A stretch of 56,046 nt of DNA from Parasporobacterium sp. (GTDB lineage: Bacteria > Bacillota > Clostridia > Lachnospirales > Lachnospiraceae): the NCBI GenBank assembly GCA_017510065.1, contig JAFWOB010000220.1, positions 1 through 56,046 of the forward strand, in the 5' to 3' direction. Positions 1 to 56,046 of this stretch are shown piece after piece (within the stretch, counting starts at the first letter, position 1; every line of letters begins with the position of its first letter). A program made the position numbers and the translations under genes. The notes under the pieces are model-generated. The model worked only from the letters and a program-made list of their open reading frames with translations, made no database searches and was not told where the DNA came from.

Positions 1-51
1 GGAGTTGCTTTCTAGAGAAAGCCCCAATACCTGTGAATGAAGGAGTTTACT

Positions 52-627
52 ATGAGTGGACTGGATAAAATCTTAGAACACATCTCCCGGGAAGCCAGGG
101 ACGAGGCGGACAGGATCATCGCCGAGGCCAGGGAAGATTCGGAGAGACTATTATCTTCCGGTAAAGCGGAAGCGGATTCCATGGCACAGGCCATTGCCAG
201 ACAGTCGGAAACCGATGTGGCAGCTGCCGTGAAACGGATCCAGAGTACATCACAGCTGAAAGAAAAAAGGATCATCCTCCAGGCGAAACAGGAACAGATC
301 GAAGGTGTTTTCGAGAACGCCCTTTCCGATCTGAAGGCCCTTGACGACCAGGCTTATTTCGATGTGATCAGAAAGATGATCGTCAGATATGCGACAAAAG
401 AGGAAGGCACGATCAGATTCTCGGCAAAGGATCTTTCAAGACTCCCCGAGGATCTGGCAGAAACCGCAAAAGAGAATCGTCTGGAGATCAGCAAAGAAGC
501 AGCGGATATCGCCGGCGGCTTTATCCTGACATATGGTGATATTGAGGAAAACTGCAGTTTTGAAGTATTGATCGAAACATCCAGGGAAGCACTTCAGGAT
601 ATGGTGGGACAGCTTCTGTTTGGCTGA
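52..627 (+). CDS. ntpE: V-type ATP synthase subunit E
   Basis: This is the peripheral-stalk subunit E of a V/A-type rotary ATPase, which links the catalytic A3B3 head to the membrane part. The protein is about 191 residues. Its N-terminal 100 residues form a charged Ala/Glu/Arg-rich coiled coil (AREDSERLLSSGKAEAD), and the C-terminal half is globular, as is usual for subunit E. The start at 52 is chosen over an in-frame ATG at 37 because AAGGAG lies at 40-45, six bases before ATG 52. It is the first complete gene here; the membrane subunits I and K would be expected upstream, outside the window. Family assignment rests on the coiled coil plus the unmistakable operon context. Confidence 0.9.
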   Translation: MSGLDKILEHISREARDEADRIIAEAREDSERLLSSGKAEADSMAQAIARQSETDVAAAVKRIQSTSQLKEKRIILQAKQEQIEGVFENALSDLKALDDQAYFDVIRKMIVRYATKEEGTIRFSAKDLSRLPEDLAETAKENRLEISKEAADIAGGFILTYGDIEENCSFEVLIETSREALQDMVGQLLFG

Positions 628-675
628 ACCCTTTATGGATCTGCAGTGCAGACAGAAATGAAGGAGCAATAACAA

Positions 676-1695
676 ATGGACAAAGATTTTTTATATGATC
701 CGCTTCTGGATGATGAATTGCTCGGCGATCAGCTGATGACATCTGCGGTGGCCCGGATCCGTGCAAAGGAAAATACCCTTCTCACGGACCAGGATCTGAA
801 GAGCCTGATGGCCTGTCCGACATACAGCGAATGTATCCAGTATCTGCTGGACAGGGGATGGGGCCCTACGGAACATGTGACCCCGGAGGAACTTCTGGCG
901 TTGGAAAAAGACCGGATGTGGGAACTGATCGGGAGTCTGCTGACTGCGCAGGATGAGAAGGTCTTTGATATCTTCCGTCTCAGCAGCGATTTTCATAATC
1001 TGAAGGCAGCGATCAAGGAAAGCTATATCCAGAAGACCGTACCGGATGTTTATATGGAAGGCGGCACGATCGATGTGCAGACGCTCAGGAGATGCGCCGC
1101 AGATGCGGATTTCTCCCCGCTTCCCCTGGTCATGATGCGTGCAGCGGAAGAGGCACGGGATGTGCTGTTCCGCGCCGGCGATTCGCAGCTATGTGATGTG
1201 ATCATTGATAAAGCATGCCTTGACAGTATCCAGAAAGCAGCGGAAGATTCCGGCAACCGCCTTTTAAAGGACTATGCGGAATTAAAATGTGCAGCGGCCA
1301 ATATCAACATCGCGATCCGTGCATGCAGGGCAGGAAAGGACGAAGAGTTCCTGAAGAAAGCCTTTGCCAGATGTTCAAGCATCAGTACCCAGAAGCTGCT
1401 GGCCAGTGCCAGGAACGGTATAGATGCAATCTACGAGTATCTGGAGCAGACGGTCTATAAAGATGCGGTCGATGCCATCAAGGAAAGTCCTGCAGCCTTT
1501 GACCGGTGGTGTGACAACCGGATGATCGAACTGATCAGGCCGCAGAAATACAATGCATTTACGATCTCTCCTTTAGCAGCCTATGTTCTGGCAAAAGAGT
1601 GTGAGATAAAATCAGTCAGACTGATCCTGTCAGGCAAACTGAACCACCTGCCGGAGGAAAAGATCAGGGAAAGGTTGAGGGAGAGTTATGTATAA
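676..1695 (+). CDS. ntpC: V-type ATP synthase subunit C
   Basis: Subunit C (d-type) is the funnel-shaped adaptor that seats the central stalk on the membrane rotor ring. The product is 339 residues, the normal length, mostly alpha-helical, with no membrane segment. Typical features are the N-terminal region with a LMACPTYSECIQYLLDRGW segment and the C-terminal KECEIKSVRLILSGKLN motif, shared by V-type C/d subunits. The gene follows subunit E by 48 bp, with a GAAGGAG ribosome site at 659-665. Its last 8 bases overlap the start of the subunit F gene, which suggests translational coupling. Confidence 0.95.
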   Translation: MDKDFLYDPLLDDELLGDQLMTSAVARIRAKENTLLTDQDLKSLMACPTYSECIQYLLDRGWGPTEHVTPEELLALEKDRMWELIGSLLTAQDEKVFDIFRLSSDFHNLKAAIKESYIQKTVPDVYMEGGTIDVQTLRRCAADADFSPLPLVMMRAAEEARDVLFRAGDSQLCDVIIDKACLDSIQKAAEDSGNRLLKDYAELKCAAANINIAIRACRAGKDEEFLKKAFARCSSISTQKLLASARNGIDAIYEYLEQTVYKDAVDAIKESPAAFDRWCDNRMIELIRPQKYNAFTISPLAAYVLAKECEIKSVRLILSGKLNHLPEEKIRERLRESYV

Positions 1696-2005
1696 AATCG
1701 CAGTGATAGGAGACAGAGACTCCATATATGGCTTTGCCACGCTGGGGCTGGATACATTTCCGGTCCTGAATGCGGAAGAAGGCGCAAGAAAGCTGGACGA
1801 GCTGGCACATTCGGAATATGCGATCATTTATATCACGGAGCAGCTGCAGGGCAGGATCAGCAGTACTGTGGAGAAGTACCGTGACCAGCAGCTTCCGGCG
1901 ATCATACCGATCCCCGGTGTAAACGGAAATACCGGAAATGGTATGGCAGCAGTAAAACGCCTGGTGGAACAGGCAGTCGGATCGGATATTATTTTCAATA
2001 ATTGA
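1688..2005 (+). CDS. ntpG: V-type ATP synthase subunit F
   Basis: Subunit F is the small Rossmann-like central-stalk subunit that contacts subunit D and the catalytic head. The product is 105 residues, the usual size. It opens with [20 protein letters not shown], the characteristic subunit F start, followed by an alternating beta/alpha pattern ([18 protein letters not shown]). The ATG at 1688 lies inside the end of the subunit C gene, in another frame. The symbol ntpG follows Enterococcus hirae usage, where subunit F is NtpG. Confidence 0.95.
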
Positions 2006-2105
2006 AATCAACAGTAGACAGGATGCCCGACATCCTCTTGAACGCAAAGCCGGAAGACCCATCAGAGGCTTTTCCGGACAGAAACGAAAGGCACAGGTAG
2101 TGACT

Positions 2106-3869
2106 ATGAGCACAGGAACAATAAAAAAAGTAGCAGGCCCCCTGGTCGTTGCCAGCGGCATGCGGGATGCCAACATGTTCGACGTGGTTCGTGTAGCCCG
2201 TCAGCGTCTGATCGGTGAGATCATTGAGATTCACGGAGATGAGGCTTCCATCCAGGTATATGAGGAAACTTCAGGACTTGGACCGGGAGAACCGGTAGAG
2301 TCCACCGGAGCACCACTGTCCGTAGATCTGGGCCCCGGCCTGATTGGCAGTATCTTTGACGGAATCCAGCGTCCTCTCGTTAAGATCATGCAGATGACGG
2401 GAAACAGCCTGGAAAGAGGCGTGGAAGTTCCGGCCATCGACCGTGAGAAAAAATGGGTCTTTGTTCCTACCGTAAAACCGGGGGATGCTGTAAGCGGCGG
2501 CGATATCATCGGAACCGTAAAAGAGACTCCGATCGTGGAACAGAAGATCATGATCCCGGTAGGACTGGAGGGTAAGATCTCTTCCATCGAAGGCGGGGAA
2601 TTCAATATTGAAGATACCGTTGCTGTTGTGGAAACGGAAAAGGGAGAGATGGTCCCTGTATGCATGCTGCAGAAATGGCCGGTCCGTGTAGGACGTCCAT
2701 ATAAACAGAAATTGTCTCCGGATGTTCCCCTGATCACCGGTCAGCGTGTCATCGACTGCCTGTTCCCGATTGCAAAAGGCGGTACCGCTGCAATTCCGGG
2801 CCCCTTTGGTTCCGGCAAGACTGTCACGCAGCACCAGCTGGCAAAATGGGCTGAGGCGGATATCGTGGTCTATATCGGATGCGGAGAGCGTGGCAATGAG
2901 ATGACAGACGTTCTGAACGAGTTCCCGGAACTGAAAGACCCGAAAACAGGGCATTCCCTCATGGAACGAACCGTTCTGATCGCCAATACATCGGATATGC
3001 CGGTTGCCGCCCGTGAAGCATCCATCTATGTAGGTATCACCATTGCAGAATATTTCCGTGATATGGGATATTCCGTTGCCTTGATGGCAGACTCCACATC
3101 CAGATGGGCAGAAGCCCTTCGTGAAATGTCGGGACGTCTGGAAGAAATGCCAGGTGAAGAAGGATATCCTGCTTATCTGGGATCCCGTCTTGCACAGTTC
3201 TATGAAAGAGCCGGCCGGGTTATCTCCAGCGGACTTCATCCGAGAGAAGGCGCTCTGTCGGTTATCGGAGCTGTTTCTCCTCCGGGCGGCGATATTTCAG
3301 AACCGGTTTCCCAGGCGACCCTGCGTATCGTCAAGGTGTTCTGGGGTCTGGATTCCAACCTTGCCTACAAACGTCATTTCCCGGCAATCAACTGGCTGAC
3401 CAGCTACTCCCTGTATGCCAACGATATGGGAAGATGGTTTGACGAGAGCACAGGCGGGAACTGGATGGAGTGCAGGGGAAGATTCATGGCGCTGCTGTCC
3501 GATGAAGCCGCACTGGAAGAAATCGTCCAGCTGGTAGGTATGGATGCCCTGTCTGCGACGGACAGACTGAAAATGGAGACGGCACGGTCCATCCGTGAAG
3601 ACTTCCTGCACCAGGATTCTTTCAACGAAGTGGATACTTATACGGAGCTTCATAAGCAGTATCTGATGATGAAATTGATACTGGCCTACTATGATCTGTC
3701 CCTGAAGGCTCTGGAGGAGGGTGTGAGCGTGGAAGCTCTCGCCAACATGGAAGTCAGGGAACGGATCGGCCGTTTCAAATATACAGTGATCGGTATGGTA
3801 GATGAAGAATACAGTAAGATCGAAGATGCGCTAAAAAAAGAGATCGATGCTCTGAAGAGCCATCAGTGA
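2106..3869 (+). CDS. ntpA: V-type ATP synthase catalytic subunit A
   Basis: This is the catalytic subunit of the A3B3 head, where ATP is bound and hydrolysed or made. The product is about 587 residues. It has the Walker A loop GPFGSGKT near residue 235, the A-subunit bulge domain before it, and the [20 protein letters not shown] segment that carries the Walker B aspartate. The start is either ATG 2106 (AGG at 2096-2098) or an in-frame GTG at 2100; ATG is preferred. The 94 bp before the gene hold two small hairpins, at about 2021-2035 and 2049-2079. Nothing is missing from the catalytic site. Confidence 0.97.
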
Positions 3870-3899
3870 TCGGCAGGATAAACAAAATGGAGGACAGAT

Positions 3900-5264
3900 A
3901 TGGCAAGAGAGTATAAGACAATACAGGAAATTGCCGGACCCTTGATGCTGGTACAGGGCGTTGAGGGTGTAACATACAATGAACTGGGTGAGATCGAGCT
4001 GGCAAACGGCGAGAAGAGAAGATGCAAGGTCCTTGAGATTGACGGATCCAATGCAATGGTCCAGCTGTTTGAAAGTTCTACCGGTATTAACCCGAAGGAA
4101 AGCAAGGTCCGTTTTCTGGGAAGAGCCATGGAACTGGGCGTGTCGGAGGACATGCTGAGCCGTGTATTTGACGGTCTTGGGCGTCCTATCGACGGCGGTC
4201 CGGAGATCCTGCCGGAGAAGCGGATGGATGTAAACGGACTCCCCATGAATCCTGCTGCGAGAAATTATCCTCAGGAGTTTATCCAGACCGGTGTTTCCGC
4301 CATTGATGGACTGAATACACTGGTAAGAGGCCAGAAGCTGCCGATCTTCTCCATGTCCGGACTTCCTCATGCTGAGCTGGCTGCCCAGGTAGCCCGTCAG
4401 GCTAAGGTAAGAGGAACGGATGAGCAGTTCGCCGTTGTATTTGCGGCCATGGGCATTACCTTTGAAGAGGCGGATTTCTTCACCAGATCCTTTAATGAAA
4501 CGGGAGCTATCGACAGGACCGTTATGTTTATCAACCTGGCAAATGACCCGGCTGTTGAGCGTATCGCAACTCCCAAGATGGCGCTGACGGCAGCAGAGTA
4601 TCTTGCATTTGACAAAAATATGCACGTTCTTGTTATCCTGACAGATATCACGAACTATGCAGACTCCCTGCGTGAGATCTCCGCCGCAAAGAAGGAAGTT
4701 CCCGGACGGCGCGGTTACCCGGGCTATATGTACACAGACCTGGCAACGATCTATGAACGTGCCGGAAGACAGGAAGGAAAGACCGGTTCCATAACCATGA
4801 TCCCGATCTTGACCATGCCGGAAGATGACAAGACACATCCGATCCCTGACCTTACAGGATATATCACAGAGGGACAGATCATCCTGAGCCGAGAGCTGTA
4901 CCGTCAGGGGATCATGCCTCCGATCGACGTTCTTCCGTCCCTGTCCCGTCTGAAAGACAAGGGTATCGGCGTCGGCAAGACCAGAGAGGATCATGCCAAT
5001 ACCATGAACCAGCTCTTTGCAGCCTATGCCCGCGGCAAGGAGGCAAAGGAACTGATGGTCGTTCTCGGCGAAGCAGCTCTTACGGATATGGACAAGCTGT
5101 ATGCCGAATTCGCCGACCAGTTTGAGAAGAAATACGTTTCTCAGGGCTTCAGCACGAACCGTGACGTAGAAGAGACCCTGGATCTCGGATGGGAGCTCTT
5201 AAGGATCCTTCCGAGGTCGGAGCTGAAACGTATCAAAGATGAGTTCCTGAATAAATACTATTAA
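3900..5264 (+). CDS. ntpB: V-type ATP synthase regulatory subunit B
   Basis: This is the non-catalytic nucleotide-binding partner of subunit A in the A3B3 head. The product is 454 residues, normal for the family. As expected for a B subunit there is no intact Walker A; the corresponding loop reads [18 protein letters not shown]. The conserved segments [18 protein letters not shown] and [21 protein letters not shown] are present. It starts at ATG 3900 after GGAGGA at 3889-3894, 30 bp after the subunit A gene. A strong hairpin follows its stop codon. Confidence 0.97.
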
Positions 5265-5273
5265 AGATGATCC

Positions 5274-5349
5274 GGTCGTCCGTGCTGCACCATTACAGGA
5301 AAGTTCAGTTTCAATTCACTTTCCCGCAATGGCGCAGTACGGACGGCGG
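5274..5349 (+). promoter_or_regulatory. Long hairpin between V-ATPase subunit B and D genes
   Basis: A stem-loop fills much of the 176-bp B-D spacer. The arms at 5278-5294 and 5328-5344 match at 15 of 17 positions, with extra outer pairs to about 5275 and 5347. An inner 7-bp stem, 5298-5304 with 5318-5324, closes a 13-nt loop. There is no T-tract, so it is not a standard terminator. An RNA-stability or processing element that tunes subunit D relative to A and B is an inference. Confidence 0.6.
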
Positions 5350-5440
5350 ATAAGATTTAATCGTATTTATCAGGTAACTGAGATGAATTAATCGGAAAGG
5401 AAGGTCCGGCTTCTTATAAGGCGGATCGAGCGGATAAAAG

Positions 5441-6112
5441 ATGGCTACGAAAAAACAAGTCAATCCGACCCGGATGGAATTAACCAAACAGAAAAAGAAA
5501 CTCGCCACAGCCGTGAGGGGTCACAAACTCCTCAAGGACAAGCGGGATGAGCTGATGCGGCAGTTTCTTGAACTGGTCCGTGAAAACCGTGCGCTCAGGG
5601 AACGGGTAGAAGCCGGGATCCTGAGAGCGAACAAGGACTTCGTGCTTGCCAGAGCCGGTATGGATGATGAGGCGGTCAATGCCGCATTCATGGCACCCAA
5701 ACAGAATGTCCAGCTGGAAGCGGACAGCCGTAATGTCATGAGCGTGGATGTCCCTGTCTTCCGGTTCCGAACAAGAACAGCGGATGAAAACGATATTTAT
5801 TCCTACGGCTACGCCTTTACTTCTTCCGATCTTGACGGTGCCGTAACCAGCCTTTCCTCCGTCCTCCAGGATATGCTGAAACTGGCAGAAGTGGAAAAAT
5901 CCTGTCAGCTGATGGCTTCGGAGATCGAAAAGACCAGACGGCGCGTCAATGCGCTGGAGCATGTGATGATCCCTGAGGCGCAGGAAAACATCAAGTATAT
6001 CCAGATGAAGCTGGATGAAAATGAAAGATCGACCCAGATCAGACTGATGAAGGTAAAGGACATGATGCTGGAGGAAACGCATCATTACAAGGAAAAGATG
6101 GGGTACGAATAA
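5441..6112 (+). CDS. ntpD: V-type ATP synthase subunit D
   Basis: Subunit D is the central rotor shaft, an antiparallel coiled coil inside the A3B3 head. The product is 223 residues and begins with the family signature NPTRMELTKQKKKLATAVRGHKLLKDKRDEL in spirit: short basic helix followed by the GHKLLKDKRDEL motif. The C-terminal helix holds RRVNALEHVMIPEAQENIKY, the matching return helix of this family. Start at ATG 5441. This is the last gene of the operon; a terminator follows at 6128. Confidence 0.96.
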   Translation: MATKKQVNPTRMELTKQKKKLATAVRGHKLLKDKRDELMRQFLELVRENRALRERVEAGILRANKDFVLARAGMDDEAVNAAFMAPKQNVQLEADSRNVMSVDVPVFRFRTRTADENDIYSYGYAFTSSDLDGAVTSLSSVLQDMLKLAEVEKSCQLMASEIEKTRRRVNALEHVMIPEAQENIKYIQMKLDENERSTQIRLMKVKDMMLEETHHYKEKMGYE

Positions 6113-6127
6113 AAAAGGTCCTTATTG

Positions 6128-6160
6128 CCGGACATGGTGAAACGCCATGTCCGGTTTTTT
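6128..6160 (+). terminator. Terminator of the V-ATPase operon
   Basis: A perfect 10-bp stem, ccggacatgg at 6128-6137 with ccatgtccgg at 6145-6154, closes a 7-nt loop and is followed by six T at 6155-6160. It lies 15 bp after the subunit D stop. Confidence 0.93.
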
Positions 6161-6162
6161 GG

Positions 6163-6400
6163 TATTTGGTAATGCCTTTTCAGCATTTTGGTAACTGCAT
6201 AAAAAGTCCGTTTGTGTACGGTAATGACACAAAAAGTTCGTTTGTGTACGGAATTTCCGGTAAAATATATTCGCTTCTGGGCTATTTTCAGAAAAAACGG
6301 ATAAAAGCCGTACAGAAACGGAATAATTGTGCTATTACGACGGTTCAGCAGGTACACAATCGAAGATGTTTTGCAGTCAGCGTACACAATCGCTCTTTTT
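6163..6400. repeat. Cluster of about 30-bp-period repeats, MITE-like
   Basis: This non-coding stretch holds repeated units in two orientations. On the left, a unit containing aaaaagtycgtttgtgtacgg occurs at 6201 and 6231, exactly 30 bp apart, preceded by two more GGTAA cores at 6169 and 6190. On the right, the inverse core gtacacaatcg occurs at 6352 and 6382, again 30 bp apart, with a further diverged inverse copy near 6308-6321. Direct copies at one end and inverse copies at the other is the layout of an insertion element with multiple transposase-binding sites and no transposase, such as an internally deleted IS21-like element. No gene is visible here. Confidence 0.55.
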
Positions 6401-6497
6401 TTACAAAGGCTGTGAGCGGGCTGGCTGATCAGCTGACCAGTCGGCCGGCTGCCGTGGCACGCCTGCAGCGTATGGAAAGCATTTTTCAATTTCGCAG

Positions 6498-6526
6498 TTG
6501 TTATGCCCGGAAAAAAATTATATAAT
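6498..6526 (+). promoter_or_regulatory. Sigma-A-type promoter for the 6536 gene
   Basis: TTGTTA at 6498-6503 and TATAAT at 6521-6526 are separated by exactly 17 bp. Transcription would begin near 6532-6534, only two to four bases before the likely ATG at 6536, so the transcript would be essentially leaderless. Confidence 0.6.
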
Positions 6527-6535
6527 CTTCAGACC

Positions 6536-9028
6536 ATGAGCAGACGAAAGCATTCAAGCTATAAAAGATATAACCGAAAAGAATATATCAGAAGCAGAAG
6601 GATCCTGATCATCCTTCTTTCTATTGTCGTTGTACTTGTGGCTGCAGCGACAACGATCTTTCTGGTGCACCGGAAAAACAGCCAGGAGACTGTTTATTAC
6701 AGCGGGCTGGAAGAGTGTACGCTGCCTGTTCTTACCATGAATTATCATGACAGGATCATCAACCGGCTGTTCGGGTATACAGCTGAGATGGATCTTCAGT
6801 ATATCCGGGACAGTATCTATATCCTTGATTCGGGATATGATATGGGGATCATGTTTGAAATGTACGGCAATACGGCGAAAGCACTTGAATTTTCCGTCTA
6901 TGATCTGGATGCAAACAACAGGATCCAGACAACACAGGTGCAGGACTACAAGGTAACGGATGACAACAATCTGTCGGCGGTACTGAGGATTGACAATATT
7001 ATTGAACCTGATGAAGAGTATTCCGTAGATATCAAACTGACGGATATCAATAACAGGGAGATCCATTATTATACCAGGATCATGTACAATACCACTTCTC
7101 CGGTACAGGAGATGATGGCAATGGCGCTGGAACATCATGACGCCATGTACGATAAATCGAAAACGGAGTATCTGATCCAGTTCCAGGCTCCGAACTCTGC
7201 CGTTAACGACAGTACGAACTTCGGCGATATTTCCCTGAGTTCCACACTGAATTCCATGTACTGGGGAACCATGGGCGTCAGGGTCCTTACCGAGCCGGTG
7301 ATCACGATTGTGGACGTTGATACAGAGCTGGCCTTTTTCCGACTGAAGTATCAGGTGGGCCGGCTGAATGACAATGACGTGATGGAATACTATAACGTAT
7401 CCGAGTATTACCGGACCAGGATGTATGAGGACAAAAAATACATCCTGAGTTATGAAAGGACTGTTAACCAGCTCTTCGTGCCGGACGTCAGCCAGATCGG
7501 CAATAAATCCGTCCTGATCGGGATCCTGCAGGATCTGGATATACAGACCATGACAAACCCGGCCGGTAATATGAACGTTTTTGTAGCTGACAAAGCCGTG
7601 TGGTTCATAGACACCCAGTCCAAAGTCCTGCAGAAAGTCTTTTCCTTTGAGACCAGTCCTCTGGATATCCGGCAGAACAATGACCAGCATGCCATTAAAC
7701 TGCTGAAGATCACGGATGAGGGCGATTTCCAGTTCATTGTTTATGGATATATGAACCGCGGAATGCATGAAGGACAGGCAGGAATCGGTCTTTATACCTA
7801 TTCTGCGGATAAAAATGAGGTGCGGGAAGATGTTTTCATCCCGTCCTATCTGCCGTTCCAGATGCTGAAGAATTCCATCGGCAATCTGTGCTACCTGAAT
7901 AACAGCGGTATCTTATATATCATGCTGGATGAATTTGTCTATGCCCTGGATTCTCATGCCAACAAAGCAACCTTGTTTGTCAGCGGATTAAATGAGAACA
8001 ATTTCAAGTCCTCTGCAGCAGGAAGAATGCTGGCCTGGCAGGATGGAGGAGAGAGCAATACCGCTGTCAGGATCAATGTGGTGGACCTGGAAAATGAGAC
8101 TTCCTATTATGTCACCGCCCAGGAGGGAAGAAACATCAAGGTTCTCGGCTTCCTGGACAACGACCTTGTTTACGGTGAAGGAGACAGCGGCCATACTTAT
8201 TTTACGGCAGACGGGGAAGAGTATCTGCTGATGGACGATCTGTATGTGGTCAACAACAACAATGTCATCCAGACTTCCGAACATTCCAGCAGAGGATACT
8301 ATGTTACTTCCGTGGTGGAATACAATCGGGTAGTGATCAACCGGGTGGCCAGAGTGGGAAGCGAGTTCAAAAAAGGGGATGAGTTTACCCTGTTTTCCAC
8401 CAGCCTGGAAAACTATCCTACGGCATCGACTTACAATATTTATGATGAAGACAGGAGAACCATCAACTATGTGGAAGTCGTGAATCGGATGGAGCCCAAT
8501 AAGCCTGCGGTGATCAACGATACCATGAAGATCACTCTTTCCAGTGAGGAAAATGCCGATGTCGGCGATATGATCTCGGATAACGGTAAGTACTATGTTT
8601 ATGCAGCAGGCGAGATCATCGATATCCTGACCAATCCTGCGGATGCCATTATGAGAGCTTATTATGCCACGGGCGTCGCTGTGACCAGTGAAGGATATTT
8701 CTACAGAAGGTCCTCCAGGCCGATCACCATGGAACTTTCCAATCAGTCCATCGACCGCGCCATTGAGAACTACCGCAGCGGAGAACTGCTGAATATCACC
8801 GGGATCTATCTGAATCAGGCACTGTATTATACAGGAAGAAAGGTGCCTGTGATCTGGGAGCGGTATCAGGACGTTTATGCGATCTGCGGATATGACCTGT
8901 TTGATAACCTGATGCTGAAGAATATCGACACCGGGGAAGAGATCCTGGTGGAGTACGATGAAGTGGACGACATCTTTGACGAAAGCGGACGATGTTTTAT
9001 CGATCTGAAGGAAGGAATCTCGGAATGA
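6536..9028 (+). CDS. Large membrane-anchored protein of unknown function
   Basis: I do not recognise a named family. The product is about 830 residues. A basic N-terminus (MSRRKHSSYKRYNRKEYIRS) is followed by one hydrophobic segment near residues 20-45 (ILIILLSIVVVLVAAATTIF), so the rest is probably outside the membrane. The ectodomain has an alternating, beta-rich pattern. The last 90 residues (ALYYTGRKVPVI, YAICGYDLFDN) weakly resemble the C-terminal half of C39-like papain-fold domains, which often read LYYVSxGxPV then VLIVGYD, but the usual His before the hydrophobic strand is not seen. The start is either ATG 6536, just after a promoter, or ATG 6503, which would lie upstream of the predicted transcript start. 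It overlaps exoA by ATGA. Confidence 0.75.
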   Translation: MSRRKHSSYKRYNRKEYIRSRRILIILLSIVVVLVAAATTIFLVHRKNSQETVYYSGLEECTLPVLTMNYHDRIINRLFGYTAEMDLQYIRDSIYILDSGYDMGIMFEMYGNTAKALEFSVYDLDANNRIQTTQVQDYKVTDDNNLSAVLRIDNIIEPDEEYSVDIKLTDINNREIHYYTRIMYNTTSPVQEMMAMALEHHDAMYDKSKTEYLIQFQAPNSAVNDSTNFGDISLSSTLNSMYWGTMGVRVLTEPVITIVDVDTELAFFRLKYQVGRLNDNDVMEYYNVSEYYRTRMYEDKKYILSYERTVNQLFVPDVSQIGNKSVLIGILQDLDIQTMTNPAGNMNVFVADKAVWFIDTQSKVLQKVFSFETSPLDIRQNNDQHAIKLLKITDEGDFQFIVYGYMNRGMHEGQAGIGLYTYSADKNEVREDVFIPSYLPFQMLKNSIGNLCYLNNSGILYIMLDEFVYALDSHANKATLFVSGLNENNFKSSAAGRMLAWQDGGESNTAVRINVVDLENETSYYVTAQEGRNIKVLGFLDNDLVYGEGDSGHTYFTADGEEYLLMDDLYVVNNNNVIQTSEHSSRGYYVTSVVEYNRVVINRVARVGSEFKKGDEFTLFSTSLENYPTASTYNIYDEDRRTINYVEVVNRMEPNKPAVINDTMKITLSSEENADVGDMISDNGKYYVYAAGEIIDILTNPADAIMRAYYATGVAVTSEGYFYRRSSRPITMELSNQSIDRAIENYRSGELLNITGIYLNQALYYTGRKVPVIWERYQDVYAICGYDLFDNLMLKNIDTGEEILVEYDEVDDIFDESGRCFIDLKEGISE

Positions 9029-9789
9029 AACTGATCTCATGGAATGTTAACGGTATCAGGGCCTGCATGGAAAAAGGCTTTATGGATTTTTTCCGCGAGG
9101 CGGATGCGGATATATTCTGCATACAGGAAACAAAATGTCAGGAAGGGCAGGCAGAGCTTGATCTGCCAGGATATCATCAGTACTGGAATTACGCCGAGAA
9201 AAAGGGATATTCCGGGACAGCCCTGTTCACCAAACAAGAGCCTTTGTCCGTCAGTTACGGGATCGGCATTGATGAATTTGATCATGAGGGAAGAGTGATC
9301 ACGGCTGAATACGGGACGTTCTATCTTGTCACGGTTTATGTCCCAAATTCCCAGGATGAGCTAAAAAGGCTGGATTGGCGCATGAAGTGGGAGGATGCCT
9401 TCCTTGCCTACATCAAATCCCTGGACAGCACAAAACCGGTGATCTACTGTGGGGACCTGAATGTTGCCCATAAAGAGATCGATCTGAAAAACCCGAAAAC
9501 AAACAGGCGGAACGCCGGGTTTACCGATGAAGAACGGCAGAAGATGACAGTCGTGCTTTCCTCCGGATTCCTGGATTCCTTCCGGTATTTTTATCCGGAG
9601 GCGGAAGGAATCTATTCCTGGTGGTCCTACCGGTTCCGTGCAAGGGAGAAAAATGCCGGATGGCGGATCGATTATTTTATCTGCTCTCAGGCTTTGACAG
9701 AAGCCATGACGGACAGTAAAATACTGACGGAAGTCTACGGATCAGACCATTGTCCGGTAGAACTGGATATGGACGAAGATCTGCTGTAA
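9025..9789 (+). CDS. exoA: Exodeoxyribonuclease III (AP endonuclease)
   Basis: This enzyme cuts DNA at abasic sites and has 3'-5' exonuclease activity in base excision repair. The product is 254 residues and starts KLISWNVNGIRA, the classic ExoIII/APE1 opening. Catalytic motifs visible are IQETKCQ (metal-binding Glu near residue 34), YCGDLNVAHKEIDL (Asp/Asn), and the C-terminal GSDHCPVELDM with the catalytic Asp-His. The start at ATG 9025 gives a 4-bp ATGA overlap with the upstream gene, so the two are probably translated in a coupled way. Confidence 0.96.
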   Translation: MKLISWNVNGIRACMEKGFMDFFREADADIFCIQETKCQEGQAELDLPGYHQYWNYAEKKGYSGTALFTKQEPLSVSYGIGIDEFDHEGRVITAEYGTFYLVTVYVPNSQDELKRLDWRMKWEDAFLAYIKSLDSTKPVIYCGDLNVAHKEIDLKNPKTNRRNAGFTDEERQKMTVVLSSGFLDSFRYFYPEAEGIYSWWSYRFRAREKNAGWRIDYFICSQALTEAMTDSKILTEVYGSDHCPVELDMDEDLL

Positions 9790-9820
9790 TACAGAAAACA
9801 TACTATTTGAAGGATACTAT

Positions 9821-11203
9821 ATGAAACAGGATATTGATTTTAACAGAAAACAGAAAGTGCATTTCATCGGAATCGGCGGCATCAGCATGAGTGCGATCGC
9901 ACAGGTCCTCCTCTCCAGAGGATTCGATGTGACGGGTTCCGATGCAAAAGCTTCCGATATGACAGAGCAGCTTAAAAAACTGGGGGCAGAGATCTTTATC
10001 GGTCAGTCGGCGGACAATATCTCTGATGACGTGGATATGGTGGTATATACCGCTGCGATCTCACAGGATAACCCTGAACTGAAAAAGGCAAAAGCACTGG
10101 GGATCTCCTGCATGACAAGGGCGGAGTTTCTCGGACAGATGATGAAAAATTACAGTACCGCGGTCTGTGTTTCCGGTACTCACGGCAAGACGACGACGAC
10201 TTCTATGCTGTCGGAGATCATGATGGATGCAGAGGTGGATCCGACGATCATGGTGGGAGGGATCATGCCCTCTATCAACGGCAATACCAGGATCGGTGCA
10301 TCCGGACATTTTATCACGGAAGCCTGTGAATATACCAACAGCTTCCTGTCCTTCTTCCCGACAGTGGCTGTGATCCTGAACATCAAAGAAGATCATATGG
10401 ATTTCTTCAAGGATCTGGATGATATCCGCCACAGCTTCCGGGAGTTTGCCCATCTGCTGCCGGACGACGGCGTGCTGGTGATGAACGGGGAAATTGAAGA
10501 TCCGGATTATATCACGGAAGGACTTGGCTGCAGGATCATCACCTTCGGCCTCCGGGAAGACTGTGATGTAAGAGCACGGAATATTACCTGCAATGCGGTC
10601 GCCTGCCCGGGATTTGACCTGTATATGGGCGATTCCTTTATGGGCCGGGTACAGCTCAGAGTACCCGGGGAACATAACGTTTACAATGCGCTGGCTTCGA
10701 TCGCTTCCGCACAGGCTATGGGCCTTGATATCAGCAGGGCTATGAAGTGTCTGGAAAGATTCGGAGGCGTAGACAGAAGATTCCAGTATAAAGGGCAGAC
10801 CGGCGGCATCACGGTGATCGATGATTATGCCCATCACCCGGACGAGATCGAGGCAACACTTAAGGCAGCCCTCAATATTCCCCATAAAAAACTGTGGGTT
10901 GTCTTCCAGCCCCATACATACAGCCGTACAGAGGCTTTTATGGACGATTTTGTCAAACAGCTTTCCAGGGCGGATGCCGTGATCCTGGCGGAGATTTATC
11001 CGGCGAGGGAGCAGAATATCCATGGGATCTCTTCGCGGGATATGGTAGAGAAGATCCGGCAGAACGGTACCGAGTGTTATTATTTTCCGACGTTTGATGA
11101 AATAGAAAATTTTTTACTGGAAAACTGTGAGAGCGGCGATGTGTTCATAACTATGGGAGCCGGGGATGTTGTTTTAATAGGGGATTATATTCTCGGAAAT
11201 TAG
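9821..11203 (+). CDS. murC: UDP-N-acetylmuramate--L-alanine ligase
   Basis: MurC adds the first amino acid, L-alanine, to UDP-MurNAc in cytoplasmic peptidoglycan precursor synthesis. The product is 460 residues, the usual length. The N-terminal Rossmann domain reads VHFIGIGGISMSAIAQVL; the ATP loop VSGTHGKTTTTSML lies near residue 115; the EACEYTNSFLSFFP and DDYAHHPDEI motifs typical of Mur ligases follow. ATG 9821 is preceded by GAAGGA with good spacing. It follows exoA by 31 bp. Confidence 0.97.
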   Translation: MKQDIDFNRKQKVHFIGIGGISMSAIAQVLLSRGFDVTGSDAKASDMTEQLKKLGAEIFIGQSADNISDDVDMVVYTAAISQDNPELKKAKALGISCMTRAEFLGQMMKNYSTAVCVSGTHGKTTTTSMLSEIMMDAEVDPTIMVGGIMPSINGNTRIGASGHFITEACEYTNSFLSFFPTVAVILNIKEDHMDFFKDLDDIRHSFREFAHLLPDDGVLVMNGEIEDPDYITEGLGCRIITFGLREDCDVRARNITCNAVACPGFDLYMGDSFMGRVQLRVPGEHNVYNALASIASAQAMGLDISRAMKCLERFGGVDRRFQYKGQTGGITVIDDYAHHPDEIEATLKAALNIPHKKLWVVFQPHTYSRTEAFMDDFVKQLSRADAVILAEIYPAREQNIHGISSRDMVEKIRQNGTECYYFPTFDEIENFLLENCESGDVFITMGAGDVVLIGDYILGN

Positions 11204-11361
11204 TTATCCACTTTATCCACAAAATTTCAAGGCCTGCCGGGTCGGGAAAAATGTATAAATTAAAAACCTGAAAAACACTTGACTTGTCGAATTGACACGG
11301 CCCTTCGAAAAGGGGGGTTCTGTTGTTTTTTGTCAAGTGTTTTTTATCCACATTATACACA
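11204..11361. promoter_or_regulatory. Cluster of DnaA-box-like sites upstream of primosome genes
   Basis: Four 9-mers match or nearly match the DnaA box TTATNCACA: TTATCCACT at 11204-11212, TTATCCACA at 11213-11221, TTATCCACA at 11344-11352 and TTATACACA at 11353-11361. Each pair is head to tail without a gap, and a further TTTCCACAT follows at 11363. They lie in the 308-bp spacer before the DnaD/DnaI-type genes. In Bacillus subtilis DnaA binds upstream of the dnaB-dnaI operon, so regulation by DnaA is plausible here. The role is inferred. Confidence 0.65.
11271..11344. repeat. Inverted repeat / hairpin between the DnaA-box pairs
   Basis: A perfect 13-bp inverted repeat, aaaaacacttgac at 11271-11283 and gtcaagtgttttt at 11332-11344, surrounds a 48-nt interior that has its own ccctt/aaggg mini-stem. 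The right arm runs into a T-tract, so it could end murC transcription. It could also be a tiny mobile remnant. Confidence 0.5.
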
Positions 11362-11417
11362 CTTTCCACATATCAGCGTTTATTGCGGATGCCGCAAAAA
11401 CAGCGGTTTTTTGCTAC

Positions 11418-11446
11418 TTTTCAAACCAATTTCCTTGTGCTATATT
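11418..11446 (+). promoter_or_regulatory. Candidate promoter for the dnaD-like operon
   Basis: TTTTCA at 11418-11423 and an extended -10, TGC-TATATT with TATATT at 11441-11446, are spaced by 17 bp. The start codon of the next gene is 65 bp further on. The -35 is weak; the extended TGn supports the -10. Confidence 0.45.
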
Positions 11447-11511
11447 ACCCATGCTTTCGGAAAACGAGATATGTATTACGCTGCCCGGAAGTCTTAAAGG
11501 GGAGTTTATCA

Positions 11512-12609
11512 ATGAGCAATTTTACACTTAAACAGGACGGATTTAACAGTTATACGGCGATCTCAAACTGCTTTATCGAGCAGTTTATGCCTTATGCTGC
11601 CGGAGAGTTTGTAAAGATCTATATCTACCTGCTTAAGTGCGTGGGGGAAAACAAGTCCGAACTGTCCATTTCCAAGATCGCGGATGCGTTTAACAATACG
11701 GAAAAGGATGTGGTAAGGGCCCTGAAATACTGGCAGCGCAAAGGGCTTCTGCGGCTTACCTTCGATGATGAGAATGCCCTGACCTCCCTTCACATCGTTT
11801 CCCTGACAGAAGTACCCGGATCTGTAGAGGAGCCGGCTCCGGAGAAACTGACCCTGAATGTGACGGATGCACCGATTCCCGGGCAGCCGGTACACAAGGT
11901 TCCGGACGATCCTGCCATTCCGGCGAAAAAGGATTATTCCAGATCCGAGATCCAGATGTTTTCCGGACAGGAGGAACTCAGCCAGTTATTCTATATTATC
12001 CAGAAATATCTGGGAAGGTCCCTGACAGGACAGGACACCAATACCGTGCTGTATCTGTATGACGGGCTGAAGTTCCCGGCAGACCTGATCGAGTATCTGT
12101 TTGAGTACTGTGTTTCCAGAAACCACAAGAGTATCCGCTATATTGAGAAGACGGCGCTTGCGTGGGCGGAAAGCGGGATCCGCAGCGTGAAGGCAGCGAA
12201 ACTGATGTCTGCCATTTATACCGATGACTGCTATCATGTCATGAATGCGTTCGGGCTTAACAACAGAAAGCCCACGAAGACAGAATCGGACTATGTTTCC
12301 AAGTGGACCCTTTCCTACGGGTTTGATATGCAGATCATCCTTGCAGCATGCAATAAGACCATGGATCAGCTGCATCAGCCCAGTTTCGAGTACACGGATG
12401 CGATCCTGAAAAACTGGAAGAGCAGCGGGGTTTCCGATGCGGAGGATATCCGGAAACTGGACGAGGCTTTTGAGATGTCTGCCAGAAAAAAGGAACTGAA
12501 GCAGACGAAGGAATCTGCCAATACAGCCGTCAACAGCCGGTTCAATAATTTTTCCCAGCGCAGTTATGATTATGCCGCATTGGAAAAAAAGCTGATCGGG
12601 AAAAACTGA
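11512..12609 (+). CDS. DnaD/DnaB-type replication initiation protein
   Basis: This protein belongs to the DnaB/DnaD family that helps load the replicative helicase in Bacillota. The product is 365 residues. The N-terminal 110 residues form a winged-helix-like region (SKIADAFNNTEKDVVRALKYWQ). Two DnaB_2/DnaD C-domains follow, near residues 145-225 (SQLFYIIQKYLGRSLTGQD) and 232-315 (KTESDYVSKWTLSYGFDMQII), the tandem layout common in clostridia. ATG 11512 is preferred over upstream in-frame starts because AAAGGGGAG lies just before it. The next gene, a DnaI-type loader, is 13 bp away, which supports the replication role. Confidence 0.88.
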   Translation: MSNFTLKQDGFNSYTAISNCFIEQFMPYAAGEFVKIYIYLLKCVGENKSELSISKIADAFNNTEKDVVRALKYWQRKGLLRLTFDDENALTSLHIVSLTEVPGSVEEPAPEKLTLNVTDAPIPGQPVHKVPDDPAIPAKKDYSRSEIQMFSGQEELSQLFYIIQKYLGRSLTGQDTNTVLYLYDGLKFPADLIEYLFEYCVSRNHKSIRYIEKTALAWAESGIRSVKAAKLMSAIYTDDCYHVMNAFGLNNRKPTKTESDYVSKWTLSYGFDMQIILAACNKTMDQLHQPSFEYTDAILKNWKSSGVSDAEDIRKLDEAFEMSARKKELKQTKESANTAVNSRFNNFSQRSYDYAALEKKLIGKN

Positions 12610-12622
12610 CAGGAGTTTTTGA

Positions 12623-13603
12623 TTGAGTATTTCAGGCTCTGCTTACCAGCAGATATTAAGAGAATATGATGCCAGACAGCTGAAAGCTGTCCGGGAATGC
12701 CGGTATCGTGTGGAGAAGATTGAAGAGGAAATCCCGGAGCTGGTTTCTATAGACAGCCGTATCGCAGAACTTTCTGTGGATATGGCTGTTATGCGTATCA
12801 GAGGAACATCCTGTGACAGGGCGGCTCTTGAAGAACAGAAAAAAGCATTGGTCTTAAGACGCAGGGAACTTCTCAAACAGGCCGGTTATTCCGAACAGGA
12901 TCTGCTGCCCCGCTACCGGTGTGAGAAATGCAAAGATACCGGGTTTGTCGACGGCCGGGAATGCAGCTGCTTCCGTAGGGAGATCATCAGCCTTTTGTAT
13001 GATCAGTCCAATATCAGGGAGATACTGGAAAAAGAAAATTTCTCGACCTGTGACCTTCGGTACTACCGAAAAGATCCGCTGCCGGAGGAAAATGGGGAGA
13101 GTCCGTTCAGTATCGCTAAAAAAGCTTTTGAATATGCAGTGGATTTTGTGAAGAATTTTGAATCATCATCTGATAATCTGTTTATAACCGGTGCGACCGG
13201 TACAGGAAAGACTTTCTTATGTAACTGCATTGCCAAAGAGATCCTGGATAAAGGATACCCGGTTATTTATCTATCTGCAGTAAAGCTGTTTGGGATCCTG
13301 GCGGGCAATGCCTTCGGCAGCCGCAGTCAGGAACGTTCCGATGAAGACCTGTTTTCCTGCGACCTGCTGATCATCGACGATCTCGGAACGGAATATGCAA
13401 ATTCTTTTACCCAATCAGCCTTTTTCAACTGTATTAACGAGCGGATGCTCCGACATAAACACACGATCATTTCCACGAATCTGTCGATCGAACAGATCCG
13501 AACCAATTATTCAGAACGGGTTTTTTCCCGCATTGCGGAAAAATATAAATTTATAAAACTGTTGGGCGAAGATATCAGGATTATCAGGAAATTGGAGGGA
13601 TAA
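12623..13603 (+). CDS. dnaI: DnaI/DnaC-type helicase loader ATPase
   Basis: This AAA+ protein loads the replicative helicase at origins or restarted forks. The product is 326 residues. The N-terminal part is helical, followed by a cysteine cluster (CEKCKDTGFVDGRECSC, about residues 96-112) likely to bind zinc. The ATPase core has Walker A GATGTGKTFLC near residue 190, Walker B LLIIDDLGTE near 250, and the sensor region SERVFSRIAEKYKF. The start is TTG 12623; AGGAG at 12611-12615 is 7 bp upstream and no better ATG fits. It sits between the DnaD-like gene and prs. Confidence 0.92.
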   Translation: MSISGSAYQQILREYDARQLKAVRECRYRVEKIEEEIPELVSIDSRIAELSVDMAVMRIRGTSCDRAALEEQKKALVLRRRELLKQAGYSEQDLLPRYRCEKCKDTGFVDGRECSCFRREIISLLYDQSNIREILEKENFSTCDLRYYRKDPLPEENGESPFSIAKKAFEYAVDFVKNFESSSDNLFITGATGTGKTFLCNCIAKEILDKGYPVIYLSAVKLFGILAGNAFGSRSQERSDEDLFSCDLLIIDDLGTEYANSFTQSAFFNCINERMLRHKHTIISTNLSIEQIRTNYSERVFSRIAEKYKFIKLLGEDIRIIRKLEG

Positions 13604-13604
13604 T

Positions 13605-14780
13605 ATGCTGCGAGAAGACATTCAGATCAATACCATCCCGGTTGGTGAGCTCGGACTCATTGCGCTTGCCAGCTGCAAGGAGATGGGAAAGCAGGTGGAT
13701 GATTATATTTCATCCTGGAGAAAGCACAGAAATAGCGATTACGAAGACAGTCTTGCTTTGTCAGGTTACAAGAAGGATTCCTATCTGATCAATGTCGACA
13801 ATCCCCGGTTCGGTTCCGGAGAGGCAAAAGGCATTATCTATGATTCTGTCCGAGGCAAAGATGTTTTCATCATGGTTGATGTATGCAATCACAGTGTGAC
13901 ATATTCCCTTTGCGGCAAGACCAACTGCATGTCACCCGACGATCATTTCCAGGACCTCAAGAGGATCATCGCAGCAATCGCCGGGAAAGCCAAAAGGATC
14001 ACAGTCATCATGCCCTTCCTGTATGAAAGCCGCCAGCACAAACGGACCGCCCGGGAATCTCTGGACTGCGCCATGGGGCTTCAGGAACTGTATGCCATGG
14101 GCGTGGACAATGTCATCACATTCGATGCCCATGATCCGAGAGTTATCAACTGCTCCCCTCTGAAGGGCTTTGATACGATCAGGGCTTCCTATCAGTTTTT
14201 GAAGGCATTGTGCCAGCATGTCAATGACATCGGGTTTGATGCAGATCATCTGATGATGATCTCCCCGGACGAAGGTGCCATCGAGCGTTCCGTATTCTTT
14301 GCCAGTGTGCTGGGAATCAATATGGGAATGTTCTACAAGAGACGTGATTATTCCAAGATCGTCAACGGCATGAATCCAATCGTTGCCCATGAATACCTGG
14401 GTGCCGATCTTGCCGGCAAAGATGTGATCGTGGTGGACGACATGATCTCCTCCGGCGGCAGTATGATCGATACAGCGAAGGACCTGAAGGCACGAGGAGC
14501 CAAGAGAGTGTTTATCTTCTCTACATTCGGACTGTTTACCAACGGAATGGAAAAGTTTGACCAGGCTTTTGAGGAGGGGATATTTGATAAGATCCTTACC
14601 ACGAATCTGACTTATCAGACTCCGGAACTACTGGCGCGGGATTACTATATCAGTGTTGATATGTACAAGTATATTTCCTATCTGGTCGATACGTTGAACC
14701 ATGATACCTCTATTGCGGATCTTCTCGATCCGGCTCCGAGGATCAAGGAGCTGATCGAAGACTATAACATAAGAGCCTAG
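13605..14780 (+). CDS. prs: Ribose-phosphate pyrophosphokinase (long form)
   Basis: PRPP synthetase makes phosphoribosyl pyrophosphate for nucleotide, histidine and tryptophan synthesis. The product is 391 residues, longer than the usual 310-320, with an extended N-terminus typical of some clostridial forms. The conserved RQHKRTARESL flexible loop, the NVITFDAHDPR metal segment and the PRPP loop VIVVDDMISSGGSMIDTA are present. ATG 13605 lies one base after the dnaI stop, with TTGGAGGG before it. The IS element is inserted about 30 bp downstream, so any native terminator may be displaced. Confidence 0.93.
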   Translation: MLREDIQINTIPVGELGLIALASCKEMGKQVDDYISSWRKHRNSDYEDSLALSGYKKDSYLINVDNPRFGSGEAKGIIYDSVRGKDVFIMVDVCNHSVTYSLCGKTNCMSPDDHFQDLKRIIAAIAGKAKRITVIMPFLYESRQHKRTARESLDCAMGLQELYAMGVDNVITFDAHDPRVINCSPLKGFDTIRASYQFLKALCQHVNDIGFDADHLMMISPDEGAIERSVFFASVLGINMGMFYKRRDYSKIVNGMNPIVAHEYLGADLAGKDVIVVDDMISSGGSMIDTAKDLKARGAKRVFIFSTFGLFTNGMEKFDQAFEEGIFDKILTTNLTYQTPELLARDYYISVDMYKYISYLVDTLNHDTSIADLLDPAPRIKELIEDYNIRA

Positions 14781-14845
14781 GAAATGCACTCCTTTGACGC
14801 ATTGCAATGTAAAAGGGGCTGTGAAAAAAGCATAGCCTAAAAAAC

Positions 14846-14887
14846 AAAGAAGGATCGAGGGTTTAAAAACACCCAAGATCCTTCTTT
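14846..14887 (+). terminator. Hairpin terminator inside the left end of the IS
   Basis: An 11-bp perfect stem, aaagaaggatc at 14846-14856 with gatccttcttt at 14877-14887, plus an inner gggt/accc stem, ends in TTTT. It lies just before the transposase and probably blocks read-through from prs. Confidence 0.7.
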
Positions 14888-14908
14888 TGTGTTAAAATTA
14901 AACTTGCG

Positions 14909-16483
14909 ATGAATAATAATAACAAGTTTCATTTTAACCCTAAACAGGCAGTTTTGCCAATGCTTATTCAGGATTATCTGGACATCTGTGATCCAGTGCT
15001 GACCTTTGATCGATTCATGGGAGGGATCGAACTGGAGAAATATCTGAAAAACATCCCGAAACACTATACGGGCAGATTCAGGTATGACCCGGTCAGCATG
15101 TTGAAAACAGTGCTGTTCGGATTCATGACGAATGGCTACATCTCTTTACGTGAACTGGAGGATCAGTGCAGGGTGAATCTCCGTTTCATGTATCTTATGG
15201 AGCATCAGGCCCCATCCTACCGAACCTTCGGCTACTTCATAAATGAAGTGCTCGCCGATTCCATCGAAGAAATATTCAACGACATTAACCGGAAAATCTT
15301 CGAAACAGAACACGTGGATCTTCAGCACCTGTACATTGATGGCTCCAAGTTTGAAGCAGCTGCAAACAAGTATACGTGGGTATGGAAAAAGGCAACAGAG
15401 AAATCCAGGTACCGTCTGTTCGACAAGATCACAGCACTGTTCCGGGCCATCAATGAAGAACTATCGTATACGGGGACGAAGCTATGTATCAACACAGAGT
15501 ATGCGCCGGAGTATCTCAGGGAAACCGCAGAGAGATATGCGGAACTATGGCAGTTGGACGAAGCACGGTTCCAACATGGCAGGGGCCATCACAAGACGTT
15601 CCAGCAGCGCCACTATGAGGAACTCGTGAAGTATGCACAAAAGCTGGAGGAATACGTGGAAAAGATCCATATATGCGGGGAAGGGCGGAACAGCTACTCA
15701 AAAACAGACCATTCCGCCACCTTCATGCGGATCAAGACAGATTATATGGGGAATGACCAGCTGCTTCCTGCGTATAATGTCCAGATCGGGGTCGCGGATG
15801 AATATATCGCCGTGGTTGACGTGAACCAGTACCGGTCGGACACGGACTGTTTTATCCCGCTGATGGATAAGTTCCGGGAGACCTACGGTTTTTATCCGAA
15901 GTACCCTGTCGCAGATGCAGGATATGGCTCTTACAACAATTATATCTTCTGTGAACAGAACGGGATGGAAAAATACATGAAATTCCCCATGTTCCAGAAG
16001 GAAACAAACGACCAGAAGTACCATGAGGACCCGTTCCGGGCCGTGAACTTCCCAATCGACTCTGACGGGGTCATGCGGTGCCCGAATGGAAAAGCCTTCC
16101 ATCTTGAATACCGCCAGCATGTGAGAGGGAACGCTTATGGCAGGCAGGAAGAAGTATACCGGTGTGAGGACTGTTCCGGATGTCCTTATTCGGAAAAATG
16201 CAAAAAGAGCGATCAGGACCGTACTGTAAGGATCAACCGGGAGCTTACCGCCATGCATCAGGAGGTTATAAATAACCTGGAGAGCATCCATGGGGCCCTT
16301 CTCAGGATGAACCGTTCCATACAGGCAGAAGGTACTTTTGGGATCATGAAAAATGACCGCTGGTATAAACGGATCGTACGCAGAGGCATTAAATCTGTCC
16401 GGCTTGAAGTTTTGCTTGTTTCTATTGGGCAGAATCTCTATAAATTTTACAACAAACAGAAGAGGGCAATAGCAGCTTCATAA
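14909..16483 (+). CDS. IS1182 family transposase
   Basis: This is the DDE transposase that moves the surrounding element. The product is 524 residues, full length for the family. The N-terminal DUF772-like domain includes DPVSMLKTVLFGFMTNGY; the first catalytic Asp is in LYIDGSKFEAAANKY near residue 145; the middle holds a second acidic segment (KYPVADAGYGSYNNYIF); a four-Cys segment (CEDCSGCPYSEKC) precedes the C-terminal NRSIQAEGTFGIMKND with the catalytic Glu. No frameshift is seen, so the element may be active. Confidence 0.95.
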   Translation: MNNNNKFHFNPKQAVLPMLIQDYLDICDPVLTFDRFMGGIELEKYLKNIPKHYTGRFRYDPVSMLKTVLFGFMTNGYISLRELEDQCRVNLRFMYLMEHQAPSYRTFGYFINEVLADSIEEIFNDINRKIFETEHVDLQHLYIDGSKFEAAANKYTWVWKKATEKSRYRLFDKITALFRAINEELSYTGTKLCINTEYAPEYLRETAERYAELWQLDEARFQHGRGHHKTFQQRHYEELVKYAQKLEEYVEKIHICGEGRNSYSKTDHSATFMRIKTDYMGNDQLLPAYNVQIGVADEYIAVVDVNQYRSDTDCFIPLMDKFRETYGFYPKYPVADAGYGSYNNYIFCEQNGMEKYMKFPMFQKETNDQKYHEDPFRAVNFPIDSDGVMRCPNGKAFHLEYRQHVRGNAYGRQEEVYRCEDCSGCPYSEKCKKSDQDRTVRINRELTAMHQEVINNLESIHGALLRMNRSIQAEGTFGIMKNDRWYKRIVRRGIKSVRLEVLLVSIGQNLYKFYNKQKRAIAAS

Positions 16484-16566
16484 GATATCAACATCATAAT
16501 CTTATGGGGTAAGGGGATTTATACCCTTTTTTATAGAAATGGCAATGTTTTTAACAAAAAAGAAAG

Positions 16567-16600
16567 GACGCATGAAAAAACTTTCGTTTTTTCACACGCC
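16567..16600 (-). terminator. Hairpin at the right IS end, likely spoVG terminator
   Basis: Read on the minus strand, a stem built on gaaaaaac/gttttttc (+ strand 16573-16580 and 16585-16592) with partly paired flanks is followed by a T-rich run (ctttcttttttg). It follows the spoVG stop by about 30 bp and overlaps the right inverted repeat of the IS, so one sequence may serve both purposes. Confidence 0.55.
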
Positions 16601-16632
16601 CTTTTGATGTTTTTACAACCCACGTTTGTTAT

Positions 16633-16914
16633 TTACAAGTCGGATTCGGAAGCAGCCTGTGAGGCGACTTCTTCATATTTGTTCAGAATGAGATTCTGAA
16701 GGAATGAACGTGTCTCCTGATTGATCGGGTGAACGATATCACGATATTCGCCGTCCTGTGCTTTGCGGCTCGGCATAGCAATAAAAGAACCTTTTTCGCC
16801 GTCGATGATCTTGATGTCGTGAACAACAAATTCATTATCGATCGTAATCGAAGCCACCGCTTTCATTTTTCCTTCCTTTTTGATAAGCCTTACATTCACA
16901 TCTGTTATATTCAT
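16633..16914 (-). CDS. spoVG: Septation/sporulation regulator SpoVG
   Basis: SpoVG is a small nucleic-acid-binding regulator conserved in Bacillota, first known from sporulation and septum placement. The product is 93 residues. It starts [20 protein letters not shown] and has the hallmark [20 protein letters not shown] and [11 protein letters not shown] segments. ATG at 16914 is chosen over an upstream start because AGAAGGAGT lies immediately before it. The C-terminus is short and acidic. It is transcribed against the genes on both sides. Confidence 0.96.
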
Positions 16915-16989
16915 AAAAAAACTCCTTCTGTGTTGCTCAAAGAAAGTCCCGTAAGATAGCAAATAAACACTTTTCTTTATTTTGTTAAC

Positions 16990-17018
16990 AATATAACACT
17001 TGTATCTCAAAAATACAA
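16990..17018 (-). promoter_or_regulatory. Promoter of spoVG
   Basis: On the minus strand TTGTAT (+ 17013-17018) and TATATT (+ 16990-16995) are 17 bp apart, about 75 bp before the spoVG start. It fits a vegetative sigma factor; a sigma-H type signal was not evident. Confidence 0.55.
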
Positions 17019-17146
17019 CGATGAACTAAATGAATATTAAAAAAAGAAAATCGGACAAAATGTCACATTATAATTTGGCAGTGCTTTTTAAAGCGGGAAG
17101 ATTGAGGTATAATAAATCGATATTATTTTGCGAAAAGAGGAATCTC

Positions 17147-17707
17147 ATGTATCTGATAACAGGATTGGGCAACCCTACAGAGCAGTACCGGCATACAAGG
17201 CACAATGCAGGGTTTGATTGTATAGACATTCTTTCATCCATGCTTTCGATCAAAGTGAACCGGGCGCTCCATAAGTCCCATTATGGCAAAGGCGCTGCGG
17301 GAAAAGAAAAAGTGATCCTGGCCAAGCCCCAGACGTTTATGAATCTCAGCGGACAGGCAGTTCAGTCACTGATGCATTTTTATAAGATCGACAAAGAGCA
17401 TCTGATCGTGATCTACGATGATTCCGATCTGGAGCCGGGGAAAATCCGGATCCGGAAAAGCGGATCTGCCGGCGGGCATAACGGGATGAAGGATATCATC
17501 AAGATGATCGGGACGCAGGATTTCGTCCGCATCCGGATCGGAATCGGAAAACCGCCGGAATACATGGATATGGCGGATTATGTGCTCAGCAGGCCGGAAG
17601 GGGAAGAAAAAAAGTTAATTGAGGCAGCTTATGAAAGAGCTGCCCTGGCAGCCAGGGACGTGATCGAGAATGGAGCCGATCATGCCATGAACCATTTTAA
17701 TTCATGA
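17147..17707 (+). CDS. pth: Peptidyl-tRNA hydrolase
   Basis: Pth frees tRNA from peptidyl-tRNAs that drop off the ribosome. The product is 186 residues, the usual size. Visible hallmarks are GLGNPTEQYRHTRHNAGF with the catalytic His, KPQTFMNLSGQAV, VIYDDSDLEPGKIRIR and SAGGHNGMKDII. ATG 17147 is preferred over 17030 because the protein then begins at the conserved MYLITGLGNP and an AGAGG site precedes it. A TATAAT lies at 17108-17113, without a clear -35. It overlaps mfd by ATGA. Confidence 0.96.
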   Translation: MYLITGLGNPTEQYRHTRHNAGFDCIDILSSMLSIKVNRALHKSHYGKGAAGKEKVILAKPQTFMNLSGQAVQSLMHFYKIDKEHLIVIYDDSDLEPGKIRIRKSGSAGGHNGMKDIIKMIGTQDFVRIRIGIGKPPEYMDMADYVLSRPEGEEKKLIEAAYERAALAARDVIENGADHAMNHFNS

Positions 17708-20700
17708 AGATCATTGACAGGATACCACAGCTGAAAATCGTGAAGCAGGATCTGGACAGGGAAAGGTGTGTCCAGTTGGAAGGGTGCGTTCCTTCCCAGA
17801 CGGAGCATATGCTCAGCGAACTGGCACAGGATTTTGCATATACCGTCCTGATCGCCCGGGATGAAGTGAATACCTCCGAGATCATGGGCAGTTATGCGGC
17901 ATATGAAAAAGAGGTGCTGCTGTATCCGGCGCTGGATCCTTTGTTCCATAAGGCAGATATTCAGGGAAGCTATCTGTCCGAACAGCGTTCCAGGGTCCTC
18001 CGCAGGATCTGTGAAGACAAAAAATGTACGATCGTGACCACATTGGATGCATTCTATGAAGAGCTGTGTCCTGTTTCCAGGATCGGGGATGAAGTGATCG
18101 TGATCCGTCCCGGAGATACTGTGGACAGGCAGGAACTTGCTGAAAAACTGGTCAGTCTCGGATATACGCATGAGACGCAAGTCACCGGACATGGGGAATT
18201 CTCGATTCGCGGCAGTATCGTAGATATCTACCCCTATGCCACAAAAGCGCCTTACCGGATCGACTTCTTCGGAGACGAAGCAGATTCAGTAAAGCTGATC
18301 GATGTAACCAGCCAGAGATCTGTGGAGCAGGCCGAGGAAGCAGTGATCTTTCCGGGCGGAGATATGCCCCTGGATCCCGAAAGTGAAAAGAGTACGCTGC
18401 TGGATTATTTTGCAGGCAAAAAAACGCTGTTTGTCCTGTATGAGCCGGCAGCAGTGATCAAAAATATCCTGGGCATGAATCCTCTGATGGCAGCGCAGGA
18501 AGATCTTTCGGATATCACGGAAGATGTGACAGCTGATAAAGTGGAAAAGGCCATGGAAGTCTTCCGCAAGGTGACCCGGACCTCCAGTCTGATTCTTTCT
18601 TCGCTGGGCGAGACGCTTCAGGAGATCTCTCCCTTCCGGGCAGTGCGGATCAATGCCCGCAATATTCCTTCCTATAACGGAAGATTTCTGGATCTGACGG
18701 AAGACCTGAAGAAATACCGCAAGGACGGATACACTGTGATCCTGGAATGCGCCAGTGAGGTAAGAAGGACCAACATGATCCGCAACCTGGCAGAAAACGG
18801 AGTCACCATCGGCGTTGTTGAGGCAGATCCGGCACATAAGATACCGGGATCGGAAATCCGTGTGGAAACAGGTCAGGCCAGGATCGGGTTTGAATATCCG
18901 GATATCCGCTTTTCCATGATTACGGAGGTGGATATTTTCGGAACCAGAAAGAACCGGAAAAGACGGAAGAGATATTCCGGTGACCCGATCCGGGAATTTA
19001 CGGATCTGAACCCCGGAGATTACGTCGTTCATGAACAGCATGGCGTCGGCGTTTATCAGGGCATCGAAAGAATCCGGGTGGACGGGATCGAAAAAGACTA
19101 TATGAAGATCGGTTATGCCCAGAATGCAAGCCTGTATGTACTGGCGACTCAGTTTGACAAGATCCAGAAATATGCGGGGAGCGAAGCCGCAAAACCCAGA
19201 CTGAACCGGCTGGGGGGAAAGGAATGGACCAACACCAAGGAAAAGGTCCGGACTGCTGTCAGGGATATTGCCAGGGATCTGGTGGAACTATATGCCCAGA
19301 GACAGCTTCACAACGGCTTCTGTTACAGTAAGGATACCGTCTGGCAGAAGGAATTTGAGGATAGCTTTGAATATGAAGAGACACAGGATCAGTTGAACGC
19401 GATTGAAGATGTGAAAGCCGACATGGAGTCAGGCAAGATCATGGACAGGCTGATCTGCGGCGACGTGGGATTCGGAAAAACGGAGATTGCCATCCGGGCG
19501 GCGTTTAAAGCCGTACAGGATGGAAAGCAGGCTGCTTTCCTGACCCCCACTACGATCCTGGCACAGCAGCATTATAATACCCTGGTCCGGCGTCTGGAAA
19601 ACTATCCGGTGACGATCCGGATGCTGTCACGGTTTGCTTCTGCCAAAGAACAGAAAGAGATCATAAGGGACCTGGCATCAGGCATGGCGGATATCGTTGT
19701 GGGAACCCACCGGCTGCTGTCCAAGGATGTCCGGTTCAAGAACCCCGGCCTGCTGGTTATTGATGAAGAGCAGCGCTTTGGCGTTACCCATAAGGAAAAG
19801 ATCAAACAGATCAAAAAGAACATCGACGTGATCACTTTGAGCGCGACCCCGATCCCCCGGACGCTCCACATGAGCCTGAGCGGGATCCGGGATATGAGTG
19901 TCCTGACGGAACCGCCTGTGGACCGGCTTCCCATCCAGACCTATGTAATGGAATATTCGGAAGAAGCTGTCCGGGAGGCGATCCTCAGGGAGACCGCAAG
20001 GGGCGGACAGGTCTATTATGTTTATAACAGGACTAATAATATCGACCTGGTGGCGGACCGGATCCGAAAACTGGTTCCCAATGTCCATGTGGCTTATGCC
20101 CACGGAAAAATGGCCAGCAGGGAACTGGAAGACATTATGTTTGAATTCATCGACGGCTCCATCGATGTGTTGGTCTCGACGACCATTATTGAAACGGGCC
20201 TGGATATCCCGAATGTCAACACTATTATTATTCATGATGCGGACAATTACGGATTGTCCCAGCTGTACCAGTTAAGGGGCAGGGTCGGACGTTCCAATCG
20301 GATCGCCTATGCTTTCCTGATGTACAAAAAGGACAAACTGATCCGGGAAGTGGCAGAAAAAAGGCTGAGAGCGATCCGCGAATTCTCAGATCTGGGAAGC
20401 GGTATCAGGATCGCCATGCGGGATCTGGAAATCCGGGGAGCCGGAAATGTCCTGGGCGCGGAACAGTCAGGCCATATGGAGGCTGTCGGCTACGAACTGT
20501 ACTGTAAAATGCTGAATGAAGCAGTTTCCGCCCTGAAAGGGGAAACGGTCCGTGAAGATTTTGAAACAACCATCGACCTGGATATTGACGGTTTTATTCC
20601 TTCTTCCTACATTACGGATGAATTTGAAAAATTGAATATGTACAAGAAGATCTCCGGGATCACGGACCAGGAAGACGCGGAAGAGATCCGGAGAGAACTG

Positions 20701-21069
20701 GAAGACCGGTTTGGGCAGATCCCGAGGGCAACGGACAATCTGATCAACGTTGCATACCTTAAGGCAAGAGCACATGAGACTTACATCACCGAGATCGTAG
20801 GCGCCAGACCGGATCCCACGATAGGCTCTGCTGTAAAGACTGCAGGGAAAAAGCCTGTCAAGGCATTTCGGATCACGATGCTGAAAGGTGCGCCGGTGGA
20901 TTCCTATCTGCTGCTGGATGCCGTGCGGAAAAATGCTGACAAAATGAAATACAACATAAATGAAGGCTTTTTCATCTATCAGCCGGTGGAACCGCCTTCC
21001 TGTTTTGAAGAAATTAAAGAGACTTTATCAGACTTTTTTGATATACTGAAAGAAACTATGACTGTATAG
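17704..21069 (+). CDS. mfd: Transcription-repair coupling factor
   Basis: Mfd displaces RNA polymerase stalled at DNA damage and recruits UvrA. The product is 1121 residues, the normal length. The N-terminal UvrB-like region is followed by the RNA polymerase-interacting domain (PGDYVVHEQHGVGVYQGIER, about residue 440). The RecG-like translocase has Walker A CGDVGFGKTEIAIRA near 585, Walker B VIDEEQRFGV near 686 and motif VI QLYQLRGRVGRS. A C-terminal TRCF domain closes it. It overlaps pth by 4 bp, an arrangement typical of Bacillota. Confidence 0.98.
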   Translation: MKIIDRIPQLKIVKQDLDRERCVQLEGCVPSQTEHMLSELAQDFAYTVLIARDEVNTSEIMGSYAAYEKEVLLYPALDPLFHKADIQGSYLSEQRSRVLRRICEDKKCTIVTTLDAFYEELCPVSRIGDEVIVIRPGDTVDRQELAEKLVSLGYTHETQVTGHGEFSIRGSIVDIYPYATKAPYRIDFFGDEADSVKLIDVTSQRSVEQAEEAVIFPGGDMPLDPESEKSTLLDYFAGKKTLFVLYEPAAVIKNILGMNPLMAAQEDLSDITEDVTADKVEKAMEVFRKVTRTSSLILSSLGETLQEISPFRAVRINARNIPSYNGRFLDLTEDLKKYRKDGYTVILECASEVRRTNMIRNLAENGVTIGVVEADPAHKIPGSEIRVETGQARIGFEYPDIRFSMITEVDIFGTRKNRKRRKRYSGDPIREFTDLNPGDYVVHEQHGVGVYQGIERIRVDGIEKDYMKIGYAQNASLYVLATQFDKIQKYAGSEAAKPRLNRLGGKEWTNTKEKVRTAVRDIARDLVELYAQRQLHNGFCYSKDTVWQKEFEDSFEYEETQDQLNAIEDVKADMESGKIMDRLICGDVGFGKTEIAIRAAFKAVQDGKQAAFLTPTTILAQQHYNTLVRRLENYPVTIRMLSRFASAKEQKEIIRDLASGMADIVVGTHRLLSKDVRFKNPGLLVIDEEQRFGVTHKEKIKQIKKNIDVITLSATPIPRTLHMSLSGIRDMSVLTEPPVDRLPIQTYVMEYSEEAVREAILRETARGGQVYYVYNRTNNIDLVADRIRKLVPNVHVAYAHGKMASRELEDIMFEFIDGSIDVLVSTTIIETGLDIPNVNTIIIHDADNYGLSQLYQLRGRVGRSNRIAYAFLMYKKDKLIREVAEKRLRAIREFSDLGSGIRIAMRDLEIRGAGNVLGAEQSGHMEAVGYELYCKMLNEAVSALKGETVREDFETTIDLDIDGFIPSSYITDEFEKLNMYKKISGITDQEDAEEIRRELEDRFGQIPRATDNLINVAYLKARAHETYITEIVGARPDPTIGSAVKTAGKKPVKAFRITMLKGAPVDSYLLLDAVRKNADKMKYNINEGFFIYQPVEPPSCFEEIKETLSDFFDILKETMTV

Positions 21070-21095
21070 AAATTCATACAGAATGGAGACCGCTT

Positions 21096-22217
21096 ATGAA
21101 AAAAGAAATCGCTGGACCGGTACTGGTAGCGATGAGCGGAGGCGTAGATTCCTCTGTTGCTGCGCTGCTCCTGCAAAAGGAAGGGTATACGGTAAAAGGA
21201 GCTGTTCTGAGAATGAATGATGCCGGCATGACGCCGGAGGAACTCTCCAATGGAAAACTGCCTCAGAGTATCTGGTATGCAAGGGAAGCTGCGAGAAGAC
21301 TCAGGATCGACTTTACGATCCTGGATGTCAGGAAACAGTTTGAGGAGGAAGTAGAGGCATACTTTACGAAAACTTATCTGGAAGGCGCCACTCCCAATCC
21401 ATGCGTGTTCTGCAACGCCCATACAAAACTGCCGCAGATTTTCCGGGCTGCCGAAAAACTGGAATGTACAAAGGTGGCAACCGGGCACTATGCTGTGATT
21501 GAATATCAGGAAGAGTCCGGAAGATATCTTCTGAAAAAAGGAAAAGATGAGGCAAAGGATCAGAGTTATATGCTGTATGGTCTGTCCCAGGAAATGCTCT
21601 CCAGGCTGATCACTCCTCTGGGAGCTTTTCATAAACCGGAGATCCGGGAGATCGCCAGAGAAGCCAGACTGAAAAATGCAGGCGCTCCGGACAGCCAGGA
21701 CATCTGCTTCATCCCTGATGGGGATTACGCCGCCTACATAGAAAAAAAGGTCCTGAAGAATGCCGGGGAAGGAGCGGATCTGTCTGCCGTGCCGGGATTG
21801 ATCCCAGGGGACTTCGTTGATCTGAACGGGCGGGTATTGGGGCAGCATAAAGGGCTGATCCATTATACCATCGGTCAGAGAAAGGGGCTTGGTCTTTCCC
21901 TGGCGGAACCACTGTATGTCTGCGAAAAAAGAATCGATACCAATCAGGTTGTCCTGTGTCCCGACGAAGGACTTTACAAAGATACAGTAAGAGCCGGCAA
22001 TGTGAATTTTGTAAGTCTGAAAGAATTGCCGGGAAATTCCATGCGGGTCAGCGCAAAGGTGCGCTATTCCACAAAGGAAGAGCCGGGAACGGCCAGCATG
22101 CTTCCGGATGGAACACTGGAAGTGAGATTTGACCAGGCTGTCAGGGCTCCGGCCCCGGGACAGAGCCTGGTGATCTATGACGGGGATATGGTAATCGCGG
22201 GAGGTATCATTCTTTGA
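21096..22217 (+). CDS. mnmA: tRNA 2-thiouridylase MnmA
   Basis: MnmA makes 2-thiouridine at the wobble position of tRNA-Lys, Glu and Gln, using sulfur relayed from a cysteine desulfurase. The product is 373 residues. The PP-loop VAMSGGVDSSVAALLL is at the N-terminus. The two catalytic cysteines lie in NPCVFCNAHTKLP (near 103) and DSQDICFIPDGDY (near 205). The HYTIGQRKGLGL segment is also typical. Start at ATG 21096; it ends in a TTGA overlap with nth. A tRNA-Gln in this window is one possible substrate class. Confidence 0.96.
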   Translation: MKKEIAGPVLVAMSGGVDSSVAALLLQKEGYTVKGAVLRMNDAGMTPEELSNGKLPQSIWYAREAARRLRIDFTILDVRKQFEEEVEAYFTKTYLEGATPNPCVFCNAHTKLPQIFRAAEKLECTKVATGHYAVIEYQEESGRYLLKKGKDEAKDQSYMLYGLSQEMLSRLITPLGAFHKPEIREIAREARLKNAGAPDSQDICFIPDGDYAAYIEKKVLKNAGEGADLSAVPGLIPGDFVDLNGRVLGQHKGLIHYTIGQRKGLGLSLAEPLYVCEKRIDTNQVVLCPDEGLYKDTVRAGNVNFVSLKELPGNSMRVSAKVRYSTKEEPGTASMLPDGTLEVRFDQAVRAPAPGQSLVIYDGDMVIAGGIIL

Positions 22218-22858
22218 ACAGAAAGGAACAGGAAAGGGTCCGGAATATACTGGAAAAACTCGATGAACACTACAGTGTTCAGAAAAAATGCTGGCTGGAC
22301 TACGGAAATGCCTGGCAGCTTCTGATTGCCACCATTCTGTCGGCACAGTGTACGGATGCCAGGGTCAATCTGGTTACCAGGGATCTGTTTGTCAAATATC
22401 CGGACCTGAGATCATTTGCTGAGGCTGATCTGAAAGAACTGGAGCAGGATATCCATTCCACAGGATTTTATCATAACAAAGCGAAAAATATCATTGCCTG
22501 TGCCAACATGCTCCTGGAAAAACATGGAGGAAAGATCCCTTCATCCATCGAGGAACTGACAGAACTGCCGGGCGTCGGAAGAAAGACCGCCAATGTAATA
22601 AGGGGCAATATTTATGACATCCCTTCCATCGTAGTAGATACCCACGTAGGAAGGATCTCCAGAAAGCTTGGGCTGACTAAGCAGGAAGATCCGGAGAAAG
22701 TAGAGCATGATCTGGAAGCGGTCCTTCCAAAGGATCACTGGATCTTGTGGAATATCCAGATCATAGCCCATGGCAGGACCATCTGTACTGCCAGGAAACC
22801 TGCCTGCGGGGAATGTTTTCTCAGGGAATACTGCCCGGAAGGACAAAAACACATATGA
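22214..22858 (+). CDS. nth: Endonuclease III
   Basis: Nth is a DNA glycosylase/AP lyase that removes oxidised pyrimidines. The product is 214 residues. It has the helix-hairpin-helix ELPGVGRKTANVI with the catalytic Lys, the catalytic Asp in VVDTHVGRIS, and a C-terminal iron-sulfur cluster motif Cys-X6-Cys-X2-Cys-X5-Cys in CTARKPACGECFLREYC. The start is TTG 22214, overlapping the mnmA stop as TTGA, with GGGAGG upstream. It also overlaps the following gene by ATGA. Confidence 0.96.
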   Translation: MNRKEQERVRNILEKLDEHYSVQKKCWLDYGNAWQLLIATILSAQCTDARVNLVTRDLFVKYPDLRSFAEADLKELEQDIHSTGFYHNKAKNIIACANMLLEKHGGKIPSSIEELTELPGVGRKTANVIRGNIYDIPSIVVDTHVGRISRKLGLTKQEDPEKVEHDLEAVLPKDHWILWNIQIIAHGRTICTARKPACGECFLREYCPEGQKHI

Positions 22859-23436
22859 TACGGATTGCAGTCCTGGGAGTACTCGGAGCGCAGACTGCTC
22901 TGAGACTTCTGGAGGAACACAGAAAAGAACTGGAGAACAGATTCTCCGGATATTTTATCAGAAGATGCAAGGGACTGGGCGCGAAAGCGGTCCGGGAACA
23001 GGAGATCATGCCATCCGGCGGTAAGATCCCGGATGGTTTTTATTTCACCCCGATCGGCGAGGGCGGTCTTTTCGGAGCTTTGTGGAAAGCCTGTGAAGAA
23101 CTGCAGAAAGATGATTTCACCTGGACAGGAAAAACCGTCGGGTGTGAAGTGGATCTGGAAACCGTTCCGGTGTCGCAGGAGGTTACGGAGATCTGCGAAC
23201 GATACCGGGAAGATCCTCTGGAAACCTCATCGGAAGGAGCCTGGCTCCTGATCTGGGAGGAAGAGAAAGAAGAAGCGCTGAAAGACACTGTCTTGTGCAT
23301 CCCGGAGCAATCTGCTATCATTGGTAAATTAACACAAAAAAACAGGCGTGTCGTGTTCCTGGGAGACAGGATCAGATTCCTGACGCCGCCAAAGCGGCAG
23401 AGGCTGGACATGCAAAATACAAAGAATGAGGTGTGA
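22855..23436 (+). CDS. AIR-synthase-like C-terminal domain protein
   Basis: The function is not established. The product is 193 residues and resembles only the C-terminal half of the PurM/HypE (AIR synthase) superfamily. Support comes from the pattern GEGGLFGALWKACEEL, then CEVDLETVPVSQEV, a region equivalent to the ASGTLL loop reading ETSSEGAWLLI, and a final strand pair ending VVFLGDRIRFLTPP. The N-terminal ATP-binding half is absent; instead there is a 50-residue segment beginning IRIAVLGVLGAQTAL. It overlaps nth by ATGA and is followed by an Lrp regulator. Confidence 0.7.
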   Translation: MIRIAVLGVLGAQTALRLLEEHRKELENRFSGYFIRRCKGLGAKAVREQEIMPSGGKIPDGFYFTPIGEGGLFGALWKACEELQKDDFTWTGKTVGCEVDLETVPVSQEVTEICERYREDPLETSSEGAWLLIWEEEKEEALKDTVLCIPEQSAIIGKLTQKNRRVVFLGDRIRFLTPPKRQRLDMQNTKNEV

Positions 23437-23438
23437 GA

Positions 23439-23924
23439 ATGCTGAGAGACGAACTATTGAGACTGATCCGGAATAACAGCCGTATTGAACTTAAGGATCT
23501 GGCTGTCATGCTGGGAGCGGAAGAGACAGCGGTGGCAAATGAGATCGCGGACCTGGAAAAAGAAGGGATCATCTGCGGGTATTATACGCTGATCAACTGG
23601 GATAATACGAATGAAGAAATGGTGGATGCCCTGATCGAAGTCAATGTCAATACCTCCAGGGATCTGGGGTTTGACACGATCGCGGAGCGTTTCTATATGT
23701 TTGATGAAGTAAAGTCCTGCTACCTGATCTCCGGAAGATATGATTTCCTGCTGATGCTGGAAGGAAAGACCATGCGGCAGGTTGCCAATTTTGTCTCCAG
23801 TAAACTTAGTCCCATCGAACATGTTACGGGAACAGCGACACATTTTATTATGAAGCGTTATAAAGACTACGGTACCGTTCTCGGAGCGGTCAGAAAAGAC
23901 TGCAGGGAGAAAATGTCCATATGA
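23439..23924 (+). CDS. Lrp/AsnC family transcriptional regulator
   Basis: This is a feast/famine regulator, a DNA-binding protein that usually responds to amino acids. The product is 161 residues. The N-terminal helix-turn-helix covers about residues 1-50 (RIELKDLAVMLGAEETAVANEIADLEKEGII region). A RAM ligand-binding domain follows, with VDALIEVNVNTSRDLGFD and VKSCYLISGRYDFLLM. ATG 23439 with GAGGTG at 23428-23433 is preferred over GTG 23433. It overlaps the next aminotransferase gene by ATGA, so that gene or its amino acid is a likely target. Confidence 0.92.
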   Translation: MLRDELLRLIRNNSRIELKDLAVMLGAEETAVANEIADLEKEGIICGYYTLINWDNTNEEMVDALIEVNVNTSRDLGFDTIAERFYMFDEVKSCYLISGRYDFLLMLEGKTMRQVANFVSSKLSPIEHVTGTATHFIMKRYKDYGTVLGAVRKDCREKMSI

Positions 23925-25081
23925 GAGATCCAATTTCCAAAGTGGCCAGACAGATGCAGCCGTCTGGTATCAGAAAATTTTTTGATGTTGTAGCGGAGAT
24001 GCCGGATGCGATCTCTCTTGGTGTAGGCGAACCGGATTTTGATACTCCGTGGCATATCCGGGAAGCCGGCATTTATTCGCTGGAAAAGGGAAGGACCTTT
24101 TACACATCCAACGCCGGCATGCCGGAACTCAAACGGGAGGTGGCAGCTTATTATCAGAGACGGCATGGCCTGGAATACGACCCCAGGACAGAGACCTTTA
24201 TCACAGTAGGAGGATCCGAGGCCATCGACATGGCGATGCGGGCGATCCTGGATCCGGGCGATGAGGTGATCATCCCGGAACCCTGCTATGTGTCCTATGT
24301 GCCCTGCGCTGTCATGACGGGAGCAAAGGCGGTGACGATCCCGCTGCAGGAAAAGAATGAGTTTAAACTGACTCCGGAAGAACTTCTGGGAGCCATTACG
24401 GACAGGACGAAAGTCCTGATGCTGGCTTTCCCGAACAATCCTACCGGTGCCATTATGACAAGGGAAGATCTGGAACCGATCGCGAAGATCTGTCTGGAAA
24501 AGGATCTCCTCGTGATCACTGACGAGATCTATGCGGAACTGACTTATTCCGGAGAACATGCAACGATCGCGGCATTTCCCGGAATGCAGGAGCGGACGGT
24601 TATTATCAATGGCTTTTCCAAGGCTTACGCGATGACCGGATGGAGACTGGGATTTGCCGCAGGACCCAGGGAGATCATTACGCAGATGGTAAAGCTCCAT
24701 CAGTTCGCGATCATGTGCGCGCCAACCACATCCCAGTATGCCGGGCTGGAAGCTTTACGGTACGGGGATGAAGATATCGCCATGATGAGGGAATCTTATA
24801 ACCAGCGCCGCAGATATGTGGTGAATGAGCTTAATGATATGGGACTTCACTGCTTTGAACCATTCGGCGCATTCTATGTATTCCCTTCCATCCGGTCTCT
24901 TAATATGACATCGGATGAATTTGCCACCAGGCTGTTGGAATCTGAAAAGCTTGCTGTGGTGCCGGGAACCGCATTCGGCAGCTGCGGAGAAGGATTTATC
25001 AGGATTTCCTACGCCTACTCCCTGGCAGAATTGAAAGAAGCCTTAAGCCGTATCAGACATTTTATAAGGGGACTTATATGA
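23921..25081 (+). CDS. PLP-dependent class I/II aminotransferase
   Basis: This is a fold-type I aminotransferase of the aspartate/aromatic group. The product is 386 residues. Motifs include SLGVGEPDFDTP, FPNNPTGAIM, the pyridoxal lysine in NGFSKAYAMTGWRLGF (near residue 234), and the substrate-arginine region FIRISYAYS. It is similar in layout to PatA/AspC-like enzymes; the substrate cannot be read from the sequence. The upstream Lrp regulator overlaps it, and it overlaps yhaM downstream, both by ATGA. Confidence 0.92.
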   Translation: MRDPISKVARQMQPSGIRKFFDVVAEMPDAISLGVGEPDFDTPWHIREAGIYSLEKGRTFYTSNAGMPELKREVAAYYQRRHGLEYDPRTETFITVGGSEAIDMAMRAILDPGDEVIIPEPCYVSYVPCAVMTGAKAVTIPLQEKNEFKLTPEELLGAITDRTKVLMLAFPNNPTGAIMTREDLEPIAKICLEKDLLVITDEIYAELTYSGEHATIAAFPGMQERTVIINGFSKAYAMTGWRLGFAAGPREIITQMVKLHQFAIMCAPTTSQYAGLEALRYGDEDIAMMRESYNQRRRYVVNELNDMGLHCFEPFGAFYVFPSIRSLNMTSDEFATRLLESEKLAVVPGTAFGSCGEGFIRISYAYSLAELKEALSRIRHFIRGLI

Positions 25082-26031
25082 GATTTATCAATGATATGCA
25101 TGACGGTGACAATGTTACCGGGATCTATCTGTGCAAGCAGAAAAACATGGCCCAGACCAAAAACGGCAAGGACTATGAAAATGTGTTGCTGTCCGACAGG
25201 ACCGGAACGCTCAGCTGCAAGATCTGGGACCCCAATTCCATGGGGATCGGGGATTTTGATGTCAATGATTTCGTGGAAGTCCACGGCAGGATCAGCGTGT
25301 TCAACGGAGCGCTGCAGATGTCGATCGACAGGGCAAGGAGAGCCAATCCGGAATCTGTGGACCAGTCTGATTATCTGCCGGTTTCTTCCCGGAATATTGA
25401 GTCCATGTACAAGGAACTCCTTGCCCATGTGGATTCTGTCAAGACACCGTATTTCAGGCTTTTGATGGACAGCCTGTTTGTGGAAGATCAGGCGTTTATC
25501 AGCGCGTTCAAGGCACATTCCGCGGCCAAGACCATCCATCACGGTTTCATAGGAGGACTCCTGCAGCATACTCTGGCCGTATGTGACCTCTGCGCGTTCT
25601 ACTGCAAGGCCTATCCGAAATTGGACCATGATCTTCTGATCTGCGCCGCTTTATGCCATGATATCGGAAAAGTCCGGGAATTGTCGGATTTTCCGGCAAA
25701 TGATTACACCGATGAAGGGCAGCTTCTGGGACATATTGTCATGGGAGTAGAAATGATCGATGAAAAGATTGCCCGCATCAAGGGATTTCCGGCGGTCAAG
25801 GCCAATCAGCTGAAGCACTGCATCCTGGCGCATCACGGAGAATATGAGTTCGGTTCCCCCAAGAAACCGGCGCTCATAGAAGCAGCAGCACTTAATTTCG
25901 CAGACAATACAGACGCGAAACTGGAAGCCTTTACGGAGATTCTGGAGAATGTATCCCTGGTACAGGGTGCGGGGAACGGTTGGATGGGATTCAATAAGCT
26001 GTTTGACAGCAATCTCCGTCCGACCATGTGA
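25078..26031 (+). CDS. yhaM: 3'-5' exoribonuclease YhaM-like (OB fold + HD domain)
   Basis: YhaM-type enzymes trim RNA (and sometimes DNA) from the 3' end. The product is 317 residues. The N-terminal OB fold is seen in LSDRTGTLSCKIWD and VNDFVEVHGRISVF. The HD metal-binding domain includes HHGFIGGLLQHTLAV and the signature AALCHDIGKVREL near residue 195, with a later HCILAHHGEYEFGSPKKP. Start at ATG 25078 in an ATGA overlap. A 285-bp spacer follows. Confidence 0.93.
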   Translation: MRFINDMHDGDNVTGIYLCKQKNMAQTKNGKDYENVLLSDRTGTLSCKIWDPNSMGIGDFDVNDFVEVHGRISVFNGALQMSIDRARRANPESVDQSDYLPVSSRNIESMYKELLAHVDSVKTPYFRLLMDSLFVEDQAFISAFKAHSAAKTIHHGFIGGLLQHTLAVCDLCAFYCKAYPKLDHDLLICAALCHDIGKVRELSDFPANDYTDEGQLLGHIVMGVEMIDEKIARIKGFPAVKANQLKHCILAHHGEYEFGSPKKPALIEAAALNFADNTDAKLEAFTEILENVSLVQGAGNGWMGFNKLFDSNLRPTM

Positions 26032-26084
26032 TCATTTGAAGTTTTATATCTTCCTGCATTCTTTGCGCCACTATCCCAAAAGCG

Positions 26085-26215
26085 AATAGGCGTGGCCGCT
26101 ATAGCCGTTGCCAAGGCAGCCCTGAGTCTGACGGCGGCCCGGAGCGAAGCGCAGGGAACGACGCAAGCGAAGGACGACGAGGCTAGGGCTATGCGGGTGT
26201 TAGCCTCCTGAGCTT
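26085..26215. repeat. GC-rich structured segment, possible dispersed repeat
   Basis: The yhaM-mutS2 spacer (26032-26316) contains no convincing gene. Its middle is GC-rich and repetitive, with gagcgaagcg and gacgcaagcg near 26141-26170. Complementary pieces atagcc (26101-26106) and ggctat (26187-26192) could close a large fold, and gaggcta (26179-26185) with tagcctc (26201-26207) forms a perfect 7-bp stem followed after six bases by TTTTT. The base composition differs from the flanking AT-richer spacer. A dispersed intergenic repeat is suspected. Confidence 0.4.
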
Positions 26216-26316
26216 TTTGGACAGCGGCACAAAGGATGCAGGCGAGATAGAAAATTGCAGATTATACATGCAGAGAGGAAATTGCTGTCGAACAGCTTAT
26301 CGAATAGGGAGACCGT

Positions 26317-28713
26317 ATGAACGAGAAAGTACTTCATACACTGGAATATGATAAGATCGTGGAACTGCTGGCAAAACAGGCCGGCTCGGAAGCCGGGGCG
26401 CAGATGTGCCGCCGGCTTCTTCCCATGAATGACGCGGAACAGATCCGGACTGCCCAGCTGCAGACAACGGATGCGGTAACCAGACTCCGGAAAAAGCAGG
26501 GGCCTTCCTTCGGCCAGCTGATCGATATCAGGCCGGCTGTCATGCGGCTGGATATAGGAAGTATCCTGGTGTGCGAGGATCTGCTGCATATTTCCAGGGT
26601 CCTGGACTGCGCTTCTTCTGTCAGAAGGTTCCTGGAACCTGAAAACGATGAAACTCCTGTGGATTCCCTTACGGTCTATTATGATTCCATTGATCCTTGT
26701 GATCTGCTGAATAATGAGATCAAACGATGTATCATCGGCATTGATGAGATCGCGGACGATGCATCGCCGAAACTGAAGGATATCAGAAGGCGGCAGAACC
26801 TGACCAAGATGCAGATCCAGAAAACCCTCAGCAATATGGTCAGCAGCGCATCCATGAAGACTTATCTGCAGGACAGTGTGGTGACCATGCGAAACGGCAG
26901 ATACTGTATCCCGGTGAAACAGGAACACCGGGCCCACGTGCCGGGCATGGTGCACGATCAGTCCGGTTCCGGCTCAACGGTCTTTATCGAACCGATGGCA
27001 GTTGTAAAGCTGAACAATGATCTGAAGGAACTGCACCTGGCGGAGGAAGAGGAGATCCAGGTGATCTTATCCCATCTGTCTGCCATGGCAGCAGGAAAAT
27101 CCGAGATGCTGAAGCTGGATTTCAAACTGCTTGCGGAACTGGATTTTATCTTTGCAAAAGCAAGGTTTTCCGAGAGCATCAAAGGCAATGCGCCGGATTT
27201 CCATGAAGAAAAATACATTGAACTCAAAAAAGCGAGACACCCGCTGATCCCGGCAAAAACAGCCGTTCCGATCGACCTGGAGCTGGGAAAAGACTTTAAC
27301 ATGCTGATCGTGACCGGCCCCAATACCGGTGGAAAAACGGTATCCCTTAAGACCACAGGGCTTCTGTGTCTGATGGGGCAGGCCGGTATGCATATCCCTG
27401 CGCTGGATGGCTCGAGCCTGTGTGTGTTTGAGGAGGTTTACGCGGATATCGGTGATGAGCAGTCCATCGAGCAGAACCTGTCCACCTTCTCTTCCCATAT
27501 GAAGAACATTGTCCGGATCCTGGAGAAGGCGGATGCGGAGTCCCTGGTGCTTCTGGATGAGCTGTGCTCGGGAACGGATCCGACGGAAGGAGCTGCCCTG
27601 GCCCAGTCGATCCTCACCCGGCTGAACCAGTTCGGGGCAAAATGTATGGCCACAACCCATTATGCGGAACTAAAGGTTTTTGCCATGTCTGTAAAGGGCG
27701 TGCAGAACGCCTGCTGCGAGTTTGATGTGGAGACTCTGCGTCCGACCTATAAACTACTGATCGGTCTGCCGGGAAAGAGCAATGCCTTTGCCATATCCGG
27801 AAAACTGGGGCTGGATGAACGGCTGATCGAAGATGCCAGGGCAAGGCTGGATAACAGCAGCATCGCATTCGAAGATGTGCTGGCGGATATCGAGATCAAC
27901 AAGAAAAATGCGGAACTGGAAAGAAGCCGGGCAGACGCGGCTCTTCTGGAAGCTGAGAAACTGAGACTGTCTCTGGAAAAAGAAAAAGCCGAACTGGAGA
28001 AAAAGAAAAACGATATCCTGAGGGATGCAAAAAGCGAAGCCGCGGATGTGCTCCGGCAGGCCAAGGAATATGCGGATATCACCATAAGAGATATCCGGAA
28101 GGTTTCGAGCGGAGCCAACCTTTCCGCCCTGGAACGGACCAGGACCCAACTGGGGAAACAGATGAAGGAAGCTCTTGACGGTCTGGGCGATCTGGGCGGT
28201 GTCAAGGTGCAGGCCAAAAAGAAAGCAAAGGCGGAAGAGATCCGGCAGGGGACATTTGTACGGGTGCTTTCCATGAACATGGAAGGTACAGCCGTTTCCT
28301 CTCCGGACAGCAAAGGAAAAGTCAACGTCCAGCTGGGGGCGATGAATATGGATGTTCCCGTAAGTGATCTTGAGATCCTGGATGCACCGGCAGAAGAAGC
28401 GGCCGGGCCCAGATTTGCCAGGGGAACGAGGACGGGAACCGGACAGATCCAATATTCCAAGGCCATGGGAGTATCCACGGAGATTAAACTCCTGGGCATG
28501 AATGCAGATGATGCCCTGACAGAACTGGATAAGTATCTTGATGACGCCTGCATGGCGCATCTGGAGAAAGTCCGCATCGTCCATGGAAAGGGAACCGGCG
28601 TACTGCGTAATGCAGTCAGGCAGAAGCTGCGCAGGGATAAAAGAGTAAAAAAATGTTATGAAGCAGAGTACGGCGACGGCGATGCCGGCGTGACGTACGC
28701 AGAATTAAGGTGA
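26317..28713 (+). CDS. mutS2: MutS2 endonuclease / ribosome-rescue ATPase
   Basis: MutS2 is a MutS-like ATPase with a C-terminal Smr nuclease domain, linked to recombination control and to rescue of collided ribosomes. The product is 798 residues, full length. The clamp and core occupy the first 320 residues. Walker A VTGPNTGGKTVSLK is near 332, and LVLLDELCSGTDPTEGAALA is the Walker B region. A long charged coiled coil spans about 515-600. The Smr domain ends it, with VRIVHGKGTGVLRNAV. Start at ATG 26317. Confidence 0.97.
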   Translation: MNEKVLHTLEYDKIVELLAKQAGSEAGAQMCRRLLPMNDAEQIRTAQLQTTDAVTRLRKKQGPSFGQLIDIRPAVMRLDIGSILVCEDLLHISRVLDCASSVRRFLEPENDETPVDSLTVYYDSIDPCDLLNNEIKRCIIGIDEIADDASPKLKDIRRRQNLTKMQIQKTLSNMVSSASMKTYLQDSVVTMRNGRYCIPVKQEHRAHVPGMVHDQSGSGSTVFIEPMAVVKLNNDLKELHLAEEEEIQVILSHLSAMAAGKSEMLKLDFKLLAELDFIFAKARFSESIKGNAPDFHEEKYIELKKARHPLIPAKTAVPIDLELGKDFNMLIVTGPNTGGKTVSLKTTGLLCLMGQAGMHIPALDGSSLCVFEEVYADIGDEQSIEQNLSTFSSHMKNIVRILEKADAESLVLLDELCSGTDPTEGAALAQSILTRLNQFGAKCMATTHYAELKVFAMSVKGVQNACCEFDVETLRPTYKLLIGLPGKSNAFAISGKLGLDERLIEDARARLDNSSIAFEDVLADIEINKKNAELERSRADAALLEAEKLRLSLEKEKAELEKKKNDILRDAKSEAADVLRQAKEYADITIRDIRKVSSGANLSALERTRTQLGKQMKEALDGLGDLGGVKVQAKKKAKAEEIRQGTFVRVLSMNMEGTAVSSPDSKGKVNVQLGAMNMDVPVSDLEILDAPAEEAAGPRFARGTRTGTGQIQYSKAMGVSTEIKLLGMNADDALTELDKYLDDACMAHLEKVRIVHGKGTGVLRNAVRQKLRRDKRVKKCYEAEYGDGDAGVTYAELR

Positions 28714-28722
28714 AAGAATAAA

Positions 28723-29310
28723 ATGTTCAATATTGTTCTTCTGGAGCCGGAGATCCCGTCCAATACGGGAAATATCGGAAGGACTTGCCTGGTGACCGGC
28801 AGCAGGCTGCATCTGATAGAGCCTATGGGCTTTATCCTGAATGATAAGAATCTCAGGCGTGCCGGGATGGATTACTGGTCAGAACTGGATGTCACGGTGT
28901 ATGACAGCTGGAGGGATTTCGTGTGGAAACATGTGAAGGACATTCGTTTCCCGGAAGAGACGCTTCGTTCCACCGAATATCCTGGAGAGGATCCTGAAGG
29001 TCTTGTTCCTTCCGGAATCAAAGTTCCGGAGAAACACAGGATCTGGATGGCTACCACAAAAGCACAGAAGGTCTATGACAAGGCGGATTTTCGGAATGGG
29101 GATTATATCCTGTTCGGAAAGGAAAGTGCGGGGATCCCGGAGGAAATCCTGTTGGAGAACAGGGATACCTGCATCCGGATTCCCATGGCAGCCGGACAAA
29201 GGAGCCTGAACCTGTCCAACTCTGCCGCTATCATCCTCTATGAAGCACTGCGGCAGGATCGTTTTCAGGAACTGGAACCGTTCGGACAACTGCATACACA
29301 CCGGTGGTAA
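28723..29310 (+). CDS. trmL: tRNA (cytidine/uridine-2'-O-)-methyltransferase TrmL
   Basis: TrmL methylates the ribose of the wobble base 34 in certain leucine tRNAs, using SAM. The SPOUT-fold motifs are clear: LLEPEIPSNTGNIGRTC at the N-terminus, LFGKESAGIPEEIL, and the knot segment IPMAAGQRSLNLSNSAAIILYEA. The product is 195 residues, about 40 longer than usual; the extra stretch lies near residues 72-105, just before the strand reading IWMATTKAQ. It follows mutS2 by 9 bp. Confidence 0.93.
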   Translation: MFNIVLLEPEIPSNTGNIGRTCLVTGSRLHLIEPMGFILNDKNLRRAGMDYWSELDVTVYDSWRDFVWKHVKDIRFPEETLRSTEYPGEDPEGLVPSGIKVPEKHRIWMATTKAQKVYDKADFRNGDYILFGKESAGIPEEILLENRDTCIRIPMAAGQRSLNLSNSAAIILYEALRQDRFQELEPFGQLHTHRW

Positions 29311-29332
29311 ACCTGTATTTTCACCCGGGCGG

Positions 29333-29360
29333 TTGAATTTTCGGGCTGATATATTATAAT
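29333..29360 (+). promoter_or_regulatory. Promoter of the sigma-like/SH3 gene
   Basis: TTGAAT at 29333-29338 and a perfect TATAAT at 29355-29360 are 16 bp apart, about 60 bp before ATG 29420. Confidence 0.65.
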
Positions 29361-29419
29361 GTAATCTGTTAAAGTGTCAGAGTTTTATTGATAAAGATAC
29401 AACAGACAAAGGGGAAATC

Positions 29420-31288
29420 ATGGCTATTATTGATTTTACAGACAGCATTTATGATGCACAGCAGGGCAGCCAGAGTGCCATAAAGTTTATTTATGACAAC
29501 ACGATCCAGCTGTTCAGCAAGGAAGCAAATGCTTTTATGCGCAATAAGAACGAAGCGGACCGGGCAATCCGGGATGCCTATGTTTTTATTTTTGATCATC
29601 TGGATTCTCTGGAGGACACTTCCAAGTTTCTGCTCTGGGCCAATGAAGTATGTAAAAACACCTGCATCTCCAGGCTGAGCGAGGCGGGTGTCTTTAATGA
29701 ACGGGTTCCTGCGGAAGCGATCAATCTCGGAGAGATCTCACCGGCTGCGGATTATGATCCGCAGATCAATATGAGCGCGAATATGTCCCCGGATTATATA
29801 CAGGAGTGCCTGGAAGCAGTGCTGGGAAGTCTTCCGGACAACCAGAGGGCGTGCGCCATCCTGTGGGGGGAAGGGTATCCGATCAACAGTATTTCCCGGA
29901 AACTCGGGATCAGTCCTGTAGCGGTCAATTACACTCTTGCCTATACTCTCGGAAATATCACAAATTCGGTCAACACCCTGAGCGCCAACGGACTTCCCCT
30001 GTTTGCGATGGAACCGATCCCGTATTTCCTGTGGCTCCTCATGAGCTATTATCAGTTTTACCAGCCAAAGGATGCGGAGCCGGGAGCGGCTTCCAGCTTT
30101 TCCAGTGTCCTGCGTACTCTGATGCCGGAGGAAGCGTCCGTTTATTCAGGAGAATATGTTACAGAGGAACCGGAATATCCGGACAGCAGGGTCATGCATG
30201 TGACTTCCGTCGAGGAAAGCGAACCGGCAAAAAGTACGGCTTCCGACCATTCCTTTGCGGATTTTGCGGGGGATGAGCTGGATCTCACTGATTTTATCAA
30301 GGGAGAAGGCGGCAAAGAAAAAGAGCAGGAAGAAGAACTTCCCGAAGAAGAAGTTCCGGTTGTTCCTCCAATGGACGTCATAAAGCCTCATGAGGAAGAA
30401 GCTGCAAAAGAGCAGGAAAGCACAGGCGAAACTGCAGAAGCAGAAGAAACTGAAGAAAAGGCAAAGGAAGATGCCGAAGGATCCGAACAGGCAAAAGATG
30501 AGAAAGCAGGCATTGACGAGATCCTGGGCACCATCAAGGACGGCGGATCAGGCGACGACGGAAAGAAAAAGAAACATACAGGTCTGATCATTACACTGAT
30601 CGTTATTTTAGTAATCCTCTGTCTTGTGGCAGTGGCGCTGCTGTTCTTCCGTGACAAGGTGAACAGCCTGCTGGGAACCAACTTCTTTAACACGACGCAG
30701 ACTGTTACGGAGCCGGAGACCACAACGCCGGAACCGACCACACCGGAACCGGAGACCACAACGCCGGAGCCGACAACAGAAGCTCCGACAACAACGGAAG
30801 CTCCGACGACGGAGCCGGAGACGCCTGCAGATCCCGGACCGGAATTTGATATCCGGATCTATGCAGACGGGGATGCGCTTTCCATGAAGGATGTTCCGAA
30901 CGGCACAGGACTTTTGTATATTCCGTCTGATGAAAAGGTACATATCTCCGAAGTCGACGGAGGATGGGGCCATACTTCCTATGATGGAGAAGACGGCTGG
31001 ATCTGGTTGGAGTATACCAAAGTTGACGGAAACGCAAGAGTTCAGGCACCGGAAACTCTGCTTGAGACTCCCGAGACGGTCACGATCGGCTATACAGAAT
31101 TTTACAATGAGTTAAGAACGGGTCCGGGAAGTTATTACAGCACATTCGGACCGGTTCCGGAAGGAACAGAGCTTTCGGTGGAAGCCTACTATACGGATGA
31201 CTACAATGGAGCCGTCTGGGCTTATACCTCCTATGAGGGTCACCATGGCTGGATATTCCTGTATTACATCGAAGATATAGAAGAATGA
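29420..31288 (+). CDS. ECF-sigma-like protein fused to TM helix and SH3-like domains
   Basis: The product is 622 residues. Residues 1-100 follow ECF sigma region 2 (NEADRAIRDAYVFIFDHLDS, then KFLLWANEVCKNTCIS). Residues 125-180 follow region 4 (GSLPDNQRACAILWGEGYPI, SISRKLGISPVAV). An acidic Glu-rich stretch (about 290-375) leads to KKKKH and one membrane helix near 386-410. A Thr/Pro/Glu repeat (TTTPEPTTPEPE) near 430-470 spans the wall side, and two SH3-like units follow (GWGHTSYDGEDGWIWLEY; WAYTSYEGHHGWIFLYY). The positive-inside rule puts the sigma part in the cytoplasm. The putative recognition helix lacks the usual basic residues, so DNA binding is uncertain. The gene has its own promoter and terminator. 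Confidence 0.75.
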   Translation: MAIIDFTDSIYDAQQGSQSAIKFIYDNTIQLFSKEANAFMRNKNEADRAIRDAYVFIFDHLDSLEDTSKFLLWANEVCKNTCISRLSEAGVFNERVPAEAINLGEISPAADYDPQINMSANMSPDYIQECLEAVLGSLPDNQRACAILWGEGYPINSISRKLGISPVAVNYTLAYTLGNITNSVNTLSANGLPLFAMEPIPYFLWLLMSYYQFYQPKDAEPGAASSFSSVLRTLMPEEASVYSGEYVTEEPEYPDSRVMHVTSVEESEPAKSTASDHSFADFAGDELDLTDFIKGEGGKEKEQEEELPEEEVPVVPPMDVIKPHEEEAAKEQESTGETAEAEETEEKAKEDAEGSEQAKDEKAGIDEILGTIKDGGSGDDGKKKKHTGLIITLIVILVILCLVAVALLFFRDKVNSLLGTNFFNTTQTVTEPETTTPEPTTPEPETTTPEPTTEAPTTTEAPTTEPETPADPGPEFDIRIYADGDALSMKDVPNGTGLLYIPSDEKVHISEVDGGWGHTSYDGEDGWIWLEYTKVDGNARVQAPETLLETPETVTIGYTEFYNELRTGPGSYYSTFGPVPEGTELSVEAYYTDDYNGAVWAYTSYEGHHGWIFLYYIEDIEE

Positions 31289-31298
31289 CATATTACGG

Positions 31299-31326
31299 CA
31301 GGTGCCCTCAGGGGCACCTGTTTTTT
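31299..31326 (+). terminator. Terminator after the sigma-like/SH3 gene
   Basis: A 9-bp stem, caggtgccc at 31299-31307 with gggcacctg at 31312-31320, closes a 4-nt loop and is followed by TTTTTT. Confidence 0.93.
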
Positions 31327-31346
31327 GTATGCAATTCCTGATCTTG

Positions 31347-31463
31347 CAGCGAATTAAGAGGTATGCGCGATTTTCAGTGGACGATCGGCTGAAAAATCGC
31401 GCATACCTCCTCATTCGTTACATGGAGTTATGGCAAAATCACGCATACCTCACGATTTGTTGC
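31347..31463. repeat. Inverted and direct repeat cluster before ansA
   Basis: A unit around aaaatcgcgcatacctc appears three times. The first copy is inverted (left arm about 31347-31377), the second is its mirror (31389-31420), giving arms of roughly 30 bp, and the third is direct (31435-31463), 42 bp after the second. No gene is visible. The layout recalls insertion-element ends or a small palindromic repeat family. If transcribed, the first two copies form a strong hairpin 70 bp before ansA. Confidence 0.5.
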
Positions 31464-31489
31464 AGGTTTCATAATAAGGAGTAACAGAA

Positions 31490-32512
31490 ATGAAAAAACA
31501 GAAAAAGATCCTGATCATCTATACAGGCGGGACGATCGGCATGCAGAAAACCGATCATGGACTTTCTCCGCAGAAAGAACGTTTTCACAGGCAGCTGGAA
31601 GAGATCCCGGAGCTTTATGCAGGGGAAATGCCTCTGTGGGAAATCATAGATATGGATCCGCTGCTGGATTCTTCCAATATTGCGGTCAGAGAATGGAATG
31701 AGATCGGACAGATGATCGCGCAGAACTATGCAGTCTATGACGGATTTATCGTTTTGCACGGAACCGATACCATGGCGTATACGGCATCCGCCCTTTCCTT
31801 CATGCTGAAAAACAATACAAAGCCCGTGATCCTGACTGGCTCGCAGATCCCTCTGTGCGAGATCCGCAACGATGCGAGGGACAACCTGATCACAGCCCTT
31901 CTCCTGGCTGCTGATGACAGGATCCATGAAGTCTGCCTGTATTTCGGTGGAAAGCTTTTAAGAGGCAACCGTTCTTCCAAATTCTCCGCGGACGATCTGA
32001 TCGCGTTTGATTCACCGAACTATCTTCCCCTTGCGGAAGCCGGGATCGAGATCCGGTTCCGGGAGGAGGGGCTCCTTAAGAGCCCGGATGGCCCATTTTC
32101 CCTTCAGCTTCTGAAGGAAATCCCGATCGGCGTCATCAAGGTCTTTCCGGGGATCCAATTTGAGCTGTTTGATCCGATCATGACAGAAAAACTGAAAGGG
32201 GTCGTTATCGAAACATTCGGAGCCGGCAATATCCCGGGAAATGCGGATCAGCTGCTTCCCATCATAGAAAAGGCGGCAAAGAACGGAACCATCATCATCG
32301 TCTGTTCCCAGTGCCCTCATGGAAGGGTTTCCCTGGGAACCTACGAAACCTCTTCCCAGCTCCGCTCGGCAGGGGCAGTCAGCGGATATGACATTACGAC
32401 AGAAGCGGCAGTCGCGAAACTGTATTATCTTTTCAGCCGGGGACTGTCCAGGGAAGGGATCATTGACAGGATGGAAATGAGTATCCGGGGAGAAATGACG
32501 ATCCGGCAATGA
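31490..32512 (+). CDS. ansA: L-asparaginase, type I (cytoplasmic)
   Basis: The enzyme hydrolyses asparagine to aspartate and ammonia. The product is 340 residues without a signal peptide, as for the cytoplasmic type I form. The two catalytic threonine motifs are IIYTGGTIGMQKT at the N-terminus and FIVLHGTDTMAYTASAL near residue 88, followed by KPVILTGSQIPL. ATG 31490 follows AATAAGGAG with good spacing. It appears to be transcribed alone. Confidence 0.95.
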   Translation: MKKQKKILIIYTGGTIGMQKTDHGLSPQKERFHRQLEEIPELYAGEMPLWEIIDMDPLLDSSNIAVREWNEIGQMIAQNYAVYDGFIVLHGTDTMAYTASALSFMLKNNTKPVILTGSQIPLCEIRNDARDNLITALLLAADDRIHEVCLYFGGKLLRGNRSSKFSADDLIAFDSPNYLPLAEAGIEIRFREEGLLKSPDGPFSLQLLKEIPIGVIKVFPGIQFELFDPIMTEKLKGVVIETFGAGNIPGNADQLLPIIEKAAKNGTIIIVCSQCPHGRVSLGTYETSSQLRSAGAVSGYDITTEAAVAKLYYLFSRGLSREGIIDRMEMSIRGEMTIRQ

Positions 32513-32526
32513 AAACAAAAGAAAAA

Positions 32527-32549
32527 CCGGCGGGTGAATAACCCGCCGG
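32527..32549 (-). terminator. Terminator of the tRNA-Gln gene
   Basis: A perfect 9-bp stem, ccggcgggt at 32527-32535 with acccgccgg at 32541-32549, is followed on the minus strand by tttttctttt. On the plus strand it has no T-tract, so it mainly serves the tRNA, though it also lies 15 bp after ansA. Confidence 0.85.
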
Positions 32550-32557
32550 CCAATCTA

Positions 32558-32629
32558 CAGGGATACCAGGATTCGAACCTGGAACTGACGGAGTCAGAGT
32601 CCGTTGCCTTACCATTTGGCGATATCCCT
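32558..32629 (-). tRNA. tRNA-Gln, anticodon CTG
   Basis: Read on the minus strand, a 72-nt cloverleaf is complete. The acceptor arms AGGGATA and TATCCCT pair over 7 bp with discriminator G. The D arm contains GCC...GGC, the anticodon arm is ACGGA-CTCTGAC-TCCGT, giving anticodon CTG (reads CAG), and the T arm is CCAGG-TTCGAAT-CCTGG. An A at position 1 and G discriminator resemble other bacterial tRNA-Gln. The CCA end is not encoded. Confidence 0.95.
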
Positions 32630-32642
32630 TTACGCAGGAGAC

Positions 32643-32671
32643 ATTATAAAATGAGAGATATAAAATGTCAA
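32643..32671 (-). promoter_or_regulatory. Consensus promoter of tRNA-Gln
   Basis: On the minus strand TTGACA (+ 32666-32671) and TATAAT (+ 32643-32648) are both perfect and 17 bp apart, placing the transcript start a few bases before the tRNA. Confidence 0.88.
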
Positions 32672-32753
32672 TCATTATTTTTTTAATTGATCATTGGTCA
32701 TTCTGACAGGAAAATTTGGGAATAAACACGAAAAAGCAACAAAAAAAATGATA

Positions 32754-32782
32754 TTTACTCTTTCATTTTGCACAGATATAAT
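32754..32782 (+). promoter_or_regulatory. Promoter of the CdaR-like regulator operon
   Basis: TTTACT at 32754-32759 and TATAAT at 32777-32782 are 17 bp apart. The gene start at 32845 is about 55 bp downstream of the expected transcript start. Confidence 0.6.
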
Positions 32783-32844
32783 GTAAAATATAGGAAATAT
32801 TAAGAAAATGTTACATGCAAGCAAATGAATCTGAGGTATCATAT

Positions 32845-33936
32845 ATGATTTCAAGCCAATTACTGCAGAAAGCATTGGAAGATATTAAAAATATTACCGG
32901 CAAAGAGATGGCCATTCTGGATCTTGACGGCAGGTATGCTGCAAGAACAGATGAATCATTTATTGCAGATTCAGACCGGATCGCAGCTTTTGCCGTTACG
33001 TCCGCAGAACAGGGAAGAGACCGCAACAATTCCTTCTTCAAGATCAGAGACGACGGACAGGATGTTTACGTTCTGGTGGTGGCAGGAACCGGTGAAACAG
33101 ACAATCTGGTGGGTATCATGGCCAGATACCAGATCGAGACGATCGTTGCCGCTTACAAGGAGAAATTCGACAAAGACAATTTCTTCAAATCCCTTCTGAT
33201 GGATAACCTGATGCTGCTGGATATCTTTGACCGGTCCAAGAGACTGCATATTGAGATCGAACAGCAGAGGATCGTATATATAATTCAGCTGCAGAAGAGA
33301 AACCAGGATGAGGCGATCGATGTGGTGCGCAACCTGTTCATCAATGATAAAGAGACGTTCTGTACGCCTCTGAGCAAGAACAATATCGTTGTGATCAGGA
33401 CTGTTTCCGAAAAAGATACCCCGGAGACGCTGGAAGGAGTAGCTAAAAATATTTACAATGTCCTGAAGTCGGACGTGAAGGATGAGGCTTATATCTCCTA
33501 CGGTACGGTCATCAGGGATCTGAAGGACGTTTCCAAGTCTTACCGCGAAGCCAATATGGCACTGGAAGTCAGCAGGATCTTTTTCCCGAACGAACACATC
33601 AATTCCTATTCCAGCCTCGGGATCGGACGTCTGATCTATCAGCTGCCCATTCCTTTATGCAACATGTACCTGAAAGAGATCCTCGGTGATTTTTCCATCG
33701 ACGATTTTGACGAGGAAACTCTGACAACGATCAACAAGTTTTTCGAAAACTCGCTGAATGTTTCGGAAACTTCCAGACAGCTGTATATCCACAGGAATAC
33801 TTTGGTTTACCGCCTGGATAAGATCCAGAAGATCACGGGGCTGGACCTGCGGATCTTTGATGATGCAGTGACTTTCAAGATCGCTCTGATGGTATCCAAA
33901 TACATGAATTACGTAGAAAACCTGGAGAAAAAATAA
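32845..33936 (+). CDS. CdaR/PucR-type transcriptional regulator
   Basis: The product is 363 residues. The N-terminal half resembles the sugar-diacid sensing domain of CdaR (SSQLLQKALEDIKNITGKEM, AILDLDGRYAAR). The C-terminal 60 residues form the PucR-type helix-turn-helix, with NVSETSRQLYIHRNTLVYRL followed by DKIQKITGLDLR. ATG 32845 is chosen because TGAGGT stands 8 bases upstream; another ATG at 32815 has no ribosome site. Sugar-diacid genes are not nearby, so the real signal is unknown. It is followed closely by an S41 protease gene. Confidence 0.85.
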   Translation: MISSQLLQKALEDIKNITGKEMAILDLDGRYAARTDESFIADSDRIAAFAVTSAEQGRDRNNSFFKIRDDGQDVYVLVVAGTGETDNLVGIMARYQIETIVAAYKEKFDKDNFFKSLLMDNLMLLDIFDRSKRLHIEIEQQRIVYIIQLQKRNQDEAIDVVRNLFINDKETFCTPLSKNNIVVIRTVSEKDTPETLEGVAKNIYNVLKSDVKDEAYISYGTVIRDLKDVSKSYREANMALEVSRIFFPNEHINSYSSLGIGRLIYQLPIPLCNMYLKEILGDFSIDDFDEETLTTINKFFENSLNVSETSRQLYIHRNTLVYRLDKIQKITGLDLRIFDDAVTFKIALMVSKYMNYVENLEKK

Positions 33937-33960
33937 CCCTGATAAATCACAGGAGACTGT

Positions 33961-35328
33961 ATGAACAATAAAGAATTAGATAGCTTATATCTTGATTATA
34001 CAGAGGAAAGACCAGAAGATAGCCGGACTGTCAGTGAACCTGAAGCCGGCATCTGTTTTGATAGCAATACGGCCGAAGAAGAGAAAAAGAAGGTACGCCG
34101 AAAAGACATTTTGTTTAAAAGATTATTTCCGGAGGGCAGGCTGAAAAGTGCTTTTACCGTGCTGCTGGGGATCTTGATCGGAATCCTTCTTTGCGCAGGG
34201 ATCCTGGGCTTTTCCGCAGCCAACAACAGCCGGACGGAAGCAGCCGTCGCCGAACTGGATTATCAGGAAAAGATCGATATGATCCTGAGCTATCTGAAAG
34301 CTTATTATCTGAATGATCTGGATGAGCAGACGATAGAAGATGCCCTGGCAAAAGGCCTGATGGAAAACATCGGTGATAAATACGCGCAGTACTACACCGA
34401 AGAAGAGTTCGATACTCTGATGGAAGAGATGAACGGCGCTTACGCGGGCATCGGCGTACAGATCGTCATGAACGATGACAACAAAGTGGAAGTCTATAAA
34501 GTGTTCAAGGACTCCCCGGCGCAGGAAGCCGGTGTGCAGATCAAAGACCTGATCGTCGAAGCAGACGGCGTCAGGGATTTTGAAACACTGGATGAACTTG
34601 TTTCCATCGTTCGTGGAGAAATCGGGACCACAGTAGATCTCGTGATCGAACGCGGCGGGGAAGAACTTGCCATGACGATTGAGAGAAGAGAGATCGAAAC
34701 GGAAAGCATCTATTATGAGATGCTCAGCGATACCGTTGGTTATCTGCAGATTGCTGAATTCAATACCACTACCGTCCAGCAGTTTGAGGATGCGATCGAG
34801 GCGCTGGAAGCTTCCGGGATGACCGCCGTTATCATGGATCTGCGGGATAATCCGGGAGGAGATTACGATTCTGTCGTCGCCATGTGCGACAGGGTCCTTC
34901 CGGAGGGTGTGATCGTATCTGTGGAAGACCGGCAGGGAGGCATCTTTACGGAGAATTCCGACGCGGTCTGCCTTGATCTCCCGATCGTGATCCTGGTAAA
35001 TGAAAACACCGCTTCTGCGGCAGAGCTGTTTACCATGACGCTGAAGGATTATGATATGGCACAGATCGTAGGGACAACAACCTTCGGAAAAGGGATCGTC
35101 CAGAGCATTTTCCGTCTGATCGACGGATCCGGTCTTAAATTTACCACGGAAAAATACTACGGTCCGAAAGGAAACTGCATCCAGGATGAGGGAATCGAAC
35201 CGGATTATATAGTGGAATTTCCTGAAGAAGTATATGAAGACGGAATCATTACCCGGGAAGAAGACATTCAGCTCCAGAAGGCGGCGGAACTGTTAGGGTT
35301 CACCCTGACCTTCGAAACGGAGGAATAA
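33961..35328 (+). CDS. S41 family C-terminal processing protease
   Basis: This is a membrane-anchored CtpA-like serine protease acting outside the membrane. The product is 455 residues. A charged cytoplasmic tail of about 60 residues precedes one membrane helix (AFTVLLGILIGILLCAGILG). A PDZ domain spans about 155-235 (AYAGIGVQIVM, SPAQEAGVQIKDLIVEADGV). The S41 core carries the catalytic Ser in NENTASAAELFTM and the Lys in TTFGKGIVQSIF. The gene is 24 bp after the regulator and 1 bp before the Hsp70 gene, so all three are probably cotranscribed. Confidence 0.94.
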   Translation: MNNKELDSLYLDYTEERPEDSRTVSEPEAGICFDSNTAEEEKKKVRRKDILFKRLFPEGRLKSAFTVLLGILIGILLCAGILGFSAANNSRTEAAVAELDYQEKIDMILSYLKAYYLNDLDEQTIEDALAKGLMENIGDKYAQYYTEEEFDTLMEEMNGAYAGIGVQIVMNDDNKVEVYKVFKDSPAQEAGVQIKDLIVEADGVRDFETLDELVSIVRGEIGTTVDLVIERGGEELAMTIERREIETESIYYEMLSDTVGYLQIAEFNTTTVQQFEDAIEALEASGMTAVIMDLRDNPGGDYDSVVAMCDRVLPEGVIVSVEDRQGGIFTENSDAVCLDLPIVILVNENTASAAELFTMTLKDYDMAQIVGTTTFGKGIVQSIFRLIDGSGLKFTTEKYYGPKGNCIQDEGIEPDYIVEFPEEVYEDGIITREEDIQLQKAAELLGFTLTFETEE

Positions 35329-35329
35329 G

Positions 35330-37090
35330 ATGGGCAAGACAATAGGGATCGATCTGGGAACAACAAACAGTTGCGCGGCTGTGGTAGAAAACGGCCAGCC
35401 GGTGATCATACCGAATGAAAAGGGGAACCGTACCACGCCCAGCATTGTGGCGTTTACCCGGTCGGGAGAGCAGCTGGTCGGAGAAGCTGCCCAGCGGCAG
35501 GCTGCCGTAAACAGCGACAGAACCGTCAGCTCCATCAAAAGACAAATGGGGACGAACTGGTCCAAAACCATAGACGGAAAGCGGTACACTCCTCAGGAGA
35601 TCAGTTCCATGATCCTGCGCAAACTGAAAAAGGATGCGGAAAATTACCTGGGAGAACCTGTGAACGATGCTGTGATCACAGTGCCGGCTTATTTTAATGA
35701 TGTACAGCGGCAGGCAACCAAGGATGCGGGGCGCATTGCCGGACTGAATGTGAAAAGGATCATCAACGAACCCACCAGTGCAGCTCTGGCATACGGCCTG
35801 AACAACGGTGCTGCCCAGAAGATCCTGGTGTACGATCTGGGAGGCGGCACGTTTGATGTTTCCATTATCGAGATCGGCGGTGATGTGATCGAGGTACTGG
35901 CGACAAACGGAGACAACCATCTGGGCGGCGACGATTTTGATGAGCGGATCGTTACTCATCTGCTGGGAATCATTAAAAAGCAGAGCAATGTGGATGTCAG
36001 AAAGGACATATCTGCCCTGCAGCGGCTCAGGGAGGCAGCAGAGCAGTGCAAAAAGGAACTTTCCGGGCTGGAAAGTGCCAGGATCTATCTGCCGTATCTG
36101 ACAATGACCAAAGGAGAACCGGTCAATTTTGAATACACCCTGACCAGGGCGGAATTCAATGAACTGACAAAAGATCTGGTGGACCGGACGGAAGTGCCGG
36201 TCAGAAATGCGCTGAACGATGCAGGGATTGCGGCTTCGGAACTGGGAAAAGTCATTCTGGTAGGCGGCTCCACCAGGATACCGGCTGTCCAGGCAAAGGT
36301 TCGAGCCCTTACAGGAAAGACACCGGAACGGAGCATTAACCCGGATGAATGTGTCGCCCAGGGAGCGGCCATGCAGGGAGATCTGCTGTCAGACGGAACG
36401 CTTCAGCTTTATAACGGAGGAACAGGGCTGCTTCTTCTGGATGTTACGCCGCTCAGCCTTTCCATAGAGACGGTGGGAGGCGTGGCAACCAGGCTGGTGG
36501 AGAGAAACAGTACGCTGCCGGTTCATTATTCCCAGGTCTTTACCACAGCTGCCCCTTATCAGAGAAGTGTAGATATCAACGTGCTTCAGGGAGAACGTCC
36601 CATGGCACGGGACAACAAATCCATCGGCAGATTCCGGCTGAACGGGATCAAGGGCGCTCCGGCAGGTGTTCCGCAGATCGAAGTGACATTTGATATTGAT
36701 GTAAACGGAATCCTGAAAGTATCTGCCAGGGATCTGGATACTGGCAGAGAACAGTCGATCACCATCGATGACAATGAGCGAATGTCCGATGCCCAGATCG
36801 AACAGGCAATCCGGGATGCGCAGCAGTATGCGGCCCAGGACGGAATCCGCAGGGAAGCGGTGGAAGTGAACAACGAAGCCGGCCGGTTGATCAACGAAGT
36901 GCAGCAAAAGCTCCAGGCACAGAAGAAAGATATCAGCAAAGAGGATCGGAATTTCCTCCGCAATGACATCGCTTCGCTGCAAAAGGCCATGTCCCGGAAC
37001 AACCCGGCTAAGGCAACACAGGCTGATCTGCAGGAAGCAAAGACTGCCCTGGATAACCTGAAGCAGAGCAGCACCCGGATCCTGGGATGA
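35330..37090 (+). CDS. DnaK-type Hsp70 chaperone, probably an additional copy
   Basis: The product is 586 residues. The ATPase domain has TIGIDLGTTNSCAAVVENG at the start, VYDLGGGTFDVSIIEIGGD near 168 and VILVGGSTRIPAVQ near 305. The substrate-binding domain is intact (LLLDVTPLSLSIETVGG; KGAPAGVPQIEVTFDID). The C-terminal lid is shorter than in canonical DnaK, and the protein ends STRILG. It is not flanked by hrcA, grpE or dnaJ, but by an S41 protease, which suggests a dedicated second Hsp70 rather than the housekeeping DnaK. Start at ATG 35330. Confidence 0.92.
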   Translation: MGKTIGIDLGTTNSCAAVVENGQPVIIPNEKGNRTTPSIVAFTRSGEQLVGEAAQRQAAVNSDRTVSSIKRQMGTNWSKTIDGKRYTPQEISSMILRKLKKDAENYLGEPVNDAVITVPAYFNDVQRQATKDAGRIAGLNVKRIINEPTSAALAYGLNNGAAQKILVYDLGGGTFDVSIIEIGGDVIEVLATNGDNHLGGDDFDERIVTHLLGIIKKQSNVDVRKDISALQRLREAAEQCKKELSGLESARIYLPYLTMTKGEPVNFEYTLTRAEFNELTKDLVDRTEVPVRNALNDAGIAASELGKVILVGGSTRIPAVQAKVRALTGKTPERSINPDECVAQGAAMQGDLLSDGTLQLYNGGTGLLLLDVTPLSLSIETVGGVATRLVERNSTLPVHYSQVFTTAAPYQRSVDINVLQGERPMARDNKSIGRFRLNGIKGAPAGVPQIEVTFDIDVNGILKVSARDLDTGREQSITIDDNERMSDAQIEQAIRDAQQYAAQDGIRREAVEVNNEAGRLINEVQQKLQAQKKDISKEDRNFLRNDIASLQKAMSRNNPAKATQADLQEAKTALDNLKQSSTRILG

Positions 37091-37132
37091 TCATTGTCTT
37101 GCCGTTAAGCGGCGTTTCTGAAATAGTGATAT

Positions 37133-37187
37133 AAAAAAGAGGCTTGTTTTGGAAAAAAACATTTTTTCTAAAACAAGCCTCTTTTTT
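37133..37187. terminator. Bidirectional terminator between hsp70 and trmO
   Basis: An 18-bp perfect stem, 37133-37150 with 37170-37187, begins with A6 and ends with T6, so it works in both directions. It serves the two convergent transcripts and touches the trmO stop codon. Confidence 0.93.
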
Positions 37188-37924
37188 CATTTGACCCTAA
37201 TGAAGGAACCGGGATCAGTATACGGCAGGATCTCAAAGACTGTCAGTACATTGTCTTCCACAGTGAAGCGGATATCAAAGTCTGCAAAGTGAAGGCCGTA
37301 GACATATCCGGGCTGCTTTTCGTAGGAACCTCTGGGATCCTGCTGCAGGATCTGAAGAACGGCGCTGCGTTTTTCCGGTGGGATCCTTTCCAGGAGATGT
37401 TCCGGGAAAATGACCTGAATAGATTTTGCCTCACTGACGGCAAAGCCGCCGGAAGCTTCCGGATGGCAGTCTGCATAGGGAACATAAGGTTTGATGTCAT
37501 AGATCGGGGTGCCGTCCAGAAGATCGGCTCCGCCTACTGTCAGCACGGGAGCCTCTTCACAGGCAAGATCGATGTCAAGAAGCCTTACACAGGAAAGTCC
37601 CAGGGAATTGGGACGGTAAGGAGATCTGGTGGCAAAGACACCTGCCCGGATCTTCCCGCCCAGCCTGGGAGGCGTAACCAGAGGAGACCATCGGACAGGA
37701 TCTTCTGACATGTCGATGCCGGTTTTGGAAAATCCCCAGATCAGCCAGAGATGGCTGAAAACGTCCATCCCTTTGACCGCTTCCTTTTTCCGGAAGGCTT
37801 CTTCAAATACGATCCTGGCCGTCAGATCCGGTGCCAGTCCGGCCTGTCTGGGAATACCGAAACGTTCCCGGAGATCTGACCGGATATGAGCAATGGGCCT
37901 TATCGTATAAGCAGGGTTATGCAT
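37187..37924 (-). CDS. trmO: tRNA (t6A37)-N6-methyltransferase TrmO
   Basis: TrmO (TsaA/YaeB family) methylates the t6A base at position 37 of tRNA-Thr. The product is 245 residues. The conserved beta-barrel core includes RPIAHIRSDLRERFGIPRQ, VFSHLWLIWGFS, and the hallmark GVFATRSPYRPNSLGLSCVR, followed by DLLDGTPIYDIKPYVPYAD. ATG at 37924 has AGGAGG 7 bases upstream, preferred over an earlier in-frame start. Its start overlaps the end of the upstream acyltransferase gene by 8 bp. Confidence 0.95.
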   Translation of the reverse strand: MHNPAYTIRPIAHIRSDLRERFGIPRQAGLAPDLTARIVFEEAFRKKEAVKGMDVFSHLWLIWGFSKTGIDMSEDPVRWSPLVTPPRLGGKIRAGVFATRSPYRPNSLGLSCVRLLDIDLACEEAPVLTVGGADLLDGTPIYDIKPYVPYADCHPEASGGFAVSEAKSIQVIFPEHLLERIPPEKRSAVLQILQQDPRGSYEKQPGYVYGLHFADFDIRFTVEDNVLTVFEILPYTDPGSFIRVK

Positions 37925-39122
37925 GATCGTTCCTCCTGTTTTTTCCAAAACGTCTGATCCTGCTTTTTCCCAGATCGATCAGTTTCGCAAGTCCCAGAGA
38001 GACTGCCATTCCGGCTAGAAAATAAAGGACCAGGACACGGGGATTATCCTGTGAACAGCGGTAGAAAAACAGGTCGTCAAAAAAACGTGCCCGATCAAAA
38101 TCAGTCAGGAACGCAGCGGGCGTTCCCAGCGAATAGATCAGATAAAACAGGCAGTTCAGCAGGAAGAAACCGAAGATATGGAAAGACATGATGTATTTGG
38201 TATTTTTCCCGGTGAAAACAAGCAGTCTGCTTTTGTGGGGGATCGAAGCGATCAGGCGGGAGATCCGGAGCCACAGCAGTATACCGGTGGTCCCGCAGCA
38301 GTAGTACAGAAAACCGATCTTTCCGAAGCTGCTGAGGTCAAACAGGCCGGGAGACAGACGGGAGTTCCTGGAATACAGGATCAAGAGGAACTGCACGATC
38401 CCAAGGATTAGAAAATACCAGACTCCGGGCAATGTATCCAGACGTTCCAGATAATGCCGGTAAAGGAAACCGACCTGCAGGAAAAAGAGCATCACAACGG
38501 AGCGGAGCAGCACAACCACTGTTACACCCGGTTCATAAACGGAACGGATGTAAAAGGCTGCCGATGACATGGCCAGGATCAGGATGAGAAACAATACTTC
38601 TTTCAGAAGAGTATCTTTAAACAGACGATCCAGAACTGCCCGCAGCAGATAATAATATACTTCTGCCAGAAATAGAGCCGGCAGGAACCAGGTGGCAAAG
38701 GAAAATGTCGTTGGCTGGGTTTCTGCCAGGGGCATCAGCAGATAGTCTTTAATCGTGTAGTTGATCCTGGAAAAACCAAATCCTGCGATCAGGAAATCAA
38801 ACAGGATAAACAATCCGTTGATCACATAGAAGGGAAGGAGAAGGCTCTTTAATTTCTTCCCCAGAAATCTTCCGAAAGATTTGAAAAACAAATCTTTTTC
38901 AGGCTGACGGAAAAAATAACCGCTGACAAACAAAAAGAGGGGCATATGAAAGGAATAATAGGGAAACCATCCGTAAAATGTTCCGGAAGCAGATAAATCG
39001 TTTCGCAGATGTCCGAGCAGGACAAAACAGATTCCGATCACCGAGAGGATGCACATCTGGTAATGGAAAGAGTCGTGTGTTTCTGCATTGTTTATTTGTT
39101 TTGTCTGCATTTTATCTCTCAT
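37917..39122 (-). CDS. Acyltransferase 3 family membrane protein
   Basis: This is an integral membrane O-acyltransferase of the type that acetylates or acylates cell-surface polymers. The product is about 401 residues with roughly ten hydrophobic segments. The family hallmark is near the N-terminus: ICFVLLGHLRNDL (catalytic-type His) and SFHMPLFLFVSGYFF. The start is uncertain: ATG 39122 is 16 bases from its AAAGGAGG, longer than usual, and ATG 39110 is also in frame. It is divergent from the teichoic-acid-like pair at 39237, so a role in the same polymer is plausible but inferred. Confidence 0.88.
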   Translation of the reverse strand: MRDKMQTKQINNAETHDSFHYQMCILSVIGICFVLLGHLRNDLSASGTFYGWFPYYSFHMPLFLFVSGYFFRQPEKDLFFKSFGRFLGKKLKSLLLPFYVINGLFILFDFLIAGFGFSRINYTIKDYLLMPLAETQPTTFSFATWFLPALFLAEVYYYLLRAVLDRLFKDTLLKEVLFLILILAMSSAAFYIRSVYEPGVTVVVLLRSVVMLFFLQVGFLYRHYLERLDTLPGVWYFLILGIVQFLLILYSRNSRLSPGLFDLSSFGKIGFLYYCCGTTGILLWLRISRLIASIPHKSRLLVFTGKNTKYIMSFHIFGFFLLNCLFYLIYSLGTPAAFLTDFDRARFFDDLFFYRCSQDNPRVLVLYFLAGMAVSLGLAKLIDLGKSRIRRFGKNRRNDHA

Positions 39123-39149
39123 AAACGTGTCCTGTTTTCCTCCTTTGCT

Positions 39150-39178
39150 ATCATAACAAATAACAATTTGAACTTCAA
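39150..39178 (-). promoter_or_regulatory. Promoter of the acyltransferase-trmO unit
   Basis: On the minus strand TTGAAG (+ 39173-39178) and TATGAT (+ 39150-39155) are 17 bp apart. Its -35 shares a base with the -35 of the divergent plus-strand promoter. Confidence 0.6.
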
Positions 39179-39195
39179 TGAAGGTATGTTATAAT
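39168..39195 (+). promoter_or_regulatory. Promoter of the glycerophosphotransferase-like operon
   Basis: TTGAAC at 39168-39173 and an extended -10, TGT-TATAAT with TATAAT at 39190-39195, are 16 bp apart; the start codon is 41 bp further on. Confidence 0.7.
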
Positions 39196-39236
39196 AAACA
39201 TTCACGAAAACAATCAATGTTGGAGAATACCATCCT

Positions 39237-40523
39237 ATGAATTATCTGGCTTATATAGATCCGGGTACAGGATCCATGATGTTCACGATCATAATCGGCA
39301 TTGTGACAACCCTGTTTTTTGCGCTCCGAGGACTGATGATCAGGTTTAAATTCGGTTTTCATAAAGGAAGCGCCAAAGGCAGCAAAAAGAAACTTCCAAT
39401 CGTGATCTTTACGGACAGCAAGAGATATTGGAATGTGTTTAAACCGATCTGCGATGAGATGGAGAGGCGGGGAATCGACGGGGAATACTGGACCGCTTCT
39501 CCGGATGATCCGGCCCTGAAGGAGCAGTATCAGCATATCAGATGCCAGTTTATCGGGGAAGGCAACCGGGCGTTCGCTAAGCTGAATGTTATGAACGCCC
39601 ATATCTGTCTGGCAACTACCCCGGGTCTTGATGTGATCCAATGGAAACGATCCAAGAATACCGAGTATTATGCCCATACATCCCATGCTCTTGATGACGG
39701 GACCATGTATCGTATGTTTGCCCTTGATTTCTATGACTGCCTTCTGGTATCCGGGGAGAATATGGTGGAACCGGTCCGGGAACTGGAGAGGATCCGGGAA
39801 CTTCCTGCAAAGGATATTGTCGTGACCGGCGTGACATACATGGATGAACTGAAGTTCCGCTGGGACGCCCTGCAGAAAGAAAAGGAAGAAAAGGCAAAAG
39901 AACGCCTGGAACAGGGACTTCCGGCGGAAGAACCCCATGAAACCACGATCCTGTGTGCTCCTTCCTGGGGACCGAACAGCATTTTCAACCGTTATGGCGA
40001 AAAATTCCTGAAAGCGCTTGTGGATACCGGCTATCACATTGTGATCCGTCCCCATCCCCAGACCCCGATCTCTGATCCGGAACTGCTGAAAGATCTGCAG
40101 AAGAAATTCCCGGCAAATGATCAGGTCGAATGGAATTATGATAATGACAACTTTGAGGTCCTTAGCAGATCCGATCTTCTGATCTCGGATTTTTCCGGTA
40201 TCACATGGGATTTCTGCTATGTGTTTGACCGTCCGCATATTTATGCGGATACACATTTTGAACTGGAACTTTTGGATGCCGACTGGCTGGACCGTACGCC
40301 GTGGATCCTGGAAACCCTGGGAAAGATCGGAAGACAGCTCCGGGAAGAAGATTTTCCGCATATGAAACAGATCATTGAAGATGTTCTGTCAGATGAAAGC
40401 TATAAAAGGCAGCGCGAGATCACCCGTGATGAGAGCTGGGCGTATCGTGGAGAGGCTACTGTCCGGACCGTCGATTTTCTGGAGCAGAAGCTGAAGGAAC
40501 TTCAAGAGAGCGGGGAGGCATAA
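39237..40523 (+). CDS. CDP-glycerol glycerophosphotransferase (TagB/TagF-like) protein
   Basis: Proteins of this family transfer glycerol phosphate from CDP-glycerol to teichoic-acid-type polymers at the inner face of the membrane. The product is 428 residues. An N-terminal membrane helix (FTIIIGIVTTLFFALRGLMI) anchors it. The catalytic GT-B-like domain shows YYAHTSHALDDGTMYRMFAL, IVIRPHPQTPISDPELL and the family signature SDLLISDFSGITWDFCYVFD. The donor cannot be proven from the sequence. Start at ATG 39237 after TTGGAGAA. The fusion protein gene begins 8 bp after its stop, so they form an operon. Confidence 0.88.
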   Translation: MNYLAYIDPGTGSMMFTIIIGIVTTLFFALRGLMIRFKFGFHKGSAKGSKKKLPIVIFTDSKRYWNVFKPICDEMERRGIDGEYWTASPDDPALKEQYQHIRCQFIGEGNRAFAKLNVMNAHICLATTPGLDVIQWKRSKNTEYYAHTSHALDDGTMYRMFALDFYDCLLVSGENMVEPVRELERIRELPAKDIVVTGVTYMDELKFRWDALQKEKEEKAKERLEQGLPAEEPHETTILCAPSWGPNSIFNRYGEKFLKALVDTGYHIVIRPHPQTPISDPELLKDLQKKFPANDQVEWNYDNDNFEVLSRSDLLISDFSGITWDFCYVFDRPHIYADTHFELELLDADWLDRTPWILETLGKIGRQLREEDFPHMKQIIEDVLSDESYKRQREITRDESWAYRGEATVRTVDFLEQKLKELQESGEA

Positions 40524-40531
40524 GGCGAAAT

Positions 40532-43261
40532 ATGATCGGAGATATTTTATACAACCTTTTTATCATGCCGCTGGAACTGATCTTTGAAGTCATTTTCTGG
40601 TTCCTGCGTTCCTATCCTGCCCTGGCGATCGTTGCCATCAGCATTGTCATGAATTTCCTGGCTCTGCCGCTGTACAAACGGGCGGATGCGATCCATGAAG
40701 AAGAGCGGGACAAAGTGGCTTCCATGGCGGACCGGGTAGCACGGATCAAAAAAGCTTTCAAGGGTGACGAACGTTATATGGTGCTGACCACTTATTATAA
40801 AGAGCAGCACTATAAGCCGATCTATGCCCTTAGAAGCACATTTTCCCTACTGCTGCAGGTACCTTTCTTTATGGCAGCCTATAATTTCCTGTCGAGGCCG
40901 GGTCTGCTGGACGGGCATTCCCTGTGGATCCTGAGTGATCTGGGAAAACCTGATCAGCTGCTGCAGTTCGGAACGTTTTCTGTCAATCTGCTTCCCATTA
41001 TCATGACATTGATCAACGTGGTGTCGTCCTATATCTATCTGCGGGGTTTCTCGCTCAGAGATAAGATCCAGACTTACGGCATCGCGGTTGTATTCCTGGT
41101 GCTTCTGTACAACAGTCCTTCGGGCCTTGTATTTTACTGGACCTTGAACCAGGTGTTCTCCGTATTGAAGAACATCTTCATGAAGCTGGTAAAGAGCAAA
41201 AAGGCGCACAATATTTTCTTTTCCGTCCTTGGCGCAGTACTCCTGATCGTTCTTATCTGTACGGGCCTTATGACGACGCCAAAGAAAGCGGTACTGGGCG
41301 TGGTACTGTTCCTGATCTGCCAGATCCCGCTTATTTCCAGCCTGGTAATGAGCCGTCATCCCGAGTCCCTGGAACACGTAAAACCTCTGAAGACCTCCTG
41401 CTTTGTGCTGGGCTGTGTTTTTATGTCCGTTCTGATGGGAATTGTCATTCCGATGTCGGTGATCAGCTCTTCGCCTACGGAATTTGCCACAGCAGCCACC
41501 AGTCCTTCGGTGCTGGTGATCAATAATTTCTGCATTTGTGCAGGGTTCTTTATCATCTGGCTTGGGATCTTCTATTATATGTCCAGTCCGTTCGTGAGGA
41601 ATCTTTTCACCTATGCGATCCTGGTCATTTCCGGAGTCTCCATTCTGGATTTCATGGTGTTTTCCAAGAAACTGGGCGTCATGTCTACTTATCTGGTGTA
41701 TGATGTGTTCCCGAGTTTCACCCGGGGTGAGAAGTGGATCAATCTTGTCTGCGTGATCGCCCTTGCTGCTGCACTGGTCCTGGCAATGAAATACCTGGGC
41801 CGGTTTGTGAACTACCTGTATCTGATCCTGATCCTGGGAAGCGTCGTTCTGGCAGGATTCAGTATCGTCAGCACCGCACAGACCCTTCGGGAAGCCCGCA
41901 GCAGTGAGCAGAAGTTCATGCAGCAGACCGAAGAGACGGACAGTGAGCGGGTCAGCAATAAACTGGAGAAGATCATTCCGCTGAGCAAAAAGGGTCACAA
42001 TGTGGTGATCCTGATGATGGACCGGGCGATCAGCGGTTATCTTCCTTATATTTTTAACGAAAAACCGGAGCTGGAAGAGAAGTTTGCGGGATTTACCTAT
42101 TATCCCAATATGCTGAGTTTCGGAGGACATACCAACCTGGGAGTCCCTGCTATTTTCGGCGGATATGAATATACACCGGCCAGTATGAATGCCAGACGGG
42201 AATTGTCTTTGCAGGAAAAACATGATGAGGCGCTTCTTCTGATGCCGACCCTGTTTTCTGAAGAAGGTTATGAGGTTACGGTCTGCGATCCTGCTTATGC
42301 GGGCTATTCTTTCTATCCGCCGGATCTTTCCATTTACGACGGTCTGGATCACGTGACTGCCCGCATTACATACGGAGCTTATTCCGACGAGCTGATGGCA
42401 GTCTTCAGCCCGACGATCCAGAAAACGCAGAGAAGGAACTTCTTCTTTTACAGCCTGATGAAATGTGTCCCGGTGCTGCTGCATAATACAGTCTATAACG
42501 GAGGAAACTATTACGCGGCAGAAACGGGCAATGTACTTTCCTGCAGTGATGAGTTCCTGTATTCCTATTCGGTGCTTTATGAGCTTCCGGAATTGACGGA
42601 TGTTCGGGATGAGGAGTTTGATACCCTTATGATGATGGATAATGATACTACCCATTCCAATACGATCCTGCAGACACCGGAATATGAACCTGTGGCAAAC
42701 CTTACCAGCAATATGTATGATCATCCCGAAAGGTTTACCCTGAACGGTGTGACGGTCGTCATGGATACCGAAACCCAGATCGGCCATTATCACTGTAATG
42801 TGGCAGGACTTCTCAAACTCGGGGATTGGATGGATTTCCTGAGGGAAAACGGTGTCTATGACAATACCAGGATCATCATAGTTTCCGATCATGGAAACGG
42901 ACTTGGACAGTTTGAAGATCTCCTGATCGATGATACATGGGATGCGCAGTGGCTGAATTCACTGCTGATGTACAAGGATTTCGATGAGCATGACGCGTTC
43001 AGGGTTTCAGATGAGTTTATGATGACAGCGGATGTGCCGATGCTGGCGATGAAAGGACTGATCAAGGATATGACCAATCCGTTTACCGGCAATCAGATTA
43101 CGGAAGATGTCAATAAGGAAGAACAGCCGGTGACTTCTTCCCACCACTGGAACATTAACAAGTATCATGGCAATACTTATGACACCTCCGATGGAGACTG
43201 GTGGATCGTGCATGGAAATGTTCATGACAGGAACTGCTGGGAGAAAGTAACAATAGACTGA
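40532..43261 (+). CDS. YidC/Oxa1-like domain fused to sulfatase/phosphotransferase-like ectodomain
   Basis: The product is 909 residues with three parts. Residues 1-225 follow the YidC/Oxa1 insertase fold: a first helix ending NFLALPLYKRAD, a charged cytoplasmic hairpin, then LRSTFSLLLQVPFFMAAY, LWILSDLGKPD and the signature SGLVFYWTLNQVFSVLKN. The groove Arg usual two residues before this LPL region is replaced by Asn41. Residues 225-460 add about seven membrane helices. Residues 485-909 form an alkaline-phosphatase-superfamily ectodomain, with metal-site Asp497 in NVVILMMDR, probable nucleophile Thr534 in GGHTNLGVPAIFGG and Asp786-His787 in IIIVSDHGNG. This resembles LtaS/EptA-type transferases. 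The gene follows a glycerophosphotransferase-like gene by 8 bp. Confidence 0.85.
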   Translation: MIGDILYNLFIMPLELIFEVIFWFLRSYPALAIVAISIVMNFLALPLYKRADAIHEEERDKVASMADRVARIKKAFKGDERYMVLTTYYKEQHYKPIYALRSTFSLLLQVPFFMAAYNFLSRPGLLDGHSLWILSDLGKPDQLLQFGTFSVNLLPIIMTLINVVSSYIYLRGFSLRDKIQTYGIAVVFLVLLYNSPSGLVFYWTLNQVFSVLKNIFMKLVKSKKAHNIFFSVLGAVLLIVLICTGLMTTPKKAVLGVVLFLICQIPLISSLVMSRHPESLEHVKPLKTSCFVLGCVFMSVLMGIVIPMSVISSSPTEFATAATSPSVLVINNFCICAGFFIIWLGIFYYMSSPFVRNLFTYAILVISGVSILDFMVFSKKLGVMSTYLVYDVFPSFTRGEKWINLVCVIALAAALVLAMKYLGRFVNYLYLILILGSVVLAGFSIVSTAQTLREARSSEQKFMQQTEETDSERVSNKLEKIIPLSKKGHNVVILMMDRAISGYLPYIFNEKPELEEKFAGFTYYPNMLSFGGHTNLGVPAIFGGYEYTPASMNARRELSLQEKHDEALLLMPTLFSEEGYEVTVCDPAYAGYSFYPPDLSIYDGLDHVTARITYGAYSDELMAVFSPTIQKTQRRNFFFYSLMKCVPVLLHNTVYNGGNYYAAETGNVLSCSDEFLYSYSVLYELPELTDVRDEEFDTLMMMDNDTTHSNTILQTPEYEPVANLTSNMYDHPERFTLNGVTVVMDTETQIGHYHCNVAGLLKLGDWMDFLRENGVYDNTRIIIVSDHGNGLGQFEDLLIDDTWDAQWLNSLLMYKDFDEHDAFRVSDEFMMTADVPMLAMKGLIKDMTNPFTGNQITEDVNKEEQPVTSSHHWNINKYHGNTYDTSDGDWWIVHGNVHDRNCWEKVTID

Positions 43262-43274
43262 AACGATGATATGT

Positions 43275-43306
43275 AAAAAGGCATGGCGGAACGCGATGCC
43301 TTTTTT
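43275..43306 (+). terminator. Terminator after the YidC-like fusion gene
   Basis: A 10-bp stem, aaaaaggcat at 43275-43284 with atgccttttt at 43296-43305, ends in a T-run; it lies 13 bp after the stop codon. Confidence 0.85.
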
Positions 43307-43341
43307 CCTGAAAAGATCGGCAAAGTAACGGAATCTGCGCC

Positions 43342-43370
43342 TTGACAATGCAGACCCCTTGCTTTACAAT
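43342..43370 (+). promoter_or_regulatory. Promoter of rpsT
   Basis: TTGACA at 43342-43347 and TACAAT at 43365-43370 are 17 bp apart. The transcript would carry an unusually long leader of about 185 nt. Confidence 0.75.
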
Positions 43371-43471
43371 GAATCCCGAGCCGCTCAGGGCACGTCCGCA
43401 GCCCGGTCCGGCAGATGGATCTGAGGATTCCAACACTCTCTCGGATGAATCAGAGCACTATTATTTTTAAA

Positions 43472-43541
43472 TAAGCCGTAAACGAGATGAAACGCAGTGT
43501 GCGAGGAAAGCATACTGGTTTCTTTTGTCGCTCTCGGCTTA
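43472..43541 (+). promoter_or_regulatory. Long hairpin in the rpsT leader
   Basis: Two arms of about 30 nt, 43472-43502 and 43510-43541, pair with few gaps (taagccg with cggctta at the base, gaaac with gtttc inside, and gcatactg with cagtgtgc near the tip) around the loop gaggaaa. It ends 9 bases before the GGAGG of rpsT, so it could control S20 translation. It does not match a leader class I can name. Confidence 0.6.
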
Positions 43542-43563
43542 CACCAATGTGGAGGACAAAAAA

Positions 43564-43827
43564 TTGGCAAACATTAAATCAGCAAAAAAAAGAGTAATCA
43601 CAAATCAGAAGAGAGCAGAAAGAAACAAAGCCATCCGCTCAAAGACCAAGACAGCTGTCAAGAAAGTTTATGCAGCGATCGAAGCAGGCGATAAGGCTCA
43701 GGCTCTCGAAGCGCTCAGACTGGCCACTGTGGAACTGGACAAGGCAGAAACCAAAGGCGTATACCACAAGAATATGACAGCCCGCAAGGTTTCCAGACTG
43801 GCGAAGGCAGTCAACAAGATGGCCTAA
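43564..43827 (+). CDS. rpsT: 30S ribosomal protein S20
   Basis: S20 binds 16S rRNA in the body of the small subunit. The product is 87 residues, basic and alpha-helical, with the classic opening MANIKSAKKRV and the C-terminal GVYHKNMTARKVSRLAKAVN. The start is TTG 43564 with GGAGG at 43551-43555, 8 bases upstream; no ATG fits. TTG starts for rpsT are known in other bacteria, where they contribute to autogenous control. The pyrophosphatase gene begins 39 bp downstream. Confidence 0.97.
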   Translation: MANIKSAKKRVITNQKRAERNKAIRSKTKTAVKKVYAAIEAGDKAQALEALRLATVELDKAETKGVYHKNMTARKVSRLAKAVNKMA

Positions 43828-43866
43828 TCTGACAAGGGGCACGTTTTACTTGGAAGGAGAGAAAAA

Positions 43867-45912
43867 ATGAACGCATTGATGTGGTGTGGAATCGGTGCAG
43901 GTATTATCGCTTTGATCTATGCGGTGATCCTGGCGGTAACCGTTTCCAAGAAGGATGCCGGTACAGACAGAATGAAAGAGATCGCTCACGCGATCGCTTC
44001 CGGTGCCAAGGCATTTCTGTTTTCAGAATATAAGATTCTGATCGTTTTCGTAATCGTTCTGGGAGTAGTCCTGGGCCTTGCGATCAGCTGGACAACAGCG
44101 ATCTGTTTCCTGATCGGCGCGGTCTTTTCCGTTCTGGCAGGATATTTCGGAATGTCTGTTGCTACCAAGGCTAATGTCCGTACTGCAAATGCAGCCAGAA
44201 CATCCGGCATGAACGGAGCTCTCGGCATCGCTTTCAAAGGCGGAGCAGTTATGGGTATGTGTGTAGCCGGCCTTGGATGCCTCGGTGTAAGTGCTATTTA
44301 CTTTATCACCGGAGACGTAGACGTAATGTTCGGTTTCTCCCTGGGAGCTTCTTCTATCGCCCTCTTTGCCCGTGTCGGCGGCGGTATCTATACCAAAGCA
44401 GCTGACGTCGGTGCTGACCTGGTAGGTAAGGTAGAAGCCGGTATCCCGGAAGATGATCCCCGTAACCCGGCTGTTATTGCCGACAACGTTGGTGATAATG
44501 TAGGTGACGTGGCAGGTATGGGCGCTGACCTCTTTGAGTCTTATGTAGGCTCCCTGATCTCCGCTCTGACCCTGGGTGTTGTATATGCTTCCAAGAGCCT
44601 GGGAATCACCGATGCGGCTTTCAGCCCGTATGTTCTGTTCCCGGTCCTTATTTCCGCTATCGGCCTGATCGCTTCCATCATCGGAACACTGTTCGTCCGC
44701 GGCAAAGACGGTTCCAATCCGCAGGTCGCTCTGAACATCGGAACTTATGTATCCGCAGCAGTCGTTATCATTGTAGCATTTATCCTGAGCATTGCATGGC
44801 TTGGCAATGTCAGACCGGCAATCGCCGTTGTAGCAGGTATTATCGTCGGCCTTCTGATCGGTACCCTGACAGAGATCTATACCTCTGACAAATACGGCAG
44901 CGTCAAGGAGATTGCAAACCAGTCCCAGACCGGTGCTGCAACCACTATCATCAGCGGTTTGTCCGTTGGTATGAAATCCACCGTACTGCCGATCATCATG
45001 ATCTGCATCGGTATCTTTGTTTCCTATATGCTGCTCGGCGTATTCGGCATTGCTCTTGCAGCAGTCGGTATGCTTTCCACAACCGGTATCACCGTTGCGG
45101 TCGATGCTTACGGCCCCATCGCTGACAATGCCGGTGGTATTGCAGAGATGAGCGGACTTCCGGAAGATGTCCGTGAGATCACAGACAAGCTTGACTCTGT
45201 CGGCAATACAACAGCAGCCATCGGCAAAGGCTTTGCCATTGGTTCTGCAGCTCTGACAGCTCTGGCACTGTTCACTTCGTTTGCAGATAAGGTTGACTCC
45301 GGCACCACAACTGCCCTGACCATTGATATCCTGAATGCAAATGTCGTAATCGGTCTTCTGATCGGCGGTATGCTGACTTTCATTTTCTCCGCTCTTACCA
45401 TGAGCAGCGTATCCAAGGCAGCCAACCATATGATCGAGGAAGTGCGCCGTCAGTTCCGTGAGATTCCGGGACTGCTGGAAGGCAAGGCTAAAGCAGACTA
45501 TACAAAGTGCGTTTCCATTTCTACCAATGCAGCTCTGAAGCAGATGATCGTTCCGGCTATCATCGCGATCCTGGCTCCTCTTGCAGTTGGATTTATCCTG
45601 GGCGTTCAGGCTCTGGGCGGACTGCTGGCAGGTTCTCTGGTTTCCGGCGTTCTGATGGCAATCTTCATGAGCAACTCCGGCGGTGCATGGGATAACGCGA
45701 AGAAGTACATTGAAGGCGGCAAGTATGGCGGAAAGGGTTCACCGACCCATGCGGCAGCTGTCGTCGGCGATACCGTGGGCGATCCGTTCAAGGATACATC
45801 AGGACCGTCCATCAACATCCTGATCAAGCTTATGACCATCGTTTCCCTGGTATTTGTACCGGCATTCCTTGCGGTACAGGAAGGCGCAGGACTTCTGAAC
45901 ATGCTGTTCTAG
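43867..45912 (+). CDS. hppA: K+-dependent membrane pyrophosphatase (H+ or Na+ pump)
   Basis: This enzyme couples hydrolysis of pyrophosphate to export of H+ or Na+. The product is 681 residues with about 15-16 membrane helices. The substrate site reads [20 protein letters not shown], followed by [20 protein letters not shown]. At residues 446-451 the sequence is GNTTAA, with Ala where K+-independent enzymes have Lys, which indicates K+ dependence. The later conserved [12 protein letters not shown] and [20 protein letters not shown] are intact. Whether H+ or Na+ is pumped was not decided. ATG 43867 follows GGAAGGAG. Confidence 0.95.
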
Positions 45913-45944
45913 TCATAAAGCGAGTCATAAAGAACTGTTTATCG

Positions 45945-45974
45945 GGAGCAGGCCGGAAGGCCTGCTCCTTTTTT
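45945..45974 (+). terminator. Terminator after hppA
   Basis: A 10-bp stem, ggagcaggcc at 45945-45954 with ggcctgctcc at 45959-45968, closes a ggaa tetraloop and is followed by six T. Confidence 0.95.
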
Positions 45975-46047
45975 ATCCAGCCCATCTTTCAAAATGGTTT
46001 ATAGCCGAAAAATCGTTGCAGAACATGAAATATTATCCTGCTGATTG

Positions 46048-46076
46048 TTGAAAAATAAAAGCGCCTCATATATAAT
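46048..46076 (+). promoter_or_regulatory. Promoter of mreB
   Basis: TTGAAA at 46048-46053 and TATAAT at 46071-46076 are 17 bp apart, about 58 bp before the mreB start. Confidence 0.75.
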
Positions 46077-46140
46077 TAATCTCTGCAAAAAAATATTGAG
46101 GCAGAATGATGCAGCATTGAGGCATGGAAAGGAGTTACAC

Positions 46141-47136
46141 ATGGCAAGCACTGATATCGGAGTAGACCTGGGTACTGCCAGTGTTTTAGTATATATTACA
46201 GGGAAAGGCGTTGTTCTCAAGGAGCCATCCGTTGTGGCTTTTGACAGAGATACCAAGAAGATCAGGGCAATCGGTGAAGAGGCGCGTCTCATGATCGGCA
46301 GGACGCCGGGCAATATCGTGGCGATCAGACCGCTGAGGCAGGGCGTGATCTCTGATTATACCGTTACGGAAAAGATGCTGAAGCATTTTATCCAGAAAGC
46401 GATCGGAAAGAGAACTTTCAAGAAACCCAGGATCAGCGTCTGTGTTCCCAGCCGCGTTACGGAAGTTGAGAAAAAGGCAGTGGAAGATGCCGCTTACCAG
46501 GCAGGCGCCAGGGAAGTGGCCGTTATCGAAGAGCCGATCGCAGCAGCCATCGGGGCCGGAGTGGATATCACAAAACCCTGTGGAAACATGATCGTGGACA
46601 TCGGCGGCGGGACAACGGATATTGCCGTAATCTCCCTCGGCGGCATTGTCGCCAGCACTTCGGTTAAGATCGCAGGCGATGATTTTGATGAAGCCATTGT
46701 CCGTTATATGAGAAAGAAACACAATCTTCTGATCGGTGAACGTACGGCAGAAGAGATCAAGATCCAGATCGGAACATGTTACCCGGATGGAGAAGAGATG
46801 AGCATGGACGTCAGAGGACGAAACCTGGTTTCCGGTCTTCCGAGGCGTGTTACGGTTACATCTGCTGAAACGGAAGAAGCTCTCAGGGAGTCTGTCAGCC
46901 AGATCATCGAAGCCATTCATGAAGTATTGGAGAAAACACCGCCGGAGCTTGCTGCGGATATCGCGGACAGAGGAATCGTGATGACCGGCGGCGGGTGCCT
47001 GTTAAGAGGGTTGGAGCAGATCATTGAAGACAAGATCGGCATCAACGCCATTACGGCAGAGGATCCCATGCTCTGCGTCGCTATCGGAACAGGTATGTTT
47101 GTGGAATACCTGAGCGGCGACAAGACGCTGTCGTAA
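46141..47136 (+). CDS. mreB: Rod-shape determining protein MreB (MreB/Mbl family)
   Basis: MreB is a bacterial actin that guides the elongation machinery along the membrane. The product is 331 residues. The actin-fold phosphate loops read TDIGVDLGTASVLVYITGKG and MIVDIGGGTTDIAVISLGG, and the C-terminal adenosine segment GIVMTGGGCLLRGLEQ is present. ATG 46141 is preceded by AAAGGAG and the protein starts at the conserved region. mreC and mreD are not downstream, so this could be a stand-alone MreB or Mbl paralogue; the sequence alone does not separate them. Confidence 0.94.
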   Translation: MASTDIGVDLGTASVLVYITGKGVVLKEPSVVAFDRDTKKIRAIGEEARLMIGRTPGNIVAIRPLRQGVISDYTVTEKMLKHFIQKAIGKRTFKKPRISVCVPSRVTEVEKKAVEDAAYQAGAREVAVIEEPIAAAIGAGVDITKPCGNMIVDIGGGTTDIAVISLGGIVASTSVKIAGDDFDEAIVRYMRKKHNLLIGERTAEEIKIQIGTCYPDGEEMSMDVRGRNLVSGLPRRVTVTSAETEEALRESVSQIIEAIHEVLEKTPPELAADIADRGIVMTGGGCLLRGLEQIIEDKIGINAITAEDPMLCVAIGTGMFVEYLSGDKTLS

Positions 47137-47165
47137 CGATCTGCAACACACGAAGCGAAACGTAC

Positions 47166-47201
47166 GGAGCTGCTTTTTCGGAAAGGCAGCTCCCTTTCTT
47201 T
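47166..47201 (+). terminator. Probable terminator after mreB
   Basis: An 8-bp stem, ggagctgc at 47166-47173 with gcagctcc at 47186-47193, with an inner cttt/aaag pair, is followed by ctttcttt. The T-tract is interrupted, so read-through into recD2 is possible. Confidence 0.65.
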
Positions 47202-47215
47202 ACAGCAGGATCATC

Positions 47216-49480
47216 TTGGAAGCGATAAAAGGATATATTGAAAAGATCATATTTCGGAGCAGACAGACCGGGTTCACGGTGTTCAGCCTGGAAACAGACG
47301 GCGTGGAAACGGTCTGTGTAGGTGAGTTTGCGGATATCCATGCCGGTGAGTTCATGGAGCTGTCCGGAGACTACGTGATGCATCCGCGGTTTGGAAGGCA
47401 GTTCCGGGCGGAGACTGCCAGGATCATTATTCCGGAAGATCTCCTGTCGGTGGAACGGTATCTGGGAAGCGGGGCAATCAAGGGGATCGGCACTGTCACG
47501 GCGCGAAGGATCATTGAAATGTTTGGCGAGGACACCATGCGGGTCATGGAAGAAGAACCGGAACGCCTGGCCCAGGTGAAAGGGATTTCCAGGAGAAAAG
47601 CACAGGAGATCGCAGCCGACATGGAGGAAAAAAAGGATCTGCAGAATGTCTGCATTTTCCTCGGACGGTATGGGATCGCCAATGCTCTGGCTGTAAAGCT
47701 GTACGGTCTGTATGACCGGGAAATCTATACGATCATCCGGGACAATCCTTATCAGCTGGCGGACGAGGTGACCGGGATCGGCTTTCGGACAGCCGACCGG
47801 ATCGCTTTCAATGCCGGGATCAGAAGAGACAGCGACTACAGGATCAAGGCCTGTATCATTTATGTTTTGCAGAAAGCCCTGGAGGAAGGCCACGTCTATC
47901 TGCCGGAAGAAATGCTGAAACATCAGGTCATGACAGAACTGGCACCGGAGACAGTAGACGGGATCTGTGAAGTGGAAGACCAGGATCTGGAGCGCTGTCT
48001 GATGGATCTGACGGTGGATTCCAGGATCCTGATCCGCAGCTCGGAAGAAGAACCTGAGATCCGGCAGATCTATTATTCCCAGAATTACTATACCGAGCTG
48101 TATATTGCCAGGTATATGACCGATCTGAACCTGCATGCCGATATTGCGGAAGAAAAGATAGAAGAACGGATTGCCGGGATCGAAGCGAAAGAACAGATCG
48201 TTCTGGATGATCTGCAGAGAAAGGCTGTCCGGTGTGCGGCGGATTCCGGCGTTCTGATCATCACCGGCGGACCTGGAACTGGAAAGACGACGACGATCAA
48301 CTCCCTGATCCGTTTCTTTGAAGATGACGGAAAGGAGATCCTGCTGGCAGCGCCTACAGGAAGGGCAGCCAAGCGGATGACAGAAGCCACAGGCCGTGAA
48401 GCAAAGACGATCCACCGGATGCTGGAGCTTTCCAATGAACTGACAGATTCTTCCGCAGGCGCCAGGTTCAACCGGAATGAAGAAAATCCTCTGGAAGCCG
48501 ATGTGATCATTGTGGATGAGATGTCCATGGTGGATATTTTCCTGATGAGCGCTCTTTTGCGGGCAATCCGGCCGGGAACCAGGCTGATCCTGGTGGGAGA
48601 CGCGGATCAGCTTCCCAGCGTGGGACCGGGAAATGTGCTGAAGGATCTGATCGATAGCAATCTGTTTGCGACAGTCAGGCTGGAGAAGATCTTCAGGCAG
48701 GCACAGGAAAGCGAGATCGTGGTGAACGCCCATAAGATCAACCGGGGAGAACCCATCACGCTCAGAACAGACAGTAAGGATTTTATCTTTATTGAAAGAA
48801 TGCATCCCCAGGCAGTTGCCAGTGCCGTGCTGACCCTGGTAAAGGACAGGCTGCCGTCCTATGTGGGAGCGGATCTCAGGGACATCCAGGTCCTTTGTCC
48901 CATGAAAAAAGGTGATCTGGGGACTCAGCGGCTGAACCTGTTTCTGCAGGAAAGCCTGAACCCACCGGAACCGGGAAAGAAGGAGATCAGTCTCAGTGCG
49001 GCCATGAAGCTGCGGGAGGGTGACAAGGTCATGCATATCCGCAACAATTATGATCTTGAATGGACCATGTACACTTCTTCCGGGGTCCCTTATGATACCG
49101 GCATGGGAATCTTTAACGGCGATATCGGGGTAATCAGGACGATCAATGAACACAGCCAGATGATGGAAGTCGTCTTTGATGACGGAAAACATGTGATCTA
49201 TCAGCCGGAACAGCTCGAAGAGGTGACACTGGCGTATGCGACGACGATCCATAAGGCACAGGGAAGTGAGTATTCGGCGGTTGTCATGCCGCTTCTTTCA
49301 GGACCGGAGATCCTGATGAACCGGAATATCCTGTATACAGGGGTTACCAGAGCCAGAAACTGCGTAGTGATCGTGGGCAGCGCAGCTACCGTCCATCGGA
49401 TGGTGGACAATATCCGGGAACAGCGAAGATACAGTGGTCTGAAAGACCGGCTGAAAGAAGTCAGACACAGGATCCTTTGA
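47216..49480 (+). CDS. recD2: RecD2-type SF1 DNA helicase
   Basis: RecD2 is a 5'-3' DNA helicase of organisms where RecD is not part of RecBCD; it acts in DNA repair and fork maintenance. The product is 754 residues. An N-terminal OB-like segment and tandem helix-hairpin-helix region (GSGAIKGIGTVTARRIIEMF) come first. The helicase core has Walker A ITGGPGTGKTTTINSL near residue 348, Walker B IIVDEMSMVDIFLM near 433 and motif VI in ATTIHKAQGSEYSAVVMPL. The start is TTG 47216 with AGGA upstream. It overlaps comF by TTGA. Confidence 0.95.
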   Translation: MEAIKGYIEKIIFRSRQTGFTVFSLETDGVETVCVGEFADIHAGEFMELSGDYVMHPRFGRQFRAETARIIIPEDLLSVERYLGSGAIKGIGTVTARRIIEMFGEDTMRVMEEEPERLAQVKGISRRKAQEIAADMEEKKDLQNVCIFLGRYGIANALAVKLYGLYDREIYTIIRDNPYQLADEVTGIGFRTADRIAFNAGIRRDSDYRIKACIIYVLQKALEEGHVYLPEEMLKHQVMTELAPETVDGICEVEDQDLERCLMDLTVDSRILIRSSEEEPEIRQIYYSQNYYTELYIARYMTDLNLHADIAEEKIEERIAGIEAKEQIVLDDLQRKAVRCAADSGVLIITGGPGTGKTTTINSLIRFFEDDGKEILLAAPTGRAAKRMTEATGREAKTIHRMLELSNELTDSSAGARFNRNEENPLEADVIIVDEMSMVDIFLMSALLRAIRPGTRLILVGDADQLPSVGPGNVLKDLIDSNLFATVRLEKIFRQAQESEIVVNAHKINRGEPITLRTDSKDFIFIERMHPQAVASAVLTLVKDRLPSYVGADLRDIQVLCPMKKGDLGTQRLNLFLQESLNPPEPGKKEISLSAAMKLREGDKVMHIRNNYDLEWTMYTSSGVPYDTGMGIFNGDIGVIRTINEHSQMMEVVFDDGKHVIYQPEQLEEVTLAYATTIHKAQGSEYSAVVMPLLSGPEILMNRNILYTGVTRARNCVVIVGSAATVHRMVDNIREQRRYSGLKDRLKEVRHRIL

Positions 49481-50280
49481 ATCAAAGAACACAGATCGAC
49501 AAAACAGGTAAGGATTTTTGGAAACAGGCCGGAGACAGGGCGGTCAGCCTTTTGTTTCCCAGGGTCTGTCCTTTATGCGGCCGGATCCTGCCGACTGCTC
49601 CAAACAATCTTCTGACATCTGAAAACAATCCGTATATATGCAGGGACTGCTACCGGGAACTGCATTTTCCGGCAGAACCGTTGTGCCTTCTTTGTTCCAG
49701 GCCGATCCAGGATGAAACAAAGGAGTACTGCCGGGACTGTGCCGCGACCGTTCATCATTTTGATCAGGGAAAAGCACTTCTGATGCATGATGAAGCAGCC
49801 AAAAAGATCCTTTATGACCTGAAATACTATAATCGTCGGGATAACGCCCTGATGCTTGCCAGGGAAGCCGCAGACCGGCTGGAGGGATGGCTCTTAAAGA
49901 TAAAGCCGGATGTGATCATCCCGGTTCCTCTCCATAAAAAAAGACAGTTGGAAAGAGGCTATAACCAGGCTCAGCTTCTGTCCTGCAGGCTTTCGGAAAT
50001 ACTATCTTCCAGGAAGATCCACATCCCCGTGGACAGCCGTTTTCTGGTAAGGATCAAAAAAACGTCTGCCCAAAAGCAGCTGCAGAGCGCGCAGCGGAGG
50101 GATAATATTAAGGGAGCCTTTGAGATCAGTTACAGGGAAGATCCCGGAAAATACACAAACTGTTCAGTCTTGCTGGTAGATGATATCTATACCACGGGCA
50201 CGACTCTTTCCGAATGTGCGCAGGTCCTGAAAGAGGCAGGCGCAGGAAAGGTTTTCTTCCTGACATTCAGCATAGGATGA
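49477..50280 (+). CDS. comF: ComF family phosphoribosyltransferase-like protein
   Basis: ComF-like proteins take part in DNA uptake or late steps of DNA handling. The product is 267 residues. The N-terminal zinc-binding part has four Cys pairs: CPLCGRILP, YICRDCYRE, CLLCSRP and CRDC. The phosphoribosyltransferase fold follows, with VIIPVPLHKKRQLERGYNQA and the PRPP loop VLLVDDIYTTGTTLSECAQ. The start is TTG 49477, overlapping the recD2 stop. recD2-comF pairs are common in Bacillota. No other competence genes are here. Confidence 0.93.
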   Translation: MNQRTQIDKTGKDFWKQAGDRAVSLLFPRVCPLCGRILPTAPNNLLTSENNPYICRDCYRELHFPAEPLCLLCSRPIQDETKEYCRDCAATVHHFDQGKALLMHDEAAKKILYDLKYYNRRDNALMLAREAADRLEGWLLKIKPDVIIPVPLHKKRQLERGYNQAQLLSCRLSEILSSRKIHIPVDSRFLVRIKKTSAQKQLQSAQRRDNIKGAFEISYREDPGKYTNCSVLLVDDIYTTGTTLSECAQVLKEAGAGKVFFLTFSIG

Positions 50281-50284
50281 TACT

Positions 50285-51040
50285 ATGGATGATACAAAGA
50301 TCCTGGCCGGGCGGCTGAGGGAACTGGCGGACCGGTCATATAACAGCTGCATCTTTACCTTTACAGAGTTTCTGGGGGAGGCCCAGCTGGACCTTCTTCT
50401 TCGCATGGAACGGGAACTTTCCTATGCCGGGATCGAACTGTACGGAGGGATGGACTGTTCCGACCGGGTAGTCGCGCGGTTCGGAAAGGAATCGGAACTG
50501 GGATATGACATGGAATTTCCCATCGTATGCCTGAAGATCAGTCCGCTGTCGGAACAGTTCGGGGAAGAACTGACCCACAGAGATTATCTCGGAGCCCTGA
50601 TGAACCTGGGGATCAAAAGAGAACTGCTGGGGGATATCATCCTGTGCGGCAAAGATGCTTACCTGTTCTGCCTTGATCATATAGCGGATTATATTAAAGA
50701 CAATCTTTTAAGGGTTCGCCGTACCAGTGTTTCCGCGGCATATGCCGAAGGGATCCCGGAAAATGCCGGACCCAGTCTGAAGGATCAGCATGTGGTCGTA
50801 ACGACTGTTCGTCTGGACGCTGTGATCGCCAGGGTCTGGAATCTGTCACGGACCCAGAGCCAGGACCTGTGTCGTGAGGGGAAAGTGTTTGTGAACGGGA
50901 GGCAGCGCCAGAACGGCAGCCAGGACCTGAAACCGGAAGACAGGGTATCTGTCCGGGGATTCGGCAAGTTTATCTATGCGGGGGAAGAATCCGTCACTGG
51001 GAAAGGCCGATTCCGGGTCCGTATCCGGCTGTTTGTGTAG
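50285..51040 (+). CDS. YlmH-like S4-domain RNA-binding protein
   Basis: YlmH-type proteins bind RNA or ribosomes; a role in rescuing stalled ribosomal complexes is known for the Bacillus homologue. The product is 251 residues. The N-terminal 160 residues carry the YlmH-specific domain (LDLLLRMERELSYAGIELYGG; LGIKRELLGDII). The S4 domain is near residues 180-235, with LDAVIARVWNLSRTQSQDLCR and GKVFVNGRQRQ. It follows comF by 4 bp rather than lying in the usual ylm/divIVA cluster. Confidence 0.88.
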   Translation: MDDTKILAGRLRELADRSYNSCIFTFTEFLGEAQLDLLLRMERELSYAGIELYGGMDCSDRVVARFGKESELGYDMEFPIVCLKISPLSEQFGEELTHRDYLGALMNLGIKRELLGDIILCGKDAYLFCLDHIADYIKDNLLRVRRTSVSAAYAEGIPENAGPSLKDQHVVVTTVRLDAVIARVWNLSRTQSQDLCREGKVFVNGRQRQNGSQDLKPEDRVSVRGFGKFIYAGEESVTGKGRFRVRIRLFV

Positions 51041-51067
51041 TTATACCGAAAAAAGAACAATTATTTG

Positions 51068-51097
51068 TTGACAATCATTTAGAAAATGAAGTATAGT
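51068..51097 (+). promoter_or_regulatory. Promoter of the str operon
   Basis: TTGACA at 51068-51073 and TATAGT at 51092-51097 are 18 bp apart. The leader that follows can form a ggcgca/tgcgcc stem (51115-51120 with 51140-51145) before rpsL. Confidence 0.7.
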
Positions 51098-51177
51098 AAT
51101 TAGGCGCGCGCGAAGGCGCACTGTATTTTTTATGCGTCATGCGCCGTTATCCATAATAATCAGGAAAGGAGAATAAT

Positions 51178-51594
51178 ATGCCTACATTTAACCAGTTAGT
51201 GAGAAAGGGCAGACAGACTGCTGTCAAGAAATCCACAGCACCTGCACTGCAGAAGAGCTTCAACTCCCTGCGCAGGAAAACCATGGATTCCCCGTCACCG
51301 CAGAAGCGCGGCGTCTGCACAGCAGTAAAGACAGCGACACCTAAGAAGCCGAATTCCGCTCTTAGAAAGATCGCCAGAGTCCGTCTGTCTAACGGTATCG
51401 AAGTTACAAGCTATATCCCGGGCGAAGGCCACAACCTTCAGGAGCATAGCGTTGTACTGGTTCGTGGCGGAAGAGTAAAAGACCTTCCCGGTACCAGATA
51501 CCATGTTATCAGAGGCACATTGGATACCGCAGGTGTTCAGGGACGTATGCAGGCCCGCAGCAAATACGGTACCAAGAGACCGAAGAAGAAATAA
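51178..51594 (+). CDS. rpsL: 30S ribosomal protein S12
   Basis: S12 lies in the decoding centre and controls accuracy. The product is 138 residues. It opens [12 protein letters not shown] and contains the decoding loop segment [17 protein letters not shown], with the wild-type Lys of the KPNSA loop, so no classic streptomycin-resistance change at that site, and the later [20 protein letters not shown] 51178 follows GGAAAGGAG. It is the first gene of the str operon. Confidence 0.98.
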
Positions 51595-51687
51595 TGATAA
51601 CATTCGGAACTGTGTGCCCGGTCTGAGGCGTACAGTCCCAACTTACAATTGAACATTGGTTGCTGGATAGTAATCATATTATTCTTT

Positions 51688-51721
51688 GGCACAGAGTTTC
51701 CGGCAGAAGAAACTCTGCGCC
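51688..51721 (+). promoter_or_regulatory. Hairpin in the rpsL-rpsG spacer
   Basis: The 213-bp spacer contains no gene. A stem of cagagttt (51692-51699) with aaactctg (51710-51717), extended by ggc/gcc after one mismatch, lies about 85 bp before rpsG. It may be an operon regulatory site such as S7 feedback, but no T-tract follows. Confidence 0.4.
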
Positions 51722-51807
51722 CCTTCTGAAATAATTCTATTATGTCCGGCACCGACACCAAGAGTGAGTACCTGTGATTTAATTTTTTAGTTAAGGAGGG
51801 AAGAAAC

Positions 51808-52278
51808 GTGCCACGTAAAGGACATACCCCAAAAAGAGACGTATTGGCGGATCCGCTGTACGGGAGCAAAGTTGTAACTAAGCTTATCAACCAGATCATG
51901 CTGGATGGTAAGAAGGGCGTAGCACAGAAAATCGTTTACGGTGCGTTTGGTCGTGTAGAAGAAAAGAGCGGAAAGCCAGCTCTTGAAGTATTCGAACAGG
52001 CACTGAATAACATTATGCCTCAGCTTGAGGTAAAAGCCAGAAGAATCGGCGGCGCTACCTATCAGGTTCCTATGGAAGTAAGACCTGAAAGACGTCAGGC
52101 ATTAGGCCTTCGCTGGCTGACCACTTTCTCCAGGGCAAGATCTGAGAAGACCATGGAAGAAAGACTGGCAAACGAGATCATGGATGCTTCCAACTCAACC
52201 GGCGCATCTGTGAAGAGAAAAGAAGATATGCACAGAATGGCAGAGGCCAACAAGGCATTTGCTCATTACAGATTTTAA
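51808..52278 (+). CDS. rpsG: 30S ribosomal protein S7
   Basis: S7 nucleates assembly of the 30S head. The product is 156 residues with the usual [37 protein letters not shown] and [20 protein letters not shown] segments. The start is GTG 51808, with TTAAGGAGGG upstream and no nearby ATG. fusA begins 12 bp after its stop. Confidence 0.98.
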
Positions 52279-52290
52279 TTAGGAGGAAAA

Positions 52291-54405
52291 ATGGCAGGAA
52301 GAGAATATCCGCTGGAACGAACCAGGAATATTGGTATCATGGCCCATATCGACGCCGGCAAGACAACACTTACCGAGCGTATCCTGTATTATACCGGTGT
52401 AAACTACAAGATCGGCGATACGCATGAAGGCACTGCTACCATGGACTGGATGGAACAGGAACAGGAACGTGGTATTACCATTACTTCCGCAGCGACGACA
52501 TGCCATTGGACTCTGGAGAAAGAAACCAAGCCGGCACCGGGTGCGCTTGAGCACCGCATCAATATCATCGATACCCCGGGACACGTGGATTTTACCGTTG
52601 AAGTAGAAAGATCCCTTCGTGTGCTGGATGGTGCCGTAGGTGTATTCTGCGCGAAGGGCGGTGTGGAGCCGCAGTCTGAAAATGTCTGGAGACAGGCTGA
52701 CAAGTACAATGTTCCGCGAATGGCATTCATCAACAAGATGGATATCATGGGAGCCAATTTCTACAATGCAGTCAGCATGATCAAGTCCAGGCTCGGGAAA
52801 AATGCGATCCCGATCCAGCTGCCGATTGGTGCAGAAGATTCATTTGTCGGTATCGTAGACCTGTTTGAGATGCAGGCGTACATCTATAATGATGAGAAGG
52901 GAGATAATATCTCCATCGTTCCGATTCCGGATGAGATGAAGGATCAGTCCGAGATCTATCACGATGATATGATCGAGAAGATCTGCGAGCTGGATGACGA
53001 TCTGACCATGGCTTATCTGGAAGGTGAGGAGATCACCACGGAACAGCTCAAGGCTGCATTGAGAAAAGGTACCTGCGAAGGCAAAGCAATTCCTGTCTGC
53101 TGCGGAACAGCTTACAGAAACAAAGGTGTTCAGAAACTGCTGGATGCGATCATCGAATATATGCCGTCACCGGTAGACGTTCCTGCGATCCAGGGCGTGG
53201 ATATGAACGGCAATGAGGTGGTTCGTCATTCTTCAGATGAAGAACCGTTTGCAGCGCTGGCATTCAAGATCATGACCGACCCCTTTGTCGGAAAGCTGGC
53301 TTATGTCAGAGTCTATTCCGGAACACTGGATTCAGGTTCCTACACCCTGAATGCCACCAAGGGCAAGAAAGAGCGTGCGGGACGTATCCTGCAGATGCAT
53401 GCCAACAAGCGTGCAGAACTGGAAAAGGTTTATTCCGGAGATATTGCGGCAATCGTAGGATTCAAGAACACCACAACAGGCGATACGGTTTGTGATGAGA
53501 AACATCCGGTCATCCTGGAATCCATGGAGTTTCCGGAGCCGGTTATCGAAGTCGCGATCGAGCCCAAGACCAAGGCCGGCCAGCAGAAGATGGGCGAAGC
53601 CCTTCAGAAACTGGGAGAAGAAGACCCGACCTTTAAGGTTTACACTAATACAGATACCGGACAGACCATTATCGCCGGTATGGGAGAACTCCATCTGGAG
53701 ATCATCGTAGACAGACTTCTGCGGGAATTCAAAGTGGAAGCCAATGTCGGCGCACCGCAGGTTGCTTATAAGGAGACCTTCACCAAGACGGTGGAAGTTG
53801 ACAGCAAGTATGCGAAGCAGTCCGGTGGACGTGGACAGTACGGACACTGTAAAGTACGGTTTGAGCCGATGGATCCCAACGGAGAGCAGACGTTCGAGTT
53901 TGTTTCCGAGATCGTTGGCGGTGCGATTCCGAAGGAATACATCCCGGCAGTCGGCGAAGGTATCGAAGAGGCAGCCAAGGCTGGTGTTCTGGCAGGCTTC
54001 CCGGTACTCGGTGTCAAAGCGACTGTATTTGACGGATCCTATCATGAAGTGGACTCCTCGGAAATGGCATTCCATATCGCAGGTTCCCTTGCGTTCAAGG
54101 ATGCTATGAACAAGGGTGATTCCGTGCTCCTTGAGCCGATCATGAAGGTGGAAGTCAATACACCGGAAGAGTACATGGGCGACGTCATCGGTGATATCAA
54201 TGCCAGAAGAGGACGTATCGAAGGTATGGAAGATATCGGCGGCGGCCGCATGATCAAGGGATTTGTTCCGCTGTCAGAGATGTTTGGCTATGCAACGGAT
54301 CTTCGTTCCAAGACCCAGGGCCGAGGCAACTACTCTATGTTCTTTGAAAGATATGAGAAAGTTCCGAAGTCTGTCCAGGACAAGATCATTAACGTGAAGA
54401 AGTAA
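52291..54405 (+). CDS. fusA: Elongation factor G
   Basis: EF-G is the GTPase that drives translocation and, with RRF, ribosome recycling. The product is 704 residues, full length. The G domain has [20 protein letters not shown], the [10 protein letters not shown] switch and [17 protein letters not shown], with NKMD for guanine binding. Domain IV shows [16 protein letters not shown], and the C-terminal region [17 protein letters not shown] is intact. ATG 52291 follows TTAGGAGG. It is the standard housekeeping form by its place in the str operon. Confidence 0.98.
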
Positions 54406-54448
54406 ACCTGAACCCATAAAAAACCTAAATAAACACGTGCCGAAATGC

Positions 54449-54477
54449 TTGAAAAGAATAGGAATATTTAATATAAT
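54449..54477 (+). promoter_or_regulatory. Promoter of tuf
   Basis: TTGAAA at 54449-54454 and TATAAT at 54472-54477 are 17 bp apart, 85 bp before ATG 54563. So tuf can be expressed apart from fusA. Confidence 0.75.
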
Positions 54478-54500
54478 AGCAATCGGCCTTATAAGAACCT

Positions 54501-54537
54501 GACCCGTAACGGGTCCAAAAAAAGACCCGCTTAGGGT
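54501..54537 (+). promoter_or_regulatory. Possible switching hairpins in the tuf leader
   Basis: The leader holds gacccg (54501-54506), cgggtc (54510-54515), gacccg (54524-54529) and gggt (54534-54537). The second segment can pair with either copy of the first, and the last gacccg can also pair with gggt, so two mutually exclusive folds are possible just before the GGAGG. Confidence 0.4.
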
Positions 54538-54562
54538 AAGTTTTCAAGGAGGAAATGACAAA

Positions 54563-55753
54563 ATGGCAAAAGCTAAATTTGAAAGAGGAAAGCCGCATTG
54601 TAACATTGGTACCATCGGACACGTTGACCATGGTAAAACAACATTAACAGCAGCTATCACCAAGACTCTTCATGAGCGTTACGGACTGGGCGATTTCGTT
54701 GCATTCGATCAGATCGACAAGGCTCCGGAAGAGAGAGCACGTGGTATAACGATCTCCACTGCACACGTTGAGTATGAGACCCCGAACCGTCACTATGCAC
54801 ACGTTGACTGCCCGGGACATGCTGACTATGTTAAGAACATGATCACCGGTGCTGCACAGATGGACGGAACAATCCTTGTTGTTGCAGCTACTGACGGTGT
54901 TATGGCTCAGACAAAGGAACACGTTCTTCTGTCTCGTCAGGTAGGTGTACCTTACATCGTAGTTTTCCTGAACAAGTGTGATATGGTTGATGACGAAGAA
55001 CTGTTAGAGCTGGTTGAGATGGACGTAAGAGAACTTCTTGACGAGTACGGATTCCCGGGAGATGACACTCCGATCATCCGCGGCAGCGCTCTTAAGGCTC
55101 TGGAAGGCGATCCGGCATGGCAGGATAAAGTTATCGAGCTGATGGAAGCTGTTGACTCTTATATTCCTGATCCGGTTCGTGATACAGATAAGCCGTTCCT
55201 TATGCCTGTTGAGGACGTATTCACTATCACAGGTCGTGGTACAGTTGCTACCGGCCGTATCGAGCGTGGTGTGATCCATGTTCAGGATCCGGTTGAGATC
55301 GTTGGTATCAAAGAAGAGAAGATGAGCACCGTCTGCACAGGTATTGAAATGTTCAGAAAGCTCCTTGACGAAGGCCAGGCTGGTGATAACGTAGGCTGCC
55401 TGCTTCGTGGTATCGACAGAAAAGAAATCGAGCGTGGACAGGTTATCTGCAAACCGGGTACAGTTACATGCCATACCAAGTTTACAGGCCAGGTATACGT
55501 TCTGACCAAAGAAGAAGGTGGACGTCATACTCCGTTCTTCAACAACTACAGACCGCAGTTCTATTTCAGAACAACTGACGTTACCGGTGTCTGCAACCTG
55601 CCTGCAGGTGTTGAGATGTGCATGCCTGGTGACAACGTAGAAATCACAGTTGAACTGATTCATCCGATCGCTATGGAGCAGGGCCTTGGCTTCGCTATCC
55701 GTGAAGGTGGACGTACAGTAGGTTCAGGCAAAGTTGCAACCATCATTGAGTGA
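54563..55753 (+). CDS. tuf: Elongation factor Tu
   Basis: EF-Tu delivers aminoacyl-tRNA to the ribosome. The product is 396 residues, the standard length. The G domain reads [18 protein letters not shown], then [36 protein letters not shown] and [16 protein letters not shown]. Domains 2 and 3 follow, ending [14 protein letters not shown] 54563 has AAGGAGG upstream. Codon use is strongly biased, as expected for a highly expressed gene. Confidence 0.98.
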
Positions 55754-55782
55754 TCTTAACAGACCATAATGTCTATCGGAGA

Positions 55783-55809
55783 CCGCCGCACTTATGTGCG
55801 GCGGTTTTT
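55783..55809 (+). terminator. Terminator after tuf
   Basis: A 9-bp perfect stem, ccgccgcac at 55783-55791 with gtgcggcgg at 55796-55804, closes a ttat loop and is followed by TTTTT. Confidence 0.96.
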
Positions 55810-55914
55810 GTTGCTCGTGCGCCATTTGCGCACTCTAATGGGAAAAAACCAGGGAACAGTTGTGTTGTTTTCATCTGACAGAGCCAAGCGTTCGGGTATT
55901 CTCATTTTGATATG

Positions 55915-56020
55915 CACCCCTATAGGGTAACACTTTTTGTGACTGAATCCTTTAGATGGTAACAAAGAGTTTCCACTGCCTCCAAGAGGGTAACACTCCT
56001 TGTTATTAGATGTTGTTATT
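55915..56020. repeat. GGTAAC repeats, possible end of an IS21-like element
   Basis: The last 240 bp contain no convincing gene. A core GGTAAC occurs at 55926, 55958 and 55989, spaced 32 and 31 bp, twice as gggtaacact followed by ttttgtg or ccttgtt. Several closely spaced copies of one short core are typical of the ends of IS21-type elements. The rest of the element, if real, would lie beyond the window. Confidence 0.45.
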
Positions 56021-56046
56021 CTGCAACTACTTGAGTCAGCGGTCAA

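Follow-up and report, generated by a model that had tools for sequence, protein, structure and literature searches.

Closest described systems

EptA/MCR phosphoethanolamine transferases and PbgA/YejM carry an ectodomain of the same superfamily on a membrane anchor and have no YidC domain; we know of no headgroup transfer by YejM. PF04464 enzymes, including the TagB/TagF CDP-glycerol glycerophosphotransferases, are known for the use of CDP-glycerol or CDP-ribitol. LtaS and LtaP combine a five-helix membrane part with an ectodomain containing a catalytic threonine, a metal site of an acidic residue, aspartate and histidine, and a phosphate-binding histidine. In Lm LtaS, these are Thr307 (catalytic), Glu263, Asp481 and His482 (metal ligands) and His422 (phosphate-binding) (PMC4192460, in excerpt). 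GacH, the group A carbohydrate glycerophosphate transferase, is likened here by description: an excerpt of PMC12282279 gives it a membrane part (residues 1-395) and an extracellular catalytic domain (residues 444-822), with the headgroup phosphate drawn from a phospholipid, phosphatidylglycerol, and does not report a YidC domain.

Two further bodies of work are relevant. YidC, Oxa1 and Get1 scramble lipids in vitro, an activity whose cellular relevance its authors could not demonstrate (PMC10491306, in excerpt). For the lic1 phosphocholine and Ppm/PntC phosphonate pathways, LicD-like transferases and glycosyltransferases are the transfer enzymes named in the excerpted account of the tailoring logic, and the terms YidC, sulfatase and glycerophosphotransferase do not occur in its main text (PMC6697681). 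We found no description of a YidC fold used in surface-headgroup transfer.

Domain organization of the fusion protein

In the window (the whole 56,046-nucleotide stretch of DNA that was analysed), positions 40532-43261 of the plus strand form a single open reading frame (ORF) encoding a YidC/LtaS-like fusion of 909 residues, which is defined by the ORF, Pfam matches, a homologous second copy and an AlphaFold2 model. The preliminary description of this DNA had proposed one protein joining a YidC-type domain to an LtaS/EptA-like ectodomain, and this was borne out, with PF02096 and PF00884 both scoring above their cut-offs. Along the plus strand, the YidC-type domain (residues ~5-220; 40544-41191) is followed by two linking helices defined by hydropathy and the model (residues 223-274; 41198-41353), the membrane part of an LtaS-like unit defined by hhalign to separate LtaS-like proteins (residues 288-469; 41393-41938) and an extracellular alkaline-phosphatase-superfamily domain defined by PF00884, Foldseek and a profile search (residues 482-909; 41975-43258). 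Judged from sequence, the ectodomain together with its five preceding helices constitutes an LtaS-like unit that is found as a separate protein elsewhere. Hydropathy suggests seven helices after residue 220, and because the AlphaFold2 model (mean pLDDT 90.7, pTM 0.84, 92-sequence alignment) draws residues 398-469 as one long helix, the earlier figure of about seven further membrane helices becomes six or seven.

The YidC-type domain is identified by PF02096 (residues 31-218, 73.5 bits against a cut-off of 35), by the motif SGLVFYWTLNQVFSVLKN at residues 197-214, by hhalign to 15 canonical YidC proteins of the same order (probability 97.0, E 8.2e-11, 203 columns) and by a profile comparison with YidC chains in the PDB (E 5.9e-12). 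The helix pattern and pLDDT of the full-length model fit YidC, and no YidC chain is among the best 50 of 515 Foldseek matches. Although by profile it shares the fold of the YidC/Oxa1 insertases, the domain differs from them in falling below the NCBIfam TIGR03592 (yidC_oxa1_cterm) cut-off (73.4 bits versus 84.3), in being joined to an enzyme and in occupying its own branch in a YidC tree. The position of the groove arginine of Bh YidC2, R72, corresponds to Asn41 in the fusion, and is N in 89, Q in 2 and S in 1 of 92 aligned fusions. Loss of this arginine was considered as a sign of a non-insertase and then dropped, as the same position in the 15 canonical YidC proteins of the order is R in 5, K in 3, Y in 4 and N in 3.

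The extracellular domain and its active site

The PF00884 match to the fusion scores 35 bits (cut-off 25). A metal site at Asp497 and Asp786-His787 and a nucleophile at Thr534 had been predicted, and all of these residues proved invariant in the 92 aligned fusions: Asp497, a metal-ligand position (42020-42022, plus strand), is D in 92/92; Thr534, the nucleophile position (42131-42133, plus), is T in 92/92; and the metal ligands Asp786 and His787 (42887-42892, plus) are each conserved in 92/92. His708, at the phosphate-binding position (42653-42655, plus), is likewise H in 92/92. Thr534, His708 and Asp786-His787 are also invariant in an alignment of 29 ectodomains that takes in five separate relatives and one ectodomain-only paralogue.

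Foldseek searches with the whole model match YejM, MCR-1, LtaP and LtaS with probability 1.00, YejM and the EptA/MCR type being the best matches; the TM-scores, normalised by the 909-residue query, are low (0.20-0.27). LtaS and LtaP appear among the best 50 of 515 matches with E 1.4e-6 to 2.5e-6, and in hhalign the fusion family aligns with LtaS-like proteins of the separate kind over residues 291-837 (probability 99.55, E 2.2e-23). The LtaS equivalog model is absent from the fusion's NCBIfam matches up to E 1, and the fusion differs from LtaS and LtaP in having Asp497 in place of Glu, an added YidC domain and a TagF-like partner. A profile of the threonine region gives weak matches to the PDB (E 0.02 and worse), and profile matches to EptA/MCR-type enzymes around this region are weak, with E 0.15 in this same search.

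The TagF-like partner and conservation of the gene pair

Eight base pairs upstream of the fusion gene lies the gene for a 428-residue TagF-like protein with an N-terminal membrane helix (39237-40523, plus strand), assigned by PF04464 (37.7 bits, cut-off 22.1), by the conserved pairing and by its own clade. This partner is probably a cytosolic phosphotransferase of the CDP-alcohol type. Unlike the TagB/TagF enzymes, with which it shares the PF04464 match, it carries a YIDPGTG motif (residues 6-12; 39252-39272, plus) at the start of its helix. The motif Y[ILV]DPGTG is present in 80/80 TagF-like homologues, whereas the YIDP element occurs in 0/726 other ORFs.

A single scan yielded 97 ORFs of at least 840 residues in 76 loci (four of them on NZ_ accessions), and removal of near-identical ones left another 91 distinct full-length copies, drawn from many assemblies, giving 92 aligned rows. 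The suggested pairing with a TagB/F-like gene holds across genomes: the two genes are adjacent in 75 of 89 loci, where the partner lies upstream of the fusion in 67 and downstream in 8, or in 72 of 86 after removal of three repeated contigs, and the 8-bp gap is confirmed in the window. Loci L060 and L064 were left out, as ORF calling gave no fusion there; L034, L036 and L038 were left out as repeats of L049, L050 and L059, and a few further loci overlap on one contig. Of 245 genomes sampled from the order, five carry the fusion, and exactly those five have the close TagF-like subfamily (>600 bits). In the window's genome, a second fusion copy (47% identity) sits on another contig behind its own TagF-like gene, so the fusion is neither a chance event nor a chimera. 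One genome, G017, has three fusions that lack an adjacent TagF-like gene, its two TagF-like genes lying elsewhere. A mirror-tree comparison of fusion and partner gives r 0.85 for 75 pairs (best of 1000 shuffles, 0.16), a value in which shared genome ancestry is uncontrolled.

A second arrangement of the same modules

Related genomes show a second architecture, in which a single protein unites YidC with the TagF-like domain and the LtaS-like protein is encoded on its own. TagF-like matches of this type were found in 16 genomes, from which 12 loci were taken. PF02096 and PF04464 both exceed their cut-offs in 5/5 YidC-TagF proteins tested, and PF02096 is found at the YidC-TagF gene in 10/10 genomes searched. 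An LtaS-like protein above the PF00884 cut-off stands beside YidC-TagF in 6/12 loci (L136-L139, L142 and L149); at L134 the LtaS-like protein is below the cut-off, at L135 there is no PF00884 match, and L133, L140, L141 and L148 are not counted either way. The YIDP element is present in 12/12 of these loci, where it forms a mini membrane protein of its own or is joined to the LtaS-like protein.

Given both architectures and the placement of the YIDP element, four modules swap partners yet travel together. The preliminary description had seen the YidC fold as a membrane platform; it is part of the system, but not just the ectodomain's platform, and since it also occurs fused to the TagF-like domain it is better regarded as a swappable module. 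In a tree with 12 classical PF04464 proteins from related genomes, a 100/100 branch sets the TagF domains of the two architectures apart together, subject to a long-branch warning. A shared origin of the YidC domains of the two architectures was not upheld by the YidC tree, in which each of three groups is split off by a branch (100/100, 88/86 and 100/100), with an undefined root and a long-branch warning; one origin and two recruitments are both compatible with it.

Headgroup-supply genes

Supply genes of the lic1 and phosphonate pathways are frequent neighbours of the system. Using neighbour models built from clusters at these same loci, LicA-, LicC-, phosphonate- or LicD-type genes were found within the flanking DNA of 32/88 first-architecture loci; the other 56/88, some of them on short contigs, have no headgroup gene in the flank that was covered. 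Because the LicA/LicCA model also catches LicC-type proteins, choline kinase alone was recounted, and it is present at 22/88 first-architecture and 4/12 second-architecture loci; the background rate available for comparison is genome-wide only (56 choline-kinase matches in 245 genomes). At L138, a PEP mutase, a phosphonopyruvate decarboxylase and PhnW-AepZ, all above NCBIfam cut-offs, adjoin YidC-TagF, a YIDP mini protein and an LtaS-like protein. Directly behind the fusion of L049, the closest relative (63%), lie a LicC-like gene and an ABC transporter of the AEP type. At the window's own locus no headgroup gene adjoins the pair; LicC/LicA-type genes are found at C148 and C31 of the same genome, one set sharing a contig with the second fusion copy.

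Choline kinase is found in 5/5 fusion genomes versus 46/245 overall in the 245-genome sample (P 1.9e-4), and in 5/11 fusion genomes versus 20/87 others among 98 relatives (Fisher P 0.11); the window's genome and G035 are common to both samples. Choline as the fixed headgroup was rejected on these numbers, the 5/11 in the second sample making it at least not obligatory.

A proposed headgroup relay and its alternatives

Many gut bacteria appear to have recruited an insertase fold into a two-gene machine for surface headgroups, whose probable task is to carry small charged groups, for example phosphocholine, from the cell interior onto a surface polymer or lipid. We see about an even chance that a trans-membrane headgroup relay has the fusion and the TagF-like protein as its core. 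The cytosolic TagF-like domain, anchored by its N-out YIDP helix, would accept a headgroup activated with CMP or CDP, such as phosphocholine, 2-aminoethylphosphonate or a similar group, and load it onto a membrane lipid. The YIDP helix would sit in the YidC client groove, linking the cytosolic and outer enzymes, and the polar groove would let the loaded lipid cross, or position it. Thr534, with a metal held by Asp497, Asp786 and His787, would then accept the headgroup phosphate, and the ectodomain would hand the headgroup to a surface polymer or glycolipid. The YIDP-YidC contact is predicted from which parts are fused. The earlier idea that phosphate-containing groups are brought to the surface is supported; the layout of the modules and their joint occurrence are observed, the chemistry given here is inferred. 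New relative to that first reading are the second architecture, the YIDP helix and the neighbouring genes for phosphocholine and phosphonate. Several points speak against the relay. PF04464 enzymes are known for CDP-glycerol or CDP-ribitol, and use of CDP-choline or CMP-AEP by the partner is putative. Some loci carry LicD, the usual transferase, and the profile of the ectodomain picks up sulfatases and phosphonate monoester hydrolases as well. The missing adjacent partner gene in G017, the lack of a headgroup gene beside the window's own pair and in the flanks of 56/88 loci, and the choline-kinase count of 5/11 also weigh against it.

More tentatively, and with the odds against it, the Oxa1/YidC fold may have been recruited as the membrane core of a machine that exports something other than protein. 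Its groove would permanently hold the YIDP helix of the unfused partner and so couple the cytosolic CMP-headgroup transferase to the LtaS-type transferase outside, with lipid-borne phosphocholine or phosphonate passed to the surface. If so, the two layouts would represent alternative ways of building one assembly. A headgroup-transfer system containing a YidC fold would be a place to test whether lipid scrambling by insertases matters in cells. It would also be a new route by which gut Clostridia, Negativicutes and Coriobacteriia may display phosphocholine, a host-like group, or phosphonates on their surfaces. Such a system would be overlooked because its genes are probably annotated as insertases or sulfatases.

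A teichoic-acid type system is a less likely alternative: the TagF-like enzyme would make glycerol- or ribitol-phosphate units from CDP-alditol, the ectodomain would add glycerophosphate from phosphatidylglycerol in the manner of LtaS or GacH, and lic or phosphonate genes would only decorate the polymer via LicD. The naming of PF04464 for CDP-glycerol enzymes, LtaS and LtaP among the Foldseek matches listed, the architecture and donor of GacH, and the LicD genes and CTP_transf_like protein near the pair at L036 all fit this. However, the TagF-like subfamily branches apart from the classical proteins, LicD-type genes (by a model from four sequences only) occur at just 3/88 first-architecture and 0/12 second-architecture loci, and a search of the window's genome at E 0.001 gives no match to TIGR01518, the TagD-type glycerol-3-phosphate cytidylyltransferase; that genome is 90% complete and could make CDP-glycerol with other enzymes. 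It is unlikely that the YidC domain is instead a dedicated insertase for the partner's YIDP helix, fused to an LtaS-like enzyme that is otherwise ordinary. The YIDP proteins do resemble short N-out membrane proteins with a single span, a type of YidC client (one mini protein weakly matches the inovirus coat family PF05356, E 0.016, below its cut-off), and a specialised copy is possible because a canonical YidC is additionally present in each of 16 genomes searched. Yet a helper for a single partner would not require two different kinds of fusion to a catalytic domain, and the YIDP helix stays a separate protein even where the TagF-like domain is fused to YidC.

It seems still less probable that the ectodomain is a secreted-side sulfatase or phosphodiesterase trimming a surface polymer or lipid, as the PF00884 and phosphonate monoester hydrolase matches might suggest. 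C-x-[PA]-x-R, the motif of formylglycine sulfatases, has no match anywhere in the 909 residues, the nucleophile position is threonine in 92/92 fusions, and the ectodomain is always anchored in a large membrane part and paired with a biosynthetic gene. An assembly error or frameshift artefact can be set aside almost entirely: the window comes from a draft assembly of 242 contigs, but an error joining two genes is refuted by the 91 further full-length copies and the second genomic copy, and the NZ_ loci and the model's pTM also speak against it.

Sequence elements around the gene pair

Just 5' of the pair is a promoter-like site, TTGAAC-16-TATAAT (39168-39195, plus strand), a consensus match only (10/12, with TG before the second hexamer), in a region with 11 such sites against a mean of 6.7 in shuffles. 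Before the fusion ATG, inside the 3' end of the TagF-like gene, a ribosome-binding-like GGGGAGG can be read at 40512-40518 (plus).

Domain architecture of the fusion

The gene at 40532–43261 (+) is a single open reading frame encoding the 909-residue protein of the preliminary description. Both domains proposed there are recovered by Pfam above cut-off: 60KD_IMP (PF02096; residues 31–218, 73.5 bits) and, in the ectodomain, Sulfatase (PF00884; 35 bits). PF02096 has three matches in the window's genome, namely a canonical YidC (contig C48), the window fusion and a second fusion (contig C148), the last likewise located downstream of a TagF-like gene. In profile comparisons, residues 1–225 match 15 canonical YidC proteins from the same order (probability 97.0, E 8.2e-11, 203 columns), the fusion family profile matches PDB YidC chains (E 5.9e-12), and residues 291–837, helices included, match eight separate LtaS-like proteins (probability 99.55, E 2.2e-23). 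Because of these YidC and LtaS-like matches, the protein can be described as a YidC domain joined through two linker helices to an LtaS-like unit comprising both membrane part and ectodomain.

Hydropathy suggests 12 membrane helices or helix peaks, 7 of them beyond residue 220, but the count there may be six or seven because the structure model draws residues 398–469 as one unbroken helix. The YidC domain presumably ends inside, as in the YidC topology we assume; an odd number of following helices would thus place the ectodomain outside. The groove arginine is frequently absent from canonical YidC proteins of the window's order (R in 5, K in 3, Y in 4 and N in 3 of the 15 sequences, L001 and L150–L163).

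The AlphaFold2 model, built from an alignment of 92 fusions, has a pTM of 0.84 and a mean pLDDT of 90.7. Foldseek matches of the whole model to the PDB include PbgA/YejM (E 2.5e-8), MCR-1 (E 1.9e-7), a phosphonate monoester hydrolase (E 4.5e-7), LtaP (E 1.4e-6) and LtaS (E 2.5e-6); a YidC chain is absent among the best 50 of 515 matches. The residues suggested as metal site (Asp497, Asp786-His787) and nucleophile (Thr534) are identical in 92/92 fusions, as is His708, and the fusion protein contains no formylglycine-sulfatase motif. In Listeria LtaS, phospho-Thr307 is bound with the metal (Glu263, Asp481, His482) and by His422 (PMC4192460). The same residue order is found along the fusion, which has Asp in place of the LtaS Glu, the equivalences resting on motif order and profile matching rather than on structural superposition.

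Pairing with TagF-like genes

The TagB/TagF-like gene said to precede the fusion (39237–40523, +) matches PF04464 above the Pfam cut-off (37.7 bits) and does lie 8 bp from it. The pair is conserved: among the 89 loci where ORF calling gave a fusion, a TagF-like gene adjoins it in 75 (67 upstream, 8 downstream), is within the locus but non-adjacent in 2, and was not seen in 12, several of which are short contigs. The fusion is present in 5 of 245 genomes sampled from the window's order, and the close TagF-like subfamily (>600 bits) is confined to exactly these five. Genome G017 has three fusions lacking a TagF-like neighbour and two YIDP-TagF genes elsewhere. A PF01757 gene (37917–39122, −) lies beside the window's pair.

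A second architecture and the YIDP helix

Weaker TagF-like matches in the 245-genome sample sit in frames of 625–724 residues. In the 12 such loci taken, out of 16 such genomes, the TagF-like protein begins with a YidC-type domain; PF02096 and PF04464 both exceed cut-off in 5/5 proteins tested, and a search of 10 genomes recovered PF02096 at this gene in all 10. Two proteins accompany YidC-TagF: a separate LtaS-like protein, above the PF00884 cut-off in 6/12 loci, and a membrane mini protein carrying Y[IL]DP. Both architectures occur together in two genomes (G035 and G167). The TagF domains of both fall on one side of a 100/100 branch from 12 classical PF04464 proteins of related genomes, in a tree that carries a long-branch warning. 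At L142, a 1113-residue protein with acyltransferase (PF01757) and sulfatase-type (PF00884) domains (2275–5613, −) adjoins YidC-TagF.

In the first architecture, Y[ILV]DPGTG occurs close to the N-terminus of 80/80 TagF-like partners. In the second, YIDP is a mini protein in 11/12 loci; at L139, the twelfth, it opens the LtaS-like protein. The motif does not occur near the start of any other ORF in the named loci (0/726). Many mini proteins have a signal-like stretch ending in A ahead of YIDPS and basic residues after the helix, and from sequence they read as N-out, C-in. Since the YIDP helix is on a part unfused to YidC, or alone, its placement hints that it may dock on YidC.

Headgroup supply and a possible relay

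Genes of LicA, LicC, phosphonate or LicD type flank 32/88 first-architecture loci, and choline kinase alone is found at 22/88 first- and 4/12 second-architecture loci, all within the flanking sequence covered. Ten first-architecture loci (cluster 4) also have a LicB-like EamA transporter, and others a BCCT transporter. L138 encodes PEP mutase, phosphonopyruvate decarboxylase and PhnW-AepZ, all above NCBIfam cut-offs. The closest relative, L049, shares the window's gene order and has a LicC-like gene; the best NCBIfam matches of its ABC transporter are the 2-aminoethylphosphonate (AEP) models phnS2, PhnT2 and PhnU2, every one below cut-off. No headgroup-type gene lies between the window's pair and the next gene. 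The window's genome does have LicC/LicA-type genes on C148, ~15 kb from the second fusion within a polysaccharide cluster, others on C31, and one LicD; no TagD-type match was found there at E 0.001. Choline kinase is present in 5/5 fusion genomes of the 245-genome sample (P 1.9e-4), and in another sample in 5/11 fusion genomes versus 20/87 others (P 0.11).

At L054 (12102–18727) and L057, choline kinase and LicC-like genes occur beside the fusion with BCCT transporter, URO-D-type and MTTB-type (trimethylamine-methyltransferase-type) genes. At L136 (491–2305), a 604-residue protein carries both a nucleotidyltransferase and a CobD-like aminotransferase-fold domain and may supply a further amine headgroup in CMP-activated form. 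HTH, LicC-type and LicA-type domains share one ~590-residue protein at L038 (7512–9284) and L130 (14899–16674), likely a self-regulated choline-activation enzyme.

We infer each step of the following relay. CDP-choline and CMP-AEP are synthesized in the cytosol (PMC6697681). At L136, L138 and L149, where the LicD model finds no LicD, supply genes accompany all three second-architecture products (YidC-TagF, mini protein and LtaS-like protein); the TagF-like domain is therefore the obvious candidate for using the activated headgroup, which it would consume in the cytosol. In Treponema denticola, CDP-choline and diacylglycerol yield phosphatidylcholine (PMC8590670). The outer enzyme may take headgroup phosphate from a lipid, as do LtaS and GacH, members of the same superfamily, from a phospholipid (PMC4192460 and PMC12282279). 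A headgroup loaded on a lipid in the cytosol and consumed at the outer face would need a route across the membrane, for which the YidC-type domain is a candidate; YidC, Oxa1 and Get1 act as phospholipid scramblases in vitro (PMC10491306).

The fusion system is classed here with headgroup-transfer systems, as a putative member. Its component families are known; no description of their joining, the second layout or the YIDP helix was found in the literature searched. Full-text searches, in which subscription journals are thinly covered, returned no paper on a YidC–sulfatase-domain fusion, on YidC with CDP-glycerol and choline kinase, or linking YidC with LicD and lipoteichoic acid; a broader search listed three papers, none of them bearing on the subject to judge by their titles.

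Distribution

One scan of named genomes gave at least 573 relative-encoding stretches, and 76 loci were retained. By record taxonomy these are from Bacillota (71, with Clostridia making up 70 of the 76), Actinomycetota (4) and Spirochaetota (1). Hosts of fusion relatives include Mediterraneibacter agrestimuris, Clostridium punense, Schwartzia succinivorans and Butyrivibrio sp. At L056 and L062, fusion genes form tandem arrays of at least four, with one or two TagF-like genes. In two relatives from the same genus, an ectodomain-only paralogue of 424–425 residues overlaps the end of the fusion by 4 bp (L045, 7402–8676; L046, 10206–11483).
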